Assembly: GCF_036242395.1 (NCBI RefSeq)
Contig: NZ_CP108458.1
Location: 1,302,001-1,366,000 of the forward strand
Direction: 5' to 3'
DNA: 64,000 nt
From: Kitasatospora sp. NBC_01266
Lineage (GTDB): Bacteria > Actinomycetota > Actinomycetes > Streptomycetales > Streptomycetaceae
A model generated the notes under the pieces. It was given only the letters and a program-made list of their open reading frames with translations. It was not told the DNA's origin and did not search any database. Below, piece by piece: positions 1 through 64,000 of this stretch (its first letter is position 1; the number at the start of each line of letters is the position of its first letter). A program made the translations under genes and the position numbers.

Positions 1-76
1 CTCCAGGGGCGGCTGGCGGTTGGTACGCCCCCGTCGTAACTCGGACGGGGGCGAAGGGCCAGTCGGCGCGACGAGT

Positions 77-322
77 TCACGGCTGTCGACCGATGGATGG
101 GGGCCCTGTGGCCTGGGCTCGTTCGGCCTTGAGGAAGGCCAGCAGGGCTGCGGCAGCGGGGCTGGTGAGGGCCGGTGGGTGTTCGGGAAGCACCACAGTG
201 ACGGTCACGGGCGGAGGTTCGCCGTGCTGCCGGGCAACGCGTGCTGTCGAGCCGTCAGAGCGCCGTTGGCGCGGCGATTCAGGCCGCGGCTGGCGATCCT
301 CGGCCGGCGAGGTGCCTGGCAT
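77..322 (-). CDS. small hypothetical protein downstream of the methylase gene
   Basis: This 81-residue product has an ATG that lies immediately after the TGA ending the cytosine-methylase remnant (TGACATG), so it looks translationally coupled to that gene. The first half is Arg/Pro-rich and the second half (VTVTVVLPEHPPALT, then an Ala/Leu-rich helix) looks like a compact folded segment. No function is recognised. In the ancestral arrangement it would have been the last gene of the minus-strand methylase operon. It may now be cut off from the operon promoter by the element inserted upstream. The high-GC shadow frames here make the call moderate. Confidence 0.45.
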   Translation of the reverse strand: MPGTSPAEDRQPRPESPRQRRSDGSTARVARQHGEPPPVTVTVVLPEHPPALTSPAAAALLAFLKAERAQATGPPSIGRQP

Positions 323-323
323 G

Positions 324-461
324 TCAGCTCCGGTCCGAGGCGGCGTGCTGCTGGAGGAGTTCGGTGAGGGCTCCGGCTGCCTGGTTGACGACCACGGAGT
401 TGCCGAGCAAGCGCAGGCGGGCGGTGCGCGAGATGCCGGGCACACCTGTCCACCCGGGCGG
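324..461 (-). pseudogene. 3' fragment of cytosine-5 DNA methyltransferase (motif X end)
   Basis: On the minus strand this stretch encodes the last ~45 residues of a C5 methyltransferase. PPGWTGVPGIS is followed by a motif-X-like RLRLLGNSVV and a terminal helix. It has no start of its own and begins abruptly next to the recombinase trio. The matching N-terminal part ends equally abruptly at 6609 after FVEWMIGL, which is exactly the sequence expected just before PPGW in this family. The two pieces are therefore one gene interrupted by the Tn554-like element. Joining base 461 to base 6609 restores one reading frame (GL-PPGW). Confidence 0.85.
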
Positions 462-606
462 GGTCCCCTTTCGTCGGGGTGGGTTTGAGGGCGTGCACTG
501 TCGCATGGGGAGTGCTTCATCCGTGTGTGCAACTGCTTCTGTAGGTTTGTCGGGCATGTCTTGCATGGCGTCTCCCTGGGGTTGGTAGTGCCGGGTGGGA
601 GGCGTG

Positions 607-1761
607 ATGGAGGAGTTCAGATCGTTCTTGGTGAAACTGCCGTCCGGGATCAACTACTGGACGGTGCTTGATGCGGGGCTGCGGCCGGTGGTCGCGGCTG
701 ACGAGTTCTTGATCAATGCCCGGTTGGGTCGGGATCTGGCGGAGTCCACGACGCGTGCGTACGCGACATCGATCGCCCTGTACCTGCGGTGGTGCGCGCG
801 GATCGAGATGGGCTGGCCGCAGGCGACGGTTCGGCTGGGCCGGTTCGTGCACTGGTTGCAGCACGATGCTGGCGACGGCGAGAACCTGGTGGTGCTGGTC
901 CGCCCGGTACGCGGTGCCCGACGGGTGAACTGCGTCCTTTCCGCAGTACGGGAGTTCATCCGGTTTGCGGTCTCGACGGGCCTGGCGGACTCGGCGGCGC
1001 TGGAGCCGCTCTACGACTTGGTCCCGGTCTGGGACCTGCCACCGGAGTTGCGCGGAGAAGGGCAGACCCGGTGGCGCTCTCGGGCCCGGCACCGGCTGCG
1101 TGAGGCCGAGTCGCTTGTGGACGCGGCGTCACCGGAGGAGATCCTGGGTCTGCTGCGAGCATGTCGGAACGCCCGGGACCGGTTCATCATCGTGGCGTTG
1201 TGGCGAATGGGCTTGCGCCGGGGTGAGTTGACCGGTGTTCGCCGCGAGGATGTCCATTTCCTTGCCGATGCCTCGCGGTTGGGCTGTGGGATCGCCGCAG
1301 CTCACCTGCATGTCCGGCGCCGGGAGAACGTGAACGGGGCGGCGGCCAAGTCGCGTCGGCACCGGCCGATCCCGGCGGACTGGCTGGTGGTGCAGGCTTA
1401 CGACCGGTTCATGGCCGAGCGGGATGCCTGCCGGCAGGCCCAGGGGTGCGATTTCCTGCTGGTGAACCTGTTCCGGGCGCCGTTGGGGGCGCCGATGCGT
1501 CCGCAGGCGTTGAACGAGTTGCTCGAGGCGCTGTCGCGGCGGGCCGAGCTGGAGCGCGGGGTTCATCCGCACATGGCTCGCCACGCGTTCGGTTCGGGCG
1601 TCGTGGCCGCCGGTGCGACCTTGGACGAGTTCAAGGAGCTCATGGGTCACGCCTCGTTCGCCTCCGGCGAGCCGTACTTGCATCCCGATCCGCGGCGGTT
1701 GCGGGCTGCGGTGGAGAGTGTGCCGTTGCCCCGTGAGATTCCCAGCGAGGTGAACTGGTGA
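607..1761 (+). CDS. tnpA: tyrosine recombinase, TnpA-like
   Basis: A 384-residue site-specific recombinase of the phage-integrase fold. An N-terminal SAM-like core-binding domain lies at about residues 20-125. The catalytic domain shows Arg204 (GLRRGEL), H322-x-x-R325 (HMARHAF), H348 (LMGHAS) and the nucleophile Tyr357 (GEPYLHP), a complete active site. ATG 607 is preferred because GGGAGG lies just upstream; an in-frame GTG at 595 is the alternative. It overlaps tnpB by GTGA. In Tn554-type elements TnpA and TnpB act together to cut and join element ends at a preferred target. Confidence 0.88.
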   Translation: MEEFRSFLVKLPSGINYWTVLDAGLRPVVAADEFLINARLGRDLAESTTRAYATSIALYLRWCARIEMGWPQATVRLGRFVHWLQHDAGDGENLVVLVRPVRGARRVNCVLSAVREFIRFAVSTGLADSAALEPLYDLVPVWDLPPELRGEGQTRWRSRARHRLREAESLVDAASPEEILGLLRACRNARDRFIIVALWRMGLRRGELTGVRREDVHFLADASRLGCGIAAAHLHVRRRENVNGAAAKSRRHRPIPADWLVVQAYDRFMAERDACRQAQGCDFLLVNLFRAPLGAPMRPQALNELLEALSRRAELERGVHPHMARHAFGSGVVAAGATLDEFKELMGHASFASGEPYLHPDPRRLRAAVESVPLPREIPSEVNW

Positions 1762-4205
1762 GTGCAACTTCCCTCCGTCCCCTGCCGGTTGATCCGCAGC
1801 ATGAGGACCTGGCCCGGCTGCGTGCCCGCCTGCGTACGGACTTCCTGACCCGCGCCGGCTGGGACGAGGCCACCGGTGTGCTCACGCCCGACCGGCGGGA
1901 TCCGCTGCTGGGCCTGGAGGACTGTCCGGTGGCGGACTGCCGGGCTCCGCTGCCGAGGCGGGCGGCGAAGCTCTGTGACCGGTGCGCCAGGCGGTTCGAA
2001 TCCGCTGGAGTGGCGTGGGAGGAGTTCCTGCGGCTGCCCGGCGGCGGCATGAGCTTCGGGGACCGGACCTGCACGGTCGCCGGGTGTCCGCGGCCCGGCC
2101 GAGGCCGGGAGGCGCTGTGCCAGGCCCATACCTGGCAGCGCACGCAACGGCCTGCCCTGACAGTAGAACAGTGGGCGGCCCTTCCGGGAGTCGTGCCGTT
2201 GAGTGATCTGGGGCGGTGCCGCGCGATCGCCTGCATCCGCCGCGCCAGCGCGGTCGACCTCCGGTTGTGTCAGGCGCACCATTCCCGCTGGAACAAGCAG
2301 CGCAGAGCTCTGGCCCTGACAGTCGAGGACTTCGACGGCTGGCTCGCGCGGCAGACCAGTGTCGCGGTGGGACAGGTCAACATCCTCACACCGCTTCCCG
2401 AACGGGTCCGGCTCGAAGTCCTGCTCGCCCTGCAACAGCGCACCGACCTGGGCCTGCGGACGTTTCCGACCGCCCTGCGCTACCTGATCAACCTCCTCCA
2501 CACGCGCCAGGCCGCCTCGCTGCTGGGTCTGACCGGCGTGCCCAGCACCAGCATCCGCACTGACGCCGGGGCCCTGCTGCGATCGCTGACAAAGGAGCTG
2601 TACTGCCATCTGTCCGGCCCGGACGTGGAATCCCGCCGTGACCGGTGGAATCTGCAGGTCTTCGGCCTGCCCGGAACCCTGGACTTCACGCCGATCCGTC
2701 AGCGCTGGCTGCGCGAGACCGTCAAGGCATGGACGATCGAAGACCTGCCCCTTCGCTACGGCAAGCAGCAGGCCAGCCAGCCCCGCCAGGTGATCAGCGC
2801 GATCACCCTCCTCTCTGAAAGCCTGCACCTGAGCGCCTCCGAGGGCGGCGAAGTACCGGCGCTGCTGGGCCGCTCGGACATCGTGGCGTTCTGCAACCGG
2901 ATGTCCCATGCCGAGCGCACAGGGCAGATGACCCTGGACAGCCGAATCCGGCTCGTCCGCCTGGCCCGCCGACTCCTCGACGAGGCCCGCCAGCTGGGTC
3001 TCACCCGCACAGGCGGCCCGGCCGCCGGGCTGCCGGGCGACTTCAGCCTGCGGCGCGGCGACATCCCCACCGAGCCCGACAGAGGCGAGGCCGGCCGCGA
3101 CCTTCCCCCGCACATCATCCGCGCCATCAGCGCCAACCTCACTGTATTGCAAAAGCGTTGCGGCAAGGCGGAGCGCCGGATCACCGAGATCCTGATCGAC
3201 ACCGGACGCCGTCCGGAGGAGGTCTGCGCGTTGCCCTGGGACTGCCTGGTTCACGACAGCACCGGTCAACCCGTGCTGGTCTACACCGACTTCAAGAACA
3301 ACCGGATCGGACGTCGCCTGCCCATCCCGCACGACACCGCGCAGGTCATCGCGGCCCAGAAGAAGGACGTCACCGCCCGCTTCCCCGATACCCCGGTGGA
3401 ACGGCTGGCCCTGTTTCCCCGGGACGCGGGCAACCGGGACGGCGCCAAGCCGATCGGCGCGGACGCCTACAGCAACGCGCACCGGATCTTCATCGACGCC
3501 ATCGCCCACCTGCTCATCGACCACGACGGGCTGCCGTTCAACCCGGCTGCCGTCGTCCCGTACGCCTACCGGCACTCCTACGCTCAGCGGCACGCCGACC
3601 AGGGCGTCCCGCCCGATGTGCTGCGGGATTTGATGGGCCATCGAAGTATGCGCACGACGGCCGGGTACTACCGGGTCTCCGCGCACCGATTGCGTTCGGC
3701 GGTCGACAAAGTCGCCCGGCATCAGTTCGACGGAGCCGGCAACCGCGTCTTCCAGCAGGCCGCGGCCCTGCTTGCCGACGACCGTACCCGCATCGCCGTA
3801 GGCCAGGTCGCCGTTCCGTTCGGCATGTGCACCGAACCCAGCAACGTCAAGGCTGGCGGGCAGGCATGCCCGTTCAAGTACACCTGCATCGGCTGCGGCC
3901 ATTTCCGTAGCGACCCCTCCTACCTGCCGGAGCTCAAGTCCTACCTGCAGCAACTCCTCGCCGACCGTGAACGCATCACCGCAGCGGCAGAGTTGACCGA
4001 GTGTGCTCGCGCCCAGCTGATGCCGCCCAGCGAACAGATCGACCAGCTCCGCGCACTGATCCGCCGCATCGAGACCGACCTCGACCAGCTCAGCGACACC
4101 GACCGTGACCAGATCCAGAAGGCGATCACCGCCCTGCGCGGCGCCCGCCAGCGCGTGGACCTGGGCATGCCCACCATCCGCACACCCCGGACTCCGGCCG
4201 AGTGA
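1758..4205 (+). CDS. tnpB: tyrosine recombinase, TnpB-like, with Cys-rich ends
   Basis: An 815-residue recombinase starting at GTG inside the tnpA stop. The N-terminal ~190 residues carry several Cys/His clusters (DCPVADC, LCDRCARR, CTVAGCP, CQAHTW, CQAHH) that look like zinc-binding modules. The integrase catalytic domain is in the C-terminal half: TGRRPEE (catalytic Arg), P-Y-A-Y-R-H where most integrases have P-H-x-x-R-H, LMGHRS, and the tyrosine in TTAGYYRVS. A further zinc-type cluster (GMCTEP...CPFKYTCIGCGHF) and a long helix follow, matching the C-terminal layout of TnpB. It is the second of three co-transcribed recombination genes. Confidence 0.86.
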   Translation: MSATSLRPLPVDPQHEDLARLRARLRTDFLTRAGWDEATGVLTPDRRDPLLGLEDCPVADCRAPLPRRAAKLCDRCARRFESAGVAWEEFLRLPGGGMSFGDRTCTVAGCPRPGRGREALCQAHTWQRTQRPALTVEQWAALPGVVPLSDLGRCRAIACIRRASAVDLRLCQAHHSRWNKQRRALALTVEDFDGWLARQTSVAVGQVNILTPLPERVRLEVLLALQQRTDLGLRTFPTALRYLINLLHTRQAASLLGLTGVPSTSIRTDAGALLRSLTKELYCHLSGPDVESRRDRWNLQVFGLPGTLDFTPIRQRWLRETVKAWTIEDLPLRYGKQQASQPRQVISAITLLSESLHLSASEGGEVPALLGRSDIVAFCNRMSHAERTGQMTLDSRIRLVRLARRLLDEARQLGLTRTGGPAAGLPGDFSLRRGDIPTEPDRGEAGRDLPPHIIRAISANLTVLQKRCGKAERRITEILIDTGRRPEEVCALPWDCLVHDSTGQPVLVYTDFKNNRIGRRLPIPHDTAQVIAAQKKDVTARFPDTPVERLALFPRDAGNRDGAKPIGADAYSNAHRIFIDAIAHLLIDHDGLPFNPAAVVPYAYRHSYAQRHADQGVPPDVLRDLMGHRSMRTTAGYYRVSAHRLRSAVDKVARHQFDGAGNRVFQQAAALLADDRTRIAVGQVAVPFGMCTEPSNVKAGGQACPFKYTCIGCGHFRSDPSYLPELKSYLQQLLADRERITAAAELTECARAQLMPPSEQIDQLRALIRRIETDLDQLSDTDRDQIQKAITALRGARQRVDLGMPTIRTPRTPAE

Positions 4206-4212
4206 GGAAGCA

Positions 4213-4752
4213 ATGACCGATCCCCATCCGCTCGCGGCGGCCCGCCGCGCGGACACCGACCGGCGCCGCACCCGCGTCCAGCAGGCACTCGCCGAACTCG
4301 CCGATGATCCAGGACAGATCAGCATCTCCTCCGTCGCCGCCCGCGCGGGCGTCCACCGCTCCTTCCTGCACCGGCACCAGGACCTCCACTCCGCCGTCCT
4401 CGCCGCCCAGCAGGCCATGCCCGCCCCTCGCGCGCGGTCCGCGACCACCAGCGCGGCATCGCTCCGCGCGGACAACGCCAACCTCACCGAGCGCAACCGC
4501 CGCCTCCAGCAGCACATCCACGTCCTCGAAGATCGACTTTCCGAGCTCCTGGGCGAGCAAACCCTCCAGCGCAGCGGCCTGGGCGCGCCGCCGGCCACCG
4601 CGGCCATGGAGCAGCAGCTCGAAGAGCTCCGCCAGGACAACCTCGACCTGCAACGCACCCTCGAAGAACGCGATGAGGAACTCGGAGCCATCCGGGAGGC
4701 ATACCGCCGCCTCATGGCCGACCGAAACCGAAGTGCATCCGGAATCATCTGA
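4213..4752 (+). CDS. tnpC: TnpC-like transposition accessory protein (DUF6262 type)
   Basis: This 179-residue product starts 7 nt after the tnpB stop with a GAGGAAG ribosome site. An N-terminal helix-turn-helix of TetR-like appearance lies at about residues 22-62 (QISISSVAARAGVHRSFLHRH). It is followed by a long heptad-rich coiled coil (about 80-115 and 130-170, LRADNANLTERNRRL). TnpC proteins of Tn554-type elements are small accessory factors influencing orientation or efficiency of insertion, and the size, position and coiled coil fit. Length, charge and codon use match tnpA and tnpB, unlike the two downstream cargo genes. Confidence 0.8.
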   Translation: MTDPHPLAAARRADTDRRRTRVQQALAELADDPGQISISSVAARAGVHRSFLHRHQDLHSAVLAAQQAMPAPRARSATTSAASLRADNANLTERNRRLQQHIHVLEDRLSELLGEQTLQRSGLGAPPATAAMEQQLEELRQDNLDLQRTLEERDEELGAIREAYRRLMADRNRSASGII

Positions 4753-4969
4753 TCCGTCCCTCATGTGCTCGGAGCAGGAGCTACTGGTTGACGCCATACG
4801 GAGGAAGTAGGCTCCGGCTGCGGTGAAGCCAGTCACGTCAGCCCTAGCCGCTCGGTAGGAGTGCCAGGCCGGGAACGCAAACCACTCCGATAGCCGAGTG
4901 GCAGGTGACAGCCGTCAATTATTCTGCATACGATCGAGAGGAGTGGTTCGCCGACGAGAGAGGCTGGCT

Positions 4970-5917
4970 ATGACCCCAATCGATCCTGAGTGGCTACGAT
5001 TGCTGCCACTTCCCGAATCTCCCGGGTGGCGCAGCGAGGGAAATATCGCGCGCTTCAACCAGATGCGGGAGGTCCTGCCGGAGGAACTTACTCCTTCGGC
5101 ATATTGGACCCTGCGGGTCTGCGAGGAATTTAATCACCAAATGGACTCCTCGGAATGGCGCGCCGCATACCTCCCACCCGGATTCCAGTATGCTGGTGTT
5201 GGCTTCCTGAATCCGAGTATTGATGGCTATCTTCCAGGTGCTTTTGGCGTAATTCTCTACACGTCCGATGACGTGCCTGAACGGCTTCGCCCTCCATTTC
5301 AAGACGTGCTGTGGGTGGATGAGATCGGATTTCTTATGGTCCGCCGCTCTGTCACTTTCGAGGATCATGTTTCCGTGACGTCGCCATTTCAGGGTTCTAT
5401 CACCTGCTGGGCACGCTCCCGCGTCAGCGATCCCCAGCCTTGCGAGGGTTGGCTAACAGCGGGGCACGTCGTACGAGATGCCAGTGGTTCAGTAGACTTT
5501 TCTGATGGCGCCTCCGGGAAAATCATTGACCAGGCGTCGCTGTGCATTGATGCGGCAGTCGTAGACACCACGAATCCGTGCAGCGTGAAAAGTCAACTGA
5601 CGGTCAGGCCAGCTGTTCCCGGAACGAAAGTCAGCTTTCCGCAGCTTGCAGGGGGAACGGTCACTTCTGATATCTGGGATGTCGCTAGTACATTTGGCCA
5701 AATGGGCTCCGCCCACTTCCCAGTCCGCTTTGCGATGGGCGACTACGGTGTTGGCGGTGACTCCGGCGCACTGGTTTCCTCAAATCCTGGGGATATCGTA
5801 GGCATCTATCTGGGGCGATACCAAGCTTCAATTCGGGGGGTCAAGTACCCCATTGGCGGGTTTGGACTATCCGCAGAGAATCTGCAAGAAGTTATGGAGA
5901 TGGAGTTCTACTCATGA
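4970..5917 (+). CDS. trypsin-fold serine protease with novel N-terminal region
   Basis: A 315-residue protein; ATG 4970 follows GAGAGG (an upstream in-frame start at 4898 would add 24 unlikely residues). Residues ~1-140 form a region I do not recognise (LPEELTPSAYW, DDVPERLRPPF). Residues ~150-305 are a trypsin-like barrel with His166 (LTAGHVV), Asp194 (CIDAAVVD) and Ser265 in GVGGDSGALVS. No signal peptide or membrane segment is visible, so it is probably cytoplasmic. It overlaps the next gene by ATGA. GC is visibly lower than in the flanking recombinases, indicating separate acquisition. It is the predicted effector or processing enzyme of a conflict module. Confidence 0.82.
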   Translation: MTPIDPEWLRLLPLPESPGWRSEGNIARFNQMREVLPEELTPSAYWTLRVCEEFNHQMDSSEWRAAYLPPGFQYAGVGFLNPSIDGYLPGAFGVILYTSDDVPERLRPPFQDVLWVDEIGFLMVRRSVTFEDHVSVTSPFQGSITCWARSRVSDPQPCEGWLTAGHVVRDASGSVDFSDGASGKIIDQASLCIDAAVVDTTNPCSVKSQLTVRPAVPGTKVSFPQLAGGTVTSDIWDVASTFGQMGSAHFPVRFAMGDYGVGGDSGALVSSNPGDIVGIYLGRYQASIRGVKYPIGGFGLSAENLQEVMEMEFYS

Positions 5918-6285
5918 GCAACCAAGAGCCTCAGGTGGGGACCGTGCCGATTATGCTCTCGGGCCCGCACTCCGCGCCGACAACCGAGTTTCGTGGATCT
6001 TCCAGGGAAACTGTCGAATTGCAGCGCGGACCTCGAACTTCCATCAAGGATGTCAAGCTAGATGAGGATAGCTACAACAGAATCTGTACGCAGGTGTTTG
6101 CCCTTGTTGACGCCCAGGAAAAGGCGCGACAGAAAGACACGAGGGCGACAGCTCAGCACAATGGGGGCTTCTCAGTCAACGAGATCACGGTTCACCTTGG
6201 CCTTAGCGCCAGCGGTAAAGTGGCTTTCATCGCAGAGGCCGGTGTTGAGGTCTCCATCGAAGTCACATTCAAGCGCGGCGGATAG
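5914..6285 (+). CDS. Trypco1-domain (CU044_2847 family) partner protein
   Basis: A 123-residue protein whose ATG overlaps the protease stop (ATGA). The N-terminal ~60 residues are variable; VPIMLSG near the start may be a beta strand. A helix (DEDSYNRICTQVFALVDAQ) leads to the C-terminal signature VNEITVHLGLSASGKVAF with EAGVEVSIEVTFKR, resembling the Trypco1 pattern (E-I/V-x-V-x-x-G-L-x-x-S ... A-x-x-x-F-x-V-T). Trypco1 domains are known from operons with trypsin-like proteases in predicted NTP-dependent conflict systems. Here no NTPase or separate toxin is present. Tight coupling implies fixed stoichiometry with the protease; substrate or regulator are both possible. Confidence 0.7.
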   Translation: MSNQEPQVGTVPIMLSGPHSAPTTEFRGSSRETVELQRGPRTSIKDVKLDEDSYNRICTQVFALVDAQEKARQKDTRATAQHNGGFSVNEITVHLGLSASGKVAFIAEAGVEVSIEVTFKRGG

Positions 6286-6608
6286 TTGGACCGAGGAACG
6301 CGACGCTACGACGGCCTCTGCCTGCTGCAACCGCACCGAACTACCGAAGCAAGTAGTCGAGGGCGGCGGCCGGGACACTCACCTGGGAGGCGAATCTAGC
6401 CAGGTCGGACGCGGTAGCCGAGAGAACCCCGATCCTGAGCTACGCGTTCCAAGACGGCGGAAGGAGTCGTCGGCGGTTGACTTCCTCGTTCCCTCCATCG
6501 CTGAGCATCAACTCTGTCGCGTGTGGCTCATGTGCGACATGTGTCGCGCACGGCCAGACGTACAAAGGTGCAGCTCAAATCGCCAGTGTGCGGAAATATC
6601 CCGATAGA
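6286..6608. other. right-terminal noncoding segment of the Tn554-like element
   Basis: There is no convincing gene here. The stretch carries the spaced near-palindrome GCGACATGTGTCGC at 6534-6547 and a further TGTCGC at 6515, matching TGTCGC at 499 in the left end. These could be recombinase-binding sites. The cytosine-methylase reading frame runs across the junction into this DNA and stops at 6528, adding 27 foreign residues to the truncated enzyme. Confidence 0.45.
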
Positions 6609-7616
6609 AAGACCTATCATCCACTCCACGAAGTCCGGTGACAGGACCGGTGTCCCGGTCCGCCCCGGACAGGTGGGCTGTGGAGCTGGACGGTTGAGGA
6701 TCCGCTCCCAGCGACGGATCGCGGCCTCGTAATCGCCCCACCGGGTGTGAATGGACGTCAGGGACTCGGAGGAGCCGAGTTCCTCGGAGCAATGGCGGCG
6801 ATGGCGGATGGCAGAGTGAGGTCGCCCTTGGAACCGCGCTGACGTGGGCTTCCCTTGGCACCGTCGCCAGCCAGCGGGGTCGGCAGCAACACTGGTGGCG
6901 CACTGCCAATATCCGGGACGGCTACCGGGATCGGGGCATCGGGCTCTTCGGTCGGGAGAATGGTGAGAGCGATTTGGGTGCGCAGGTTGAAGCCCCGTCC
7001 GGTGGGCCGGTTGCGTCCCGGCCCGGTGGAGTCGGAGACGGTGGGGGTTACCAGCAGGCGCATCGCGAAGCAGCCCGAGGAGGAAGAGGCGGTCGCGGCG
7101 GTGTGGGGCTCCGACGTCGCTTGCTCGTAGGCAGCGCCATGCGAGGTCGTACCCGCTGACGGCCAGGTCGGCGGCGACGGTGTCGAGTCCGCGCCGGCGG
7201 AGGGCGGTGACGTTCTCCACGAAGACGTACCGGGGTGCCAGTACGCGAACGGCGTGGGCGATGGTGTGCCAGAGTCCACTGCGGGTGCCTTCCATGAGTC
7301 CGGCGCCGCGCCCGGCGTACGAGATGTCCTGACATGGGAACCCGGCCGTGAGGATCTCCACGGGCTCGACGGTGTACCAGTCGACGGCGGTGAGGTCGCC
7401 GAGGTTGGGGACGTGCGGGAAGCGGTGGGCTAGGAGCAGGCGGGCAGCGGGGTCGTTGTCGGCGCACCAGGCCAGGCGGGCAGGCAGGACGGCTTCAACC
7501 GCCAGGTCGAGGGCGGCAGTCCCGGTGCACAGGCTGCCGATCCGCAAGCCGGACCCGGTCCGGGTGAGGGCCTGCGGGCCGAGGGCTCCCGGCCCGCAGA
7601 CGATGTTCGGGATCAC
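6609..7616 (-). pseudogene. cytosine-5 DNA methyltransferase, C-terminally truncated by transposon
   Basis: The GTG at 7616 overlaps the upstream methylase stop (GTGA). About 336 native residues remain, then the frame enters the transposon. Motif I is LRIGSLCTGTAALDLAV, the catalytic Cys95 sits in GFPCQDISYAG (motif IV), ENV is motif VI and RRDRLFLL is motif VIII. The target-recognition region follows and the native sequence stops after FVEWMIGL. Motif X, which helps form the cofactor pocket and dock the domains, is left behind at 324-461, so activity is probably lost or poor. In the intact state it would make 5-methylcytosine; no cognate restriction nuclease is seen nearby. Confidence 0.87.
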
Positions 7617-8611
7617 GGAGTCGTAGCCTCCGCCCGGGCGACCGAACCGACCTGGTCGCCCGTCATCGACTTGCGCACAGAACCCGTGAGTGGGGCCCGC
7701 AGGACCAGCACGTCCTCGTGCACGATCAAGTGCATGGGGACTCCGGCGGCGCGGGCGGTGCGGACGTTCTTGAGCTGGAAGAAGGAGGGCCGGGCGGCCA
7801 GTTCGCCGTCGCGCACGCCTGCGAGCAGGGCCACGCACCGCTCGACCGGGGTGAGGCCGGCGGCCTGTCCGGCGGCGATGATCGCGGCGGGCAGGTCGAC
7901 GAGTTCGCCGTGGTGGCGCCAGGGGCGGGCGGTGACCGCCACGTGCGCGCCTGAAGCCAGCAGGGGCAGGCAGTTGGCGAGGATCGTGGTGAAGGCGTCG
8001 ACGAGGTCGTCGGTGGGGGCGAGGGCGAGGTTGGCCGGGTTGGTGCCGTAGCTGGCGTCGAACTTGGCGACACCGCTTCGGCCGGTGTCCCGGGTGGCGT
8101 TCACGCGGCCATGGACGGAGGCGCCGTAGGGCGGGGAGGTGAGCAGGAGCCGGACCTGACCGCGGTGTTCGGCGTCGAGGAGGCTGTGGGCGTGGCGCCC
8201 GTCACCGGTCCGGACGCTCGCTCGGCCGGTGGCACCCTGGGTGCGGGCGAGGTGAAGGTTGGCGCGGGCGACAGCCGTCCAGCGGCCCTCAAGCTCCACG
8301 CCGACCGCGTCGCGACCGAGGTGGACAGCCTCCACGAGGGTGGTGCCGATGCCGCACATCGGGTCCAGGATGAGCTGGCCCGGGTCGGTGTAGGTAGTGA
8401 TGGCGTGGGCGGCGATGGCGGGGAGCATCTTGGCCGGGTGGGCGGCGGAGGCCGGGGTGTAGCGGTCGCGGCGCTGGTTGCGGGCGTCCTTCTGCGCGGT
8501 GACCCACACCGAGGTGGGCAGCGAGGCGAGGGTCACCGGGGCGGGGATGGTTCCGGGGGCTCGGCGCGGCGAGGGCTGAGCAGCGGGGGCGGGCTGGCGG
8601 TGAACGGTCAT
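7613..8611 (-). CDS. N4-cytosine/N6-adenine-type DNA methyltransferase
   Basis: A 332-residue SAM-dependent methyltransferase. The cofactor motif DPMCGIGTTLVEA is at about residue 85 and the catalytic motif LLTSPPYGASVHG (motif IV, S-P-P-Y, typical of N4-cytosine enzymes) is at about 175. The order, with cofactor motif before catalytic motif, also resembles TRM11-like RNA methylases. Context beside a C5 methylase within a conjugative region favours DNA. It overlaps the C5 gene by GTGA and follows the methylase-like gene by 43 bp, so the three form one operon. A plausible role is epigenetic masking of the element against host restriction. Confidence 0.82.
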   Translation of the reverse strand: MTVHRQPAPAAQPSPRRAPGTIPAPVTLASLPTSVWVTAQKDARNQRRDRYTPASAAHPAKMLPAIAAHAITTYTDPGQLILDPMCGIGTTLVEAVHLGRDAVGVELEGRWTAVARANLHLARTQGATGRASVRTGDGRHAHSLLDAEHRGQVRLLLTSPPYGASVHGRVNATRDTGRSGVAKFDASYGTNPANLALAPTDDLVDAFTTILANCLPLLASGAHVAVTARPWRHHGELVDLPAAIIAAGQAAGLTPVERCVALLAGVRDGELAARPSFFQLKNVRTARAAGVPMHLIVHEDVLVLRAPLTGSVRKSMTGDQVGSVARAEATTP

Positions 8612-8654
8612 GGAGCGCTCCTCACTCGGGGGCTGGGGGTCGGGTGGGGAGGGT

Positions 8655-9431
8655 TCACGGCTTGATGAAGGCGAACAGGTCGTTGTGGATCACGTTGTGG
8701 CGTCCGGGCACCGGCTGGGTGTGGTGGCATACGCAGTCCTGGCGGTGCCGGACCCGCGCCGGGGTCGCGGGGATCAGGTGCCCGTCGGAGGCGGTGGCCT
8801 CGGCGGCGACGATGTGCTGCAGGTACACCAGGCCGCTGGCGCGGGCGTGCGCGACCAGGTAGCCGGCGCTGTCCTGGCCCGTGCTCTGACGGGAGGTCAT
8901 CACCAGGACACCGTCGGGCGCGAGCGCCTGGGCGCAAGCGTCGGTCAGCGCCGCGAGCTGGGCGTGGGTGGTGAAGGCGTGCGGGGCGGCGATCGCGAGC
9001 CGCGCGCTGCCGTCGTGGTGGTCGGCGCTGGTGGAGTGGGTGTCGGGGTGGCCGCGGCGCAGCAGCGCGAGGGAGGCGACCTGGGCGGCCTGGTCGTGGA
9101 GAGTGCTGTAGGCGAGGTCCGCGTCGTGCCGGGTGCGGGCGTAGCCGAGCACCTTGCGACCAGCCCGGACGGCGGCGATCAGGCAGGAGGCGTTGCCGGC
9201 CTCGGGGACGTAGACGAGGTCGCCGGGGGCCGTGAACGCCTCGACGATCCGCCGCGCCAGGCCGATGGGCAGGCGGTTGGCACAGGCGGCGCCGATCGGG
9301 CTCTCGCAGACCGGGCAGCAGCCGGCGAGGGGCTCGGTCAGCCACACCGAGAGCGGGACTGGCCTGCTCGTCGAGTGGGGGCGGGAGCTGGAGCGGTAGA
9401 TGGTGTTACTGGCAGTGGTGGGCTCGCTCAT
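8655..9431 (-). CDS. degenerate methyltransferase-like protein with Cys cluster
   Basis: A 258-residue protein, first gene of the methylase operon. An N-terminal zinc-type cluster (GCCPVCESPIGAAC, about residues 36-50) precedes a Rossmann-methylase pattern. The cofactor-loop position reads DLVYVPEAGNASCLIAA instead of D-x-x-x-G-x-G/T, and the expected N/S-P-P-Y catalytic tetrad is missing (LAIAAPHAF at that strand). It therefore looks like a catalytically inactive methylase paralogue, perhaps a specificity or DNA-binding partner of the N4-type enzyme encoded next to it. Function is inferred from pairing only. Confidence 0.55.
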   Translation of the reverse strand: MSEPTTASNTIYRSSSRPHSTSRPVPLSVWLTEPLAGCCPVCESPIGAACANRLPIGLARRIVEAFTAPGDLVYVPEAGNASCLIAAVRAGRKVLGYARTRHDADLAYSTLHDQAAQVASLALLRRGHPDTHSTSADHHDGSARLAIAAPHAFTTHAQLAALTDACAQALAPDGVLVMTSRQSTGQDSAGYLVAHARASGLVYLQHIVAAEATASDGHLIPATPARVRHRQDCVCHHTQPVPGRHNVIHNDLFAFIKP

Positions 9432-9650
9432 GGGCGTCGACCCGATGGTCGCCGCAGGACGTTGACAACCAGGGAAACCGCGATCCCCTCAGGTTTCTAA
9501 CGCCTCCAGACATCGGTCCACATTATCCTCTGCATGCAGACCGTGAATTGCCGCCCGCCTGCTTCCGCGCGCGCTCGTGAAGCCCCTGCAGCACGGCTGC
9601 ACAGGTGAGTTGATGAGGCTTCTGGACAACGGCTCGATGGATCACGAACA

Positions 9651-9839
9651 GGAAGGACTCGGGGCACCTACTATGACAAGAAGATCAGCCAGGGCAAACG
9701 GCAAACCCAGGCCCTTCTCTGCCTGGCCAGACGCCGGGTCGACGTCCTGTTCGCCATACTCCGGGACGGCACCTCTTACGAACCCCGGCCCGTCGGATCA
9801 GTCTCAATCGCCGAGAGCCCGCCTTGCCGCAGCCCATAG
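9651..9839 (+). pseudogene. IS110-family transposase C-terminal remnant
   Basis: In this frame the plus strand reads TYYDKKISQGKRQTQALLC, then LARRRVDVLFAILRDGTSY and PRP. This is the characteristic C-terminal tail of IS110/IS116-type transposases (the Ser/Tyr-rich RNase-H partner domain end). No N-terminal DEDD domain is upstream, so only a ~190-bp scar is left. It overlaps the end of the convergent gene at 9804. DNA from 9432 to 9650 has no gene and probably carries the promoter of the minus-strand methylase operon. Confidence 0.7.
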
Positions 9840-10121
9840 CTGCTCGAACTCCTCCGCAGAGATCTCGGCCGCATGGGGCTGGTCCTGCCAGCCGTCCATC
9901 AGGCCCTCGGCGAGAACGCCGTACTGCCGTTCATAGCGGCCCATCGCCGCGACATCGGCATGATCACGCAGGTGCAGCACCTCCACCAGAGAAGCTGCCA
10001 CCACTGGCCGTGAGTCCTCGCCCCGGACCTCAACCTGACGCGCTGCCCAGCCCTCGTCGTCAGCCTCGACGTACAGCCACAGATCTTCATCCTCGTAGTA
10101 GGTGCGGAACCAGGTCGTCAT
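9804..10121 (-). CDS. conserved hypothetical acidic protein
   Basis: A 105-residue, strongly acidic protein beginning MTTWFRTYYEDEDLWLYVEA; an ATG 12 codons further upstream is less likely. It has an apparent beta-rich N-terminus followed by helices (SLVEVLHLRDHADVAAM, EEFEQLWAAARRAL). I recognise the type as a common actinomycete hypothetical, without a known activity. Its small size, acidity and location among immunity-type genes make an immunity or antitoxin role possible, but this is inference. Confidence 0.6.
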   Translation of the reverse strand: MTTWFRTYYEDEDLWLYVEADDEGWAARQVEVRGEDSRPVVAASLVEVLHLRDHADVAAMGRYERQYGVLAEGLMDGWQDQPHAAEISAEEFEQLWAAARRALGD

Positions 10122-10274
10122 GTCGTCATCCTGGCGCACGCCGTTGACCAAGCCCATAGGGGCACCCCCACCACCAAAAACGCCGGGTCCCGCACCGCCA
10201 GTCGGCCCTCCCGGGCGAGAGGCATCCAGGCCGGATCGTTCCGCTTCGGATGCGTAGGTGCGCCCGACGCGGCG

Positions 10275-10652
10275 TCAGAGGGTGAGGCTCGGAGACCCGT
10301 AGGCACTGCAGAATCCGCAGTCACAACTGGTGAGAGAGTTCGCCCGGCAGTGGGCAGTCGGCCAGGCGCGGGATGCGCAGGGGCCTGGCTCGAGCAGCGC
10401 CCCGTCGCGGGGCACTGTCCTGGCGCACCAGGTACAGCGGATCGTTGCAGGCACGCCGGCTTCCTGCAGCTGCTGGGCCGCGACGGCCGCCATGTCGAGC
10501 GGGACGTCCTCCAGAACCGCCGCAGGAGCGCTGCCCAGGAGGAGCTTGCTGCGCCACAGGCTCAGTCCGGTGACCGCCCCGATGGCTTGCAGGGCCTTCT
10601 GTCCGCCGTTTCCGGGCTCCGTCACCAGCACGGTGAACCCTGGGTCCTCCAC
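10275..10652 (-). CDS. L7/L12 C-terminal-domain-like protein with Cys tail
   Basis: A 125-residue protein. Residues ~5-70 follow the ribosomal L7/L12 C-terminal / ClpS-like fold pattern (FTVLVTEPG, LQAIGAVTGLSLWRSKLLL, VPLDMAAVAAQQLQEAG). Such stand-alone domains are common in Streptomyces. The last 50 residues hold paired cysteines (CTWCARTV, CDCGFC) that could bind zinc and are unusual for the domain. It is not a ribosomal protein gene: the hinge and N-terminal dimerisation domain are absent. A role in protein-protein binding is likely. Confidence 0.55.
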   Translation of the reverse strand: MEDPGFTVLVTEPGNGGQKALQAIGAVTGLSLWRSKLLLGSAPAAVLEDVPLDMAAVAAQQLQEAGVPATIRCTWCARTVPRDGALLEPGPCASRAWPTAHCRANSLTSCDCGFCSAYGSPSLTL

Positions 10653-10830
10653 AGACGCATCTCCTTCGCTGGCGGGACAACCGCCCTCAGTATGTCCATG
10701 GAAGAAGCCTTCGGCCCGTCAGTTTTCGGTGACCGCCGTGCCGCCACGTATCGGCGTACTCACGAAACTCCGGCCGGCCGTGAACGGCTGCAGCAGCGAT
10801 TTCGTGATGTCAGCTGAAGAACGATGCTTG

Positions 10831-11313
10831 TCAGCGGGCCGGGAAGGACGCGAGAGCAAGATCCCACTGGTCGGCGGCGTGAAGCAGGGCTTCCGTATCC
10901 ACCCGAACCTCCACGGCGTACTGGTAGATGCCCGTTCTCTCGTCGCCCTGCTGCCACGGGGGTGCAGCCTCCAAGGACAGGTGGATGCGAATCACCGCCC
11001 CGCCCTCGCTCCGATCGGCGACGCTGAAGGCCAGGACCGGCTCGACGAACCAGGTATCCGGGGCCAACTCGCCCTCGGCGTCCCGACCGGTCACGGCCAC
11101 TGTCCCCGCCGCCACCGCACACAGCCAGGCGGTCACCTCGCGGGCTTCGCCGGTCAGCAGGCATGGATCGGCGAACGACCAGGCGCCCTGGGGAGTCGTC
11201 ACCTTCCCGCCGATGACCAGCCAGTTGTCGTCGTACGGGTCTCCCCCGGTGGTGGGGAACTGGTAGCGCAGGGGGAAGAGTTCGACGGCGCTCGCGTGAT
11301 CACTCAATAGCAC
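10831..11313 (-). CDS. WapI-family immunity protein
   Basis: A 160-residue protein with [37 protein letters not shown] and a C-terminal [15 protein letters not shown]. This is the pattern of the WapI-type immunity proteins common in actinomycetes, small cytoplasmic proteins that neutralise a contact-dependent or secreted nuclease toxin. No toxin gene or toxin C-terminal cassette is adjacent, so it is an orphan immunity gene. Neighbouring SUKH and YwqG proteins support a polyimmunity setting. Confidence 0.65.
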
Positions 11314-11466
11314 TGCCGCAGGATGTCATATCCAGCTCAGTAGCCCCGGGTCAGGAGTGTGCTCCGGGGCACGGCGGCTGGGCGAGAACGACGGTCCGCA
11401 CGAATAGATCGCTTCCAGGCGGAAATTCCGGGTGAGGTTCGTGGTGACGGCGGTACGGTGCCGGGC

Positions 11467-12054
11467 ATGCGTATGGATGGTGAGTCGGTTCGGTGTCAAC
11501 GGCCGTTGCTGCTGCTCGACGTCGATGGTCCGCTCAACCCGTTCGGTGGGATGCCGAACCGGCGCCCGGCCGGCTTCGAGACGCACCGGCTTATGCCGCC
11601 GAGCTGGGAGGCTGCCGAGCTCGCGCGCTTGGAGGCCTGGGGGCGGCCGGGGAAGCATCCGACGCCGTTGCCGGTGTGGCTGAACCCGGGCCACGGGGCT
11701 GAGCTGGCAGCGCTTCCGTTCGAGTTGGTGTGGGCCACAACGTGGGAGGACGAGGCCAATACCTTCATCGCACCGTTGATCGGCCTACCCGAACTGCCGT
11801 TCATCGCCGGGTCGACGCCACGCCCCACGCCGGGCGGGAAGGTGTTCTGGAAGACCCCGGAGATCGTCTCCTGGGCGGCCGGTCGAGCGTTCGCCTGGGT
11901 GGACGACGAGATCACCAGCGCGGATCACCACTGGGTGGCCGCCCACCACGAGGGACTGGCGCTGCTGCACCGGGTCGATCCGCATATCGGCCTGACCTCT
12001 GAGGACTTCCGCGCCCTCGAAGACTGGGCCGCAGCCCTGTGCGGCTCGGCTTGA
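11467..12054 (+). CDS. HAD-like hydrolase domain protein
   Basis: A 195-residue protein. LLLLDVDGPLNPFGG near the N-terminus is a HAD motif I (nucleophile D with D+2), TTWEDE lies mid-protein, and FAWVDDEIT (about residue 140) gives the motif IV acidic pair. It lacks a cap domain. Proteins of this type are widespread in Streptomyces and usually annotated as secreted or hypothetical, but no signal peptide is seen here. ATG 11467 is chosen over the next ATG (11473); both are close. Confidence 0.62.
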   Translation: MRMDGESVRCQRPLLLLDVDGPLNPFGGMPNRRPAGFETHRLMPPSWEAAELARLEAWGRPGKHPTPLPVWLNPGHGAELAALPFELVWATTWEDEANTFIAPLIGLPELPFIAGSTPRPTPGGKVFWKTPEIVSWAAGRAFAWVDDEITSADHHWVAAHHEGLALLHRVDPHIGLTSEDFRALEDWAAALCGSA

Positions 12055-12055
12055 T

Positions 12056-12355
12056 CTACCGCAGTACGCCCGCGAGCCCGTAGGCCTCGCTCTTCAGGCG
12101 CTGGAACTGGTCGTTCACCGCGTCGACCTGGTCGGCTGAAACCGGGTGCCCGTTGGCTGGGTGGATGATCAGGTCGTTGAGGCTGCCCATACCGCCGAAA
12201 GCACTGAGGAAGTGGCGGATTCCCTCATCGTCACCGCCGTCGATGAGCTCACGGTCATGCTCAATCCAGGCCGCCCAGTGCTGAACGTCGTAGCTCCAAA
12301 GGAGGCTCGACAGTTCGGTGAGCGCGGCCACGAGGCGCTCTCTGGTCGGAGTCAC
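12056..12355 (-). CDS. conserved hypothetical (DUF6966-like)
   Basis: A 99-residue helical protein starting at GTG (VTPTRERLVAALTELSSLL). The sequence WAAWIEHDRELIDGGDDEGI and FLSAFGGMGSLNDLII resembles a small family of actinomycete proteins often found near immunity genes (DUF6966 type, from memory). A longer in-frame reading to 12499 is low-complexity Arg/Gly and was not used. It converges with the HAD gene, leaving a 1-bp gap. Function unknown. Confidence 0.55.
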   Translation of the reverse strand: MTPTRERLVAALTELSSLLWSYDVQHWAAWIEHDRELIDGGDDEGIRHFLSAFGGMGSLNDLIIHPANGHPVSADQVDAVNDQFQRLKSEAYGLAGVLR

Positions 12356-12495
12356 CCCGTCAGTGTCCCACTGCAGGGCCCGCTGACTCCCTCGAAGGGC
12401 TCCGCGTCGACCGCCGGAACAGCTGGGCGGAGTACCTCGAAGCTGTCCAGGCCGTCGAACGATGATGGGCCGCGTTGAATACAGCCCCCGTGTCC

Positions 12496-14016
12496 TCATT
12501 CCGGCCGGGCGCGTTTGAGAGAAAGGCTGATGCGGCGACGCTCGCGGTCCACGTCGAGGACGGCAGCACGAACCTGGTCGCCGACGGCGAGCACCTCCTG
12601 CGGGGCCTCGACGTCGTGATCGACCAACTCGGTGAGGTGGACGAGGCCCTCGACGCCCTCCTCCACCTGGACAAACGCGCCGAACGGCACCAGCTTGGTC
12701 ACCGTCCCCGAGACCGAGTCGCCGACGTTGTGGGTATCGGCATAGAGCCGCCAGGGATCGGGCTGCAGCGCCTTCATGGACAGGCTCACCTGTTCCCGTG
12801 CGAAGTCGACACTGATGATCTCGGCGCGGATTTCCCGACCGATCGGGGCGATGTCGTCCACCGAGTCAAAGCGGGTCCAGGACATCTCGGGAACACGCAG
12901 GAAGCCGAGGAAACGGCCCAGGTCGTCATCGAGGTGCACATACACCCCGATGTCGTTGAGTCCCGTCGCGACGACCCCGGAAACCGCGTCTCCAATCCGC
13001 AAGGAGCCCAGGAACGTCCGGCGCTCGTCCGCCTGACTCCGATTGGTGCGCCAGCGCGCCCGCAGGACACCGTCCCCGTCGGGCAAAACCGCAGCGAGAA
13101 GGGGGCGGCGATCAGCTGGTTCCAGCGGAACCAATGCAGCGCGGTGGCCCGGGCCGGCCGAAATCTGGGGATTCGGCACGTCTGCCCGGCCCATGCCCGG
13201 TTCTGCGACCCGCGCCGCGTGGAATCCCCCACCGGGATGCTGCCGCACAAGCAGTTGGAGGCGCTCCCCGCGCACGACGGCGGCGCGGATCACGTCAACG
13301 TCGTCGGTGAGGTCCGGCCAAACCGCCAGCCGCGCCCGTGGGGTCAGACGCTGACGCACAGCCTCGACCTCGTGAGCGGTCGTCAGGCGGTGCCAGCGGT
13401 AGGCGTTGCCGGTCGGACGTTCCTCCAGCAGGACCCCACCGCGGTCCGCGACCAGTGCGCCGACCTCAGACCAGAACTCCTCGCCGGCGGCCTGCGAGGC
13501 GTCCGTCTCGTCGAGAGCCGGATCGTAGGGTGAGCTCGCGAGCCGGTCGACGTGCAGCCCAAGAACGCGGGTGCGGAACACGGCGTTCTCGAAGTCCCGG
13601 GCGCCGCCGACGTATATGTCGTCCCGGTCGCCGACGTGGACGAAGAAGCCGTTGTTCGCCCGCAGCCGGCACCAGGCACCCTCGCGCAGCACCATCGCCC
13701 GCAACAACCCGAGACCGGTGGCGAGTTGGACGCGCGCGCCGTCGTGGAAGCCGACGCCGTCATAGGGGAAGAGTCCGCTCAGCCCGTGCCCTCCGCTTCC
13801 CGCGTGGACGGAGAAGGAGAAGAAGCCCTCGGCCATGGGGTTGTCGATCGTCACCTGCTCGACGGCGGCATCGAGCGCGAACCCCGCCACGGCTGCCACA
13901 CAGGCAGCAGCGACGCGTTCCTGGGAGTCATACGCGATGGAGGTACTACCTGCGCCGGCCGCCGCGTCGATGTCAGCAGGGTCGTACGGAGTGATGCGGT
14001 ACACGAAGGGCGCCAT
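12496..14016 (-). CDS. two-S1-domain RNA-binding protein
   Basis: A 506-residue protein; ATG at 14016 (MAPFVYRITPYDPADID) is preferred over 14070. Residues ~1-330 form a conserved but unassigned region (FFSFSVHAG, ANNGFFVHVGDRDDIYVGG). The C-terminus has two S1 OB-folds: about 355-425 (IGDAVSGVVATGLNDIGVYV) and 435-505 (VGDSVSGTVTKLVPFGAFV ending ISLSLKRA). It should bind single-stranded RNA. It is not ribosomal protein S1, which has four or more S1 repeats. Similar proteins occur beside immunity genes in Streptomyces, suggesting an RNA-protective or translation-linked accessory role (inference). Confidence 0.7.
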   Translation of the reverse strand: MAPFVYRITPYDPADIDAAAGAGSTSIAYDSQERVAAACVAAVAGFALDAAVEQVTIDNPMAEGFFSFSVHAGSGGHGLSGLFPYDGVGFHDGARVQLATGLGLLRAMVLREGAWCRLRANNGFFVHVGDRDDIYVGGARDFENAVFRTRVLGLHVDRLASSPYDPALDETDASQAAGEEFWSEVGALVADRGGVLLEERPTGNAYRWHRLTTAHEVEAVRQRLTPRARLAVWPDLTDDVDVIRAAVVRGERLQLLVRQHPGGGFHAARVAEPGMGRADVPNPQISAGPGHRAALVPLEPADRRPLLAAVLPDGDGVLRARWRTNRSQADERRTFLGSLRIGDAVSGVVATGLNDIGVYVHLDDDLGRFLGFLRVPEMSWTRFDSVDDIAPIGREIRAEIISVDFAREQVSLSMKALQPDPWRLYADTHNVGDSVSGTVTKLVPFGAFVQVEEGVEGLVHLTELVDHDVEAPQEVLAVGDQVRAAVLDVDRERRRISLSLKRARPE

Positions 14017-14184
14017 GTCAGCGGCCCGGATGGCTCGTAGTCGCCCTGAGGGCCGGTCGCGGGTGGACAAGGGGAATGATCACCCGCGCACTCTACCGGC
14101 ACCAAGCACGGCATGGGCAGGGTTCGTTCCCGGCAAGAGCGACCCGGATCGGGAGCGCAAGGTCGGGACGGCTTGAATACGGAC

Positions 14185-14718
14185 ATGGACTCCCCGATCT
14201 GGGCCGCGCTGTCGGCCGCCGAGCGCTCCACCGTGGACAGCCTGATTCAGCAGGACCACCGGATAGCGGCAGTCGCCCGCATCCGCGAGACGTTCCCAGT
14301 CGAGTCCAGGCCGGGCCTGTACGACACACTCGACGTCGTGGCAGCGCGCTACCAGGAGCTGGGCCAACGGTTCGAGCGCTATCCGACCCCTCCGCTGGAC
14401 CTGGTGACGCTGGCGGAGAAGGTGGAGGCCCTGCCCGGCCGGCCGGTCGCCATCGAGGCACTGTGGGACGGTGACACCGATGGTTGGTGCGTGGACTTGA
14501 TGGCGCTCACGGACGACCCGGCTACCGAGCACCGGCTCGCCACGATCCGGCACGGCAGTGACATGAGACTGTTCAACGGCACGGTTCCGCCGTGGCCCGA
14601 GGCTCAGGAAGCAGAGACGGTCGGTCGTGCCCTGGCCGAGCGGTTCGCAGTGCTGTTCCATTTCACCAGCCCCGATCAGCCCGACTTCGACGCTCCCCGC
14701 TGGAGGACCGCCTCGTGA
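14185..14718 (+). CDS. conserved hypothetical protein
   Basis: A 177-residue protein starting MDSPIWAALSAAERSTVDSLI; a longer in-frame reading from 14113 is unlikely. The N-terminal ~60 residues are helical (IQQDHRIAAVARIRETF, a pattern typical of small actinomycete regulators of ribosomal-subunit-like repeats). A beta-rich segment with Trp/Asp residues follows (ALWDGDTDGWCVDLMAL). I do not recognise the family. The gene stop overlaps an IS256 remnant frame, so its 3' end may have been altered by that insertion. Confidence 0.55.
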   Translation: MDSPIWAALSAAERSTVDSLIQQDHRIAAVARIRETFPVESRPGLYDTLDVVAARYQELGQRFERYPTPPLDLVTLAEKVEALPGRPVAIEALWDGDTDGWCVDLMALTDDPATEHRLATIRHGSDMRLFNGTVPPWPEAQEAETVGRALAERFAVLFHFTSPDQPDFDAPRWRTAS

Positions 14719-14741
14719 ACCACGGGTCCACGTTCTCCACC

Positions 14742-14932
14742 GTCAAGCTGCGGACCAAGGCCACCCCCGGCGCCGGCAACCCCGCTGCGGCCCTGGCAAT
14801 GGTGTTCACGCTCGTCGAATCCGCCCAGGAACGCTGGCGCGCGATCATGGGCGCCCGCCTTGTCGCCCTGGTCCGTTCCGGCGCCCGCTTCGGGAACGGC
14901 CTCCTGGTCGAGCGCGCCGAGGTGGCGGCATG
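14742..14932 (+). pseudogene. IS256-family transposase C-terminal remnant
   Basis: The frame reads TVKLRTKATPGAGNPAAALA, MVFTLVESAQERWRAIMGA, then LVALVRSGARF-GLLVERAE. This matches the end of IS256/Mutator-type transposases (R-T-K-x-T-x-G-x-G ... A-Q-x-R-W-R). Everything upstream of this ~65-residue tail is missing and it is fused by chance to the end of the preceding gene. It shows that a second, now deleted, IS once sat here. Confidence 0.65.
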
Positions 14933-15262
14933 CCCCAGTGCTTCACCCCAGGCAGCCAGGCCGTTGAGGTGGAACTGGCGATCGGTCAGGTCGCCATCGT
15001 GAACCCGGCCGAGGCCACCGCCACAGTGCGCTGCATGCTCGGGCCGGTTCGTCGCGGCGCCCGGTTCGACCGCATCCGCGACTCGGTAGAAGCCCTCGAC
15101 TTGGAGCTGACGCAGATCCTCGCTTACCACCAATACGTCGAGGAACTCGACCCCGTCCACACCGCGCTCGTGACCCTCCGAGGCACAGGAATCCAACTCC
15201 TGACGTCAGCTACCCCGGGCTCCAGTTGGCAAGTCATCCAGGGAGCCAACCCGCCGCCGTGA
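14930..15262 (+). CDS. conserved hypothetical protein
   Basis: A 110-residue protein starting MPQCFTPGSQAVEVELAIG at the end of the IS256 scar. It has a beta-rich first half, then a helix (IRDSVEALDLELTQILAYHQY) and a short beta hairpin. No known family. The start lies within the IS remnant, so the original N-terminus may have been replaced. No ribosome-binding site is obvious because the preceding bases are GGTGGCGGC. Confidence 0.42.
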   Translation: MPQCFTPGSQAVEVELAIGQVAIVNPAEATATVRCMLGPVRRGARFDRIRDSVEALDLELTQILAYHQYVEELDPVHTALVTLRGTGIQLLTSATPGSSWQVIQGANPPP

Positions 15263-15350
15263 CCAAGCCATCCACAGGTATTGACTATTACTCCGAACTG
15301 GGGCTGGGCTCGTCTCTGTGTGTGTCGGGCCTGGCTCGTACGCTGCGGGC

Positions 15351-16031
15351 ATGAGTTATGAATCTTGGGCGGGAGTCCGCGAGCAGATACAGGCACTGAC
15401 GAAGGCGCCGGGTGCGAGCTCAGTCTTCGGGTTCCACGGTCACAAGTTCCTGCTGGAGGATCCGCTCACCGCAGGCGAGCTGGACGAGCTGGAGGGTCAG
15501 CTGGGTGTTCGACTTCCCGAGGACTACCGGGAGTTCTTGACCCAGGTCGGTTCCGGCGGTGCCGGCCCGGGCTACGGGGTCTTTCCGGTACGCCGCGTGG
15601 ACGGGCGGTGGCGGTGGGAGGGCGACGGGGCGGATCTGGCGGATTTGGCCCGCCTGTCCGAGCCCTTCCCGGTCCAGGGTCCCGATTCCGCCGAGCTCGA
15701 CGCTCTCCAGGAGGAGTGTCCCCAGGAGGAGGACTTCGACGAGGAGGAAGACTTCGACGAGGCGATGGGCGAATGGGATGCGAGGTGGGAGGCGCTGATG
15801 TGGAATCCCGAGCGGACCGTCGGCGCCATCGCCCTGTGCCATTTGGGCTGCGCCTACCGGCAGTGGCTGATCGTCAGCGGTCCCGAACGCGGTCGCATCT
15901 GGTCCGACGACCGGGCGGACGAGCGTGACCTTGAGCCGCTCCTCGGGCCTGGGCAAGAGCCCGTGACGTTCGCCCTCTGGTATCGGAGCTGGCTGGCACA
16001 GGCCAGCCGCTCGATAGCAGCGAGCCGCTGA
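15351..16031 (+). CDS. SMI1/KNR4 (SUKH) family protein
   Basis: A 226-residue SUKH-fold protein. The core pattern is at about residues 35-75: LTAGELDELEGQLGVRLPEDY then REFLTQVGSGG and YGVFPV. An unusually acidic insert (EEDFDEEEDFDEAMGEWDARW) lies at about 125-150. WLIVSGPERGRIWSDDRA near the C-terminus is also typical. SUKH proteins are immunity partners of diverse secreted nuclease toxins. No toxin is linked, so this is an orphan immunity candidate. An earlier in-frame start at 15318 is less likely. Confidence 0.75.
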   Translation: MSYESWAGVREQIQALTKAPGASSVFGFHGHKFLLEDPLTAGELDELEGQLGVRLPEDYREFLTQVGSGGAGPGYGVFPVRRVDGRWRWEGDGADLADLARLSEPFPVQGPDSAELDALQEECPQEEDFDEEEDFDEAMGEWDARWEALMWNPERTVGAIALCHLGCAYRQWLIVSGPERGRIWSDDRADERDLEPLLGPGQEPVTFALWYRSWLAQASRSIAASR

Positions 16032-16049
16032 CGCCCCGTGGACGCATCT

Positions 16050-16220
16050 ATCCAGCCTCAGCGGGCCAGACCTGTCGGGCTTGTTCGATACGCGCTTGGT
16101 GGTGGTTACCCCAGTCGTCGTCGAGGCGGATCCACAGCATCGTGTAGAGGCAGTCGGAGTCGTTGATCTCGGTGTGGGGCGCCAGCAGGTTCGTGAGGTG
16201 AGCGTAGGGTAGGGCGGCTC
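16050..16220 (-). pseudogene. fragment of an unknown gene
   Basis: A ~56-codon minus-strand frame reads LPYAHLTNLLAPHTEINDSD, CLYTMLWIRLDDDWGN, then HHQARIEQARQVW. This is far more protein-like than random high-GC frames. It has no start codon in frame (a TGA lies just upstream) and is probably the C-terminal stub of a deleted gene. It lies between two SUKH genes and might derive from another immunity-type protein, but the family is unknown. Confidence 0.35.
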
Positions 16221-16250
16221 CTGCTCACGCGGCTGTGGAAGGCGACGACT

Positions 16251-17408
16251 GTGCACCCTGACGTGGAGCGCCTGATGGCGCTCATGCCGCCCGGGCCGGA
16301 GGGCGGAGACCGGGTCGACTGGCGGGCGGTCGAGCAGGATCTCGGTTGTCGGATGCCGACCGACTTCCGCGACCTCATCGCCGTGTACGGGGTCGGCACC
16401 ATCGACGAGTGCCTGATGGTTCTCCCGCCGACCAGTGCCGAACACGAGTCAGGGATCCCGTCCGTGGGCCAGATGACACCGATGCCCGCGAAGACCGCCT
16501 GGCTCGAACACACGAAGTCCGACTATCCGCTGTGGCCGGAGCCCGGCGCCTTGGTATGCGGGCTGCGCATGGTGGACATCAACGGAGACCTGACGGGTGC
16601 CGTCTATTGGCGCACCACGGGGCCTGACCCCGAGCAGTGGCCGGTAGTCGTGTGGCAGCGCCACCGTCCCTTCGCCGAGTTCAACCTGAGCATGACCGGC
16701 CTCCTGGTGAAGTGGCTGGTCGAGGCCGCAGGCATCGACTTCGATCAGCGGATGGTTTTCGGCGCGCCGCATTCGCGGTTCATCCACTGGCGTGCCGAGC
16801 GCGTGATGCGTGAGCAGGGCCTGGACCCCTGGGAGTACCTGGAGCCGCTTTATGAAGAGGCGAACGAGGAGTGGGAGGAACGGAACCTTACCGGGGCGCC
16901 CCCCAGCTGGGCGTTGGCACACGAGATCGAGGTACGGCCGCCGATGCCCGAAGGCCTGCTGGTGTCCGAGGGTCCCCAGCTCGCCGTGCTGGGCATCACC
17001 GGGTCGTCGAGCGGGGACCTCGTCATCAAGGCGTCCGTCGCTCTGGGCAGCGCGACGGCAGCGCCCGTACGGCTGACGCCCCCGCTTGGACCGCGGGGCC
17101 CCATGGTGGAGGTCACCGGACCGGAAGGGCTGCTCGCAGCGGCCTTCGGCGCCGAGGTCACCGCTCCGGAGCCTGGTGCGCCGCTACTCGTCTCGTCCAC
17201 CGAGCCGTTGACGTTCGAGGTGCGGGTGCCGCCGTCCGCGATCATGACCGACACGACGTGGCCGGACCTGGTCCGTCGGCTCGCAACCGGCGCCACGATG
17301 AAGCTGACCGTTCAAGACCCAGCCATCGCCGGCCTGCGGGCCACGCCTCCCGCCAGAGCGGCGGATGTGGACGACGTCCTGGTCGGCTGGTGGCCGCCGC
17401 GCTTCTGA
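16251..17408 (+). CDS. large SMI1/KNR4 (SUKH) family protein
   Basis: A 385-residue protein. The SUKH-type start (VDWRAVEQDLGCRMPTDFRD then LIAVYGVGTIDECLMVLPP) occupies about residues 20-60. It continues with VYWRTTGPDPEQWPVVVWQR and FAEFNLSMTGLLVKWL, the usual end of this subgroup. Residues ~220-385 are an extra beta-rich, Pro/Thr-rich domain (LVSEGPQLAVLGITGSSSGD) not usually found in SUKH immunity proteins. The start could be this GTG at 16251. Immunity role inferred from the family. Confidence 0.7.
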   Translation: MHPDVERLMALMPPGPEGGDRVDWRAVEQDLGCRMPTDFRDLIAVYGVGTIDECLMVLPPTSAEHESGIPSVGQMTPMPAKTAWLEHTKSDYPLWPEPGALVCGLRMVDINGDLTGAVYWRTTGPDPEQWPVVVWQRHRPFAEFNLSMTGLLVKWLVEAAGIDFDQRMVFGAPHSRFIHWRAERVMREQGLDPWEYLEPLYEEANEEWEERNLTGAPPSWALAHEIEVRPPMPEGLLVSEGPQLAVLGITGSSSGDLVIKASVALGSATAAPVRLTPPLGPRGPMVEVTGPEGLLAAAFGAEVTAPEPGAPLLVSSTEPLTFEVRVPPSAIMTDTTWPDLVRRLATGATMKLTVQDPAIAGLRATPPARAADVDDVLVGWWPPRF

Positions 17409-17564
17409 GCCCCCGCCACGCGATCAGCGCACACCCGAGAACGAACCGAGCCTCATCCGGGTCCGCGCGGGCCTCCCAACGGACCCGCTTCACCGCGATC
17501 CCCTGCCAGCGCCGACTCACGCAGCAGATCGCCGGCTCTGCGGGGCTTCACCGCACTCGTGGGG

Positions 17565-18422
17565 TCAGCCGCATTGCCAGGTGAAGACCGCCTGGTCGAA
17601 CCGCTTCTCGGCCAGGTCCTTTCGGCGGATGAGCCAGTACAGCGAGCCGACGTCGCCCCACATCATGTCGGCGTCGCTGTCGCTGTCGATCTGCGCGAGC
17701 AGCAGCCAGCGCTCGGCCTCCTCGGCCAGCTCCGGCGAGTGCCAGGAGGTGCTGCCGCCGAGGAGGGCGTGCGCGACCTCGTACTCGACGGGGTTCTGGA
17801 CGGACATCGGGTGGCCGCCGATGCGGTGGCACGGTCCGTCCCAGGTCTTGCCGACGGCCTTCCCGAAGGCTTCGTCACTGATGGGGTGGTCGCGCGGGTC
17901 CCAGCCCGGTCCGCCGAAGGTGCGCTGGGTAACGGGGTGCCACGGGTCGAGGTCGGAGGCGGTCAGCTGCGCGGTGAGGCTGACCTGCGGATAGGGCGTC
18001 AGGCCTTCCGGGGTCGGGTGGTCGACGGTCTCGGTCCCGGCGGGGACGTAGATGACGCGGGCTCCGTCCCAGCTGTCCCGGTCGTCGACGATGACCAGCG
18101 CGTCGCCGTCGTCCAGCTGGCCGTCGAAGTAGAAGAACAGCAGCGTGCCGTCCGCCGGGAGCGGTATGTCCAGCTCACCGGTCGGCAGTGCCGCGCAGTC
18201 CACCGAGGCCACGAAGGACAGCGGTCCGTGTCCTTCCCAGACCGGCCAGTCGGTGTCGTGGGGCAACGCGGGGACGCCGCCGAGCCTGGCAGCCGCCTGC
18301 CCTCCGCCGGCTCCAAGGGCAAGGCGGGCGCAGGGCCGCAGCAGGGCGGTCCACTTGTCGGCGATGTCCGCCGGCAGGTGCTGGTGGGCGATGGCGGACA
18401 GTTCGGCGTTCCACGAGGTCAT
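17565..18422 (-). CDS. YwqG-family (DUF1963) protein
   Basis: A 285-residue protein with the YwqG pattern: GGVPALPHDTDWPVWEGH (about residue 47), LSFVASVDCAALP, DGTLLFFYFDGQ, and a C-terminal WLLLAQIDSDSDADMMWGD followed by GSLYWLI. YwqG/DUF1963 proteins are common in immunity-gene clusters. It is the last gene of the 9.8-18.4 kb accessory island and is transcribed away from the T4SS operon. The 150 bp at 17409-17564 hold no gene. Confidence 0.78.
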   Translation of the reverse strand: MTSWNAELSAIAHQHLPADIADKWTALLRPCARLALGAGGGQAAARLGGVPALPHDTDWPVWEGHGPLSFVASVDCAALPTGELDIPLPADGTLLFFYFDGQLDDGDALVIVDDRDSWDGARVIYVPAGTETVDHPTPEGLTPYPQVSLTAQLTASDLDPWHPVTQRTFGGPGWDPRDHPISDEAFGKAVGKTWDGPCHRIGGHPMSVQNPVEYEVAHALLGGSTSWHSPELAEEAERWLLLAQIDSDSDADMMWGDVGSLYWLIRRKDLAEKRFDQAVFTWQCG

Positions 18423-18574
18423 GCGCTGATCATGCCGGGTTCCTCCGACAACAAGCCGTCAGCCCCTGCTGCTGGCAAGGGGTCCTGAGGAACTTTTTCG
18501 ACGAGTTTCCGCGGCCGCGGCGCCGCTCGGTCGCCGTGCCTCGGAGGTGGGCGTTTACGCTGCTCAGCCGCTTG

Positions 18575-18617
18575 ATGGAGGCGGGATGGAGGTGGGCCGA
18601 CTCCATCCCGCCTCCAT
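18575..18617. repeat. perfect 17-bp inverted repeat between divergent operons
   Basis: ATGGAGGCGGGATGGAG (18575-18591) is followed by a 9-nt loop and its exact reverse complement CTCCATCCCGCCTCCAT (18601-18617). GGCGGGATGGAGG also hints at an internal direct repeat. It sits in the 328-bp gap between the YwqG gene and the first T4SS-operon gene, 134 bp before the latter's GTG. It could be an operator for a dimeric repressor, a terminator hairpin, or part of a transfer origin. The rest of 18423-18750 shows nothing else. Confidence 0.75.
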
Positions 18618-18750
18618 GCAGCCCGCAGGCCGGCTCTGTACCTGCTCCGCCCCGTCCCGAGATCGTCTCCGGGGCGGCTCCGGGGCCCTTGGCGCACTCG
18701 ATCCCACTCGGCGATCAACGCCGATGACCTCGGATCGAAGGAGCACAGCC

Positions 18751-19545
18751 GTGGACATCCGTACGACTTCGGGCAAGCCGGTGGAGCCGCTCCAGCTCGT
18801 GGAGCAGGAGATGCGCCGGCTGGTCGACCGGCGCGTGCCGTTGACGCTGTACGTCGGGGACCTGGACCCGGCGCTGCCGGACGCCTGGTTGGACATGGCG
18901 TCGCTGCGGGCGCTGCTGCTGCACCCGACGGTCGGGTACGCGGTGCGCGGGGCGATCTGGGTGCGGCTACTGCGGCTGACGCGGGCCGGTGGGCAGGCGG
19001 GTGAGGATTGGCGGGTCGCGACGTGCGCGATGGCGCTGCCGGGGCTGTACCGGATCGCCGCCCGGATGCGGCGGGAGGTGCCGCAGCAGGCGGTGGAGGT
19101 GCAGCAGGTGATGCTGGCCGGGTTCTGGGACGCGCTGGTGACGGTGCGGGAGCGGGCCGAGTCGATGGCGGAGCCGGGGCGGATCCCGTCCAGCCTGTGC
19201 TGGGCCGCCGATCGGGCGGCCCGCTCGTTTCGTGACCGGGAGCGTGAGGTCGGGCGGCGCACGAGCGGCCTGCGGGACGGGGACTGGCCGGCGGGCGTGG
19301 TGCTGAACCCGGAGACGGTGTTGGCGCAGGCGGTCTCCGAGGGCGTGTTGTCGCAGCGGGCGGCTGACCTGATCGCGGTGACCCGGCTGGACGGGGTGCC
19401 GGTGCGGGTGCTGGCCGAGCGGGCCGGGTGCACGCCGGAGTCGCTGGGGATGCGGCGTCGGCGGGCCGAGGTGAAGCTTGTCGCCGCACTGCGGGACGGG
19501 CGGCTGGACTGCGCGACGACGGTCAATCTGATGAGCGAGCGTTAG
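18751..19545 (+). CDS. sigma-factor-like / HTH protein at the head of the T4SS operon
   Basis: A 264-residue protein. GTG 18751 is preferred because AAGGAG lies 7 nt upstream; ATG 18724 is the alternative. It is mostly helical. Two N-terminal modules read LLHPTVGYAVRGAIWVRLL and MALPGLYRIAARMRREV. The C-terminal ~70 residues resemble sigma region 4 (VLSQRAADLIAVTRLDGVPV, then LAERAGCTPESLGMRRRRAE). Related proteins are found just upstream of VirB2/TrbL genes in Streptomyces conjugative elements. A regulatory role on the transfer operon is inferred. Confidence 0.6.
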   Translation: MDIRTTSGKPVEPLQLVEQEMRRLVDRRVPLTLYVGDLDPALPDAWLDMASLRALLLHPTVGYAVRGAIWVRLLRLTRAGGQAGEDWRVATCAMALPGLYRIAARMRREVPQQAVEVQQVMLAGFWDALVTVRERAESMAEPGRIPSSLCWAADRAARSFRDREREVGRRTSGLRDGDWPAGVVLNPETVLAQAVSEGVLSQRAADLIAVTRLDGVPVRVLAERAGCTPESLGMRRRRAEVKLVAALRDGRLDCATTVNLMSER

Positions 19546-19575
19546 AAAGCCCTGCTCACAGTGTTTTGACTGATT

Positions 19576-19735
19576 GAGAAGGGAGTGCGGCCCCACGGAA
19601 GTGGGGCCGGCGCCCGGCATCACAGGGGCATCCGCCGCGGACGTTGACACCCGCTGCCTGCCACCCGACCCGCGAGGGGAGGTGACGGCCCGATGGAGCC
19701 CCCGCCGAGCGCCCGACCATCCGCACTCCCTTCTC
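19576..19735 (+). promoter_or_regulatory. structured leader: long-range 15-bp inverted repeat with internal hairpin
   Basis: GAGAAGGGAGTGCGG (19576-19590) is exactly complementary to CCGCACTCCCTTCTC (19721-19735), 130 bp away. Within the enclosed segment GGCCCCAC-GGAA-GTGGGGCC (19589-19608) makes a tight hairpin that shares two bases with the left arm. The two pairings would therefore compete at that edge. The segment lies in the 249-bp gap before the VirB2-like gene. It could be an mRNA leader controlling T4SS expression, a small RNA, a terminator, or a nicking-region structure. Confidence 0.55.
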
Positions 19736-19794
19736 CCCCGTCGGCCGGGTGCTGCCCGGCTCGGCTCCGTCCTCGTGTTCCTTGGGGGTTTCCC

Positions 19795-20160
19795 ATGCGA
19801 TGTGCACGTTTGCTGAAGTCTCGTCGGCCGCCGTGGTCCGAACTGATGGTCGTCTCCAGCGCGCTGTTCCTGACCCTCTCGGCCGCGGGTGACGCGTTCG
19901 CGGGGACGGCCGTGGTGGCCGGTCCACCGACGCTCGACCAGGTCTTCGGGAACATCACGTTGTGGATCACCGGGATCGTCGCCACAGTGGCCACCACGTT
20001 CCTGACCGTCGGCGGGCTGCGCTACCTGCTGGCCGGGGGTGACCCGGGCGAGGTGATGAAGGCGAAGAACGCGGTAAAGTCCGCCGGACTCGGCTACATG
20101 CTCGCGATCCTCGCCCCGGTGATCCTGGACGTGCTCAAGGGCCTGGTCGGCAGCAAGTGA
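19795..20160 (+). CDS. VirB2/TrbC-like pilin subunit
   Basis: A 121-residue protein. A basic N-terminus (RLLKSRRPPW) leads to a signal-peptide-like hydrophobic stretch ending ALFLTLSAAGDAFA. Two transmembrane helices follow (ITLWITGIVATVATTFLTVG and AGLGYMLAILAPVILDVLKG) around GGLRYLLAGGDPGEVMKAK. This is the architecture of TrbC/VirB2 pilins that form the conjugative pilus or a surface channel. It overlaps the VirB6-like gene by GTGA. Confidence 0.75.
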   Translation: MRCARLLKSRRPPWSELMVVSSALFLTLSAAGDAFAGTAVVAGPPTLDQVFGNITLWITGIVATVATTFLTVGGLRYLLAGGDPGEVMKAKNAVKSAGLGYMLAILAPVILDVLKGLVGSK

Positions 20161-21911
20161 CACCGTGTCAGCGGCATTACAGGCGGCTGGTGCGGGTCGC
20201 GCTGGTGCTCCTCGCCATCGGCGCACTCTGCTCGCAGCAGCCCGCCCACGCCGACCCCGGGCCGGCACCGAGCACGCAGGCTCCGACGCCCGGCCTGATG
20301 CCGTCCCCACCGGTCAGTGAGCAGCCCCGTCCGACGCCGACTCCGGCCCCTTCGCCGGGACCGGCTCCATCCGCTCCCGCTGACAGTGGGTCAGGAGACG
20401 GCGGCGGGGACTCGGCGTCGTTCTGGGACATCCCGGGGCAGATCCGTGAAGCGATCACCGGCTGGCTGGGCGACCTGATCCGGCCCATGGTCGAGCCGGT
20501 GATCAACGGCGTGGTGCGCGCGCTGCTGATCACCCTCGATCCGGCGTTTTCGGGCCGGGTGCGGGAGTTGTGGGAGGCGATGCGGGTCATCGCAATGACC
20601 GGCTACGGGCTCTTCGTCCTGGCCACCGGGCTGACCGTGATGACCCACGGCAGCGTCCAGCAGCGATGGAGCGCGCAGGAACTCCTGCCCCGGCTGGTAC
20701 TGGGTATCGCCGCCTCCAACCTGTCACTGACGCTGTGCTCCACCATGCTGACGCTGGCGAACGCCCTCACGGTAGCGATCTTCGGCAACGGCGTCAGCGC
20801 CGACGACGTGGCCGGCACCCTGATCGGACTGATCCTCGCCCAAGTCACCAACACCGGGGCGCCGTACATGCTGGTGATCCAACTCGTCGCACTCACGCTC
20901 GCCGGAACGCTGCTGGTGACCGCGCTCATGCGCACCGCAGGAATCGTGCTACTCACCGTCGGGTCCGCGCTGATGCTCGCCTGCCACGGCCACCCGGCCA
21001 GCGACGGCATCGCCCGCCTGTGGTGGCGCGCCTACCTCGGGTGCCTGGGCACCCAGATCGTCCAGGCACTCGCGCTGCTGGTCTGCGTCAAAGCCCTGCT
21101 GGACCCGGGCAACTACGGGCTCGTACCGATCACCAAGTCCACGCCGCTGGTCAACCTGATGCTGATCTGCTGCACCCTCTACCTACTCATCAAGATCCCG
21201 TCCTGGATCCGACGTATCGTCACCACCCCCGCCCGGAACATCACCGGCAACACCGGGCCGCGAGTGCCCGGGATGCGGATCCTGCGCAAGATCGCGATCG
21301 GCGCCGCCCTCGGGTCGCCGTTCGGACCGTACGCCTTCGGCGCCGCGCTCGGGGGCCGAGCCCGAGCGGCTTGGAAGGTCGGACGAGCCGCGACGCCTGG
21401 GCGCGGCGCGGGCGGTGGCACTCCTCGCTACCGCTGGGGGCCTCCCCGCAGAGGCGGCCCCGGCCCGGGAAGACCCGGCCGTCCAGGCGGCCCAGGCGGA
21501 GGCCGTCCTGGTGCCGGACCCGGCGGCCCTCGCCGCGGCGGCCCTTCACCGACCACGGCCGGCCCCGGCCCGAGTGCCGCGCCCACACCGTCCTACCAGT
21601 GGGGTCGACCTCGCCGGAATGCTCCCCGCAAGCAGACGCTCCCGCCGCCCAGCCCTTCGCTTCCGCCCGCAGGAGTGACCCCACCCGGCAACCGCCCCGG
21701 ACCCACTGGCCCGCAGCCAGGCACCGGCGGCCCCGGTTCTCCGCCGCCCAAACCCGGCCCCACCAGCTCACCACCGCCCGCCGTGCGGCCGACCGCCGCT
21801 GCCAACCTGCGGCCGGCGCGGGTCAATCTCCCACCCCCGATCCCCCGCCCGGCGCCCTTGCGCCCGCCCCTCGACGACGGACCACCGAACTCCCGTCGCG
21901 GAAGGAGTTGA
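20157..21911 (+). CDS. VirB6/TrbL-family membrane protein with long Pro/Gly tail
   Basis: A 584-residue protein. A signal-like segment (residues ~12-32) and a Pro-rich linker precede a periplasmic-side helix (FWDIPGQIREAITGWLGDLI). Six or so transmembrane helices follow at about 140-360 (LPRLVLGIAASNLSLTLCST, YMLVIQLVALTLAGTLLVTA, GIVLLTVGSALMLACHG). The last ~190 residues are disordered, first Gly/Arg-Pro repeats and then Pro-rich. The membrane core matches VirB6/TrbL, the inner-membrane channel part of T4SS. The long disordered tail would be exposed and may bind DNA or peptidoglycan (inference). Confidence 0.78.
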   Translation: MTPCQRHYRRLVRVALVLLAIGALCSQQPAHADPGPAPSTQAPTPGLMPSPPVSEQPRPTPTPAPSPGPAPSAPADSGSGDGGGDSASFWDIPGQIREAITGWLGDLIRPMVEPVINGVVRALLITLDPAFSGRVRELWEAMRVIAMTGYGLFVLATGLTVMTHGSVQQRWSAQELLPRLVLGIAASNLSLTLCSTMLTLANALTVAIFGNGVSADDVAGTLIGLILAQVTNTGAPYMLVIQLVALTLAGTLLVTALMRTAGIVLLTVGSALMLACHGHPASDGIARLWWRAYLGCLGTQIVQALALLVCVKALLDPGNYGLVPITKSTPLVNLMLICCTLYLLIKIPSWIRRIVTTPARNITGNTGPRVPGMRILRKIAIGAALGSPFGPYAFGAALGGRARAAWKVGRAATPGRGAGGGTPRYRWGPPRRGGPGPGRPGRPGGPGGGRPGAGPGGPRRGGPSPTTAGPGPSAAPTPSYQWGRPRRNAPRKQTLPPPSPSLPPAGVTPPGNRPGPTGPQPGTGGPGSPPPKPGPTSSPPPAVRPTAAANLRPARVNLPPPIPRPAPLRPPLDDGPPNSRRGRS

Positions 21912-21917
21912 ACAACC

Positions 21918-22883
21918 GTGAACCAGTACTCCCGCGAGGACGACGGCTGGCCCTCGCTCGTCAAGATCCCCGCCGAGGTAGAGCGGGACGACACAATCCT
22001 CGGCCCGCTGACAGCACGTCAGAGCATTCAGCTCGGTGTGCTCATGGCCGCGCTGTGGCTCGGCTACCAGGCGACAAAGCAGTTCGTTCCCCCACTGTTC
22101 TACCTGGCAGCCGCCGTCCCCATCGGCACGGCGGGCACCATTGCCGTCCTCACCCGCCGTGAAGGCCTCACTCTCGACCGCTGGCTGCTCGCCGCGTGGC
22201 GCCACTCCCGCTCCCCGCGACGCCTGGTGCCGGCCGCCGACTCCTGTGACGGCCCGTTTCCCTGGCAGGCCGCCGCGCAACGGGAGCAGCCGGCGACGCC
22301 CCCGGCCGAGCTGCGGCTGCCGATCGCGGATGTCGGGCCGGACGGAGTAATCGACGCCGCCGGTGCCGGCCGCGTCGTGCTCAGCCGGGCCGGGACCGTC
22401 AACTTCGGCTTGCGGACCGCGGGTGAGCAGCAGGCGCTGATCGCCGGGTTCGCGCGGTGGCTGAACGCCTTGACCGGGCCGGTGCAGATCCTGGTGCGCT
22501 CCCAGCGTCTGGAGATCGGACCCGCGATCGCCGAGTTGGAACAGGCCGCCGGCTCGCTCCCGCACCCGCTGCTGGAGGAGGCATGCCGGGAGCACGCCGA
22601 CTTCCTCGCCGAACTGGCCGCTGAACAGGAGCTGCTCTCCCGTCAGGTGCTGGTGGTCCACCGCGAGCCCGGATGCGATCGCGCGGCCGGGATGAGGGCG
22701 CAGCGCCGGGCCGAAGAAGCGGTCGGGCTGCTCGCGGCGGCTGAAGTTCCGCTGCGGCCCCTGTCCGGAGCGGAGGCGTTCGCGCAGGTGGCTGCAGCGA
22801 CCGCACCGGACACCCCAGTACATCCCGACCCGGCGCTGCCGAACTCGCCGGTCACTCTCATCAGCGACGGAGGTGCCCTGTGA
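21918..22883 (+). CDS. PrgI/VirB3-like protein (SCO6880 type)
   Basis: A 321-residue protein, GTG start. The N-terminus (VKIPAEVERDDTILGPLTAR then QSIQLGVLMAALWLGYQ) and a second membrane helix (FYLAAAVPIGTAGTIAVL) are the PrgI/VirB3 signature. LDRWLLAAWRHSR follows. The C-terminal half (FARWLNALTGPVQILVRSQR onward) resembles the N-terminal domain of VirB4/TraC proteins, so part of the VirB4 fold is carried here rather than on the next gene. It overlaps the VirB4 gene by GTGA. Confidence 0.75.
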   Translation: MNQYSREDDGWPSLVKIPAEVERDDTILGPLTARQSIQLGVLMAALWLGYQATKQFVPPLFYLAAAVPIGTAGTIAVLTRREGLTLDRWLLAAWRHSRSPRRLVPAADSCDGPFPWQAAAQREQPATPPAELRLPIADVGPDGVIDAAGAGRVVLSRAGTVNFGLRTAGEQQALIAGFARWLNALTGPVQILVRSQRLEIGPAIAELEQAAGSLPHPLLEEACREHADFLAELAAEQELLSRQVLVVHREPGCDRAAGMRAQRRAEEAVGLLAAAEVPLRPLSGAEAFAQVAAATAPDTPVHPDPALPNSPVTLISDGGAL

Positions 22884-24637
22884 AGGCCCATCAGGCGACC
22901 TGCGCAGTGGTGGGGCTGGGGCCGGACAGCCTCCAGGTCGAGGCGCGGGTGCTGGCGGTCGGTGATCTGCTCGCCACCACGCTCCTCGTCACCGGGTACC
23001 CGGCCGAGGTCGGCGCGGGCTGGCTGGAGCCGCTGCTGAGCTACCCGGGTCGGCTGGACGTCAGTCTCCACATCGACCCAGTGCCCGCCGCGCTCGCGGC
23101 CGACCGGCTGCGCAAGCAGCGTGCCCGACTGGAGGCGAGCCGTCGCGCGGGTGCGGGGCGCGGGCAGTTGGAGGATCCGGAGACGGAGGCCGCCGCGCAG
23201 GATGCCGCCGAGCTGGCCTGGCGCGTCGCACGAGGTGAGGGGAAGCTGTTCCGCGTCGGTCTCTACCTCACCGTCTACTCCACCAACCGCGTGCAGTTGG
23301 CAGAGGAGATCTCGGCGGTGCGCGCGATCGCCGAGTCGATGCTGCTGCGCTGCGAGGTCGCAACCTGGCGCGCCTTGCAGGGCTGGACCAGCTGCCTGCC
23401 GCTGGGCGTCGACCAGCTCGGCGCGAAGCGGACCTTCGACACGGCGGCGCTCGCCGCCTGCTTCCCTTTCGCCTCGCCCGATCTTCCCGCCGCCGATTCC
23501 GGATCGCCGTCGGCCGTGGGATCGGTGCTGCTCGGCTTGAACACCTCGGCGTCCGGGCTGGTGCTGTGGGACCGCTTCGCGCAGGACAACCACAACTCGG
23601 TCACGCTGGCCCGCTCCGGGGCCGGGAAGTCCTATCTCGCCAAGCTCGAAGCCCTGCGGCTGCTCTACCGCGGCGTGCGGATCTTCGTGATCGACCCGGA
23701 GGACGAATACGTCCGCCTCGCACAGGCAGTGGGCGGAACCACCGTCCGGCTGGGCACCGAGGGCGTTCGGATCAACCCTCTCGACCTCACCCAGGAGGAC
23801 GAGAGCAGCCCCGATCGGCTCACCCGCCGAGCTCTGTTCCTGCACAGCTTCCTGGCCGTCCTGCTCGGTGGCGCCATCGACAGTGCCGGCAAAGCTCTCC
23901 TGGACACAGCCATCCTCACCGCCTACCGCGAAGCCGGAATCACCTCCGATCCGCGCACCCACACCCGACCGGCTCCTCTGCTGGCCGATCTCGCCAATGC
24001 ACTCTCCGAGGCCGCCGATCCCACCGCGCACCACCTGGCGGACCGGCTCGCACCCTTCACCTCGGGCAGCCACCGCCGGCTCTTCGAGGGGCCGACAATG
24101 CACCTGACGAACAGTCACCTGACGGTCTACTCGCTGCGCGAGGTGCCGGATGAGCTGAAGGCCACCGCCACCATGCTTACACTCGACGCCGCCTGGCGCA
24201 CCGTCACCAATCCGCGCGAGCGTCGACCCCGACTGGTCATCGTCGACGAGGCGTGGCTGCTGATGCGCGAGGAGCAGGGTGCCCGCTTCCTGAACCGCAT
24301 GGCCAAGGGCTCCCGCAAGTACTGGGCCGGGCTGTCCGTGATCACCCAGGACAGCGCCGACCTCCTCGCCACCGACCTGGGCAAGGCAGTCGTCGCTAAC
24401 GCCGCCACCCAGATCCTGCTACGCCAGGCGCCGCAGGCCATCGACGCGGTGACCGACGCCTTCCGCCTGTCCGCCGGCGAAGCCGCATACCTCCTCTCCG
24501 CGCCACAGGGCCAGGCCCTGCTATGCGCCGGGCCCGGCCAGCGGGCCGCGTTCAGCAGCGTCGCCTCCCCTGCCGAGCACCAACTGGTCACCACCAACCC
24601 GGGCGAGACCGGTGCGGCGGTCGAGGAGGCACGGTGA
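22880..24637 (+). CDS. VirB4-like conjugation ATPase
   Basis: A 585-residue ATPase. Walker A ARSGAGKSYLAKLEALR is at about residue 245, Walker B RLVIVDEAWLLM at about 452, and SVITQDSADLLAT is a typical RecA-like sensor segment. A Gln-rich arm (ILLRQAPQAIDAVTDAF) follows. VirB4 powers T4SS assembly and substrate translocation at the membrane. The normal N-terminal domain is short because related sequence sits on the upstream PrgI-like protein. Start is GTG 22880; it overlaps the coupling protein gene by GTGA. Confidence 0.88.
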   Translation: MKAHQATCAVVGLGPDSLQVEARVLAVGDLLATTLLVTGYPAEVGAGWLEPLLSYPGRLDVSLHIDPVPAALAADRLRKQRARLEASRRAGAGRGQLEDPETEAAAQDAAELAWRVARGEGKLFRVGLYLTVYSTNRVQLAEEISAVRAIAESMLLRCEVATWRALQGWTSCLPLGVDQLGAKRTFDTAALAACFPFASPDLPAADSGSPSAVGSVLLGLNTSASGLVLWDRFAQDNHNSVTLARSGAGKSYLAKLEALRLLYRGVRIFVIDPEDEYVRLAQAVGGTTVRLGTEGVRINPLDLTQEDESSPDRLTRRALFLHSFLAVLLGGAIDSAGKALLDTAILTAYREAGITSDPRTHTRPAPLLADLANALSEAADPTAHHLADRLAPFTSGSHRRLFEGPTMHLTNSHLTVYSLREVPDELKATATMLTLDAAWRTVTNPRERRPRLVIVDEAWLLMREEQGARFLNRMAKGSRKYWAGLSVITQDSADLLATDLGKAVVANAATQILLRQAPQAIDAVTDAFRLSAGEAAYLLSAPQGQALLCAGPGQRAAFSSVASPAEHQLVTTNPGETGAAVEEAR

Positions 24638-27000
24638 GCGCCGCACCGTTCATCCTCGACCCCGGCGAGCGGTGGGGCCAGCTCGGGGCCCTCCTCGTGC
24701 GGGACTGGCCGCCCCTCGGCGCTGTGCTCATCGCGGCCGCGACGCTGCGGTGGAGCATGCGCTGGTGGGTTCACCGCTCCCGGCAACGCCGTCTCACCGC
24801 CGACGGCACCACTTTGGTAATCCTCGCCCCGCCCACCGTCGAGCCGCGAGCGGCCGAGGTCCTGTGGGGGCACCTCATCGGCCTGCTGAAGCCCTGGTGG
24901 CAACGCCTGGCCGGCGGCCAGCCGCACATCGCGTTCGAGTACCGCTTCACCTCCAACGGTCTGACCATCCGCCTCTGGACGCCCGGCGTGATCCCGGCCT
25001 CCCTGCTGCGGCGGGCGGTGGAGTCGGCCTGGCCCGGCGCCCACACCACACTCGAACGCCCGGAAGCCCGGATCGAACTCGGCAAGGAACAACCCTTCGT
25101 CACCGGCGGCACGTTGCGCTTGGCGCGGCCCGAGATCCTCCCGCTGAGGACCGAGCACGGCGCCGATCCGCTACGCGCCCTGCTCGGCGCGGGGCTCAGT
25201 CTGGGAGCCGGTGAGGAGGTCACGGTCAGCGTGCTCGTCCGCCCGGCCACCGGTGCCCGCGTCCGCCGGGCCAAGTACCGGCTCCGCACCATGGGTGACG
25301 GGAGTGGCGGGCCCGCGAGAACCGGCCGGCTCTTCGACCTCCTCACCCATCAGCCCTCTCGCGCCACGCTGACCAGCCGGGATCCCGAGCAGAACGCCGA
25401 GCTTCGCGCCGCCCTCCTCAAGGCCGCCGGACCACAGTGGGAGACCGTCACCCGCTACTGCGTCACGGTTCCTACCTTGGGAAGTGACGAGTCGGCGCTC
25501 TCGGCAGCCCGAGTGCGCGGCCGGAGCCGGGCACACGCCGTCGCCTCCGCTTTCGCCGTGTACTCCGGGCGGAACTGGTACGCCCGCCACCGGCTGCGGC
25601 ATCCCGCAGAAAGCCTCACCACACGTCACTTTCCCCACCGGGGTGACCTCTTGTCCGTCCCCGAGCTCGCGGCGCTCGCGCACCTGCCCACCGACCCCGC
25701 CGCCCCAGGTGTCCAGCGCGCCGGTGCCCGCTCCGTCCCTCCCGCTCCCGCCATCGCGCGCCCCGGACCGTCCGCCAAACCCCTCGGAACCGCCGACAGC
25801 GGCCCCACCCGGCCCGTCGGCCTCGCAGTGAGCGACGCCCGCCACCACCTGCACATCGTCGGAGCCACCGGATCCGGCAAGTCCACCCTGATGGCGACCA
25901 TGATCCTCGACGACGCCCGCGCCGGACGAGGCGCCGTCGTGATCGACCCCAAAGGCGACCTCATCAACGAACTCCTCACTCGCCTACCCGAGTCCGCCCT
26001 CGGACGGACCGTGCTCATCGACCCGGACGACCACGCCCTGCCGCCCCGCCTCAACGTGCTCGAAGGTCCGGACCCCGACATCGTGGTCGACAACCTCGCC
26101 GGAATCTTCCGCCGGATCTTCGCCGCCTACTGGGGCCCGCGCACCGACGACGTCATGCGCGCCGCCTGCCTCACCCTCATGACCTCCACCACCACGCGGG
26201 ACACGGTCACACTCGCCAACCTGCCGCCCCTGCTCACCGACCCGCTGTACCGCCGCCGGATCACCCGCGGTGTCAACGACAAGGTCCTGCGCGGCTTCTG
26301 GGCCTGGTATGAGCAGCTCTCCGAGCCCGCCCGAGCAGCCGTCACCGCCCCGCTGATGAACAAGCTCCGCGCGTTCCTGCTGCGCCCGTTCGTCCAGCAC
26401 ACTGTCGCCGGCGGACCCTCCACCATCGACCTCGGAGCGGTCCTCGACGGCGGCCTCGCCCTGGTCCGCCTTCCCAAAGGCGTACTCGGCGAGGACACCG
26501 CCCGACTGCTCGGCTCCTTCGTCGTCGCCAAGACCTGGCAGGCCGCCGCCCAACGTGCGGGCCGGCGCGAGAGCACGCGGCGAGACGCCGCGATGTACCT
26601 GGACGAGGCCCACAACTTCCTCAGCCTCCCCTACCCGCTGGAGGACATCCTCGCCGAAGCCCGCGGCTACCGGCTCGGGCTCGTCCTCGCCCACCAGAAC
26701 CTCGCCCAGCTCCCCCGCGACCTGCGAGAAGGCATCTCCGCCAACGCTCGCTCCAAGATCGTCTTCAATGCTTCCCCCGATGACGCCCGCGACCTCGAAC
26801 GCCACATGCGCCCCAACCTCACCGCCCACGACCTCGCGCACCTCGGCGCCTACCAGGCCGCTGCCCGCCTGGTCACCCACTCTGCCGACGCCCCCGCCTT
26901 CACCCTGCGCACGACACCCCTGCCCGCGCCCGTCCCGGGACGCGCCGGCGAAGTACGCCGCTCATCCCGCTCCACCTACGGCCCCTCCACCGGAAAGTGA
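24634..27000 (+). CDS. type IV coupling protein (VirD4/TraG-like, helicase HerA-type)
   Basis: A 788-residue protein with one N-terminal membrane helix (GAVLIAAATLRWSMRWWV). A long N-terminal region resembling the preceding VirB4/TraC-type fold precedes the ATPase core: Walker A IVGATGSGKSTLMATM at about 409, IDPKGDLINELLTRL, Walker B MYLDEAHNFLSLPY at about 654 and LAHQNLAQLPRDLREG. It would select and pump the DNA-relaxase complex into the channel. It overlaps the next gene by GTGA. Confidence 0.87.
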   Translation: MSAAPFILDPGERWGQLGALLVRDWPPLGAVLIAAATLRWSMRWWVHRSRQRRLTADGTTLVILAPPTVEPRAAEVLWGHLIGLLKPWWQRLAGGQPHIAFEYRFTSNGLTIRLWTPGVIPASLLRRAVESAWPGAHTTLERPEARIELGKEQPFVTGGTLRLARPEILPLRTEHGADPLRALLGAGLSLGAGEEVTVSVLVRPATGARVRRAKYRLRTMGDGSGGPARTGRLFDLLTHQPSRATLTSRDPEQNAELRAALLKAAGPQWETVTRYCVTVPTLGSDESALSAARVRGRSRAHAVASAFAVYSGRNWYARHRLRHPAESLTTRHFPHRGDLLSVPELAALAHLPTDPAAPGVQRAGARSVPPAPAIARPGPSAKPLGTADSGPTRPVGLAVSDARHHLHIVGATGSGKSTLMATMILDDARAGRGAVVIDPKGDLINELLTRLPESALGRTVLIDPDDHALPPRLNVLEGPDPDIVVDNLAGIFRRIFAAYWGPRTDDVMRAACLTLMTSTTTRDTVTLANLPPLLTDPLYRRRITRGVNDKVLRGFWAWYEQLSEPARAAVTAPLMNKLRAFLLRPFVQHTVAGGPSTIDLGAVLDGGLALVRLPKGVLGEDTARLLGSFVVAKTWQAAAQRAGRRESTRRDAAMYLDEAHNFLSLPYPLEDILAEARGYRLGLVLAHQNLAQLPRDLREGISANARSKIVFNASPDDARDLERHMRPNLTAHDLAHLGAYQAAARLVTHSADAPAFTLRTTPLPAPVPGRAGEVRRSSRSTYGPSTGK

Positions 27001-27971
27001 GCCCACCCATGCGCCTCACCACGACTACCGAATCCCGCATCCGCACCACCTCCACCAGCACGCGTCGCCATCCGCCGCTACACAGCCTCGCCTCCCGGCT
27101 GACCGAGCGTGACCTGTGGCTGCTGGACATGCTGCTCGAACACCGCGTCCTGACGTCCACTCACGTCGCCGACCTCGCCTACACCTCCCGTCGCTCCGCC
27201 AACCGCCGCCTGGCCGCCCTCGCCGAGCTCGACCTTCTCACCACCTTCCGGCCGCAGCTCCCGCTCGGCTCCGCCCCCACCCACTTCGCCCTCGGCCGTA
27301 CCGGTGCGAACCTGCTCGCCGCTCGGCTCGCCACCACCCCCGCCGCCCTCGGCTGGCACCCCGACACCGCCACCCGGATCGCCTTCTCCCCCACCCTCAA
27401 CCACGACCTCGGCGTCGCCACCTTCTTCACCGCCCTCGCTCACGGCTCCACCCCTGCCGCGTACTTGAGCACCTGGTGGTCCGAGCTGCGGTGCCGTGAC
27501 CAGTGGGGTGACCTCGCCCAGCCCGACGCGTACGCGACCACCACCAACTGGACCGGGAGCATCGCGTTCTTCCTCGAACACGACACCGGCACCGAGTCGC
27601 TGACCCGGCTGGCCGCCAAGCTCGACGACTACGCCGAACTCGCCCTCGCCACCCGCAGTCGCCCGCTGGTCCTGTTCAGCCTGCACAGCCAGCGCCGCGA
27701 AGTGAACCTCCACCAGCGCCTGGCCGCACACCGGGCCCTCGACCACCTGGCCGTCGCCACTCACACCCGCGACCAGCCACTTTCCCCCGCTGAAGCCGTC
27801 TGGCTGCCGCTCGGTATCGGCGGGCGACGGCAGTCGCTTGCCGACCTCCCCGACGGCTGGACCGCTGACCGGCGCCCCGTGACGGCCCCGCCCACAACGG
27901 GTGTCATGCGAGCCGTCGTTCCAGCGCCGAACCCGCTCGCCCCCGGTCACCCCGCCCGCTCGCACGTCTGA
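26997..27971 (+). CDS. replication-relaxation (MobC-like winged-helix) protein
   Basis: A 324-residue protein starting at GTG 26997 (ATG 27009 is possible). The winged helix at ~30-95 reads LTERDLWLLDMLLEHRVLTS, HVADLAYTSRRSANRRLAAL. The rest follows the replication-relaxation family: HDLGVATFFTALAHG, WWSELRCRDQWGDL, PDAYATT, then FFLEHDTGTESLTRLAAKLD. These proteins accompany T4SS/coupling protein genes in actinomycete ICEs and probably help DNA processing, but no relaxase is next to it. Confidence 0.78.
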   Translation: MSPPMRLTTTTESRIRTTSTSTRRHPPLHSLASRLTERDLWLLDMLLEHRVLTSTHVADLAYTSRRSANRRLAALAELDLLTTFRPQLPLGSAPTHFALGRTGANLLAARLATTPAALGWHPDTATRIAFSPTLNHDLGVATFFTALAHGSTPAAYLSTWWSELRCRDQWGDLAQPDAYATTTNWTGSIAFFLEHDTGTESLTRLAAKLDDYAELALATRSRPLVLFSLHSQRREVNLHQRLAAHRALDHLAVATHTRDQPLSPAEAVWLPLGIGGRRQSLADLPDGWTADRRPVTAPPTTGVMRAVVPAPNPLAPGHPARSHV

Positions 27972-27980
27972 GCGGGGCTG

Positions 27981-28931
27981 GTGGAGTCCGCGGCGGCACG
28001 ATCCGGCGCCGCGGCCGGGGTGGGTTGCCTCGCCGCCGCTCTGCTCTTCATCGCGGCGGCCACCGCCGTAGTGTCGACCATCAGTGGCGGCCTCTTCGAC
28101 TTCTTCTCCGGACCCGGCGAACCCAGCTCCGTCGCCCGATCGGACATCCCACCCCGGATGCTGGCGCTGTATCAGCAGGCGGCTCCCACCTGCCCTGGCC
28201 TGCCGTGGACGGTGCTCGCCGCCATCGGCGAGATCGAGACCCACCACGGCCTCGACACCAACCAGGTTTCCAGCGCCGGAGCCGTTGGCCCCATGCAGTT
28301 TCTCCCCGACACCTTCCAGCAGTACGCGCTACCCGTCCCGCCCGGCGGCGCCAACCCGCCCACCCCCTGGGACCCGACCGACGCCGTCTACGCCGCCGCC
28401 CGCCTCCTGTGCGACAACGGAGCCCGCGACGGCCACGACCTGCACGCCGCGATCTACGCCTACAACCACGCCGACTGGTACGTCGCCCAGGTCCTCGCCC
28501 AGGCCCGCCAGTACGCCCTCGACGCCGATCGGCAGACCGCCCCGGTCCCAGCACCCAACCAGGCCACCGCAACCGCCATCGCCTTCGCCCGCTCCAAGGA
28601 AGGCACCCCCTACGAGTGGGGCGGCACCGGCGACCCCGGCCACGGCTACGACTGCTCCGGACTCACCCAAGCCGCCTACGCCGCAGCCGGCATCCCGCTC
28701 CCCCGTGTCGCCCAGGACCAGTACGACGCCACCCCCAAGGTCCCCGACACCGCCCCGCTCCTTCCCGGCGACCTCGTCTTCTACGGCACCTCCACCAACG
28801 ACATCACCCACGTCGGCCTCTACGTCGGCACCGGACAGATGATCGACGCCGCCCACACCGGAACCCTCGTCCGCACCGAGCCATACCGCCACCACGACCA
28901 CTACCTCGGCGCCACCCGACCAGCCCCCTGA
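27981..28931 (+). CDS. lytic transglycosylase-NlpC/P60 peptidoglycan hydrolase (VirB1-like)
   Basis: A 316-residue protein with an N-terminal membrane anchor (VGCLAAALLFIAAATAVVST). A lytic-transglycosylase/lysozyme-like domain (residues ~55-170) has catalytic Glu in AAIGEIETHHGLDT and AVGPMQFLPDTF. The C-terminal NlpC/P60 domain has catalytic Cys in YDCSGLTQAAY and His in ITHVGLYVG. It should open the thick cell wall for the conjugation channel. Start is GTG 27981, 9 bp after the preceding stop. Confidence 0.88.
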   Translation: MESAAARSGAAAGVGCLAAALLFIAAATAVVSTISGGLFDFFSGPGEPSSVARSDIPPRMLALYQQAAPTCPGLPWTVLAAIGEIETHHGLDTNQVSSAGAVGPMQFLPDTFQQYALPVPPGGANPPTPWDPTDAVYAAARLLCDNGARDGHDLHAAIYAYNHADWYVAQVLAQARQYALDADRQTAPVPAPNQATATAIAFARSKEGTPYEWGGTGDPGHGYDCSGLTQAAYAAAGIPLPRVAQDQYDATPKVPDTAPLLPGDLVFYGTSTNDITHVGLYVGTGQMIDAAHTGTLVRTEPYRHHDHYLGATRPAP

Positions 28932-28945
28932 GCAGCGCACACCGA

Positions 28946-29746
28946 GGTGCGCACCCAGCCACCAGGTGAACACCGCCAACTGGGTGGGTACGCGCGCACC
29001 CACAGCCGAGGCGCGCACACCCACCGAACCGAACACCACCAGGAGCAGCACGACCGTGAGCGACACGCACCCGATCTCGCCTCCGACGCCTGCCGAGATC
29101 CGCCGCACCGGGCTCGTGCTCACCGCCGGCACCTGGATCCTCATCATCGCCGTATGCACCTTTTCTGCCATGACGGGCACTCAGTTCATCGGTGCGCACT
29201 CCCCCTGGCACTGGTCCGGCTGGATCCTCGCCACTAGCATCGACGTCGCCTTCGTCATGTCCCTCCAAGCCGACGCGACCCTAGCGCGCTACGGCGTCAG
29301 CAGCGGGCGCTGGCCTGCCGCTTTCCGCTTGCTGACCGGTACCTTCTCCGTCTTCGTGAACATCGGAGACGCCGCTCTCCAGCACGATCCAGTCGGCGTC
29401 GTCGTCCACTTGATCGCCCCCGCCCTCCTCCTCGTCCTCGGCGAAGCCGGCCCCGCCTGGCAACTCCAGCTGGTCGCCCTCCACCGCGGTGCCCACCCGG
29501 TGCGCGCAGCAGCCACCAGTCCGGACACCAGGGGTGCGCACCTGGTCCCCGAGGTGCGCACCCCCGAGACCGACCCGCCGGCCGACGCCGAGGAGGCGCG
29601 ATCACGGATCCTCCAAGGCCGACTCAACGGCCTGAGCCAACGCGAAACGGCCCGCTGGGCCCACCGCAGCCCCACCTTCGTCCGCAAGCTCTGGAGCACC
29701 TTGGACGACGACCTCGGCGACCCGTCTTGAACACGGAGGTGCGCAC
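28946..29746. repeat. dispersed GGTGCGCAC repeats (core palindrome GTGCGCAC)
   Basis: Five exact copies of GGTGCGCAC occur at 28946, 29191, 29533, 29553 and 29738, three of them preceded by GA. Near-matches are GAGGCGCGCAC at 29008 and GGTGCGCGC near 29499. Roughly 0.03 copies of the 8-bp core would be expected by chance in 800 bp of such DNA. They flank and lie within the DUF2637 gene at the end of the transfer operon. They may be binding sites of a transfer, plasmid-spread or partition protein, by analogy with TraB recognition repeats in Streptomyces plasmids (inference). Confidence 0.6.
29056..29730 (+). CDS. DUF2637 / SpdB-like membrane protein with C-terminal HTH
   Basis: A 224-residue protein; GTG 29056 with AGGAG upstream is preferred to 28966. 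Four membrane helices lie between residues ~18 and 145 (LVLTAGTWILIIAVCTF, WHWSGWILATSIDVAFVMSL, FRLLTGTFSVFVNIGDAAL, VHLIAPALLLVLGEAG). This is the DUF2637/SpdB pattern of proteins linked to plasmid spread between mycelial compartments. The C-terminus holds a helix-turn-helix (LNGLSQRETARWAHRSPTFV) that could bind DNA. The gene body contains two or three GGTGCGCAC repeats. Confidence 0.7.
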   Translation: MSDTHPISPPTPAEIRRTGLVLTAGTWILIIAVCTFSAMTGTQFIGAHSPWHWSGWILATSIDVAFVMSLQADATLARYGVSSGRWPAAFRLLTGTFSVFVNIGDAALQHDPVGVVVHLIAPALLLVLGEAGPAWQLQLVALHRGAHPVRAAATSPDTRGAHLVPEVRTPETDPPADAEEARSRILQGRLNGLSQRETARWAHRSPTFVRKLWSTLDDDLGDPS

Positions 29747-29829
29747 AGGAGCGGCATCCGGGCTGGCCACGGAGGCCGATCTTGCCGGGCTGACCGACCA
29801 GGTTGTTGACGACCTTGGACAATGCCCTC

Positions 29830-30435
29830 ATGGACGATGCCTTCACGCTCCTTCGGCGAGCGACCGATCTGCTCCCCGAGGGAGCCCGCGCCGAAAACGG
29901 CGTGACGGTCGACGACGTCCGCGACTACCAACGGCACCAGGAGTGGGGGCTCGTCCTGGACCTCCTGATGGAGATCGCGGACGAGCGCCCTGTCCCGTTG
30001 CCGTTCTGGTCACTACTGGCGGACGCCGCCCGCCAGATGATGCTGGACCACAGCGCCCACTGGTGCGAGTGGCGGGCCGGGGAGACCCAGCACGGCACTT
30101 TCCGGGCTAGGTTGAGTCTGCTGAGCACGCAGGAGGGCGGACGCCGGACCGCATTCTCCGGGCAGGGGCAACTCCGGCCGCTCTGGGACATCGGCAATCC
30201 AGAACCCGACGGCGGGCAGGCCGTGAACGTTGCACGGCTGTGGGTGGAGGATGCGCTTGAGCTGGCGCCGGGAGAGGTCGGTACGGTCCGCCTGGCTCCG
30301 CTTTGCCCCGAACAGTGGCGCCATGTCAAGCCTGGAGACGTGATCACCATGCACGAGGGCAGGCCGATTGTCGGCACGGCCACGATCATCGAGGTAGTAC
30401 CGCCTGCCGCTACCGGGCCCGAGGGGAAACTGTAG
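29830..30435 (+). CDS. two-domain protein: immunity-like helical part plus beta-barrel part
   Basis: A 201-residue protein, ATG 29830. The N-terminal ~70 residues (AFTLLRRATDLLPEGA, HQEWGLVLDLLMEIADE) recall MafI-type small helical immunity proteins. The C-terminal ~110 residues are beta-rich (VGTVRLAPLCPEQWRHVKPG then VITMHEGRPIVGTATIIEV), reminiscent of the C-terminal barrel of elongation factor Tu-like proteins. The combination suggests an immunity protein guarding translation, but this is inference from patterns only. Confidence 0.5.
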   Translation: MDDAFTLLRRATDLLPEGARAENGVTVDDVRDYQRHQEWGLVLDLLMEIADERPVPLPFWSLLADAARQMMLDHSAHWCEWRAGETQHGTFRARLSLLSTQEGGRRTAFSGQGQLRPLWDIGNPEPDGGQAVNVARLWVEDALELAPGEVGTVRLAPLCPEQWRHVKPGDVITMHEGRPIVGTATIIEVVPPAATGPEGKL

Positions 30436-30556
30436 GCCCCAGCCGCAGGGAGTCCCGAGGTGCTCGGAGAACTGCGTGCTCGTTCACGCCGACGTGGCCA
30501 GCGAACGCGCTCAAGTGTCTGTTCGACGTGCTCACCTTTCGTGCGACGATCCTGGC

Positions 30557-32089
30557 ATGGTCAACCTCGATGTCCCCTCTCCATGGCGCCGTGCGGGTAA
30601 AGGCGGTCTGCGTGGAGCGCCACCGGGCCGGCGAGGTTCCTCGATCGCCGCTCTCGGGGCCTTGCTGGATCGCTCGCTGGTGCAGATCGCTGACGCCTCC
30701 TCGGATGCCCGCCGCTTCGACCGGGAGACCATCAGCGTGGTGGCGGACGTGTGGGACAACAACACCTTCCCGCTGTTCGGGGCGGCGACGGCCGGCACGC
30801 GAAGCGGGCGCGAACGTCGTGCGCTCGCGGCGTTGGAGTGGATGGCCAGCCTCGGGGAGGAGAGACGCGCCTGGATGCTGGAGCAGGCCTCCGCAGCCGG
30901 ACACTCCTTGGACGAGCTACTCGCGCCCGTGAAGCCGTACGTGCCAGGTCGTGACTATCTGGGACGGGTGATGGCGCCGGTGATGGCGGTGACGCCGCAG
31001 AACGCGGAGAGTCTGGCCGCCGACTACGACCTGTCGTCGGCCGAGGTCCGCCATCTGCGGGTGGAGCGGGCCGGCGGCCGTCTCGTCGGCTATCTCGAAC
31101 TGGCTGTCGCCCGTTGCTATCCCGTGGACGACGGCGCCTCTCCCGAGGCCGCGACGCTGGGCATACGGCTGCGCGACATTACCGCGGTCCGCTTCGATTC
31201 CCACGACGCCCGGGGCGCCACGCTTCGAACAGAGGCGGGTGGGGTGTCGATCGGCATCGGAGCCCGCGGCACACTCCGCGCGGTGACAGCTGACCTCCGC
31301 CCGGACGACCGCTGCTGGTACCTGTCCGCCGCCGGACACCGGGCCGACGCGACCACACCACCCCGCGACAGCCAACCCGCCTGGCCCGACTCCCCGCGGG
31401 AGGGACGCTTGGGCGCCAACGCCATGGCCGCCGCGACCCTCCTCCACCGCGCCATGCTGCACATCCGGATGGTCCGCTCCGCCGGCGGCGCTCAGCGCGT
31501 CCCGGTGCACGATTTCCACCGGGCCTTCGCCGGAGCGGGCGAGGCGATCTTCACCGCCGGCGCGCACCGCCTGCCCTACCGCCGTGAAGCCGCCTTCCGC
31601 CGCCTGATCGAGCGCTGGGCCCGGCGCGGCGGCCCAGCCCTCGCCGACTGGTTCACCTCAGTGCTGCAACAGACGGCCCAGCAACCAGATTTCCTCGCCG
31701 ACCTCCGTGACCAGGACCGAGCACGCTCGGCCGCCGACGCACCGCAGCAGCCCGCCCCAGAAACCACAGCGATCCCCGGTCCACCGGAGGCCGAGCTCCG
31801 ACTGGCCACCTATGCTGCGGCACACACGCGCTACGGCATACCCCACGACGCCTCCGCCCTCGTGCACCTGGCCATGCCGCCCGCCCCCGGAACTACCGAA
31901 GACACCCCGTGGCGCCTGCGCGCCGTGAAAGGCACCAACCCCGCCCACTTCCGATTGCGAACCGAGGCATTCCAGAACACCAGCCGTCCCCCGGTCACAG
32001 TTGACGACAATGCGGCCCGCCACTTCGTCCTGCACGACGGGGCCCTCGACATCACGAGCGGGGAAGACTGGAACCACGATCCGTCGTAA
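30557..32089 (+). CDS. unknown 510-residue protein
   Basis: ATG 30557 starts MVNLDVPSPWRRAGKG; longer in-frame readings upstream look noncoding. There is no membrane segment. An N-terminal helical domain (DRETISVVADVWDNNTFPL, LAALEWMASLGEERRAWML), a central beta domain (VRHLRVERAGGRLVGYLELA, YPVDDGASPEAATLG, GIRLRDITAVRFDS) and a C-terminal region rich in Thr/Pro (LHLAMPPAPGTTEDTPWRLR) can be seen. I do not recognise a family. It follows the T4SS operon after 120 bp and may have its own promoter. Confidence 0.55.
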   Translation: MVNLDVPSPWRRAGKGGLRGAPPGRRGSSIAALGALLDRSLVQIADASSDARRFDRETISVVADVWDNNTFPLFGAATAGTRSGRERRALAALEWMASLGEERRAWMLEQASAAGHSLDELLAPVKPYVPGRDYLGRVMAPVMAVTPQNAESLAADYDLSSAEVRHLRVERAGGRLVGYLELAVARCYPVDDGASPEAATLGIRLRDITAVRFDSHDARGATLRTEAGGVSIGIGARGTLRAVTADLRPDDRCWYLSAAGHRADATTPPRDSQPAWPDSPREGRLGANAMAAATLLHRAMLHIRMVRSAGGAQRVPVHDFHRAFAGAGEAIFTAGAHRLPYRREAAFRRLIERWARRGGPALADWFTSVLQQTAQQPDFLADLRDQDRARSAADAPQQPAPETTAIPGPPEAELRLATYAAAHTRYGIPHDASALVHLAMPPAPGTTEDTPWRLRAVKGTNPAHFRLRTEAFQNTSRPPVTVDDNAARHFVLHDGALDITSGEDWNHDPS

Positions 32090-32167
32090 GCACGTTGGTC
32101 TACACAAGGCTGAGCGCGTTGCCTCGAGGGCGGTCACACGCGTGGCTATCGGCCGAGTGGATCAGGC

Positions 32168-32689
32168 CTACCTCCAGAGGTCATCCCCGTCACGTCCGCT
32201 CGGATCCATGGTGAGGAGTTCCTCGTGCAGGCCCGAGAGGCATCGTCCGCTCGATGAGCCGTCTTCGCCGGCCTCCATGACCACCCAGCCGACGCCCACA
32301 TCCGAGACGTTCACGTCACCGCCGGCGTCAAGCTCATCGAGCGTTGCGAACACCGATTCATAGGCCACAGCTCGGGCCAGGAGAACCAGGTCAGCCCTGT
32401 CCGCTCCAGCGGCGAGGAGCCGCCGAGCAGCCGGAAGTTGATCGAGCGCGCCCGGGTCGGCCCAACCGTCAATCGGACTGCGCCACAGTCCTCGGAGCAG
32501 CAGGAAGCGGGCGAGATGCGGCAGGTCCTCGCTGATCTCGGACCTCGCCCAGTCCGCACCATCAGCCGCCCCGAGAGTCTCGAACTGGGCGCGTAGCGAC
32601 AGCGCGACGGCCTGTCGCGGCGCATCCAGGCTGCCCAGCCATGCTTGCCATGCCGTCTGAGGATCACTCACCGGAACAGCATGCACCAC
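32168..32689 (-). CDS. conserved hypothetical protein
   Basis: A 173-residue, acidic, helical protein (TAWQAWLGSLDAPRQAVALS, LRAQFETLGAADG, FLLLRGLWRSPIDGWADP). The C-terminal 30 residues are hydrophilic with a run of Ser. The family is unknown. It converges with the 30557 gene, and the next 220 bp (32690-32912) contain no gene except a terminator-like hairpin. Confidence 0.55.
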   Translation of the reverse strand: MVHAVPVSDPQTAWQAWLGSLDAPRQAVALSLRAQFETLGAADGADWARSEISEDLPHLARFLLLRGLWRSPIDGWADPGALDQLPAARRLLAAGADRADLVLLARAVAYESVFATLDELDAGGDVNVSDVGVGWVVMEAGEDGSSSGRCLSGLHEELLTMDPSGRDGDDLWR

Positions 32690-32867
32690 GGTCGCCGCGA
32701 CCGTTCTCTCAACCGGTCTCGCTCAGCAGCGTCTCACGCACCCCAGGACACCAAGGCAGCAGACGATCACCAACACGCTGGGCCCTCAGCCAGTGCCGGA
32801 CACGGCACTCACCCAGTCTCCGGTTGTGCAACACCAGTTGAGTAATGCCGAGCCGAGCGGTTGGGGG

Positions 32868-32897
32868 ACCGCCCCTGGGGGTGACCCAAGGGGCGGT
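32868..32897 (-). terminator. intrinsic-type hairpin downstream of the 34.1 kb gene
   Basis: ACCGCCCCTGGG (32868-32879) pairs with CCAAGGGGCGGT (32886-32897) with one mismatch and a 6-nt loop. It lies 15 bp past the stop codon of the gene at 32913, on the minus strand, in the right place to end the 38.7-32.9 kb transcription run. No U-tract follows, which is common for actinomycete terminators. Confidence 0.6.
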
Positions 32898-32912
32898 GCC
32901 GGTGCATGCCGA

Positions 32913-34115
32913 TCACTCCGTGCTCGGCGCCTCCGAGGTTCCGCTCGGAGCTGCCTGGAAGCGGCGGGGCTTGTCGTTGGTCATGACGGCCTCGCCCCGG
33001 CTGACCATGGTGTCCAGGGCGTTGGCGATGGCTCCGGAGGACCGGCCCAAGGCCTGGGAGACCTTGGTGGGCGTCCAGTCCTGCTCCGGGTTGGCCCGCA
33101 GGTGCTCCAGAACCAGCTGGTGGAGTTGACCCGGCGCCAGGCGGGATCCCCCGGTGGTGGGGGTGACGGGGCGCTTGCGGGGGCGTGGGGCCATGTGGGT
33201 GCCGCAGGTCGTGCAGACGCAGATGTGCTCGCCGGGGGCTCCGTCGCTGTCCGGGGTTCGGCGCATCTCATCCTGGGCGGCGTCCGGTTGCCCGGTGCTG
33301 GTTGTCGGGGCGGCCGGTCCGCTTTCGCCCGCGTCGGACTCCGGCGTACCAGGCGAAGCGTGCTCCTCCTGCGGGCTGGCGTCCACAGTCAGCGGGTCAC
33401 CCGTCAACTCCGCGTCGTCAGCGCCCTCTCCGGCGTCCGACGCGGCCACGGTGTCGGCGTTGAACGGGGTCTCGGTGTCTGCGTGCGGCGGCGTTTGGGA
33501 CGTCTCGACGTCGCCATCGCCGGAGCCGTCCGGGCTCCCCTCGCCCTGCGGCAACTCCGCTTCCTCGTTCGCTGCTGTGGAGGAGACACCCCGTCCGTTC
33601 TCGCCGGTGCCATCCCGCAGCTCCCGTTCCGCGTGGCCGTCCCGGTCCTGGTCGTACTGCTCCGCTGGCGTGTCCGCATTCGGCTCCGAGCAGTCACCGC
33701 TCTCGGTGGCTGCTTCCGGCCCGTCCGGCGCGGTCGCGGTCGCCGGTTCACCCGCTGCCGTGCTCACGGCTGCGTCCTGCGAGGTGTTCTGCTCCTCGGC
33801 ATTGCTGCCGTGCGGTCGCTCCGGTGCGCTGCCGGTGTCCGCGCTCCCGTGCGTGAAGGTGGCGGGGTGCCAGAGGTCGGGGAGCTTGCGGGTGCGGTCG
33901 TTGCCGCCGGGGGTGCGGTGGGCCAGGCCGCGCTGTTCGAGGCTGACGAGGGCCTTGCGGGCGGCGGAGGGGCTGACCTCGGCGGCCACGGCCAGGGCGG
34001 CGGCGGTGACGGACTGCTGGCCGCAGAGTTCGGTGTAGACGGCGGCGGTCGCGCCGGTCAGCGCGGTGACCGGCTGCGTGGCGGTCGTGGTGTTGGTGGT
34101 CATGGTCTGGGACAT
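32913..34115 (-). CDS. protein with two HTH modules joined by an acidic linker
   Basis: A 400-residue protein. The N-terminal winged helix (residues ~18-75: QQSVTAAALAVAAEVSPSAA, RKALVSLEQRGLAHRT) resembles MarR/replication-relaxation-type wings. Residues ~85-290 are a very acidic, low-complexity linker (Asp/Glu/Thr/Pro). A Cys pair CVCTTCGTH is at about 305, followed by a second wing near the C-terminus (LHQLVLEHLRANPEQDWTPT, KVSQALGRSSGAIANALDTM). It should bind DNA through both ends. It is the last gene of the minus-strand ICE run and may regulate it. Confidence 0.62.
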   Translation of the reverse strand: MSQTMTTNTTTATQPVTALTGATAAVYTELCGQQSVTAAALAVAAEVSPSAARKALVSLEQRGLAHRTPGGNDRTRKLPDLWHPATFTHGSADTGSAPERPHGSNAEEQNTSQDAAVSTAAGEPATATAPDGPEAATESGDCSEPNADTPAEQYDQDRDGHAERELRDGTGENGRGVSSTAANEEAELPQGEGSPDGSGDGDVETSQTPPHADTETPFNADTVAASDAGEGADDAELTGDPLTVDASPQEEHASPGTPESDAGESGPAAPTTSTGQPDAAQDEMRRTPDSDGAPGEHICVCTTCGTHMAPRPRKRPVTPTTGGSRLAPGQLHQLVLEHLRANPEQDWTPTKVSQALGRSSGAIANALDTMVSRGEAVMTNDKPRRFQAAPSGTSEAPSTE

Positions 34116-34198
34116 GGAGGGCCTCCTCGGGCCTGTTGGCTGTGCGTGGTTGGGGTGTCCGGGGGCCGCCCGGTGAGGGCGGCCCCGGGGAGGGGCGG

Positions 34199-35041
34199 TC
34201 AGCGGCGGCCGCAGTCGGCGTGACCGCAGCCGCCGCAGAACCCGCCCGTCGAGCAGACGCACGGGCAGGTGCCGGTACGGCCGCGCTGACGGGGCACGAA
34301 CCGGACACGGCTCACCTGCGCCACAGGCGCCGCCGTTCGCGTGGCGGTGGGGCGCGCGGCCGTGAGGATCAGGTCGGCGAGTTCGGTGCGGGTGGCGGCC
34401 CTGGTGGCGTGGGCGAGGGCGGTGTCCAGTCCGGGAGCGAGGGCGCCGGTGGCGGGCAGGGCGAGGGTGAGCGCGAGGCGCAGGATCAGTTCGCGCTCGA
34501 GGAGGAGGCCGTAACCGTTGGGCAGGTCGCGGGCGGCCTCGTGGGCGGCGGTGGCCAGGGCGTGGGCGAGGGTGCGAGTGCGGGCGCTGCGCAGGTGGGT
34601 GGCGGCGTGGCGGGCGGCGGCGTGGAAGGTGGTGGTGAGCTGGGCGGTGGTGATGGTGGGCACGCTCGGCGGCGTGGGCGGGGACGGGATGGGGCCGGGG
34701 GTGGCGGGCAGGTGGGCGGTGGCGGCGAGGAGGGCGGTGCGGCGGATGGGGCGGGGCCAGGCGCGGTCGCGATTGGCGAGCGCTTCGGCGATGTTGGGGG
34801 TCAGGAGTCCGGGCGGGTCCAGGCGGGCGGCGTGGGCGAGGCGGTAGGTGGCCTCGCGGCGGACGAGGTCGGTGTGGCCGGGCTGGCGGATGCCGTGAGG
34901 CGCGGTCCGGTTGATCTCGGTGCGGGCTTCGGTGAGGCGGTCGTCGTTCGCCAGGGCGGCGGCGGTCGCGGCGGCGAGCAGGGTCGCGGCGGCGGTGCGC
35001 AGGGTGTTCAGGTCGGCGGGCGGGCGCTCGTGAGCGGGCAT
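34199..35041 (-). CDS. ICE hypothetical protein with C-terminal Cys cluster
   Basis: A 280-residue, very Ala/Thr/Arg-rich helical protein (LRTAAATLLAAATAAALAND, LTTTFHAAARHAATHL). It ends in a Cys-rich zinc-type tail (TGTCPCVCSTGGFCGGCGH). No family is recognised. It belongs to the co-directional set from 38.7 to 32.9 kb of small, element-type proteins; each gene is separated by 50-150 bp. Confidence 0.5.
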   Translation of the reverse strand: MPAHERPPADLNTLRTAAATLLAAATAAALANDDRLTEARTEINRTAPHGIRQPGHTDLVRREATYRLAHAARLDPPGLLTPNIAEALANRDRAWPRPIRRTALLAATAHLPATPGPIPSPPTPPSVPTITTAQLTTTFHAAARHAATHLRSARTRTLAHALATAAHEAARDLPNGYGLLLERELILRLALTLALPATGALAPGLDTALAHATRAATRTELADLILTAARPTATRTAAPVAQVSRVRFVPRQRGRTGTCPCVCSTGGFCGGCGHADCGRR

Positions 35042-35187
35042 GGGGGGCGTCCCTCCGTTGGGGCGTGAGATACGTGTCGGGTGGCCGGGGCGTGGTTCGC
35101 CCCGGCCGGCGCCGTACGGCGGACATTGCAGATCAGCCGGACGGGTTGTTAGGCAGTGCTTCGGTGATGTGGCCGCTGAGCGGTTGT

Positions 35188-35475
35188 TCAGGCGGCGCCG
35201 GGGATGTCGTCGTAGGGGTCGTGGTGGAGCTCGACCCAGGCCTCGGCCGGGAGGTGGCCGATCTGGCCGCCGTCGCCGATCCAGACCGCGCCGCGCGGCT
35301 CGGTGTGGGGGTTCGGGTCCGTGCTGGTGGCGGGGATGGTGGGCGTGGCGGTGACGGCGCCGACGTAGTGCTCGAAGGGCCACTCCGGGGACAGGGCCAG
35401 GCGGACGGGGGTGCGGGGGTCGATGCCGGTGAGGCTGCCGAGGAGGTCGCCGACGGTGAGGTGACGCTGGGACAC
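35188..35475 (-). CDS. small ICE hypothetical protein
   Basis: A 95-residue protein starting MSQRHLTVGDLLGSLTGIDP. The pattern (DPRTPVRLALSPEWPFEHYV, then AVWIGDGGQIGHLPAEAW) resembles a class of short actinomycete element-borne proteins of unknown function. It looks like a single compact beta-rich domain and is part of the minus-strand run. Confidence 0.5.
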   Translation of the reverse strand: MSQRHLTVGDLLGSLTGIDPRTPVRLALSPEWPFEHYVGAVTATPTIPATSTDPNPHTEPRGAVWIGDGGQIGHLPAEAWVELHHDPYDDIPGAA

Positions 35476-35523
35476 GGTCGGGTGTCCTTTCTGCCGCTGC
35501 GCGCGGCGGGAGGTGTTGTGACG

Positions 35524-35916
35524 TCAGTTGCGGTTCGGACCGGTGATGTTGAGCTGCTTGTAGGAGCGGATCAGCAGGCGCAGGTGGTGGGTCTGGGTGC
35601 GGCTGACGGCGGTGAGGATGTCGAGGATGGCCCCGGCGGCGGCGAGAGTGGGCTGGTCGATGCTCGCGGTGAGCGGGGCGCCGGTGGCGAGGACGTCGAG
35701 GTCGAGCTGGACGGCGGAGATCCTGGCCCGGGTCTCCTTGAGGGTCTGGTCGAGGTCGTCCGCGGTGAGGCAGATCAGCGCGATCAGCTCGGACAGGGCC
35801 TCGCCCCGGTCGGTGCCGGGGTGGGGCGGGGCGGCGAGGTGGGCGCTCACGAGGGCGGCGGCCATCTCCTGGTCGGGCGTGGGCAGCGGGGCGGGCGTGG
35901 GGGTCGGGCTGGTCAT
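35524..35916 (-). CDS. small helical ICE hypothetical protein
   Basis: A 130-residue protein starting MTSPTPTPAPLPTPDQEMAA. After a Pro/Thr-rich start it is all helical, with long amphipathic segments (ALSELIALICLTADDLDQTL, ILDILTAVSRTQTHHLRLLI), and probably oligomeric. No family is recognised. Upstream readings to 35973 were rejected because this ATG has GGAGACACGAAC just before it. Confidence 0.48.
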   Translation of the reverse strand: MTSPTPTPAPLPTPDQEMAAALVSAHLAAPPHPGTDRGEALSELIALICLTADDLDQTLKETRARISAVQLDLDVLATGAPLTASIDQPTLAAAGAILDILTAVSRTQTHHLRLLIRSYKQLNITGPNRN

Positions 35917-35984
35917 GTTCGTGTCTCCGTTCGGGGTTTGGGGGTGTGTGCCTGCGGTCGGGCGGTTGGGCATGCTGAGTTGGT

Positions 35985-36452
35985 TCAGGGGGCGGCCGGG
36001 CAGGGGGTGCGGTGGCCGGGGTCGTCGGCGAAGGCGTCGGCCAGGTGCGCGGGCAGCGGGCTGTCGGCCGGGATGTCGACCGGCCGGTGGGCGTCGGCGA
36101 GGTCGACCACGGTGCGGACCTCGCGGACGGGGACCTCACCACCGCAGGCCGGGCAGGGGCGCAGGAGGTGCAGGGTGTCGTCGTGGAAGCGGGGGTCGAG
36201 GATGCTGAATCGGTAGACGGCGCCCGGGTCGGCGGGGTCGGCGGCGCTCAGGATGAGCGCGGTGTTGAGTTCGGTGGTGCGCTGGTCGTCGGTCTCGGTG
36301 GTGATGGCGGTCGGGGCCAGGGCGAGGAGGGTGGCGATCCGCAGGCGGGCGCGGGCGCGCGCGGTGGCGTGCTTGCGATGTTCGGGGGCGGTGGTCCGGG
36401 CGGTGTGCAGGTGGGCGGCGGCCTCGCGGGCGCGGGCGGCGATGGTGGTCAC
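35985..36452 (-). CDS. ICE protein with zinc-type Cys motif
   Basis: A 155-residue protein. A basic helical N-terminus (AARAREAAAHLHTARTTA, KHATARARARLRI) precedes a domain with CPACGGEVPVREVRTVVDLA (C-x-x-C). The sequence end is His/Pro-rich. It may bind nucleic acid via the zinc-type motif; only one C-x-x-C is visible, with a later single Cys. Family unknown. Confidence 0.48.
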   Translation of the reverse strand: MTTIAARAREAAAHLHTARTTAPEHRKHATARARARLRIATLLALAPTAITTETDDQRTTELNTALILSAADPADPGAVYRFSILDPRFHDDTLHLLRPCPACGGEVPVREVRTVVDLADAHRPVDIPADSPLPAHLADAFADDPGHRTPCPAAP

Positions 36453-36525
36453 AGGCGCTATCGCTTTCGGGGTGGGGCGGCCGGGCCGGTCATGGCCCGG
36501 CCGCTGTGTGGGTGTTGGGGTGGGG

Positions 36526-36999
36526 TCAGTGGCGCAGGGTGGTGGGGAGCGGGGAGTGCGGGTTGGTGGTCCAGGGCAGGAGGTGGCTCGCCCAGGTGTC
36601 CTGGGTGCACTTCCTCCAGTCGGTGCGGATGATCTGCAGGCCGTCGGGGCGCAGGAGGTAGATCCACTCGTGCCACAGCGGGTCGACGCTGGCGTGAGTC
36701 AGGAGGGTGGGGCCTTCGTCGTCGCGGCCGTGGCAGAAGCACCGGTTGTGCATGGCGTCAGCGGCACCGGCGGGGCCGTGGTAGGTGGGCTCGATGGTGA
36801 AGTCGGTGCCCAAGGAAAGCCATCCGGCTGGGTGGTCGTCCAGGTAGAACCGGGCGGCGGCCTCGATGTCGCCGGCGAAGTGCTCCTGGATGGCGGTCAG
36901 CAGGATCGGGACGCGGTCAATGGGGCAGCCTTCCTCGTGGACGTAGCGTCCGGCGAAGCCGTCGGGGGTGAGGCGGGCGATGATCGAGCGGGTGCTCAC
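36526..36999 (-). CDS. ICE hypothetical protein
   Basis: A 157-residue protein starting MSTRSIIARLTPDGFAGRYV. Tyr/Trp-rich, with CPIDRVPILLTAIQEHFAGD, EPTYHGPAGAADAMHNRCFC and LWHEWIYLLRPDGLQIIRTD. I recognise it as a common actinomycete mobile-element protein without known function. The overall pattern suggests a compact alpha/beta fold. Confidence 0.55.
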   Translation of the reverse strand: MSTRSIIARLTPDGFAGRYVHEEGCPIDRVPILLTAIQEHFAGDIEAAARFYLDDHPAGWLSLGTDFTIEPTYHGPAGAADAMHNRCFCHGRDDEGPTLLTHASVDPLWHEWIYLLRPDGLQIIRTDWRKCTQDTWASHLLPWTTNPHSPLPTTLRH

Positions 37000-37095
37000 G
37001 GTGGCCTCCGGGCGTGTCTTGGTGGTTGTGGTGTGGGAGGCTGCGTGGTGGTGCCGCCCCCGATTGCAGCGGGGACGGCACCACCTCAGTCACCG

Positions 37096-37902
37096 TCAGG
37101 TGCGGGTGATCGTGTCCCGGCAGGGGCGCGGGATGTGGTGGTCCTCGCGGATCAGCGGGGCCGACTCGGCCAGGGCTCGGCAGAAGGCGGCGATCAGGCC
37201 GGTCGGGGTGCCGGTGGAGAACACGGCGTCCCACATCGGGCGACGGTAGGGGGCGGGCGCGGCCCAGACGGTCCAGCGGGCATCGCCGTGCAGGATCTCG
37301 TGCTCGGCGTCACCGCGCGTGTGCGCCCGCACCTCCACCCCGGCGCGACCGTCCGGGGCCGTCCACCGCTCCACGGTGCGGCCCGGCCCGGTGCTCGGGT
37401 CACGGTCCCACCCAGCGTCCCGAAGGACCGTCAGCACTTTCTCCACCCCGTCGCGGTGTCCCTCGTCCGGCTCGGCGAACGTCGGGTCATCCGGGCGATA
37501 CCCCTCGGCCCAGTTGGCGGTGAAGGCGGCGATGAACTCGTAGGGCATGTCCTCGGAGAACGCCGCCATCCAGGTCCGCTGGCCGTGGTGGTGCGGGCGC
37601 ACCCACGCCTTCCACAGGCCGACCGGCTCCGGGTTGTGCTCCGGCAGGAAGCCCAGGTAGGCACGCCCGCACGGGCTGCTGATGTGGCAGTTGGCGAGCT
37701 CGTCGCTCCAGGCGTTCCAACCGGCCTCGCCGGTCAGGGGCTCCATCGCCGCATCCGTGTCGAACCCGCTCCCGGCCAGGTAGCGGGGGCTGACGCGCAC
37801 CTCCCGGTCCGCACGCTCGGGCGCGGGGTCGGTGTACGGGTCGGCGGCGGGCTTGTCAGGGGGCGGCGTGGTGGTGGCGTCGGCGGTGAGGGTATCGGTC
37901 AT
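37096..37902 (-). CDS. DUF317-domain protein
   Basis: A 268-residue protein starting at ATG 37902. Its core shows two related segments: VRVSPRYLAGSGF near the start with MPYEFIAAFTANWAEGY, and RDAGWDRDPSTGPGRTVERW with TPTGLIAAFCRALAESAPL. This is the DUF317 pattern, a domain largely restricted to Streptomyces plasmids, ICEs and phage-like elements. Function is unknown. It supports the mobile-element nature of this run. Confidence 0.7.
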   Translation of the reverse strand: MTDTLTADATTTPPPDKPAADPYTDPAPERADREVRVSPRYLAGSGFDTDAAMEPLTGEAGWNAWSDELANCHISSPCGRAYLGFLPEHNPEPVGLWKAWVRPHHHGQRTWMAAFSEDMPYEFIAAFTANWAEGYRPDDPTFAEPDEGHRDGVEKVLTVLRDAGWDRDPSTGPGRTVERWTAPDGRAGVEVRAHTRGDAEHEILHGDARWTVWAAPAPYRRPMWDAVFSTGTPTGLIAAFCRALAESAPLIREDHHIPRPCRDTITRT

Positions 37903-38028
37903 GGTGAATCTCCTCTTGTGGCATTGGTGTTGGCGTTGCGGATCGAGGCGCCGGTGTGGCACGGCTCGGGGTGCGGGGCCACGGGAACGGGGTCCGGGCT
38001 GGCCGGGCCCCATCCCGAGACGTGCGGG

Positions 38029-38688
38029 TCAGGTGTCGGTGCGGGCGGTCAGGTCGGTCAGCTGGCGGGACAGGTCAGCACCGTGGCTGGACCACGTGTC
38101 CAGCAGGGTGATGGCACGGTCGACCTGGTCCTCGGTCAGGACGAGCGGACCCTGGGCGCGAAGCTGAGCCTTCAGGCCGGCGACTACGTTGTGGGCCCGC
38201 TCCGCGTCGCCGTCGTGGTCGAAGGCGTACGGGTCACTTGCCGCGTGGAGCGCCCGGCTCAACTCCGTGCGCAGCGTGGTGTCGGGGCAGTCGGCGTTCC
38301 GGGGCCGGATAGCGTCGGCATCGATGCGGAACGTCCGCGCGGGCGGCTTTGCGGCTGGCGTTCCGACAGCGGAGGCCGGCGCAGGGGCGGGGGCCGGCTC
38401 GGACGCGGGCTCGGACAGCAGCTTCACCCTGCGGTTCGAACCCAGGACGCTGACCACCCGGACCAGACCGTTGAGGTGTTCGACGAAGCAGGTGATCCGC
38501 GACCAGTTCCGCCCGCCGGTCGTCCCGTTCTCCACCCGCGACACCCGCCCACGCAGGACCACCTCGTCACCGAGCTCCCCCAGCCCGACCGCCTCCGTCT
38601 CCGGGGTGACCACGGTGGTGAACTCGACCTGCCGGCCCGCGTGCTCGGGCCGCATCTGCACCGCATTCAGAACCTCTTCCGACTGCAT
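38029..38688 (-). CDS. first gene of the ICE minus-strand run, single-strand-binding-like
   Basis: A 219-residue protein, ATG 38688 with AAAGGGA upstream. Residues ~10-90 are beta-rich (RQVEFTTVVTPETEAVGLGE, EVVLRGRVSRVENGTTGG, ITCFVEHLNGLVRVVSVLGS), an arrangement that recalls OB-fold or regulator domains. An Ala/Pro linker and a helical C-terminus (DQVDRAITLLDTWSSHG) follow. The function is not known. A good promoter lies 110 bp upstream. Confidence 0.5.
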   Translation of the reverse strand: MQSEEVLNAVQMRPEHAGRQVEFTTVVTPETEAVGLGELGDEVVLRGRVSRVENGTTGGRNWSRITCFVEHLNGLVRVVSVLGSNRRVKLLSEPASEPAPAPAPASAVGTPAAKPPARTFRIDADAIRPRNADCPDTTLRTELSRALHAASDPYAFDHDGDAERAHNVVAGLKAQLRAQGPLVLTEDQVDRAITLLDTWSSHGADLSRQLTDLTARTDT

Positions 38689-38796
38689 TTCAATTCCCTT
38701 TCCACTTTCACAATCGGGCACATTTCGCCCGTCGCCGGATTTCATTGGTGGACTTCGACGGGATTCCCGCCACCCGGCTTTCCCGGGCACATTTAA

Positions 38797-38825
38797 AAGA
38801 TAGCTCGATCCCGGGACGATGTGAA
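38797..38825 (-). promoter_or_regulatory. candidate vegetative promoter for the 38.7-32.9 kb run
   Basis: On the minus strand TTCACA (-35) and TATCTT (-10) are separated by exactly 17 bp, and the spacer contains the palindrome TCCCGGGA. It is in an unusually AT-rich stretch, 109 bp upstream of the first ATG (38688). This fits a HrdB/SigA-type promoter for the ICE gene run. Confidence 0.5.
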
Positions 38826-39029
38826 GTCGCATACGGGGCTCAGAAATGCTGGAATTCCGGGGTTTTCACGACGCCTTGCGTCGTTGATTTCCGGGCACTC
38901 GACACATTCGGTCGTTGAATTGTGATTGCACGACCGAATCACAGGACACGCCCCGCCGTGACGGCCCGAACGCCACCCGATCGGGTGAAACCTGGGGGCC
39001 CGGAGCGCCGGCACTTCACCCCGGCCCAC

Positions 39030-39166
39030 GGACAGCGGCTACGGACAGCGGCCACGGACAGCGGCCACCGACAGCGGCCACCGACAGCGGCCACCGACAG
39101 CGGCCACCGACAGCGGCCACCGACAGCGGCCACGGACAGCGGCCACGGACAGCGGCCACGGACAGG
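39030..39166. repeat. ten tandem copies of a 13-bp direct repeat
   Basis: The unit SGACAGCGGCCAC (S is G or C) is repeated ten times head-to-tail without spacer from 39030 to 39159, plus a partial eleventh. The outer copies begin GG and the middle five begin CG, so the array is nearly symmetric. The period of 13 is not in phase with the helix. Iteron-like binding site, transfer site or slipped-strand array are all possible. Confidence 0.85.
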
Positions 39167-39430
39167 CGCTGGCCTCCGCTTCGCTACGGCGACGCGCCCT
39201 CTCGCGGCTCGCTAGCGGGCGGCTGCCCTGACCTCTGTGATCTGCGACGACCGATACAACCGGCAAGAAGACGGGAAACGAAGCCGGCGCCGACGCCAGG
39301 GGGCGGAGGCCGGTTGCAGCGATCTGAGGCGGCCGCGCGTGGGAGACCGGGAAGGGACCTACCCCGGTAAGCAGTCTGGCTGCCCATCCCGCCTCCGTCC
39401 GGGCCCTGGCCTGCACATATGACATGGCCC

Positions 39431-39484
39431 GGGGTGTCCGATGACTAGCGGGACACCCCATCGGACAGGCTGAAGGACGTCCTT
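39431..39484. promoter_or_regulatory. overlapping inverted repeats (mutually exclusive hairpins)
   Basis: GGGGTGTCC (39431-39439) pairs with GGACACCCC (39451-39459). TGTCCGATG (39435-39443) pairs with CATCGGACA (39459-39467), sharing bases with the first stem, so only one can form. The perfect 12-bp palindrome AAGGACGTCCTT follows at 39473-39484. Such a cluster suits a protein-binding origin or transfer/recombination site, or an RNA switch if transcribed. Confidence 0.6.
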
Positions 39485-39594
39485 ATCAGGGCACCCCATT
39501 GGCCAGCGCTCAGCGACGACTCTCCGCAGAACGACACCGAGCGGCTCGAGAAGAGCCACACCGGCCGGCGCATGGTCAAGAACGACCGTCTCAA

Positions 39595-39790
39595 CGTGTC
39601 GGCTACCTCTGGGCGTTCTCTGCCCTCACCGCCTCACCCGGCGCCCACTACCGCGCCCGCCGCAAACACGGAGACTGGCACGCCGCCGCCCAGCGCCACC
39701 TCTTCAACCGCCTGCTCGGACAGCTCCACCACACTGCCTCCGGCACCACGAACGGTTCGACGAGCGCCCCGCCTTCCCCACAGCCACCTC
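39595..39790 (+). pseudogene. IS110-family transposase C-terminal remnant, frameshifted
   Basis: The frame reads VGYLWAFSALTASPGA, then RARRKHGDWHAAAQRHLFNR and LLGQLHH. Shifting frame there gives HERFDERPAFPTAT. Together these form the usual end of another IS110-type transposase (F-A-x-L-x-x-S-P-G-A ... L-x-N-R-L-x-G-x-L-H ... Y/F-D-E). It is distinct from the one at 9651. No N-terminal domain is present. Confidence 0.62.
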
Positions 39791-39865
39791 GCAGGCAGAG
39801 ACAGTTGCCGCGTGCCCTGGCGGAGCACCTTGCCTCAGCCAGCCGTAGCGGTCGATCATTCGTGG

Positions 39866-40174
39866 ATGAGACCAGAAGTGCAGGCGTTCGTAGCCGACGG
39901 CCCTCTCCCCGATTGGGACGCCGACGGAGAGGAGATCGACCGGCGTTACGGCCAGCTCGAGGCCATCGCCAAACCCGTCACCGGCGAAGAGGCCCAAGCG
40001 CTGGTCGCCTGCTTCGGCCCGGACGACTGCTACGGCGTCGCCTGGGCCCTGCTGCACCTCATCGAGACGGGCCCGAATCCGATCCTGACCGCCGAGCCCG
40101 CTCCCGACGCCAACGAGTGGCATCACAGCCTCTGGGCCCGCATCGTCAACAGCGGACTCGCCCCGTCAACGTGA
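39866..40174 (+). CDS. small conserved hypothetical protein
   Basis: A 102-residue protein starting MRPEVQAFVADGPLPDWDAD. It is acidic, with DDCYGVAWALLHLIETGPNP and a C-terminal EWHHSLWARIVNSG. The pattern is typical of a widespread small actinomycete protein of unknown function, sometimes next to immunity genes. It begins just after the IS110 scar and may use a promoter supplied by it. Confidence 0.58.
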   Translation: MRPEVQAFVADGPLPDWDADGEEIDRRYGQLEAIAKPVTGEEAQALVACFGPDDCYGVAWALLHLIETGPNPILTAEPAPDANEWHHSLWARIVNSGLAPST

Positions 40175-40218
40175 CGCGCTAACCCCGTGCGATGTCTGCA
40201 GCCGAGACGGGGGCTGGA

Positions 40219-41887
40219 TCATGGCCTGGCTCCGCGAGTCACCGGCGTCATGACGGGCCGCCGAACGGGCGGAGCCGGACGGGTGCCGTACTTCGGCGTG
40301 GAGGTGGGATGGAGGAGTTCCTGCAGCGCTCGGCTCGTGGGCGGGCAGGGCTTCTCTCCGAGTTCGCCAAGACTTGAGGTGAGGCGCTCCGTGGTCAGGC
40401 GGACCGCGTCAAGGCGGCCGTGCGCGGCCTGGAGCTGCGCGAGGCGGATGTACAGCTGCTCGTTGTAGCGGTCGATGCCGATGGCCTGGTCCAGGTAGGT
40501 CATCGCACGCTCCGGGTCTTCGGGTGCAGCCGCGGAGGCGAGGGCCCCGAGGGCGTCCAGGGCTCGCCGGCGGAGGTCCTCACGGGCGGGCTCGGCCCAG
40601 TCGTAGGACGCACCCGCGCACAGTTCACCGGTATAGAGGTCGGCGACGCGACGGTGGGCTGCCAGGCGGTCGACCGCGTCGGTGGCGGATGCAGTTGCTC
40701 GGACGGCGTCGTCGAAGTCGGCGAGGTCGGTGCCGATGAGTTCGTAGTTGATGTGCGACAGATCGCCGGTCGTGAGGATGCCGTTGACCGATGTAGTCGC
40801 GGCCAGCGCCTGGCGCAGGGCGGTGCGGACGCTGGTCTTCGCAGTGTTGAAGGCCTGGGTCGCCGCCTGCGGCGTGCGCTCCGGCCAGATGGCTTCGAGG
40901 ATCGCTTCCTTGGTCACCGGATGTGGGTGGACCGCGAGGTAGGCCAGCAGCTCGCCCGCGTACCCGACCAGGCCGCGCGTGACCGTTTTCCCGTGGACGG
41001 TGACGGTGAGCGGGCCAAGCAAGCGGATCCGGACGGGCCGAGTTCTTTCTCCGCCAGGCACACTCCCCCGGTTCCCACCGGCTTTTTCCATCGGTGACGA
41101 GTTCTCATTCTGGAGCGTTTCAGCTCCCGGGTCTTGCAAACGCTCTGCCTGTCGCTCTGAATTCGCGACGTCGATGGTTTCTGTGTTCTCCGGCGCGACC
41201 GCCGAGGCCGAAGGTCCACTCTCACGGATGTCTGGCGCATTCTCGGCGGGTTCCTGCTGCTCCGCGCCGGTGCCGGCAGGGGATTCTGACTGTGCGGGCT
41301 CCGGAACTAGCTGGAGAAGGATGTCCGCGGCGTCGGCTTTCAGGTGAAAGAGCCGGATCGGCGTTGTGGTGGCGCCGTGCGGCGGTGCGAGCGTGGCGTG
41401 CCCGTCGGCCTGCACGTGGAGCTTCATTGCCTCGTGCATGGGGGCGTCGGCGAGTTGGACCGCGGCCAGCCCGTGTGGTCGGCCGTTACTGAGCACGGCA
41501 CGCAGGCGCAGAGCGTCCTGCTCCTCGACGTGGCCGAGCAGCACCACGATCAGCCGCTGCAAGCCAACGACCTCGGAGGTGCCCGCTTCCTCGCGTCCCC
41601 GGCGGCGTGTCAGGAGCCGTTCATCAACGGCGTCCAGGGCCTGCCGGGCGTCGCGAACGTGTGAGCAGCCGGGCCACGGCTTGCGTGTTCCGAGGGTCGG
41701 AGCAAGGTGGTAGGCGAGCGTGTCGGGGATGATCAGTTCGAGTTCCGCGGGATGGGTGACCGCAGCAGCCAGTAGAGCTCGGGCCGCGTCGTCGGCACCG
41801 GGGCCGCTGAGTGCGAGCAGGCCGGCTGGGTGGCGTGTCAGTAGTTCGAGCAGTCCGAGCTGTAGGGGCCCCCCTCTCTGTCAGCCT
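40219..41887 (-). pseudogene. C-terminal half of LysM-BTAD regulator (split by IS3 element)
   Basis: The open frame runs from the IS boundary to 40219, about 555 codons. Its first part (HPAGLLALSGPGADDAARAL, HPAELELIIPDTLAYHL) is the middle domain of Streptomyces BTAD proteins encoded in Tad loci. The BTAD part follows: an OmpR-like winged helix (VRIRLLGPLTVTVHGKTV, LLAYLAVHPHPVTKEAILEA) and TPR-like BTAD helices (LDALGALASAAAPEDPERAM). The missing N-terminus is at 43377-44562. After precise excision of the IS and one target copy the two halves are out of register by one base, with a GGGGCCCCCC run at 41865-41874 as the likely indel site. Confidence 0.8.
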
Positions 41888-41950
41888 TGGGTGAGACGTC
41901 CCGCTTTGTCGGGTTAGCCTGAGAGGGCCCGAGTAGGAGTTCCACCCCTG

Positions 41951-42334
41951 ATGACCAGCACCAATCCGTCCGCAGCCGACCCGGCTCCCCGGCCGAAGCG
42001 CCGCACGTTCAGTCCCGAGTACAAGCTTCGGATCGTGGCCGAGTACGACGCCGCGCCCGAGGGCGAGAAGGGCGCGGTCCTGCGCCGCGAGCGCCTGTAC
42101 CACTCGCACGTCACCGAGTGGCGGGCCGCGCGCGATGCCGGGGCCCTGGAGAACCTGGTCGACCACCGCACGAGCCCGGCCCGCCCGAAGAAGTCCGCCG
42201 CCGAGGTCGAGAACGAGAAGCTGCGCCGCCAGGTGGAACGGCTGGAGAAGGAACTCGCCCGGAACAAGGCCGCGTTGGAGGTCCTGGGAAAAGCGTCGGC
42301 GCTCTTGGAAATGATCTCCGAGAGCGCGGACTGA
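41951..42334 (+). CDS. IS3-family transposase OrfA
   Basis: A 127-residue protein. The N-terminal HTH_21-type DNA-binding domain (RTFSPEYKLRIVAEYDAAP, LRRERLYHSHVTEWRAARD) is followed by a leucine zipper (VENEKLRRQVERLEKELARN). It binds the IS ends and alone acts as a regulator; with OrfB it forms the transposase. A slippery heptamer near its end allows ribosomes to shift into orfB. Confidence 0.9.
   Translation: MTSTNPSAADPAPRPKRRTFSPEYKLRIVAEYDAAPEGEKGAVLRRERLYHSHVTEWRAARDAGALENLVDHRTSPARPKKSAAEVENEKLRRQVERLEKELARNKAALEVLGKASALLEMISESAD
42286..42292 (+). promoter_or_regulatory. G-GGA-AAA slippery site for -1 programmed frameshift
   Basis: In the orfA frame the codons read ctG-GGA-AAA, an X-XXY-YYZ heptamer. 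A -1 slip gives GGG-AAA-AGC, which enters the orfB frame and continues uninterrupted to 43359. This is how IS3-family elements make the OrfAB fusion transposase. A downstream stimulatory structure was not checked. Confidence 0.7.
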
Positions 42335-43359
42335 GGCACGCCGCCGATCCCGTCGTGGACGAGGCGTTCGCCGCCGTCGAACACGAGCTGGGCGTCACAG
42401 CCGCGTGCCGGCTGACCGGCCGCTCCCGGGCCACCCACTACCGCAGCCTGAAGCCGACGCCCGTGCGCGAGCCAAGGTCGCCGCAGGTCCAGCCGTCGGC
42501 CCTGACGGCCGAAGAGCGTGACGCGGTAATGGAGTTGATGAACAGCCCCGAGTACGCCGAGCTGGCGCCCGCGCAGATCTGGGCCCGTGAGCTGGACACC
42601 GGGCACTACCACTGCTCGGTCTCCACGATGTACCGGATCCTGCGTGAGCGGGGGCAGTCCGGTGAGCGCCGCCGCCAGGCCACCCACCCGGCCAAGACGG
42701 TGCCCGAACTGGTCGCCGACGGCCCGTCGCAGGTCTTCACCTGGGACATCACCAAAGCGGCCGGCCCAAGCAAGGGCATCTGGTACCACGCCTACGTCAT
42801 CATCGACATCTTCAGCCGCTACATCGTCGGCCACACCGTCGAGGCGGCCGAATCAGCCGAGCGAGCCGAGGAGTTGATCCGCGACACCATCACGCGCAAC
42901 GGCATCGTCCCCGAGACCGTGCACGCCGACCGCGGCACCTCCATGACCTCCAAGAAGGTCTCCCAGCTGCTGATCGACCTCGGCGTCACCAGAAGCCATT
43001 CGCGCCCGAAGGTCTCCAACGACAACCCCTACAGCGAAGCCCAGTTCAAGACCACCAAGTACATGTCCGACTATCCCGAACGGTTCGAATCCCTGGCCCA
43101 CGCCCGCGAATGGTTCGACGCCTTCATCTCGTACTACAACCACGAGCACAGGCACTCAGGCATCGGACTACACACGCCCGCCAGCGTCCACTTCGGCACC
43201 GCCGAGGAGATCCGCGACCAGCGGGCCGTCACCCTCGCCGAGGCCTACACACGCCACCCCGAACGCTTCGGCCGCCGCCCCAGACCACCCGAGATCCCGA
43301 AGACAGCGTGGATCAACGACCCCGCCAAGCGCAGGGAACCCGCACCACAAACCTCATAG
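42292..43359 (+). CDS. IS3-family transposase OrfB (DDE catalytic part)
   Basis: About 355 residues read in the -1 frame after orfA. The rve integrase core has D (VFTWDITKAAG), D (VHADRGTSM) and a glutamate in NPYSEAQFKTTKYM, the D-D-E triad. An upstream HTH_21-like segment (YAELAPAQIWARELDTGHYH) and the C-terminal FISYYNHEHRHSGIG are typical. It may start at a GTG within this region for OrfB alone, but the fusion is the active transposase. Confidence 0.9.
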   Translation, partial: SVGALGNDLRERGLRHAADPVVDEAFAAVEHELGVTAACRLTGRSRATHYRSLKPTPVREPRSPQVQPSALTAEERDAVMELMNSPEYAELAPAQIWARELDTGHYHCSVSTMYRILRERGQSGERRRQATHPAKTVPELVADGPSQVFTWDITKAAGPSKGIWYHAYVIIDIFSRYIVGHTVEAAESAERAEELIRDTITRNGIVPETVHADRGTSMTSKKVSQLLIDLGVTRSHSRPKVSNDNPYSEAQFKTTKYMSDYPERFESLAHAREWFDAFISYYNHEHRHSGIGLHTPASVHFGTAEEIRDQRAVTLAEAYTRHPERFGRRPRPPEIPKTAWINDPAKRREPAPQTS

Positions 43360-43376
43360 CGTCACGACCGTCTCAC

Positions 43377-44562
43377 TGGACTTGAAATCTTCCGCCCGGG
43401 TGCCGATCGGCGTGTCGTCCAGAGGCGCAGATGCTGCGTCGCCCGAGCGGAGGCGACTGATGCGCCGCAGGGAAGCTGTGAGCGTGGCCTCCTCCGGCCG
43501 CGTTTCCTTCGGGTGCCCGGCCGGGCCGATCCGCCCGGGCTGGTAGGTGCGTCGGCGGTAGAGGGTTCGTGCCACAGCAGCGGCGCTGAGGGCGATACCG
43601 ACGGAGAGCGCCAGATAGCCAGCACCTGCGGGGAGTTCGAGGCCGGGTGGTGCTGCGTGGACGGCTGCCGGAGTCGTCGGCGCCGGCTTGGCGGTGGGAG
43701 CCGCCGCGGGTGGCCGCGGTCCCGGCAGAGGCGCCTTGGGGGCTGGGCGACTTGGCGGTGCCGGTGGCACTGCTGCTGGTGCCGGCGGCTGGGTGCTACG
43801 GCTGGCCACAGGCCCTGACGGGGCTGCGGCATTTGGCTCGGGCTTTACGACACCGGCGGCGGGGAGAAGGAAGATCCAGCCAGGCCGAATGGTGTCAGGG
43901 TCGGCGAGTCGGCTGCCGTCGCCTTGTGCCCGACCACTGTTGAGCTGGTAGATCTCCTTCCAGCGCAGCGGGTTGCCGAGGTGGCGCTCCGCGAGGTCCC
44001 ACAGGGTGTCACCGGGGAGCACCTCGCATGTCGCGTTGGTGCTGTTGCTCTCGACGCGGACGGCCTTGACGGTCGGTGCCGGGCTCGCTGTGGCGGCTAC
44101 GGGCGCGGCGGTGAAGGTCAGCGGGGAGGCGGCGGCAGAGCCCGCTGTCGGCCGTAGCAGGGTGAGGAGGCCGAGAACGACGCTGATGACCAGGGCGCCA
44201 GTGAGCGTGCGGCGTACACGAAGGATGGGTGGCTGCTCCCCTGGTCCAGCACGCAGGAGCTGCGGCAGGCGAGCTACGCACCATGCCACTTCGTACAGGG
44301 TCTGCCCGCAGATCAACAGCCACAGTGCCCACCCGACGAGGACCAGCATCCGCATGAGCGTAAAGAGCGAGACTCCGCCGGTCAGTTCGGCGCTGAGCTC
44401 GCCCCAGGTCGGCACATGGGTGAGGTCCAAGGGCTCAGCGCACCAGGTGAGAGCGCATGGGAGCCCGACGACGAGCGCAGCGAGGGCGACGCCGGCGGCG
44501 AGCGCGCGACCGAGCGCTCGGAGGCGATCGAAGCGCGGGAGGCGGGTGGTCTTGCGGGTCAC
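43377..44562 (-). pseudogene. N-terminal half of LysM-BTAD regulator (split by IS3 element)
   Basis: The GTG at 44562 overlaps the upstream TadG-like stop (GTGA). Three membrane helices (residues ~15-115: LAAGVALAALVVGLPCALTW, LFTLMRMLVLVGWALWLLIC, GALVISVVLGLLTLLRPTAG) precede a LysM peptidoglycan-binding domain at ~180-230 (CEVLPGDTLWDLAERHLGN, WKEIYQLNSGRAQGDGSRL). A Pro-rich linker and another helix (GAGYLALSVGIALSAAAVAR) follow. The frame is cut after RAEDFKS by the IS and ends with 6 foreign residues at 43354. Loss of the BTAD half separates the wall-sensing part from the DNA-binding part. Confidence 0.82.
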
Positions 44563-44999
44563 GGTGTGCCGTCTCGCCAGGCGGCATGGGCGGTTGCGGT
44601 GGCGGTGACGTGCAGCGAGGTAACGCCGACGAGGGAGAGGAGTTGGGTGCGCTGGGTGTGTTCGACGGTGACCGTGACCTCATCCGCCGTGGCGTTGACC
44701 CGGCCCTGGGCACCTGCTGCGTCGAGGTAGTTGGTGGCGGCGTTCTGTGCGGCGTCGGGTCCGAGATCGATGGTGTGGTCGGTCCGGAGACGGTCGAGGT
44801 CGAGGTGGCGTGCTCCCGCTCGGGCGGCTTCCTGGGCTTCGCCGGCGGCTTGGACCTTGGCGGCCAGGGCGAGTCCGCCGTCGGCGACCAGACCGAGGAG
44901 TGCGATCAATGCGGCGATGATGGTGACGGTGAAGGCTGTGACCGATCCTTCGTCACCCGCTCTGCCGACAGCAGCGTCCGGCAGCGGCTCGGGAGTCAT
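44559..44999 (-). CDS. TadG/TadE-like pilus assembly protein
   Basis: A 146-residue protein with a short cytoplasmic lead and one membrane helix (SVTAFTVTIIAALIALLGLV, then ADGGLALAAK). The Glu-type pseudopilin start has diverged. The exported part is Ala/Thr-rich, typical of TadE/G-type minor pseudopilins. It overlaps the LysM gene on one side and the TadE gene on the other (ATGA). It would be part of the Tad pilus base or tip. Confidence 0.75.
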   Translation of the reverse strand: MTPEPLPDAAVGRAGDEGSVTAFTVTIIAALIALLGLVADGGLALAAKVQAAGEAQEAARAGARHLDLDRLRTDHTIDLGPDAAQNAATNYLDAAGAQGRVNATADEVTVTVEHTQRTQLLSLVGVTSLHVTATATAHAAWRDGTP

Positions 45000-45427
45000 G
45001 GCGTGTCCGAGGTGTAGGTGTCCAAGGGAGCGGTGAACGCTGCGGTGATCGTCTGATGACCGGGCAGCGGGACAGCTGAGAGATCGGCGAGCGCGACCGT
45101 GCAGCTGACCGTGACCACGACCTGGCCGCCGGGGTGGAAGGCGTCCGTGTCAACGTTCGTCTCGGGCTGGGGGCAGGACGTTCCCGCCTGCGACAGGGCC
45201 TCGTTCGCCATCTGCTGCCCCGCGCCGCGCGCTTCGTCGAAGCTGCGAGCGCGTGAGGCTGCCCGTGCGGCCTGGTGGGCCGCGTCCTCGACGTCGAGGC
45301 GGGCTCCGGCCAACCGACCCACACCAACCGCCAGCAGCACCAACGTGATGAGCAACGGGGTGATCAGCGTCAGCTCGACGGAGACCGAGCCGCGGTCCTT
45401 CGCTCGTTCGTCGTCGCGAGCCCACAT
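44996..45427 (-). CDS. TadE-like minor pseudopilin
   Basis: A 143-residue protein. RGSVSVELTLITPLLITLVL carries the TadE signature: S-V-E-x-x-x-x-x-P preceding a hydrophobic helix, with Glu at +5 of the processed form. Residues after the helix (VGRLAGARLDVEDAAHQAAR) are amphipathic. It overlaps the TadG-like gene by ATGA. Confidence 0.82.
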   Translation of the reverse strand: MWARDDERAKDRGSVSVELTLITPLLITLVLLAVGVGRLAGARLDVEDAAHQAARAASRARSFDEARGAGQQMANEALSQAGTSCPQPETNVDTDAFHPGGQVVVTVSCTVALADLSAVPLPGHQTITAAFTAPLDTYTSDTP

Positions 45428-45457
45428 GCCGAGATCTCCTTTGATTGGTCGGGTTGG

Positions 45458-45877
45458 TCAGCCGTCGGCTGCTGGTCCGGTGAGCTGCTCGACCGGGCCT
45501 GCCGCGTGGGCGCTGACGTCCAGGCGTAGGTAGGGCAGGAGTTCGATGACGTGTCCGTGCACCTCCGCCGTGGCCGTGGTAGCTGTCCGCTCGACGATGA
45601 CGGAGGTCTGCTGGAGGCTGGCGGAGTCGATCTGCCGCAGTAGTTCCTCACCGGCGCGTTGACCGGTGGCGGTGTCGGCGTTCTGAGTGCGGGCCGCTGC
45701 TACCGCCTGGGCTGCGGCCGCCTGCGCGATGTGGTGAGCGTGTGACGCGAGAGCGAACTGCACGATCGCCATGAGCAGGAGGAGCAGCAGTGAAGTGGCG
45801 ATGACCAGCTCAGGGCTCGCCGATCCCTGATCGCCTGGGCGCCTCCGCTGCTTGTCCGCAGAGGAATTGGTGACCAT
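45458..45877 (-). CDS. TadE-like minor pseudopilin (second)
   Basis: A 139-residue protein. DQGSASPELVIATSLLLLLL has the Glu of the TadE type followed by a hydrophobic helix (MAIVQFALASHAHHIAQAAA). The exported portion (SLQQTSVIVERTATTATAEV) is beta-rich. It is the third TadE/G-like subunit in a row and is separated from Flp by 9 bp. Confidence 0.8.
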   Translation of the reverse strand: MVTNSSADKQRRRPGDQGSASPELVIATSLLLLLLMAIVQFALASHAHHIAQAAAAQAVAAARTQNADTATGQRAGEELLRQIDSASLQQTSVIVERTATTATAEVHGHVIELLPYLRLDVSAHAAGPVEQLTGPAADG

Positions 45878-45886
45878 GACGGCGCG

Positions 45887-46099
45887 TCAGAAGTTGAGCG
45901 AGTTGGCTTTGTCGGCGACCTTGGCGGCAAGGATGCCGAGTGCTGCGATCCCCATGAGGACCAGAAGGGCCGTGATCACCACGGTTTCGGTGGTGTAGCC
46001 GGCGTCGGGTTCGCGGCGCATGGCCTCCAGCCGGTCGGCGAGGTGCTGGCGGGTGCGGGTCCAGACGAGGTGGATCTTAATGGTGAGGTCGGTCCTCAT
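45887..46099 (-). CDS. flp: Flp-type pilin
   Basis: A 70-residue protein with basic N-terminus (LDRLEAMRREPDAGYTTETV in part) and a single hydrophobic helix (VVITALLVLMGIAALGILAA) after the G-x-x-T-x-E-type processing region (DAGYTTETV). This fits a short Flp major pilin. The prepilin peptidase was not seen in the window, so it must be encoded elsewhere. Confidence 0.75.
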   Translation of the reverse strand: MRTDLTIKIHLVWTRTRQHLADRLEAMRREPDAGYTTETVVITALLVLMGIAALGILAAKVADKANSLNF

Positions 46100-46132
46100 G
46101 GTGGTGCTCCGAGTGGTGAGAGGTGGGAATCG

Positions 46133-47017
46133 CTAGAGGCCGGTGAGGGCGTGGGTGATGGCGGGGTAACCGAGGAAGAGGAGGAATCCGCCGAAGAGGG
46201 TGACCACCGGCAGGCTCATCCGCTCGGTGGCGGACGCGGCGTCTGACTCCGCTTCGGCCAGCAGGTGGCCGCGCAGCGTGGCGGCTTTCGTGGCCAGGGA
46301 GTTCTTCACCCGCGCACCTTCGCTACCGGCCAGCGCCGCGGTGGCGGCGAGTTCGCCCAGCTCGGTGACGCCGAGCTGAGATCCGAGTTCGCCCAGCGGC
46401 CCCCATGCCGCGGTACGGGTGAGGTCAGCCTTCTGCAGCGCGCGACGGAAGGCCGCGAAGCCGACTCCGTGACCTGCCGAGGCCGCGGCGGTGAGCGCCT
46501 GCTCGACGCCGGCGCCGCCGGAGAGCGCGACGACGGTGAGGTCCAGCATGACCGACAAGGCGTGACGGACCTCCGCCCGCCGCTCGGAAGCCTTCTGGCG
46601 AACAATCAGGTCAGGGGCGAAGGACAGCGCACCGCCGAGGACCAGGCTGCCCCAGACCGGTAGGACCCAGCCGATACGCACACCGGCCAGCGCCGTGAGC
46701 GCGGCGAACAGCACAGGCATCACCAGGCCAGCCACGGCCGCGGTGGTCTTCTCCGCGAGGTGCCGCTCCACAGGGATCCCCAGCGTGCGCAGGTCAGCTG
46801 CCGTCTTGGCGCCAGGGAACCGGCACCGTTGCCACAGCGGTACGGACGCGGCCCCGGCCCGGGCCGCCCAGCCTGCTTCAACGTCCGTTGGCGACGGCGG
46901 CAGGGCTACCGCCGGGGCGAGGGCATCGGCGAGGTCCTCACGAGGCGGGCGCACACCGCGCCAGAACGTCCAGGCCCCGGCGCCGAACCCGGCGCCGCAC
47001 AGCACAGCGGTGATCAC
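46133..47017 (-). CDS. tadC: TadC-like inner-membrane platform protein
   Basis: A 294-residue protein with N-terminal helix (MITAVLCGAGFGAGAWTFW), a T2SS-F domain (EVRHALSVMLDLTVVALSGG, AGVEQALTAAASAG) and a C-terminal helix (LPVVTLFGGFLLFLGYPAI). TadC pairs with TadB as the membrane platform that receives pilin subunits. ATG 47017 overlaps the tadB stop by ATGA. Confidence 0.85.
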   Translation of the reverse strand: MITAVLCGAGFGAGAWTFWRGVRPPREDLADALAPAVALPPSPTDVEAGWAARAGAASVPLWQRCRFPGAKTAADLRTLGIPVERHLAEKTTAAVAGLVMPVLFAALTALAGVRIGWVLPVWGSLVLGGALSFAPDLIVRQKASERRAEVRHALSVMLDLTVVALSGGAGVEQALTAAASAGHGVGFAAFRRALQKADLTRTAAWGPLGELGSQLGVTELGELAATAALAGSEGARVKNSLATKAATLRGHLLAEAESDAASATERMSLPVVTLFGGFLLFLGYPAITHALTGL

Positions 47018-47886
47018 GTGCTCTCCTGCGACACCTGGGACGCGGCAAGCAGCCGGGCGGGTTCGGTGAAGGTCGCGATCTTGCGAAGCCAGGCGAAGGC
47101 CGCCGCGAACATCCCGCCCACGAGCAGCAGCACGAACTGCCCTTGCGCGGTGTCGAATGGCCGCAGGTAGTCCCGGTTCAGCAGGACCAGGCCCATCGCC
47201 ATGGCCAGCGTCGTGCCGACGACGATCCGCACCGAGGTCCGGACCCGGGCTCGTGAGGAGGCGGTGCGGGTGCGCATCTGCGCCTGCTCCCGGGCCGAGG
47301 CCGCGAGTCCGGCAAGCAGGTCACCGAGCCGACCGCTCTGGCGGCCGGCGGCGCCGAGGAGGGCCAGGACCACCAGGTCGCCGAGCGGGTCCGCCAGGCC
47401 GGCCGCGAGCTCGCGCAGCGCTTCCGGCAGGCGCTGTCCGCGCCGGATCCGCTCGGCCAGCGCGGCAACTTCCTTTCGCACGGGCAGCGGAGCCGTCGCG
47501 GCAGTGGCGAGGAGCGCCTGTTCGAGTCCGGCGGCCGCGCTGAGTGTGTCGCGTAGCTGCTCGGTCCAGGAGGCGATGGCCTCGATCCGATCGATGGCCT
47601 GCTGTCCTCTGCGGTCGCGTCCGAGCAGCCCGGGCAGCGCCCACGCGGCCAGCGCGGCGAGTGGTGCCGACACCGGCCAACCGGTCAAAGCGACCGCTCC
47701 CGCGGCAACCACGACAGCTCCCCCAATGCGACGGCCCGGGCGCGCCGGACGGACGCGCTGCCACCAGCTTGTGCCCCAGTCGGGCGTGCTGCTGGGTTCC
47801 CCAGGCCGGAGTCCCGAGTAGGCCGTGCAGGCTCCGGCGCCGAAGCCGGCTCCCAGCAGGGAGACGAAGGCCAGGTGCGCGCTCAT
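47014..47886 (-). CDS. tadB: TadB-like inner-membrane platform protein
   Basis: A 290-residue protein. Membrane helices at the start (MSAHLAFVSLLGAGFGAGAC) and around 55-85, a T2SS-F domain (LRDTLSAAAGLEQALLATAA, GDLVVLALLGAAGRQSGRLG) and terminal helices (SVRIVVGTTLAMAMGLVLL). The start ATG at 47886 is used because it overlaps the CpaF stop by ATGA; the longer frame to 48336 is antisense to CpaF sequence. Confidence 0.84.
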   Translation of the reverse strand: MSAHLAFVSLLGAGFGAGACTAYSGLRPGEPSSTPDWGTSWWQRVRPARPGRRIGGAVVVAAGAVALTGWPVSAPLAALAAWALPGLLGRDRRGQQAIDRIEAIASWTEQLRDTLSAAAGLEQALLATAATAPLPVRKEVAALAERIRRGQRLPEALRELAAGLADPLGDLVVLALLGAAGRQSGRLGDLLAGLAASAREQAQMRTRTASSRARVRTSVRIVVGTTLAMAMGLVLLNRDYLRPFDTAQGQFVLLLVGGMFAAAFAWLRKIATFTEPARLLAASQVSQEST

Positions 47887-49208
47887 TCCGACCACCCACC
47901 GAAGCCGGCCGCCACCGGCGGCAGGAAACCGGTCGCTTCGAGTTCCGCAACGGTCTGCGCTCGAAGGGGCGTGCTGCAGACGGCTCGTCGCTCCGGGCCG
48001 GGACGGTAGACCTCGTTGGAAATAAGCTGGGGCCCGTCGGCTCCGATGATCTCGCGGACCGAGGAGATCGCGCGGCGCCCGCTGGTGTCCCGAGCGAGGT
48101 GGACGACGAAGTGGACGGCGGACGCCACCAGGAGGTTCGTCGCCTCCAGGCTCAGCCGCTCCGGCGCCTGGACGGCGTAGGCGGCCAGCTTGGTGAACAC
48201 GCCTCGGGAGGTGGAGGCGTGGATCGTGGACAGCGAGCCGTCGTTGCCCTGCGACATTGCGTTGCACATCGGCACCACCTCGGCGCCCCTGATCTCCCCG
48301 ACGATCACCCGGTCCGGGGCCATCCGCAGACCCCAACGCACAAGCTCAGCCTGGTCGATCGCGCCCTCGCCCTCGATGTTCGCCTCGCGTGCCTGCATCG
48401 GGACCACGTCCGGGTGCAGTCCGTCCTCGTGCAGACCCAGCTCGTAGGTGTCCTCGATCGTCACCAGCCGCTCGGAGGACGGGATCTCCGACGCGAGCGC
48501 CCGCAACAGCGTGGTCTTGCCCACGTTGGTGCCGCCCGCCACGATGATGTTCTTCCGCGCGAGCACCAGCGCCCGCAGAAGCGACTCCAACTCGGCGTCG
48601 AACACACCGAGCTTCCGCAGCTCAGGCAAGGTGGCCCGCGGGTAGCGGTGGCGGCGGATCGACAGCGAGACCCGGCCGGAGACGGCCATCACCGCGAACA
48701 TCCGCGACCCGTCGGGAAGTTGGACGTTCAGACGCGGCACCGCCCGGTCGAACCGACGCTCCTCGGCGCCACCCCGGGCCGCGATGGTACGGATCAGCTC
48801 CACCAGCTCAGCGTCCGAAGCGGCGATCGGCGCCATCTGCTCCTTCCGCCCGTCGGCATAGCGGACGAACACCCGGTCACACCCGTTCGCGTCGATGTTC
48901 TCAACCTCGCTGTCGTCCAACAGTGCCTGCAGTCCACCCAGCCCGAACAGCGCGTCGTGCGCGGCGCGCACCGCCCGCTCCTCAGCCTCGGCATCCAGCG
49001 CACGGCCCTCCAGCAGAAGCTTCCCGGTGCGCCGCTCCAGGGCCTCGGAGAGCAGCCGCTCGCCAATCGAGCGCCACTGATGCGCCGTCAGCGGCACATC
49101 GCCGTCCGACTCCAGTCGCTGGCTGTGGGCCAAGAGGAGTTGACCGACCTCTACTCGCAGCGTCTCGGCGAGCTCCCGCTCCGCTGTCGCGGAATCCGTC
49201 ATCGTCAT
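47883..49208 (-). CDS. cpaF: CpaF/TadA secretion ATPase
   Basis: A 441-residue ATPase. The N-terminal domain (VENIDANGCDRVFVRYADGR) is followed by Walker A (VAGGTNVGKTTLLRALASEI, about residue 230), the Asp box, and Walker B plus His box (VIVGEIRGAEVVPMCNAM, GNDGSLSTIHASTSRGVFT). It powers pilus extension and retraction at the inner face of the membrane. It overlaps cpaE by ATGA. Confidence 0.92.
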   Translation of the reverse strand: MTMTDSATAERELAETLRVEVGQLLLAHSQRLESDGDVPLTAHQWRSIGERLLSEALERRTGKLLLEGRALDAEAEERAVRAAHDALFGLGGLQALLDDSEVENIDANGCDRVFVRYADGRKEQMAPIAASDAELVELIRTIAARGGAEERRFDRAVPRLNVQLPDGSRMFAVMAVSGRVSLSIRRHRYPRATLPELRKLGVFDAELESLLRALVLARKNIIVAGGTNVGKTTLLRALASEIPSSERLVTIEDTYELGLHEDGLHPDVVPMQAREANIEGEGAIDQAELVRWGLRMAPDRVIVGEIRGAEVVPMCNAMSQGNDGSLSTIHASTSRGVFTKLAAYAVQAPERLSLEATNLLVASAVHFVVHLARDTSGRRAISSVREIIGADGPQLISNEVYRPGPERRAVCSTPLRAQTVAELEATGFLPPVAAGFGGWSE

Positions 49209-50002
49209 GGCCGCTCACCTCCGAGCATCGCCGCCAACCCATCCCCTGCCGACTCGGTAGCCGCAGGTTCGCTCGCTTCCGAAGCGGGCACCAACGCGCC
49301 CACAGCCTCGGCGAGCCGCCCGGCCGCGTCCAGCAGCGGGAACCTGCGCCAGGGCGGCAACCGTCGCTCCGCCGGAGCGCCGCGCAGCACGCGAGCGCTC
49401 CGCGCGTCGAACGGCAGCTGCCAGCAAACATCAGCGCCGAGCACCTGCCCGACCTCCACGGCCGACCACCCGCACTGGCCGACCACGACAACGGCAACCC
49501 GCCGAACCACCGCCCGCAGCCGGGGCACGGCCGCCTCGGCGTGCGCCAAGTCCTCGATCGCACCCCTGGTGACGAGCACCGCGAGATCGGCCGCCGCCAC
49601 CAGATTCCCCACCGGCCCGAGCGACGGACCCATGCGGCCGACATCGGCGAGCATCACCGTCTGCCCCAACTCGATATCAGGCCAATGCTCTTCAAGGACT
49701 CCAAGTGCGGCCGAGCTCTGCGCCGGCACCGCCGGAGCGGCGACCACCGGCACCCCGCCCAACAGCAGCTGCGCATGGGTGTACACGAGCCGCTCGGCCA
49801 GCCCAGCCCTACGGGCAGCCGCGGCCAGAGTCACCAGGGACGGCGAGTCCAGCAAGCCGAAACGCGCGAGAGCATCCCCACCCCACGGATCCGCCTCGAC
49901 CACCACCGGGACCTGCTCACCGGGCCACGCAGCCGCCAAAGCCAGTGCCGTCGTGCTCACACCCGGCGCCCCCTTCGCCGAACCCACCACGATCAAGGCC
50001 AT
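49205..50002 (-). CDS. CpaE/TadZ-like MinD/ParA ATPase
   Basis: A 265-residue protein with deviant Walker A (SAKGAPGVSTTALALAAAW) and switch regions (VMLADVGRMGPSLGPVGNLV, VVVVGQCGWSAVEVGQVLGA). In Tad loci this positions the pilus machine at the cell pole or site. The receiver-like domain found in TadZ is absent, as usual in actinomycetes. It is placed directly upstream of cpaF. Confidence 0.8.
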   Translation of the reverse strand: MALIVVGSAKGAPGVSTTALALAAAWPGEQVPVVVEADPWGGDALARFGLLDSPSLVTLAAAARRAGLAERLVYTHAQLLLGGVPVVAAPAVPAQSSAALGVLEEHWPDIELGQTVMLADVGRMGPSLGPVGNLVAAADLAVLVTRGAIEDLAHAEAAVPRLRAVVRRVAVVVVGQCGWSAVEVGQVLGADVCWQLPFDARSARVLRGAPAERRLPPWRRFPLLDAAGRLAEAVGALVPASEASEPAATESAGDGLAAMLGGERP

Positions 50003-50008
50003 CGCCCA

Positions 50009-50704
50009 TCACCTCCCCGCCACTGCGGCGCCGTCAGCCCCCTGCGCGGGCAGCACGACAAGCGCCGGCTCCTGGAGCTGCGCGGCTCGCATCGCGCTGC
50101 CCTGATCGCACAGCACAGTCACCACCACCGTCCCAGCGCCACCAGGCCCCGGACGGGCGTCCAACACGACTCCGCGCACCGATCCCTCGCCCGACCCGGC
50201 CGGTGCTCCGGGTACTGCGGGCTTGGTCTCGGACACCACGACCTGCGCGCCCGGCCCAACCATCGGCGGCACACGGCCACTCTTCAACGACATCGTCGCC
50301 ACCGCCTGCCCGGCACCGGGCACCGCCGAGGCCAGCGCCTCCTCGGAGAGCAGCGCCCCAGCCGGCAGTGCGGATGTCACCGCCCGGCCGACAACCTCCG
50401 TGCGGCGTGAGGCGGCCAGCACGGGGACACCGCTGTGTTCACCGATGCTCACCGTCCGCACGTCGGCGGCTGTCAGCACCTGCCCGAACGCAACAGGCCG
50501 GGCCAGCGCCAGGACGCTCGTCCGACCGCTGGAAGTAATAGCCGTCGCCCAGAAGCCGGCCACCGAAACAACCATCACGCCTGCTCCGGCCAACAGCCGA
50601 AACCGCTGCCGCCGTCGCGCGGCACTCCCCCGCACCCGCGCGGTCGGCCCAGCGCCACTGGGCCTGTCGCTCCGGGCGCCCGGCACCCACGTTGTACTCA
50701 CCAA
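50009..50704 (-). CDS. SAF-domain protein, CpaB/RcpC-like
   Basis: A 231-residue protein. An N-terminal basic start and a membrane helix (LLAGAGVMVVSVAGFWATAI) are followed by a SAF domain (VLALARPVAFGQVLTAADVR, LPAGALLSEEALASAVPGAG) and a beta-rich end. RcpC/CpaB proteins link the Tad machine to the outer layer, in Gram-positives probably to the cell wall. The stop is 6 bp before the cpaE start. Confidence 0.78.
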   Translation of the reverse strand: MVSTTWVPGARSDRPSGAGPTARVRGSAARRRQRFRLLAGAGVMVVSVAGFWATAITSSGRTSVLALARPVAFGQVLTAADVRTVSIGEHSGVPVLAASRRTEVVGRAVTSALPAGALLSEEALASAVPGAGQAVATMSLKSGRVPPMVGPGAQVVVSETKPAVPGAPAGSGEGSVRGVVLDARPGPGGAGTVVVTVLCDQGSAMRAAQLQEPALVVLPAQGADGAAVAGR

Positions 50705-50766
50705 CGCACTCCTCCCTGCTCGTTGCTCGAATTCGACCGCGGGCCCACGCCCCGCTTCATCCCCTG

Positions 50767-51645
50767 CTATCCGGTCACCAGGCTCTGGACCTCCACGGCC
50801 CGCACCGCAACGGTCGAAGTGGTCGTCAGGTCCGGATAGGTCCCGCGCTGGCCTGCCCCGGACCAGCTCACCGACCAGTGGACCGTCGCCGACGCCTTGA
50901 ATGAACCGCCCGGCTCGGCCTCGGAAGAGCGCAGGTAGGTGTGCCCGCAGTCCGGCGAAGCCGACGCCGGATCAGCACTGCGGTCGTAGGGAGTCCCCGG
51001 CCCGGCGCAGGTCACGGTCGCCCCGTCACCGGTCTCCCACACCACCGAAGACGGCTCCGCCACCGCGACGACGGACACCCCGGGGGCATCGGCGGTCGCA
51101 CGGACCGGCTGCCACTGCCCGCTGTCCACCCACAGCCACGTCGGCACCCGCACAACTTGCGGCCCGTCCACGCCTGGGTTCAATCGCACTTCAGGCTGCG
51201 GAGGCTGCAGCTGGGAGACCGCCTTCGCGGCCAAGGCGACCGGATCAACTGCTGGGCTCGGTGCCTGCGCACTGCTCATGTCCGCCCACAACGGGGGCCC
51301 CGTCAGCGGGTTGCTGCCGAAGCTGCCCTGCGGGAGGGTGCTGCCGCAGTCGAGGACGTACCACTGACCGAGACTGCCGTTCTCGGCCGCCATGACGTCC
51401 GACTTCGGGACCCGCACGCAGACCGGCTTTCCCGGGGCCGCAGCCTCCGGGACTGCGGGCTGCTGATCGTCGGAGAGCTTGCCCGGCCGGACGGATCCGT
51501 TGGCCGCCGTCACCTCGCAGCGCCCCTGCACACAAGCCATCGAGGCCGAGCTGCCGAGCGAGTCGTCCGCGCGAGCAGCAGGCACAGCGCCCACCAAGCA
51601 AACCGCTGAGACCAGCACCACCGAGGTGTGAGGGGCCCTCAGCAC
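50767..51645 (-). CDS. secreted protein of the Tad operon
   Basis: A 292-residue protein. GTG 51645 overlaps the lipoprotein stop. A signal peptide (LVSAVCLVGAVPAARADDSL) leads to an exported part with paired cysteines (ACVQGRCEV, VCVRVPKSD, VLDCGST, CAGPGTPYD) and a C-terminal immunoglobulin-like strand region (FKASATVHWSVSWSGAGQRG). Similar proteins head Streptomyces Tad loci. It may be a pilus-associated surface protein. Sometimes mis-annotated as an ATP-binding protein; no nucleotide motif is present. Confidence 0.68.
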   Translation of the reverse strand: MLRAPHTSVVLVSAVCLVGAVPAARADDSLGSSASMACVQGRCEVTAANGSVRPGKLSDDQQPAVPEAAAPGKPVCVRVPKSDVMAAENGSLGQWYVLDCGSTLPQGSFGSNPLTGPPLWADMSSAQAPSPAVDPVALAAKAVSQLQPPQPEVRLNPGVDGPQVVRVPTWLWVDSGQWQPVRATADAPGVSVVAVAEPSSVVWETGDGATVTCAGPGTPYDRSADPASASPDCGHTYLRSSEAEPGGSFKASATVHWSVSWSGAGQRGTYPDLTTTSTVAVRAVEVQSLVTG

Positions 51646-52286
51646 GTTCCCACCGCACCGATGAGTTGCTGGTCCACCTGCCACGAGCCGTCAGGCTGCC
51701 GAGTGATCGCCGCCGCCGAGATGTGCTTTCCGCCAGGGACGTCATCGGCGAGCTGGCCGTCCAGCTTGTACTTCAGCCAGTGCGTCCCGTCCAAGCAGTC
51801 CGCCACCTCCACCCGGTCCGGCTGGTCCGCCGGGGTCACCTTGGTAACCCTTGGGTTCCACACCGGCGCGCCGTGACTGACAAGTCCCTTGGTGTGCTGG
51901 TCGATCAGCGCCTTGGTCCAGTAGGTCAGCGGCTGGCCGGTCATGTGCGAGGCCAGACGGGGGTTCTTGTAGTCCGATGTGGCGGCGAGCGCGGTGATGT
52001 CCTGCATCATCGCGTCGTACGCGGCGAGCGCCTCCGGCGGTGCGGGCACCCCGGTCCACGAGGGAGCGGGAGAAGAAGGAGACGGCGCGGCGGACAATGC
52101 CGTTTGCTCCGAGGCCGAAGTCGAGGCCATACCGCCTGAGCTCGAGCTGGGCTGCACGGTCACCGCCTCACTCGACCCGCCCTTGTTCGTGCACCCCATC
52201 AGCCCGGCGATACCTGCAAGCCCCAGCGTCAACGCCGCGAATCGCCTGCGGCCGACCAGCCCAATCAGATTCACCACTGCGCACAT
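51639..52286 (-). CDS. lipoprotein heading the Tad operon
   Basis: About 215 residues; start at ATG 52286 (MCAVVNLIGLVGRRRFA), with 52307 as an alternative. A lipobox (LAGIAGLMGC) with a conserved cysteine is followed by a Ser-rich linker (SSSSGGMASTSASEQTALSA). The folded part (LAAYDAMMQDITALAATSDY, MTGQPLTYWTKALIDQHTKG) looks like a small alpha/beta domain with an SnoaL-like feel. It is the first gene of the Tad operon. Confidence 0.7.
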   Translation of the reverse strand: MCAVVNLIGLVGRRRFAALTLGLAGIAGLMGCTNKGGSSEAVTVQPSSSSGGMASTSASEQTALSAAPSPSSPAPSWTGVPAPPEALAAYDAMMQDITALAATSDYKNPRLASHMTGQPLTYWTKALIDQHTKGLVSHGAPVWNPRVTKVTPADQPDRVEVADCLDGTHWLKYKLDGQLADDVPGGKHISAAAITRQPDGSWQVDQQLIGAVGTC

Positions 52287-52646
52287 CCCACCCATCGCTC
52301 TGGCCACGAAGAACCGGCGCCACGCCTCATCGGCAGTGCGAGTTCCATTCCATACCCGGACGGATCCCGATAGCGATCTTTCTCACTCCGAAGAGTGCAA
52401 AGTCCGACAACCTGCCGAATCAGCTTTCGATTTCACCTGCCTCTTGTCGGAGAAACTGCGTCAGCGCTTGCCCGACAGGCAACGGTTCTACTACCCGCAC
52501 TCTCCGGCGCGCCATCGACGAAGCCGGGCGTTCACGGTCACGAAGGACAGCCCCTTCGAGCTAACGGTCTGCCAGGGTGAATTCTGCGCAGCCCCACTCC
52601 ACGTCGGCGCAGCACTCTATTCGCTAGAGGACCGTCTATCCGGAGT
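52287..52646. other. gene-free upstream region of the Tad operon
   Basis: About 360 bp of visibly lower GC than its surroundings without a convincing gene on either strand. It contains AT-rich blocks that may carry the Tad-operon promoter. I could not single out a reliable -35/-10 pair or clear repeat. Confidence 0.5.
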
Positions 52647-53360
52647 TCAGTCCACCAGTCTCGCGATGGTCGCAAGAAGCAGCTGAGCATCCGTCAAATC
52701 TTCCAGAACCGCGTCGGCTCCGGCGTCTGCGAGTTCCTGCATGCTGCTGGTCCCGGAGGCGACTCCGATTACCTTCGCTCCCCCCTGAAGGCCAGTTCGA
52801 ACATCCTCCAGGGAGTCGCCAATGATCACCGTGTTGGCGTTCGTGAACTCCGTCTGGTGCTTCAACCCTGCCCTTCTCTGGGCCACGGCCACGAGAGCCG
52901 GTCGGTGGGAATCGTCCGAGGCGAACGCACCGATCGAGGTGTCCAGGTAGCGACCCAACTCGAAAGCCTCGAGCTTGATCTCGCCGTTCGCCCGCAGGTT
53001 CCCCGTCAGCACAGTCGGGACCAGCTCAGCAGTCTGGCGCACCACCTGCAGGGCAGTGACCGCCCCGCCCATGAGCCGACCCTCGGTGCGCATCTCCGCC
53101 ACGCGGGCGGCCAGCAGCTCGGGCAGGAGATGCATCATGCGCTCAGCCAAGGTGTCAACGCCCGACGCAGGGACGCTGTTCTCGTGCAGGAGCTGACGAA
53201 CAGCCAGCGGCATCGTCACCCCGGTACCCCGGGCAGGAAGGTGGTCGGCGGGGCGACCGACCACACGCGCGAAGGCCTCGCGGTAGACCCGCCGATCGAT
53301 CTCGCCGACGTAGAGCAGTGTCCGGTCGATGTCCCAGAGTACGAGCGTTCGGGCGAGCAT
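52647..53360 (-). CDS. HAD-superfamily phosphatase (phosphoglycolate-phosphatase-like)
   Basis: A 237-residue enzyme. Motif I is WDIDRTLLYVG (D-x-D), motif II VLTGNLRANGEIKLEAF, and motif IV NTVIIGDSLEDVRTGLQGGA. A C1-type helical cap lies between ~20 and 100. It would dephosphorylate a small phosphometabolite. It follows the truncated XRE regulator by 2 bp and is probably transcribed with it. Confidence 0.82.
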   Translation of the reverse strand: MLARTLVLWDIDRTLLYVGEIDRRVYREAFARVVGRPADHLPARGTGVTMPLAVRQLLHENSVPASGVDTLAERMMHLLPELLAARVAEMRTEGRLMGGAVTALQVVRQTAELVPTVLTGNLRANGEIKLEAFELGRYLDTSIGAFASDDSHRPALVAVAQRRAGLKHQTEFTNANTVIIGDSLEDVRTGLQGGAKVIGVASGTSSMQELADAGADAVLEDLTDAQLLLATIARLVD

Positions 53361-53362
53361 GG

Positions 53363-54390
53363 TCAGTTCCTCTGGGCCAGCAGCAGGTCGGCGCGTTCGA
53401 TCAACTCGCGCGTGCGCGCGCCACCACCGAAGGATCGCAGGTCGTCCGCTGTGCGACCGAGGTGCTCGTACAGGCGGGACGACCGAACACCGACCGCCAG
53501 CTCCAGCACGTTCTCGACGGCCGCGTATCCCGCCTCGCTCTCACCGCTCCGCAGGTGAGCAGAGGCCGCTCGTGCTTCGAACAAGGCGCGGGTCCGGCGG
53601 TCCGCCGGGTTCAAAGACGCATGGGCTGCTTCGAAATTGACGGCAGCCGGCCGCGGGTCCCCCAGGTCGAGATGGCAACTGCCGGCCTGCCCCGCGACCT
53701 CACCTTCGTTGATCCAGTACAGCCAGCCGGGATCTTCCTCCGCAGGACCCGCTGCTGTGAGTTCGGCGGCGGTCCCCAAAGCCCGAAGGCACGCTTCCCG
53801 CTCCCCCAGCTTGGCGTAACCGCGTGCCTGCCGCATGAGGAGCATCGCCTTCAGGGAAGGCGAGTTGACGGCCTTGACCTTCTCCCTGGCAGCCTGCATC
53901 GCACCGACCGCGTCACGGGGGTCACCGTTGGAGTAGCTCTGGATCGCCAGGTAGGAGAGCGCTCCAGCGCCGAGCCGCGAATCTCCGGAGGCGTGAGCCG
54001 CTCGCAGCGCGCCCAACAGGGCCTGCTGAGCCAGGGCGTGGCGTCCGGCATCGAAATGGAACCATCCGAGCTGGGTGGCAGTGTCGGCGGCGACGGCAGC
54101 GAGTGAGCGGCCGGTCGACTCGTCGTAGCTCGCGTTCCGCAGCATCCCTTCCAGGAGGGAGAGATGGGCGCGAGCCAGGTCGGCGAGACTCCCACTGCCA
54201 GTGCTGGCATCCATGTGCCGCAGCTGATCGGCCGTACCCCGGAGGTGCTCGATCAGCTCGCCGGTGATCTGGCCTCCGTTCGCTGCCCGGTACAACGGCT
54301 CCGGGTCGGCGATGCCCCAGTGGTGGACGTGTGCGGTCAGCGCTGTGCCTGACAGTGCGAGAAATCGGCGGCGGTCCATGGACTCCCCTA
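53363..54390 (-). pseudogene. XRE/TPR regulator with its N-terminal HTH removed at an IS701 element
   Basis: The remaining 338 residues start at ATG 54379 (MDRRRFLALSGTALTAHVHH), which in this family lies in the middle of the protein, after the HTH. TPR helices fill the rest (LGWFHFDAGRHALAQQALLG, ALRAAHASGDSRLGAGALSY). The frame is open upstream to the IS edge at 54391 (VLGES). The DNA on the far side of the IS (55955 on) does not encode the missing HTH. A ribosome site (GGGGAG) before the ATG may still allow a shortened product without DNA binding. Confidence 0.7.
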
Positions 54391-54532
54391 GTACTCCAGT
54401 GAGAGTTCTCCGTATGTCCTGGTCAGCGGCCTGGTGGCGGTGAGTGTAGCGGGGCTGCGGCGTGGGTGGGGCGGCTTTGACGTGGATGTCCCACCCACGG
54501 GTGGCCGCGCCGCATGTAGTGACAGCGGCGGG
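54391..54532 (+). repeat. left 142-bp terminal inverted repeat of the IS701 element
   Basis: It starts GTACTCCAGTGAGAG and is identical base for base over 142 bp to the reverse complement of 55813-55954. It is much longer than the ~20-40 bp usual for IS701-type ends. Confidence 0.88.
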
Positions 54533-54568
54533 CGTGTGCTTGGTGGCGGCGCCGCCACCGGGACCATG

Positions 54569-55798
54569 TCACTGCGTGGCTGCGGTCCGGAGAACGCTGG
54601 TGGGGTCCAGTTGCCAGCAGACGGCGAATCTCGGCCGGCGTGAGGTCCACGAGGTCGGGCGCGTCGTGATCGCCTCCCCCTTTTCGCGTTCCTGGGCGGC
54701 CATGGCGGCCAGGAACATGTGGGCGAGCATGGCGAGCGTGATGTGTCGGTACCAGCCCACGAAACGGCGTACTTCGTACTGGTCCAGGCCGCACTCGTTC
54801 TTGGCGCTCTGGAAGCACTCCTCGATCTTCCAGCGGCAGCCGGCGACACGGACCAGGTCCGCGACGGTGGCCTCCAGCGGCGCGCAGGCGAGGTAGTAGG
54901 CAATCTCGTCGGGTCTGGTGATGCTGCGCCGGGCTAGCATCCACCGCTGGCGGGTGGGTTCCTCGCCGTCGAACTCCCAGACGGCGGGCAGGCGGGCGGC
55001 GGCCCAGTCGTAGAAGCGCTCGCCCTTCGCGCCGGCCCCGGCGGACAGCCGCTGCCAGGCCTCGGGCGGGGACTGACGGAAGAGGTGGTCGATGCGCGGG
55101 CCGTGGACCTGCTGGGACTTGGGTACCGCCACCACGTAGGAGAGTTGGGCGTCTTCAAGGAAGCGACGGAAGTGGGAGTCCTGGCCGTAGGCGGAGTCGG
55201 CTGTGACCCAGGCGATGGGCAGAGGCGAGGCCAGCGCGCGTGTGATCATGGTGCGGGCCAGCTCACCCTTCGTCGCGAAGACGCGCCCGTCCGGCACGCG
55301 GGCGGCGCGGCATCGTTCGCGGTCGTCGGTCCAGGAGTTGGGCAGGTAGAGCTCGCGGTCAACCAGTGCGTGGCCGCGGCTGGTGGCGTAGGCGGCGAAG
55401 ACGCCGATCTGGCAATTCTCGGTGCGGCCGGCGGTTCCGGAGTACTGGCGCTGGACTCCGGCGGAGGTGGTGCCTTTCTTCACGAAGCCGGTGTCGTCGA
55501 TGATGAACACGCCGTCAGGGGAGCCGAGTTGCTCGGCCGCGTAGGCCTGGAGGTCGTCGCGTACCTCGTCGGCCTCCCAGCGGGCGCCGGCGAGCAGGTG
55601 CTGCAGGCTGTGAGGTGCTTGGTGCCCGGCATACTCAGCCAGTTGCCAGCTGTTCTTGCGGCCTACCGGGCCCAGCAGGCCACGCACGTAGTCCCGCATC
55701 CGGCGTCGGGGCTCGACCCGCATGAAGCGGCCCCCGATTCGCAGGAAGAGCTCGTTGAGTTCCCGATCCCACAGATCTGTCGGCAGATCATCGTTCAC
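54569..55798 (-). CDS. IS701-family DDE transposase
   Basis: A 409-residue protein with GTG start at 55798. Catalytic signature residues: first Asp in FIIDDTGFVKKGTTSAGVQR, second in AWVTADSAYGQDSHFRRFL, and a downstream Glu in WKIEECFQSAKNECGLDQYE. IVGVQR-like and CQIGVFAAYATSRGHALVDR elements match IS701. The last ~30 residues run into the right IR-proximal DNA. It appears intact. Confidence 0.9.
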   Translation of the reverse strand: MNDDLPTDLWDRELNELFLRIGGRFMRVEPRRRMRDYVRGLLGPVGRKNSWQLAEYAGHQAPHSLQHLLAGARWEADEVRDDLQAYAAEQLGSPDGVFIIDDTGFVKKGTTSAGVQRQYSGTAGRTENCQIGVFAAYATSRGHALVDRELYLPNSWTDDRERCRAARVPDGRVFATKGELARTMITRALASPLPIAWVTADSAYGQDSHFRRFLEDAQLSYVVAVPKSQQVHGPRIDHLFRQSPPEAWQRLSAGAGAKGERFYDWAAARLPAVWEFDGEEPTRQRWMLARRSITRPDEIAYYLACAPLEATVADLVRVAGCRWKIEECFQSAKNECGLDQYEVRRFVGWYRHITLAMLAHMFLAAMAAQEREKGEAITTRPTSWTSRRPRFAVCWQLDPTSVLRTAATQ

Positions 55799-55812
55799 AC
55801 CGATGCTCTCTC

Positions 55813-55954
55813 CCCGCCGCTGTCACTACATGCGGCGCGGCCACCCGTGGGTGGGACATCCACGTCAAAGCCGCCCCACCCACGCCGCAGCCCCGCTACA
55901 CTCACCGCCACCAGGCCGCTGACCAGGACATACGGAGAACTCTCACTGGAGTAC
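55813..55954 (-). repeat. right 142-bp terminal inverted repeat of the IS701 element
   Basis: This is the mirror image of 54391-54532. Its end reads CTCTCACTGGAGTAC. On translation both ends give the same artefactual Arg/Pro-rich peptide, which is not a real gene. Confidence 0.88.
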
Positions 55955-55955
55955 C

Positions 55956-56276
55956 GGCCCAGGGTTCGGCGAGTCGGCCACCGACCTGGTGCTGGTGCCG
56001 ATCCATCCGCAGACCGGAGACATGTGGCAGGCGCGCGCCGGGGCGGTGCCGGTACCCATGGATGCCACGCTCTGGGCCGAGCTCGCCTTCCCGCCACACC
56101 GGACCCGGCTGCCGGTGGTCGGCGGACTGCCGGCAGGCGTGGAGCGGGACGACCCGCTGCCGCCGCACCCGTGGTACCCGTTCCAGCCGTCCAGGGAGGC
56201 ATTCCGGTACACGCTCGCGCGGATGCCTGCGGTCAGGGAACCGTGGCTGCGGGCGATCTACGACCGAGGATGCTGA
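55956..56276 (+). pseudogene. C-terminal fragment of an unknown gene
   Basis: About 106 codons open from the IS edge to a TGA at 56274. They read SATDLVLVPIHPQTGDMWQA, RAGAVPVPMDATLWAELAF and a C-terminal REAFRYTLARMPAVREPWLR. The sequence looks like a real protein end; ATG 55989 is internal. The family is not recognised. It lost its 5' part to the IS701-associated event. Confidence 0.45.
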
Positions 56277-56295
56277 CCGTCAGCGATAACTCCCG

Positions 56296-57030
56296 CTAAC
56301 GCTTGTCCCTCGCTCCATCGGAGACGCCACCGAGACGAATCTCCTCCAGCGTGGTCCAGCGATAGCGGTGATCCTCCCTCCGAAGTTCGACCAACTTGAC
56401 ACCCGATACAGGAAGTTCAGCAGGTTCGAGGCGACGGAGATCGGTGATTGCCCTTTGGATTGGTTCTGCCGGGACCGGCCGGTTGCAGTACGCGATTCCC
56501 AGGTGGGGTCGAAAGCCGCTGGTCGGCTTGGCCGTGGCCACCCCGGCCGCAGTGCCGACGTCGGTGAGTGTGCTGTGCAGCTGCAGGAGTGGCCCCCACG
56601 GTGCGAGACTGAAGCGCACTGCACCACGAGACCCTGCCAGGGGCAGGACTTGAAGGATGAATGGATCAAGTTCTGCGCAGCGCGCACGGGCAGCTGCAGC
56701 TACGGTCGCCAGCATGTCTTCGCTCGCCGCGCTGACTCGGCTGATTGTGATGTGCAGTCCGTCGGCGGCGGTGTGATCAAGTTCCGGCCGGGATAGCTGC
56801 CGCTGGCATCGCTCCGCCAGCGAGTGAACGTCGGGCGCCTGCTCCGCGGTAATGAACCAGTAGAGCCGACGGCGTCCGGATGATCTCCCAGTCCGGTCCC
56901 AGTGGTTGACCATCATGGTCACTGCGGAGAAGGCGGCCCAGTCGTGGTCCGCAATCACCCTGGGGTCAGTGAGCGACGGCGGCGGGTCGGCGGGGAAGAC
57001 GGTGGGTCGTGTGGGCGTGTCTGGGTACAT
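56296..57030 (-). CDS. 2H phosphoesterase / 2'-5' RNA ligase-like protein
   Basis: A 244-residue protein, ATG 57030. First 2H motif is GLHITISRV (H-x-T) at about residue 110, second is FRPHLGIAYCN (H-x-G rather than H-x-T/S) at about 190. It may act on 2',3'-cyclic or 2',5'-linked RNA phosphates. The Gly at the third position of the second motif is unusual and may lower activity. It follows the XRE regulator at 57078 by 47 bp. Confidence 0.7.
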   Translation of the reverse strand: MYPDTPTRPTVFPADPPPSLTDPRVIADHDWAAFSAVTMMVNHWDRTGRSSGRRRLYWFITAEQAPDVHSLAERCQRQLSRPELDHTAADGLHITISRVSAASEDMLATVAAAARARCAELDPFILQVLPLAGSRGAVRFSLAPWGPLLQLHSTLTDVGTAAGVATAKPTSGFRPHLGIAYCNRPVPAEPIQRAITDLRRLEPAELPVSGVKLVELRREDHRYRWTTLEEIRLGGVSDGARDKR

Positions 57031-57077
57031 CGACGCTCTATTCGTCCACGGCCAGAGGGCGCGCTCAGGATCAGGGC

Positions 57078-58505
57078 CTATGCCTCGACAATGTACGCGG
57101 CCTTCTGGACCCTCCACTGCGCGAGGGCCACACCATACTCAACCACTGCATCGAGATGAGACCACGGTGCCGCGAGCTGCTGAAGTTCGGCAGCGCGCTG
57201 CACGACTGAGCGGATCGGGTTCGCACCTCCGGAGTGCAGCGCTGCTCGGCCGAGGTCCATGGACTGCTCGACCTCTGGGTTCGGACCGTGAAGGTAGGAG
57301 GCTGCGACATCCAGGGCGATCAGGGCCCGGCTCCAGGCGGAGTCCGCTTCCTGGACGTGCTGCGCGACCTGGTCAGCGTAACTGAGCACCTTCGGGGTAT
57401 CGCCAAGCGCCATGTGAACGGTCGCGGCGTTGGCCAGCGTGCGTGCCAGTCCGTACGGCTCGAAAGAGATGCACGGCGTCAGACCGAGCGGCGTGCCGAC
57501 CCGTTCGGTCAGTGCGAGAGCCTCCCCGATCGCCCGCTCCGCAGCCCGCCTCTCGTGGAGCTTGCCGAGGGCGCGCGCCTTGCCGTTGACCAGCAGTCGG
57601 ACGGCTTGTGGGCTGCCGAGCGCGAGGCGGACGCCCGCGTCCGCGAGGTCGTGGGCCTCACGGTACTGGCCGGCGTAGTAGGCCTCCAAGGACTGTGTCC
57701 CCCGGACCCAAGCCATCAGTTCGACGTCCTGCACCTCCTCTGCCAGCTGGAACGCCTCCGCGCAGTAGGCCTTGGCGGCTGCCGGACGACCCGCGTTCAC
57801 CGCCATATAGCCGAGGAGGCCGGCTGCCTGAGCAGCCAGAACGTAGAGCTTCTGTCGCTGGCCGGGATGCTGCCGTCCGCTCAGCAGAGCATGTAGCGAG
57901 GACCGTAGCTGAGCCCCGACCGGGGCGAGGGATTGCGGTCCGCCGGTCTCGTAGGACGTAACGATCGAGTCGACGGACCGAGCGAACTGGGACAGGACGG
58001 CGGTATCAACGTTCACCGAGGTAATCGCAGTCAACTGATCCGCGATCACCGCCGGATCATCCCAGATTCCCGCAGTGGCTGCCTTCTCCGGTGTGCTTCG
58101 GCGTTGGGCGCGCACCGGCACGAGCGCCGCCGACTCCGCAGGAAGCGGCGCGATCAGGGCGGGTGGGATGCCCAGCCCCTTGGCCCACTGCTGGAGCTGG
58201 TGACGGTCGCGGATCGTCTTACGACCGTTTTCCAGTCGGCTGACCTCGGCTTGATCGATTCCGACGAGCCGCGCCACGGCCGCCTGCGGAAGCCCTGTGT
58301 GCCGACGGTACAAACGAACCACCGCTCCGAAGTCCCAGCGTCTCAGCGCTCCCATGACCTCGGGCTCCGCCCAGAACGCCGCGTCGGCCTTGGGTGCCAT
58401 GCCGCGCTCGCACAGCGCGCATTGACGCCGTTGGTTGAAGCGGCTGAGCAGCGCTCCGCAGCCGGTGCAGCATCGCTGTTGCGCGTTCTCCACGCCCCAC
58501 CCCAT
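57078..58505 (-). CDS. XRE regulator with zinc ribbon and TPR repeats
   Basis: A 475-residue protein (ATG 58505; GTG 58493 possible). N-terminal zinc ribbon (CCTGCGALLSRFNQRRQCAL CE), HTH at ~40-95 (YRRHTGLPQAAVARLVGIDQ, AEVSRLENGRKTIRDRHQLQ), then a TPR-rich regulatory part (LLGYMAVNAGRPAAAKAYCA, LAMALGD-type repeats). This is an intact member of the same class as the truncated one at 53363. It could regulate the locus that follows it and bind a small signal peptide or molecule. Confidence 0.82.
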   Translation of the reverse strand: MGWGVENAQQRCCTGCGALLSRFNQRRQCALCERGMAPKADAAFWAEPEVMGALRRWDFGAVVRLYRRHTGLPQAAVARLVGIDQAEVSRLENGRKTIRDRHQLQQWAKGLGIPPALIAPLPAESAALVPVRAQRRSTPEKAATAGIWDDPAVIADQLTAITSVNVDTAVLSQFARSVDSIVTSYETGGPQSLAPVGAQLRSSLHALLSGRQHPGQRQKLYVLAAQAAGLLGYMAVNAGRPAAAKAYCAEAFQLAEEVQDVELMAWVRGTQSLEAYYAGQYREAHDLADAGVRLALGSPQAVRLLVNGKARALGKLHERRAAERAIGEALALTERVGTPLGLTPCISFEPYGLARTLANAATVHMALGDTPKVLSYADQVAQHVQEADSAWSRALIALDVAASYLHGPNPEVEQSMDLGRAALHSGGANPIRSVVQRAAELQQLAAPWSHLDAVVEYGVALAQWRVQKAAYIVEA

Positions 58506-58739
58506 TCGGTACGTGACCGGATGACACCGCTGAGTTCCACACTGCCACAGCTGCCCTTCACCCCGGCCAGTAGCAGCGCGATTTCCCGGGTGTCTGACTC
58601 GGGGCAGGAGGCTCACCCAGTCGGCCTACTCCCTGATGCCGAGTCTGCTGATCTGTCGTCGACTGGCATTGCTCCGTGTCTTGCATCAGCATGCGGTCCA
58701 ACGTTGGGCTGCCGTGCCGTCGCTTCGGTGGAGGTCGAG

Positions 58740-59351
58740 ATGAGCGCCAACTCCCACGGCATTGACACGTGGTGCCAACCAGGGCCGTACGCCGACCAGG
58801 CCCGCGCCTACTACGCGGCCAAGGACCCCGCTCACGACTTTGTGCACGTCCAGCGCATCCTGGCCCGGCTTGAATCCCTGCGTGACGGCCAGCAACCCAG
58901 ACTGCACCTGCTCTACTTCCTGGCCTGCTTCCACGGACTCGTCCCCAACCTTGATGATCCGGGATTTCGGCGGGACACCGCCGCCTTCCTCGAGTCTCTC
59001 GGGTGGCCCGCCGAGGAGGTGACTCAGGCCCTGGTCAGCCTGGAACGTCACCTCAAAGAGCCGATGTTGCTGGAGGAGGAATTGGTCCACGACGCCAACT
59101 TCCTTGAGGCTGTGGGCGCTTTCGGCATCGCGAAGGCGTTTACTACCGGCGGGGCGAGAGGACAGCACTACGAGGAGACCATCGAACGCGCCAGATTCTT
59201 CATCGATCGCCCGGTCTTCCGGACTCGGCTCGGCAAGGACCTCGCAGTCGAACGCCGCTCCTACGCCCACGCCTTCCTCGACGTTCTGGAAGCTGAACTC
59301 GCAGCCGAGCTGTCCGTCCGATCCGAGGGGATCAGACGGACAGCTCGGTGA
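58740..59351 (+). CDS. HD-superfamily-like protein lacking the HD aspartate
   Basis: A 203-residue protein, ATG 58740 with GGAGGTCGAG upstream. It follows the YedJ-type HD pattern: DPAHDFVHVQRILARLESL gives the first His, LVHDANFLEAVGAFGIAKAF the late part. The expected H-D reads ACFHGL, so the metal-binding Asp is Gly. That suggests an impaired or non-catalytic phosphohydrolase or a binding protein. It is divergent from the XRE gene and may be controlled by it. Confidence 0.6.
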   Translation: MSANSHGIDTWCQPGPYADQARAYYAAKDPAHDFVHVQRILARLESLRDGQQPRLHLLYFLACFHGLVPNLDDPGFRRDTAAFLESLGWPAEEVTQALVSLERHLKEPMLLEEELVHDANFLEAVGAFGIAKAFTTGGARGQHYEETIERARFFIDRPVFRTRLGKDLAVERRSYAHAFLDVLEAELAAELSVRSEGIRRTAR

Positions 59352-59370
59352 ACTACCGTGCCACCGAACC

Positions 59371-60603
59371 TCAGTCAGCCGTGCCGAGCGTGGCTGGCGC
59401 CCCGTACTGCTGGAGCACCTTCGGGACCGCGACCACGCCTCGCTCGTCCTGGAAGTTCTCCATGACTGCGAGCAGGGCTCGCGCCGTGATGCCGGTGCCA
59501 TTGACGGTGTGCAGGAACTCGGTCCCGCCGTCACGACGGACCCGGGCGTTCAGACGGCGGGCCTGGTAGTCGGTCGTGTTGGAGCACGACGTCACCTCGC
59601 GATAGCGCTCCTGGGCGGGGAACCAAGCCTCGATGTCGTACTTCTTCGCGGCTGGGTTGCCCAGGTCACCCACCGCGATATTGACCACCTGGTAGGGCAG
59701 GCCCAGCGCCTGGATGATCTCCTCCTCGTGCGCGAGGATCTCATCGTGGATCTGCTCGGACTGCTCCGGCAGGCAGAACACGAACATCTCCACCTTGTCG
59801 AACTGGTGGACGCGGAACATGCCGCGGGTGTCCTTGCCAGCCGAGCCCGCCTCGCGCCGGAAGTTCGTCGAGAAGGCGGTGTAGCGAGCGGGAAGCTCGT
59901 CTTCTTCAAGCCGTTCGTCCATATGGAAGCCGCCGAGCGCGACCTCCGAGGTGCCACTCAGGTACAGCTCGTCCTTGTCCAGCCGGTAGAGGTTGGTCTC
60001 GTCGGTCGGGAGATAGCCGGTGCCGTACATCGCACGCTCGTTGACCAGGACGGGCGGCAGGAGATAGGTGAAGCCCTTACTGATGATCCGGTCCAGCACG
60101 AATCGATAGAGAGCTTGCTCGGTCAGCGCGACATCCCCGACCCGGTAGGCGAAGCGCGCCCCGGCGAGCCGGGCCCCGCGCTTCATGTCCACCCAACCGG
60201 TCCTCGATGCCAGCTCGAGGTGGTCCTTGGGTGTGAAGGGGAAGACCGGGATCTCACCCCAGGTCCGGACGACCTCGCCTTCGTCCTCACCGCCGGCGGG
60301 AGCGGTCGGGTGCGGCAGATTCGGGAGCCTGTCCAGCAGATGTTGACGGCGGGCGGCCGCGTTGGCCAACCCCTCTTCGGCGTCACGAAGTTCGTCCTTG
60401 AGGCGCTTCAGGTCCTCGATCTGCTCGGGGGTCGGCGCGCCCTTGGGGCGCTTCTGCGATCGAAGCCGATCAACCTGGTCCACAAGTTCGCGCCAGCTCG
60501 CGTCAACCGCGAGCAGGTCGTCGAAGTCCTCTGCAGCGCCTCGCCTGGCGAGGGCGGCACGGAAGTAGTTGGGCTCTTTACGAGCAGCCTTCAGATCGAT
60601 CAC
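59371..60603 (-). CDS. serS: seryl-tRNA synthetase (accessory copy type)
   Basis: A 410-residue class II synthetase from GTG 60603 (VIDLKAARKEPNYFRAALAR). It has the N-terminal coiled-coil arm (~35-110), motif 2 (STNFRREAGSAGKDTRGMFR, VHQFDKVEMF) and motif 3 (NGTGITARALLAVMENFQ). It charges tRNA-Ser. It is flanked by regulators and sugar-metabolism genes, not housekeeping genes, so it is probably a second copy; in actinomycetes such copies confer resistance to seryl-AMP mimics or supply seryl-tRNA to biosynthesis. Housekeeping status cannot be excluded without the genome. Confidence 0.88.
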   Translation of the reverse strand: MIDLKAARKEPNYFRAALARRGAAEDFDDLLAVDASWRELVDQVDRLRSQKRPKGAPTPEQIEDLKRLKDELRDAEEGLANAAARRQHLLDRLPNLPHPTAPAGGEDEGEVVRTWGEIPVFPFTPKDHLELASRTGWVDMKRGARLAGARFAYRVGDVALTEQALYRFVLDRIISKGFTYLLPPVLVNERAMYGTGYLPTDETNLYRLDKDELYLSGTSEVALGGFHMDERLEEDELPARYTAFSTNFRREAGSAGKDTRGMFRVHQFDKVEMFVFCLPEQSEQIHDEILAHEEEIIQALGLPYQVVNIAVGDLGNPAAKKYDIEAWFPAQERYREVTSCSNTTDYQARRLNARVRRDGGTEFLHTVNGTGITARALLAVMENFQDERGVVAVPKVLQQYGAPATLGTAD

Positions 60604-60669
60604 CCTGGTCAGTGTAGTGAATCCAGGCGGCTCTGGCAGCGCAATATCAACTGCTGACCCTGCGATTAT

Positions 60670-60689
60670 TGATGATTGATTGATCATCA
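60670..60689. promoter_or_regulatory. inverted repeat upstream of serS
   Basis: TGATGAT (60670-60676) and ATCATCA (60683-60689) are perfect inverted repeats with a 6-bp spacer in an AT-rich block about 70 bp upstream of the serS GTG. This suits an operator or promoter region. TACACT just upstream of the GTG on the minus strand could be a -10 for a leaderless or near-leaderless transcript. Confidence 0.5.
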
Positions 60690-60726
60690 GCTCTTCGCAT
60701 CCAAGTGCACCTCGGTGTGGCTCCTC

Positions 60727-61491
60727 TTATGTGGGAAGTTGATGGTCGGCGAAGGCTCCGCCCGTCCAGCGGTCGGTGAGCGGCCCGGGGTCGGGGTGCC
60801 GGTCAGCGCTGTCGGCGGCCTGGTAGCCGAGGGTGCCCCAGCCGGTGCGGGGCCACCATCGCTCGGCGTTGCCGGAGGTGCCGTACAGGGTGAGGAATCG
60901 GCTCGTTAGGGGGCGGGTGGCTGCGGCGTACAGCAGGATGGTGGCATCTCGGGGGCTGAGCCAGGTCACTCGGTGGCGGGGCTCGCTGGGGCGGGGCCGG
61001 CAGCTACCGATCCGGACCGCGACGACCTCCATGCCGCCCTTGTGCGCGTAGAGGTAGCCGAGCGCCTCCATAGTGACCTTGCTGACGGCGTAGAAGCTGT
61101 CCGGCGCCAACGGCGCGTCCTCTGGACCGCTGGCGGGGTTCAGGCCGGTGACATGGTGACTGCTGGCCAGCACCACGCGCGGTACCCGCTGGCGACGGGC
61201 CGCCTCAAGGACATGGTGGGTGCCGGTGATGTTGTGCTCCACCATGTCGGCAAAGGGCCCCTCCTGGCTGCTGCCCGCAAGGTGGATGATCGCGCACGCC
61301 CCTACGGCGGCCTTGTCGACAGCGTCCTGGTCGCGCAGGTGGGCCTGGACGAACTCGGCGCCGGCGGGAGGCCTGACAGCGGGCGTTCGCCGGTCGAGCA
61401 GCCGCAGCCGGACACCTTGGGCGGTCAGGTCAGTGGCCAGGCGTGTGCCGATGGCCCCGCTCGCCCCGGTGACCAGGAGAGGGCCGCTCAC
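60727..61491 (-). CDS. NAD-dependent epimerase/dehydrogenase (uronate-dehydrogenase-like)
   Basis: A 254-residue short-chain enzyme from GTG 61491. NAD-binding motif LLVTGASGAIGTRLATDL at the N-terminus, HLAGSSQEGPF, and the catalytic Tyr-x-x-x-Lys in FYAVSKVTMEALGYLYAHK. Similar to uronate dehydrogenases and sugar epimerases. The start overlaps the stop of the broken Gfo/Idh frame (GTGA), so it belongs to the sugar-metabolism operon with 61673-62530. Confidence 0.8.
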   Translation of the reverse strand: MSGPLLVTGASGAIGTRLATDLTAQGVRLRLLDRRTPAVRPPAGAEFVQAHLRDQDAVDKAAVGACAIIHLAGSSQEGPFADMVEHNITGTHHVLEAARRQRVPRVVLASSHHVTGLNPASGPEDAPLAPDSFYAVSKVTMEALGYLYAHKGGMEVVAVRIGSCRPRPSEPRHRVTWLSPRDATILLYAAATRPLTSRFLTLYGTSGNAERWWPRTGWGTLGYQAADSADRHPDPGPLTDRWTGGAFADHQLPT

Positions 61492-61676
61492 GAGCGAGGG
61501 CGTGGTTGAACATCGCGGCCACACCGTCGTCGCTCGGGGGTACCTGTAGGTTCCGCGCTGCGGGGCGCGGGATCGGCGACGGCCTCCGCCGCAAGACCGA
61601 CGGACCCCAGGGCGGCCAGGGCACCCAGGTGCGTCGCGCCGACCTCGCCGGCGCCCACCAGCAGAACCCGGCTCAC
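61488..61676 (-). pseudogene. remnant of a Gfo/Idh/MocA-type oxidoreductase
   Basis: A 62-codon frame with GTG overlapping the isomerase stop and its own TGA overlapping the epimerase GTG. It begins VSRVLLVGAGEVGATHLGAL, the Rossmann motif of Gfo/Idh/MocA dehydrogenases, and then shifts into nonsense (PERRRCGRDVQPRPRS). Another frame in the same DNA reads VPPSDDGVAAMFNHALARE, which would fit the continuation, so it has both a frameshift and a large deletion (normal length is over 330 residues). Confidence 0.6.
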
Positions 61677-62530
61677 GCCAGACCTCCCGGCAGCGTCGCA
61701 CGCAGGAAGGCGGCCCCTGCGGTGAGCGCGTCGGCTGGAGCGTCGCGAATATGGGTCTCCAGCGCGTACGGCAGGGCCGGACGGACGGCGCGCAGCAGGG
61801 GCAGCAGCTGCCGGTAGGGGACGCACCCGGTACCCGCCGTACAGAACACCCGGCCTCCGTCCGCAGCCGGACGGTAGTCCTTGACGTGCACGTACTCCAC
61901 GTATGGGGCCAGGGACCCCACCACCTGTGGCGTGGCCTGGCCGACCTCGTGGAGGTTCGCCACGTCCAGCCACAGCCCGAGTCCCGTAGCGTGGTAGCGA
62001 CCGAGCACCTCCAGCAGCTCGTCGGCGTGGGCGACGGTGCAGACCGGCTCGTTCTCCAGCAGAAGCCGCACTCCCGCCGCGTCCGCGACCTCCAATGCCT
62101 TCGCCAACAGCGGGTCACCGACCAGATGCTCCGTCAGATCCGGCTCAACACGTAGGTGGGAGAACACCCGTACCACAGGCGCTCCCAGAGCCAGCGCCGC
62201 CTGGACCGCCCGCTCCACCCACCCCAGCCGCTCGCTTCGCGCGACCCGAGTAGGGAACCCGAAACTGTCCACCGGCCCCGGCCTCGCTTGCGGCCGGCAC
62301 CACTTCCACAGTGGAGAGGCCAGCGCCGCCACTCGCAGGCCGCGCTCCTCGGCCATGCCGCGCAAGCGCCGCAGCCGGTCGTCGCCCAGCATCACGGCGT
62401 TGGCGCCCCACGCCGTGCGGATCTCCAACTCGGTAATGCCCAACGCCAGGGCGAGGTCCATTCCATGAGCCGGGTCCTGCCCAAGCTCGTCCGGATTAAG
62501 TACCAGCGTGCCCGCCGGGTGTGAGTCCAT
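61673..62530 (-). CDS. sugar phosphate isomerase/epimerase (xylose-isomerase-like TIM barrel)
   Basis: A 285-residue protein starting MDSHPAGTLVLNPDELGQDP. The AP-endonuclease-2 fold pattern: GITELEIRTAWGANAV, RVAALASPLWKW, ALGAPVVRVFSHLR, GVRLLLENEPVCTVAHADEL, GLWLDVANLHEVGQ, YVEYVHVKDYRP and a late ETHIRD. These supply metal-binding Glu, Asp and His residues. It acts on a keto sugar or inositol-type substrate. It overlaps the Gfo/Idh remnant by GTGA. Confidence 0.8.
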   Translation of the reverse strand: MDSHPAGTLVLNPDELGQDPAHGMDLALALGITELEIRTAWGANAVMLGDDRLRRLRGMAEERGLRVAALASPLWKWCRPQARPGPVDSFGFPTRVARSERLGWVERAVQAALALGAPVVRVFSHLRVEPDLTEHLVGDPLLAKALEVADAAGVRLLLENEPVCTVAHADELLEVLGRYHATGLGLWLDVANLHEVGQATPQVVGSLAPYVEYVHVKDYRPAADGGRVFCTAGTGCVPYRQLLPLLRAVRPALPYALETHIRDAPADALTAGAAFLRATLPGGLA

Positions 62531-62565
62531 GGTCGTCTCCAGGAGGAAGCTGTATCGGGAAGGTC

Positions 62566-62601
62566 GGCTCCCCGCAGGATCAGGGGGTCCTGCGGGGAGC
62601 C
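62566..62601 (-). terminator. strong 14-bp hairpin between the unknown gene and the sugar operon
   Basis: GGCTCCCCGCAGGA (62566-62579) and TCCTGCGGGGAGCC (62588-62601) form a perfect 14-bp stem with an 8-nt loop. It lies downstream of the gene ending at 62728 and 36 bp upstream of the isomerase start. It most likely ends the upstream transcript, and may be read through as an attenuator into the sugar operon. Confidence 0.7.
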
Positions 62602-62727
62602 GTGATGCTCGCGAACGGGCCGCTCAGGGGTGCGGGAGCGGCGGGTTGGGGATCGGCGGCGCTCATTGCGTGGCTGCGCGGACAAGTCCGGGGCGACCTC
62701 GCACGAGAGGCCACAGAGGGCGAGCGT

Positions 62728-64000
62728 TCAGTTGAAGAGGTTCTCGTACTTCCAGTACTGGATCTCCCACTGGGTGGCCAACGGATCACGTGCCGCTTGA
62801 TCACTCAGCAGGCCGCGCTTGGTCATGGCGAGCTGGAGGTCCGCGAACTCCCGCCAGCCCCAGCGCAAGAAGCCCTGCACGTCGCCGATCAGGACCTCTG
62901 CCGGCTGCTCGGTCAGGGCTCGCACCATCGGCACTGTCAGGAACCCCAGTGTCGAGGATTCGTACCGGTGCAGCGGGGGCAGATGGGTACCCGCGAGCAG
63001 GGCCTGTGCCTCCATCAGATGATCAACCACCTGGAGCTGGTACCACCGGCAGGTGAACGAATGCCCCCTCTGCGAGGCCTTGTTGACCACCCTCAGCTTC
63101 CGCCAGATGATGAAGTTGAGGAACCGCCACCTGCGATGACGTGCTGAAGAGTTCGAATCGACGGCGGGTCGCCCTGACAGTTCGACCTGACGCTCAATCA
63201 GCCAGCGGAGCGGCTCTGCGACTCGCATGCTCCCGTCGTACGTCCGGCTACCGATGCGGTCGCAGCCCAGCTCCGACCCGAGGTAGACGGTCTCGCCCAT
63301 CGCTGCGGCTGCCCGCGCTGCGACATGGAACGCCCGTCCCGGGGCACGGTCGCGCGCCGCCCAGATGCTGCCGTATTCATCGACGAAGAGCTCGGCGTGG
63401 TCACGCAGTACGGGCAGCCAACCATCCGCCGGAGAAGGGGGATTACTGAGGTCGTTGGCGTCGAGATGGCCAAGCAGCAGGTCGTCCATCCCGCAGGTGG
63501 TCCAGGACGGCGAGGCCAGCCCTTGGGCGAGCCGCTGGTGGACTTCCAGACGCCGCTGCGCCTCGTGATGGTTGCGAAGCATGGCCGCGGCATACGCGCT
63601 CCTCCACTTCGGGTGAGGTGCATAGAGGCCGGCCTGGAGGTAGGCAAGCTCCAGCGAGGCCGTAGCGGCGCGGTACGCACTGCGCACCGCGACGAAGCTC
63701 GGGCCCTGATCCACCAGGAAACGGCGGGCGGTCCCCGTCCAGGCCGAGATCCGGGTGAGCGCGTCGTCCTGGCGTGCCAGCAGGATGCCGTCCGGCCACC
63801 GCCCGGCGCGCTGCTGGAGCCTTGCGTGGATCCCCGACGGGTCGTGGATGGGGTGTGAGTCGAGAAACCAGGACAGCAGCCATTCGCTCTGCCGGTGCCA
63901 GTGCTCGGGCCGCTCTGAGTGGTGGTAGATGGCGCTGAGGTCAGCCCGGGCGAGACTCTCGATCTCGAAGCGCATGCCCTTGTCGCACACCGCGCCGTAG
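62728..64000 (-). CDS. unknown protein, possibly continuing beyond the window
   Basis: At least 415 residues from ATG 63975 (MRFEIESLARADLSAIYHHS); the frame remains open to the window edge at 64000 (YGAVCDKG), so the true start may lie outside. Trp/Arg-rich with no clear family: WHRQSEWLLSWFLDSHPIHD, ISAWTGTARRFLVDQGPSFV, AAAMLRNHHEAQRRLEVHQR, RRWRFLNFIIWRKLRVVNK, GFLRWGWREFADLQLAMTKR. No membrane helix. Its position in the serS-sugar region makes a biosynthetic role possible but unproven. Confidence 0.5.
   Translation of the reverse strand, partial: YGAVCDKGMRFEIESLARADLSAIYHHSERPEHWHRQSEWLLSWFLDSHPIHDPSGIHARLQQRAGRWPDGILLARQDDALTRISAWTGTARRFLVDQGPSFVAVRSAYRAATASLELAYLQAGLYAPHPKWRSAYAAAMLRNHHEAQRRLEVHQRLAQGLASPSWTTCGMDDLLLGHLDANDLSNPPSPADGWLPVLRDHAELFVDEYGSIWAARDRAPGRAFHVAARAAAAMGETVYLGSELGCDRIGSRTYDGSMRVAEPLRWLIERQVELSGRPAVDSNSSARHRRWRFLNFIIWRKLRVVNKASQRGHSFTCRWYQLQVVDHLMEAQALLAGTHLPPLHRYESSTLGFLTVPMVRALTEQPAEVLIGDVQGFLRWGWREFADLQLAMTKRGLLSDQAARDPLATQWEIQYWKYENLFN

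What the first reader, a model, noticed from the sequence alone, without database searches (positions are those of the whole stretch)
40219..44562. Membrane LysM-BTAD regulator of a Tad pilus operon split by a recent IS3 insertion
A TGG target duplication, intact 8-bp terminal repeats and complete orfA/orfB show a recent hop. It divides the wall-binding/membrane part from the BTAD DNA-binding part. The joined protein would connect cell-wall sensing with transcription at the end of a pilus operon, an unusual architecture. The halves are also one base out of frame at a GGGGCCCCCC run.
Basis: partly seen in the sequence, partly recalled or inferred. Interest (0 to 1): 0.55.

Follow-up and report, generated by a model that had tools for sequence, protein, structure and literature searches.

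The report
Transposon-broken membrane regulator of pilus operon
In this Kitasatospora-type actinobacterium a jumping gene has recently split the last gene of a Tad pilus operon, a gene that in relatives makes one membrane protein joining a cell-wall-binding domain to a DNA-binding domain.

Summary
An IS3-family element splits a gene at the end of a Tad pilus operon. It is 1523 bp (41872-43394), not 41891-43376: four identical full copies in the genome share the extra end bases, and relatives match it end to end. The target duplication is CCC (GGG, GCT, GTC at the other sites); TGG and the 8-bp "terminal repeats" lie inside the element. GGGGCCCCCC is host GGGG + target CCC + element CCC. The halves stay one base out of register once the element and one CCC are set aside. 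In 29 of 30 Streptomycetaceae loci found with the BTAD half, LysM and BTAD share one open frame behind Tad genes, so the halves are one gene. Its plan: three membrane helices, LysM, a fourth helix, an FtsK/EccC-like domain without Walker A, then an AfsR/EmbR-like winged helix + BTAD. Most likely the intact protein is a membrane-anchored SARP-type activator reading wall or pilus state; this copy is probably inactive. LysM+BTAD in a Tad locus was listed for a P. acnes plasmid in 2013; my searches found no functional study. The insertion is ordinary; the family is moderately interesting.

The parts
41872..43394 (+). IS3-family insertion sequence, 1523 bp, true ends
   Evidence: 4 copies 100% identical over exactly this stretch in the genome; end-to-end matches at 92-95% in six other genomes of the genus; NCBIfam IS3
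41869..41871 (.). target-site duplication CCC, left copy
   Evidence: the other three sites have GGG, GCT, GTC
43395..43397 (.). target-site duplication CCC, right copy
41951..42334 (+). IS orfA (127 aa, HTH_Tnp_1-like, just under Pfam cutoff)
42118..43359 (+). IS orfB (413 aa, rve integrase core, IS3 family), -1 frame relative to orfA
43396..44562 (-). N-terminal half of the broken gene: 389 native codons; the frame then runs 13 codons into the junction and element and stops
43864..44022 (-). LysM domain
   Evidence: Pfam PF01476 residues 181-233
43573..44523 (-). stretch holding the four predicted membrane helices (residues 14-32, 66-84, 118-136, 312-330); LysM lies between the third and fourth
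   Evidence: hydropathy
40219..41871 (-). C-terminal half of the broken gene: 550 stop-free codons, no ATG/GTG/TTG in the first 103
41296..41871 (-). FtsK/EccC-like domain without Walker A motif
   Evidence: profile hit to EccC 4nh0 E 3.9e-6; FtsK 2ius Z 12.4, 185 aligned, rmsd 3.4; no Walker A in 45 rows
40297..41040 (-). winged helix + BTAD (AfsR/EmbR-like)
   Evidence: EmbR E 1.7e-18, AfsR E 1.4e-15; AfsR 8k60_I Z 18.6, 237 aligned, rmsd 4.0
44559..44999 (-). TadG-like
   Evidence: Pfam Tad
44996..45427 (-). TadE-like 2
   Evidence: Pfam TadE
45458..45877 (-). TadE-like 1
   Evidence: Pfam TadE
45887..46099 (-). 70-aa pilin-like protein
   Evidence: position and hydrophobic stretch; no Pfam match; homologue in the operon of all 29 Tad-linked Streptomycetaceae loci
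46133..47017 (-). T2SSF protein (TadC-like)
   Evidence: Pfam T2SSF
47014..47886 (-). T2SSF protein (TadB-like)
   Evidence: Pfam T2SSF; start set at ATG 47886
47883..49208 (-). TadA-like ATPase
   Evidence: Pfam T2SSE 120 bits
49205..50002 (-). TadZ-like by position
   Evidence: no Pfam match; homologues at the same place in relatives whose stretch reaches it
50009..50704 (-). SAF-domain (RcpC/CpaB-like)
   Evidence: Pfam SAF

Best explanation
This is a broken member of a widespread actinobacterial family: the last gene of a Tad pilus operon, encoding a membrane protein with an outward LysM domain and a cytoplasmic winged-helix + BTAD domain. SHOWN by sequence and fold: the order TM-TM-TM-LysM-TM, an FtsK/EccC-like domain without Walker A, then wHTH-BTAD; one open frame in intact relatives; tight linkage to Tad genes; disruption here by a 1523-bp IS3 element with a CCC duplication. 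INFERRED: LysM holds the protein to peptidoglycan or other glycan; the state of the wall, or passage of the pilus through it, is passed through helix 4 and the FtsK-like domain (perhaps an oligomerisation module); the wHTH-BTAD part then binds a promoter near the membrane and recruits RNA polymerase as AfsR does, most likely acting on its own Tad operon. In this strain the DNA-binding half has lost its start, its membrane part and its reading register, so the regulator is very probably null; the genome search found no second copy of the C half.
For: One gene: the halves meet within two residues in 4 of 4 closest homologues; one frame in 29 of 30 BTAD-half loci in Streptomycetaceae, all 29 with a TadG-type gene upstream on the same strand, 504-696 nt from the LysM match. 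Named Actinomycetota: 47 of 51 loci with a wHTH-BTAD match have LysM and BTAD in one frame, 42 of those 47 with a Tad gene. Fold: EmbR and AfsR are the best sequence and structure matches of the DNA-binding part; the arginine at model residue 349, in predicted helix 334-355, is one of three invariant columns in 29 sequences. Topology: positive N terminus, four helices, LysM between helices 3 and 4. Recency: four identical copies; the C half is open over 550 codons while the other five frames hold 8-15 stops. The own-genome search with the C half found, besides itself, three weak partial matches to the BTAD region.
Against: No regulatory target, DNA site or signal was tested. The gene is co-directional with, and overlaps, the pilus genes, as a structural component would. 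Pfam BTAD itself does not pass in the window copy or in G069, though it does in three other homologues. Three Micromonosporaceae-type loci with 7 kb or more upstream (L087, L090, L091) show no Tad gene, so the target need not be the pilus. Three named loci (L092, L113, L124) have LysM and BTAD parts in separate frames. The one-base offset at the junction could mean that the gene was already broken before the insertion. Simple hydropathy finds all four helices in 6 of 16 homologue rows; the others miss one or more at the threshold used.
Confidence: 0.62

Rival explanations
1. The protein is a structural part of the Tad machine rather than a transcription regulator: LysM anchors the pilus base to peptidoglycan or makes a path through the thick wall, and the cytoplasmic FtsK-like and wHTH-BTAD parts are protein-binding scaffolds.
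For: It is last in a tightly overlapping operon of assembly genes, and in 29 of 29 Streptomycetaceae loci with both parts it follows the TadG-type gene; the FtsK/EccC-like fold is typical of secretion machines; the P. acnes homologue was labelled an assembly protein, 'TadB', in the 2013 table.
Against: The winged helix matches DNA-binding activators AfsR and EmbR over both wHTH and BTAD, and its helix arginine is invariant in 29 rows. Relatives in Salinispora, Verrucosispora and Micromonospora (L087, L090, L091) occur without Tad genes in the stretch held.
Confidence: 0.25
2. The gene was already a pseudogene before the element arrived: the one-base offset at the junction is a real older frameshift and the insertion was neutral.
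For: The halves are still out of register after the element and one target copy are set aside.
Against: The offset falls exactly at the insertion point, in a G/C run of which part is the target duplication; both halves are otherwise stop-free over 389 and 550 codons. A run-length sequencing error or slippage at the junction is simpler.
Confidence: 0.2
3. The split leaves two working proteins: a membrane LysM protein and a free, constitutively active wHTH-BTAD activator made from an internal start.
For: The N half stops 13 codons after the last native residue; the translation has methionines further down in the C half.
Against: No start codon in the first 103 codons of the C half and no sigma-70-like promoter match in 41300-44000, a scan that does not cover other promoter types; the element's own genes run in the opposite direction.
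Confidence: 0.1

Closest known systems
PAGK_2369 of the Tad locus on Propionibacterium acnes plasmid pIMPLE-HL096PA1 (PMC3666418, Table 2; passages read)
   Same: Pfam LysM + BTAD in one protein, in a Tad locus of the same gene order (SAF, TadZ, TadA, two T2SSF, small unknown, three TadE, then LysM-BTAD).
   Different: Listed as 'TadB, Flp pilus assembly protein'; the passages read ascribe control of the locus to a sigma and an anti-sigma factor upstream, not to this protein; followed by a further RcpB-like gene; listed with no sign of a break.
AfsR of Streptomyces coelicolor (PDB 8hvr, 8k60)
   Same: wHTH-BTAD fold: E 1.4e-15 by sequence profile, Z 18.6 by structure.
   Different: AfsR carries a different C-terminal half and no LysM or membrane helices (recalled); here the DNA-binding part is C-terminal and tethered to the membrane.
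EmbR of Mycobacterium tuberculosis (PDB 2fez, 2ff4)
   Same: Best sequence match of the wHTH-BTAD part (E 1.7e-18).
   Different: EmbR ends in a phosphopeptide-binding FHA domain (recalled) and has no LysM or membrane part (recalled).
FtsK / EccC motor domains (PDB 2ius, 4nh0, 9jv8)
   Same: Fold of the middle domain (Z 11-12). RadA/Rad51-type chains follow at Z 9-11, so the fold is of the wider P-loop kind.
   Different: No Walker A in any of 45 rows; about 190 residues, embedded in a regulator.
ToxR/CadC-type membrane one-component regulators (recalled, no call)
   Same: Membrane-anchored winged helix with an external sensing part.
   Different: There the DNA-binding domain is N-terminal with a single membrane helix; here it is C-terminal behind four helices, with BTAD and an FtsK-like domain.
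RefSeq names 'LysM peptidoglycan-binding domain-containing protein' / 'BTAD domain-containing putative transcriptional regulator' on actinobacterial plasmids
   Same: Same place at the end of an annotated Tad operon on plasmids of Embleya sp. NBC_00896 and Nocardioides sp. QY071 (the two regions looked at).
   Different: Automatic annotation; no function tested.

Membership tests
IS3 family insertion sequence | IS3-type transposase with rve integrase core | tested here: met
   NCBIfam NF033516 170.6 bits (cutoff 160); Pfam rve 68.4 bits
IS3 family insertion sequence | two overlapping frames, orfB in -1 relative to orfA | tested here: met
   coordinates 41951-42334 and 42118-43359; the frameshift itself was not tested
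IS3 family insertion sequence | short target duplication, 3 bp | tested here: met
   GGG, GCT, CCC, GTC at 4 of 4 full-length copies
IS3 family insertion sequence | terminal inverted repeats | tested here: inconclusive
   true ends only weakly alike; the clear 8-bp repeat lies 18-19 bp inside
SARP/BTAD activators (AfsR, EmbR) | winged helix followed by BTAD helical repeat | tested here: met
   profile E 1.7e-18 and 1.4e-15; model pLDDT mostly over 90 in 281-520; Z 17.6-18.6 over 237-242 residues; Pfam BTAD over cutoff in three of four homologues tested, not in the window copy
SARP/BTAD activators (AfsR, EmbR) | binds promoter repeats and activates transcription | not testable with these tools
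   needs binding and expression assays
LysM-BTAD protein of actinobacterial Tad loci | LysM and BTAD in one reading frame | tested here: not met
   split by the element and one base out of register in the window; met in 29 of 30 Streptomycetaceae loci. The window gene is a broken copy.
LysM-BTAD protein of actinobacterial Tad loci | last gene after TadE/TadG genes | tested here: met
   relatives
FtsK/EccC ATPases | FtsK-like fold | tested here: met
FtsK/EccC ATPases | Walker A motif | tested here: not met
   absent in 45 of 45 rows; two rows, L031 and L083, are the same gene
Tad pilus operon | TadA ATPase, two T2SSF proteins, TadE/TadG | tested here: met
Tad pilus operon | prepilin peptidase TadV and proven Flp pilin | not tested
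   the 70-aa protein at 45887-46099 is pilin-like by place only; the peptidase was not looked for

The most novel reading that the evidence does not exclude
Actinobacterial Tad pili carry their own wall-contact sensor: a single-protein signalling line in which an external LysM domain reads peptidoglycan or pilus passage and an inactive FtsK/EccC-like module inside the cell controls a membrane-tethered SARP-type activator of the pilus operon, with no kinase or second messenger.
Probability: 0.3. Interest if true: 0.7.

Novelty: new variant of a known kind. Interest (0 to 1): 0.4.

Why it matters
The insertion itself is ordinary. What it points to is a broadly conserved protein family, for which my searches found no functional study, that sits at the end of Tad pilus operons in many actinobacteria and joins a wall-binding domain to an AfsR/EmbR-like DNA-binding domain through an FtsK-like module without Walker A. 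If it works as a regulator it would give an opening to how Gram-positive Tad pili are switched on, and a new way of building a membrane-bound SARP-type activator.

Tried and rejected

The search for related loci with the C half alone found no relative; the C half against plasmids gave no match at 1e-5; a 16-row alignment had no stretch usable for patterns. The four closest intact homologues then worked. Pfam BTAD does not pass in the window copy, so profile and fold comparisons were used.

A first count on the named loci with a narrow BTAD profile gave 39 of 42 fused and seemed to leave ten or so Tad loci with LysM but no BTAD. On checking, nine of them were looked at: Pfam reported BTAD in six (over its cutoff in four), and a broader profile found wHTH-BTAD in the same frame in eight and in a separate overlapping frame in the ninth, L124. 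The recount is 47 of 51. Both profiles were built partly from members of the family counted here. Not fused in that recount: L092, L113, L124, L148. LysM loci with a Tad gene but not counted as fused: those first three, L084 and L132 (frames run to a contig end), and L137.

Kitasatospora relative G009 (S. tateyamensis) holds a LysM half and the start of the C half with one in-frame stop close to a contig end; I do not count it as a second broken copy. Literature searches for LysM with BTAD, BTAD with Flp pilus, LysM with SARP/winged helix and Tad pili or tight adherence with Streptomyces gave one relevant table (PMC3666418, passages read). Passages of PMC8213781 name LysM and BTAD as separate shell domains of contractile injection loci. 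In the passages shown of PMC12075869, 'btad' appears as a journal code in a reference. Passages of PMC5696575 and PMC3244431 show no regulator of this kind; the word 'regulator' occurs in neither main text. A split homologue in Catenulispora pinisilvae (L092) breaks inside the middle domain relative to L095, so it is not read as a two-gene arrangement; L113, L124 and L148 were not followed up.
Full report
What is in the sequence. On the minus strand, 50704 to 44559 holds a compact Tad pilus operon: SAF protein, TadZ-like (by place), TadA, two T2SSF proteins, a 70-aa pilin-like protein, two TadE and one TadG-like protein. All nine are stop-free, and five neighbouring pairs, among them TadG/LysM, overlap by 4 bases. 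The next gene starts at 44562 and encodes membrane helices and a LysM domain. It runs into an insertion sequence; beyond the element a stop-free frame of 550 codons follows.

The element. Moving the ends to 41872 and 43394 gives a 1523-bp element, four copies at 100%, each flanked by its own 3-bp duplication: GGG, GCT, CCC and GTC. Copies in six other genomes of the genus at 92-95% identity match exactly from base 1 to 1523; more diverged full-length copies (76-90%) are listed too. OrfB belongs to the IS3 family. A fifth, partial copy covers the last 627 bp at 99.8%.

The frame offset. The GGGGCCCCCC run is host GGGG, target CCC and element CCC. When the element and one CCC are set aside, the N-half frame and C-half frame still differ by one base. 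In relatives the two halves follow each other within two residues: residue 389 of the N half (390 in G069) and residue 4 of the C half (7 in G069) in 4 of 4 closest homologues. A run-length error in sequencing, slippage, or an older indel would each explain the offset; nothing here decides between them.

One gene, not two. Searching 394 Streptomycetaceae genomes, drawn from a larger group, with the C half gave 28 with a match at 1e-20, the window's own included. The 30 other gene places listed were all fetched. In 29 of 30 the LysM half and BTAD half lie in one open frame (repeated with single-domain profiles whose 16 rows come from this set). All 29 have a TadG-type match upstream on the same strand, 504-696 nt from the LysM match, and 28 show TadA upstream; the remaining stretch, L068, begins inside the operon. 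The exception, L081, has only a BTAD part and no Tad genes.

A second, named set was found through LysM-region patterns (best 80 of 203 kept). With a broad profile, 51 of its 80 loci hold a wHTH-BTAD match and 47 of these have it in one frame with LysM; 42 of the 47 show some Tad gene and 36 TadA+T2SSF+TadE. Of the five without, L085 and L152 have under 2 kb upstream, so nothing follows from them; L087, L090 and L091 (Salinispora, Verrucosispora, Micromonospora) have 7 kb or more. Not in one frame: L092, L113, L124, L148. This set was chosen by LysM patterns and the profiles were built partly from it, so its fusion rate is biased; the first set was not chosen for LysM or Tad. In the genus all 70 genomes have TadE genes, but 5 of 70 have the C-half match at 1e-20, plus one cut by a contig end. 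It therefore marks one type of Tad locus rather than Tad in general.

What the protein is. Hydropathy gives helices at 14-32, 66-84, 118-136 and 312-330, with LysM at 181-233 between the third and fourth and arginines after the fourth; with the positive N terminus inside, LysM is outside and the C half inside (inference). The same simple threshold finds all four helices in 6 of 16 homologue rows. A model of the C half (mean pLDDT 79.9, pTM 0.53) shows two good domains and a low-confidence linker. Residues 278-525 match AfsR (8k60_I Z 18.6, 237 aligned, rmsd 4.0) and EmbR (Z 17.8), in line with profile hits at 1.7e-18 (EmbR) and 1.4e-15 (AfsR). Residues 1-192 match FtsK (Z 12.4, 185 aligned, rmsd 3.4) and ESX EccC domains, but no Walker A motif is present in 45 rows. 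Three columns are invariant in the 29-row alignment, one of them the arginine at 349 in the predicted third helix of the winged helix.

How it probably works. The most economical reading is a membrane-tethered activator of the SARP type whose external LysM reads the wall, with its own pilus operon as the likely target. Domain order and linkage are shown; topology, wall sensing, oligomerisation through the FtsK-like domain, and the target are inferred. The main rival is a structural role at the pilus base. In this strain the C half has no start codon in its first 103 codons, no sigma-70-type promoter match upstream, and the own-genome search with the C half found otherwise only three weak partial BTAD matches, so function is very probably lost.

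Known or new. Organism: contigs of two genus mates proved identical to Kitasatospora sp. MAP5-34 and Streptomyces tateyamensis records, so the host is Kitasatospora-type. LysM+BTAD in a Tad locus was listed in 2013 for P. acnes plasmid protein PAGK_2369, in the same gene order (PMC3666418, passages read), and RefSeq names such proteins at the end of Tad operons on two plasmids that I looked at. My text searches found no functional study. The FtsK-like middle domain was not mentioned in the passages I read.

Noticed in passing
G000 (window's genome) C1:164117-165639, 3098653-3100175, 6342180-6343702, 7924936-7925562: Three more identical full copies and one partial copy of the IS3 element; whether they break genes was not checked.
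   Followed up: partly
G069:C2:465878-467400: The closest relative with an intact LysM-BTAD gene (match to C2:462846) has a 92% identical copy of the same IS about 3 kb downstream of that gene.
   Followed up: no
L085, L087, L090, L091: In Salinispora, Verrucosispora and Micromonospora a LysM-BTAD gene lies near a second frame with wHTH-BTAD homology and without Tad genes in the stretch held, which suggests a paralogous use outside pili.
   Followed up: no
G000 C1:7171015-7171131: A TadE match outside the window, perhaps part of the Tad-type locus common to the genus (TadE in 70 of 70 genomes).
   Followed up: no
L174 (Nocardioides sp. QY071 plasmid pCHL): A Tad + LysM operon on a plasmid a few kb from predicted resistance genes; the Tessaracoccus homologue matched 210 plasmid records.
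   Followed up: no
L082 8880-9146 (S. tateyamensis): The relative's LysM-BTAD frame shows one in-frame stop just before the contig end; could be a contig-end error or a second broken copy.
   Followed up: partly
L100, L101, L106 and other loci outside Streptomycetaceae: Many members carry two LysM matches in a row instead of one.
   Followed up: no
L113, L124: Tad loci with LysM and wHTH-BTAD in separate frames; frameshift or truly separate genes not decided.
   Followed up: no
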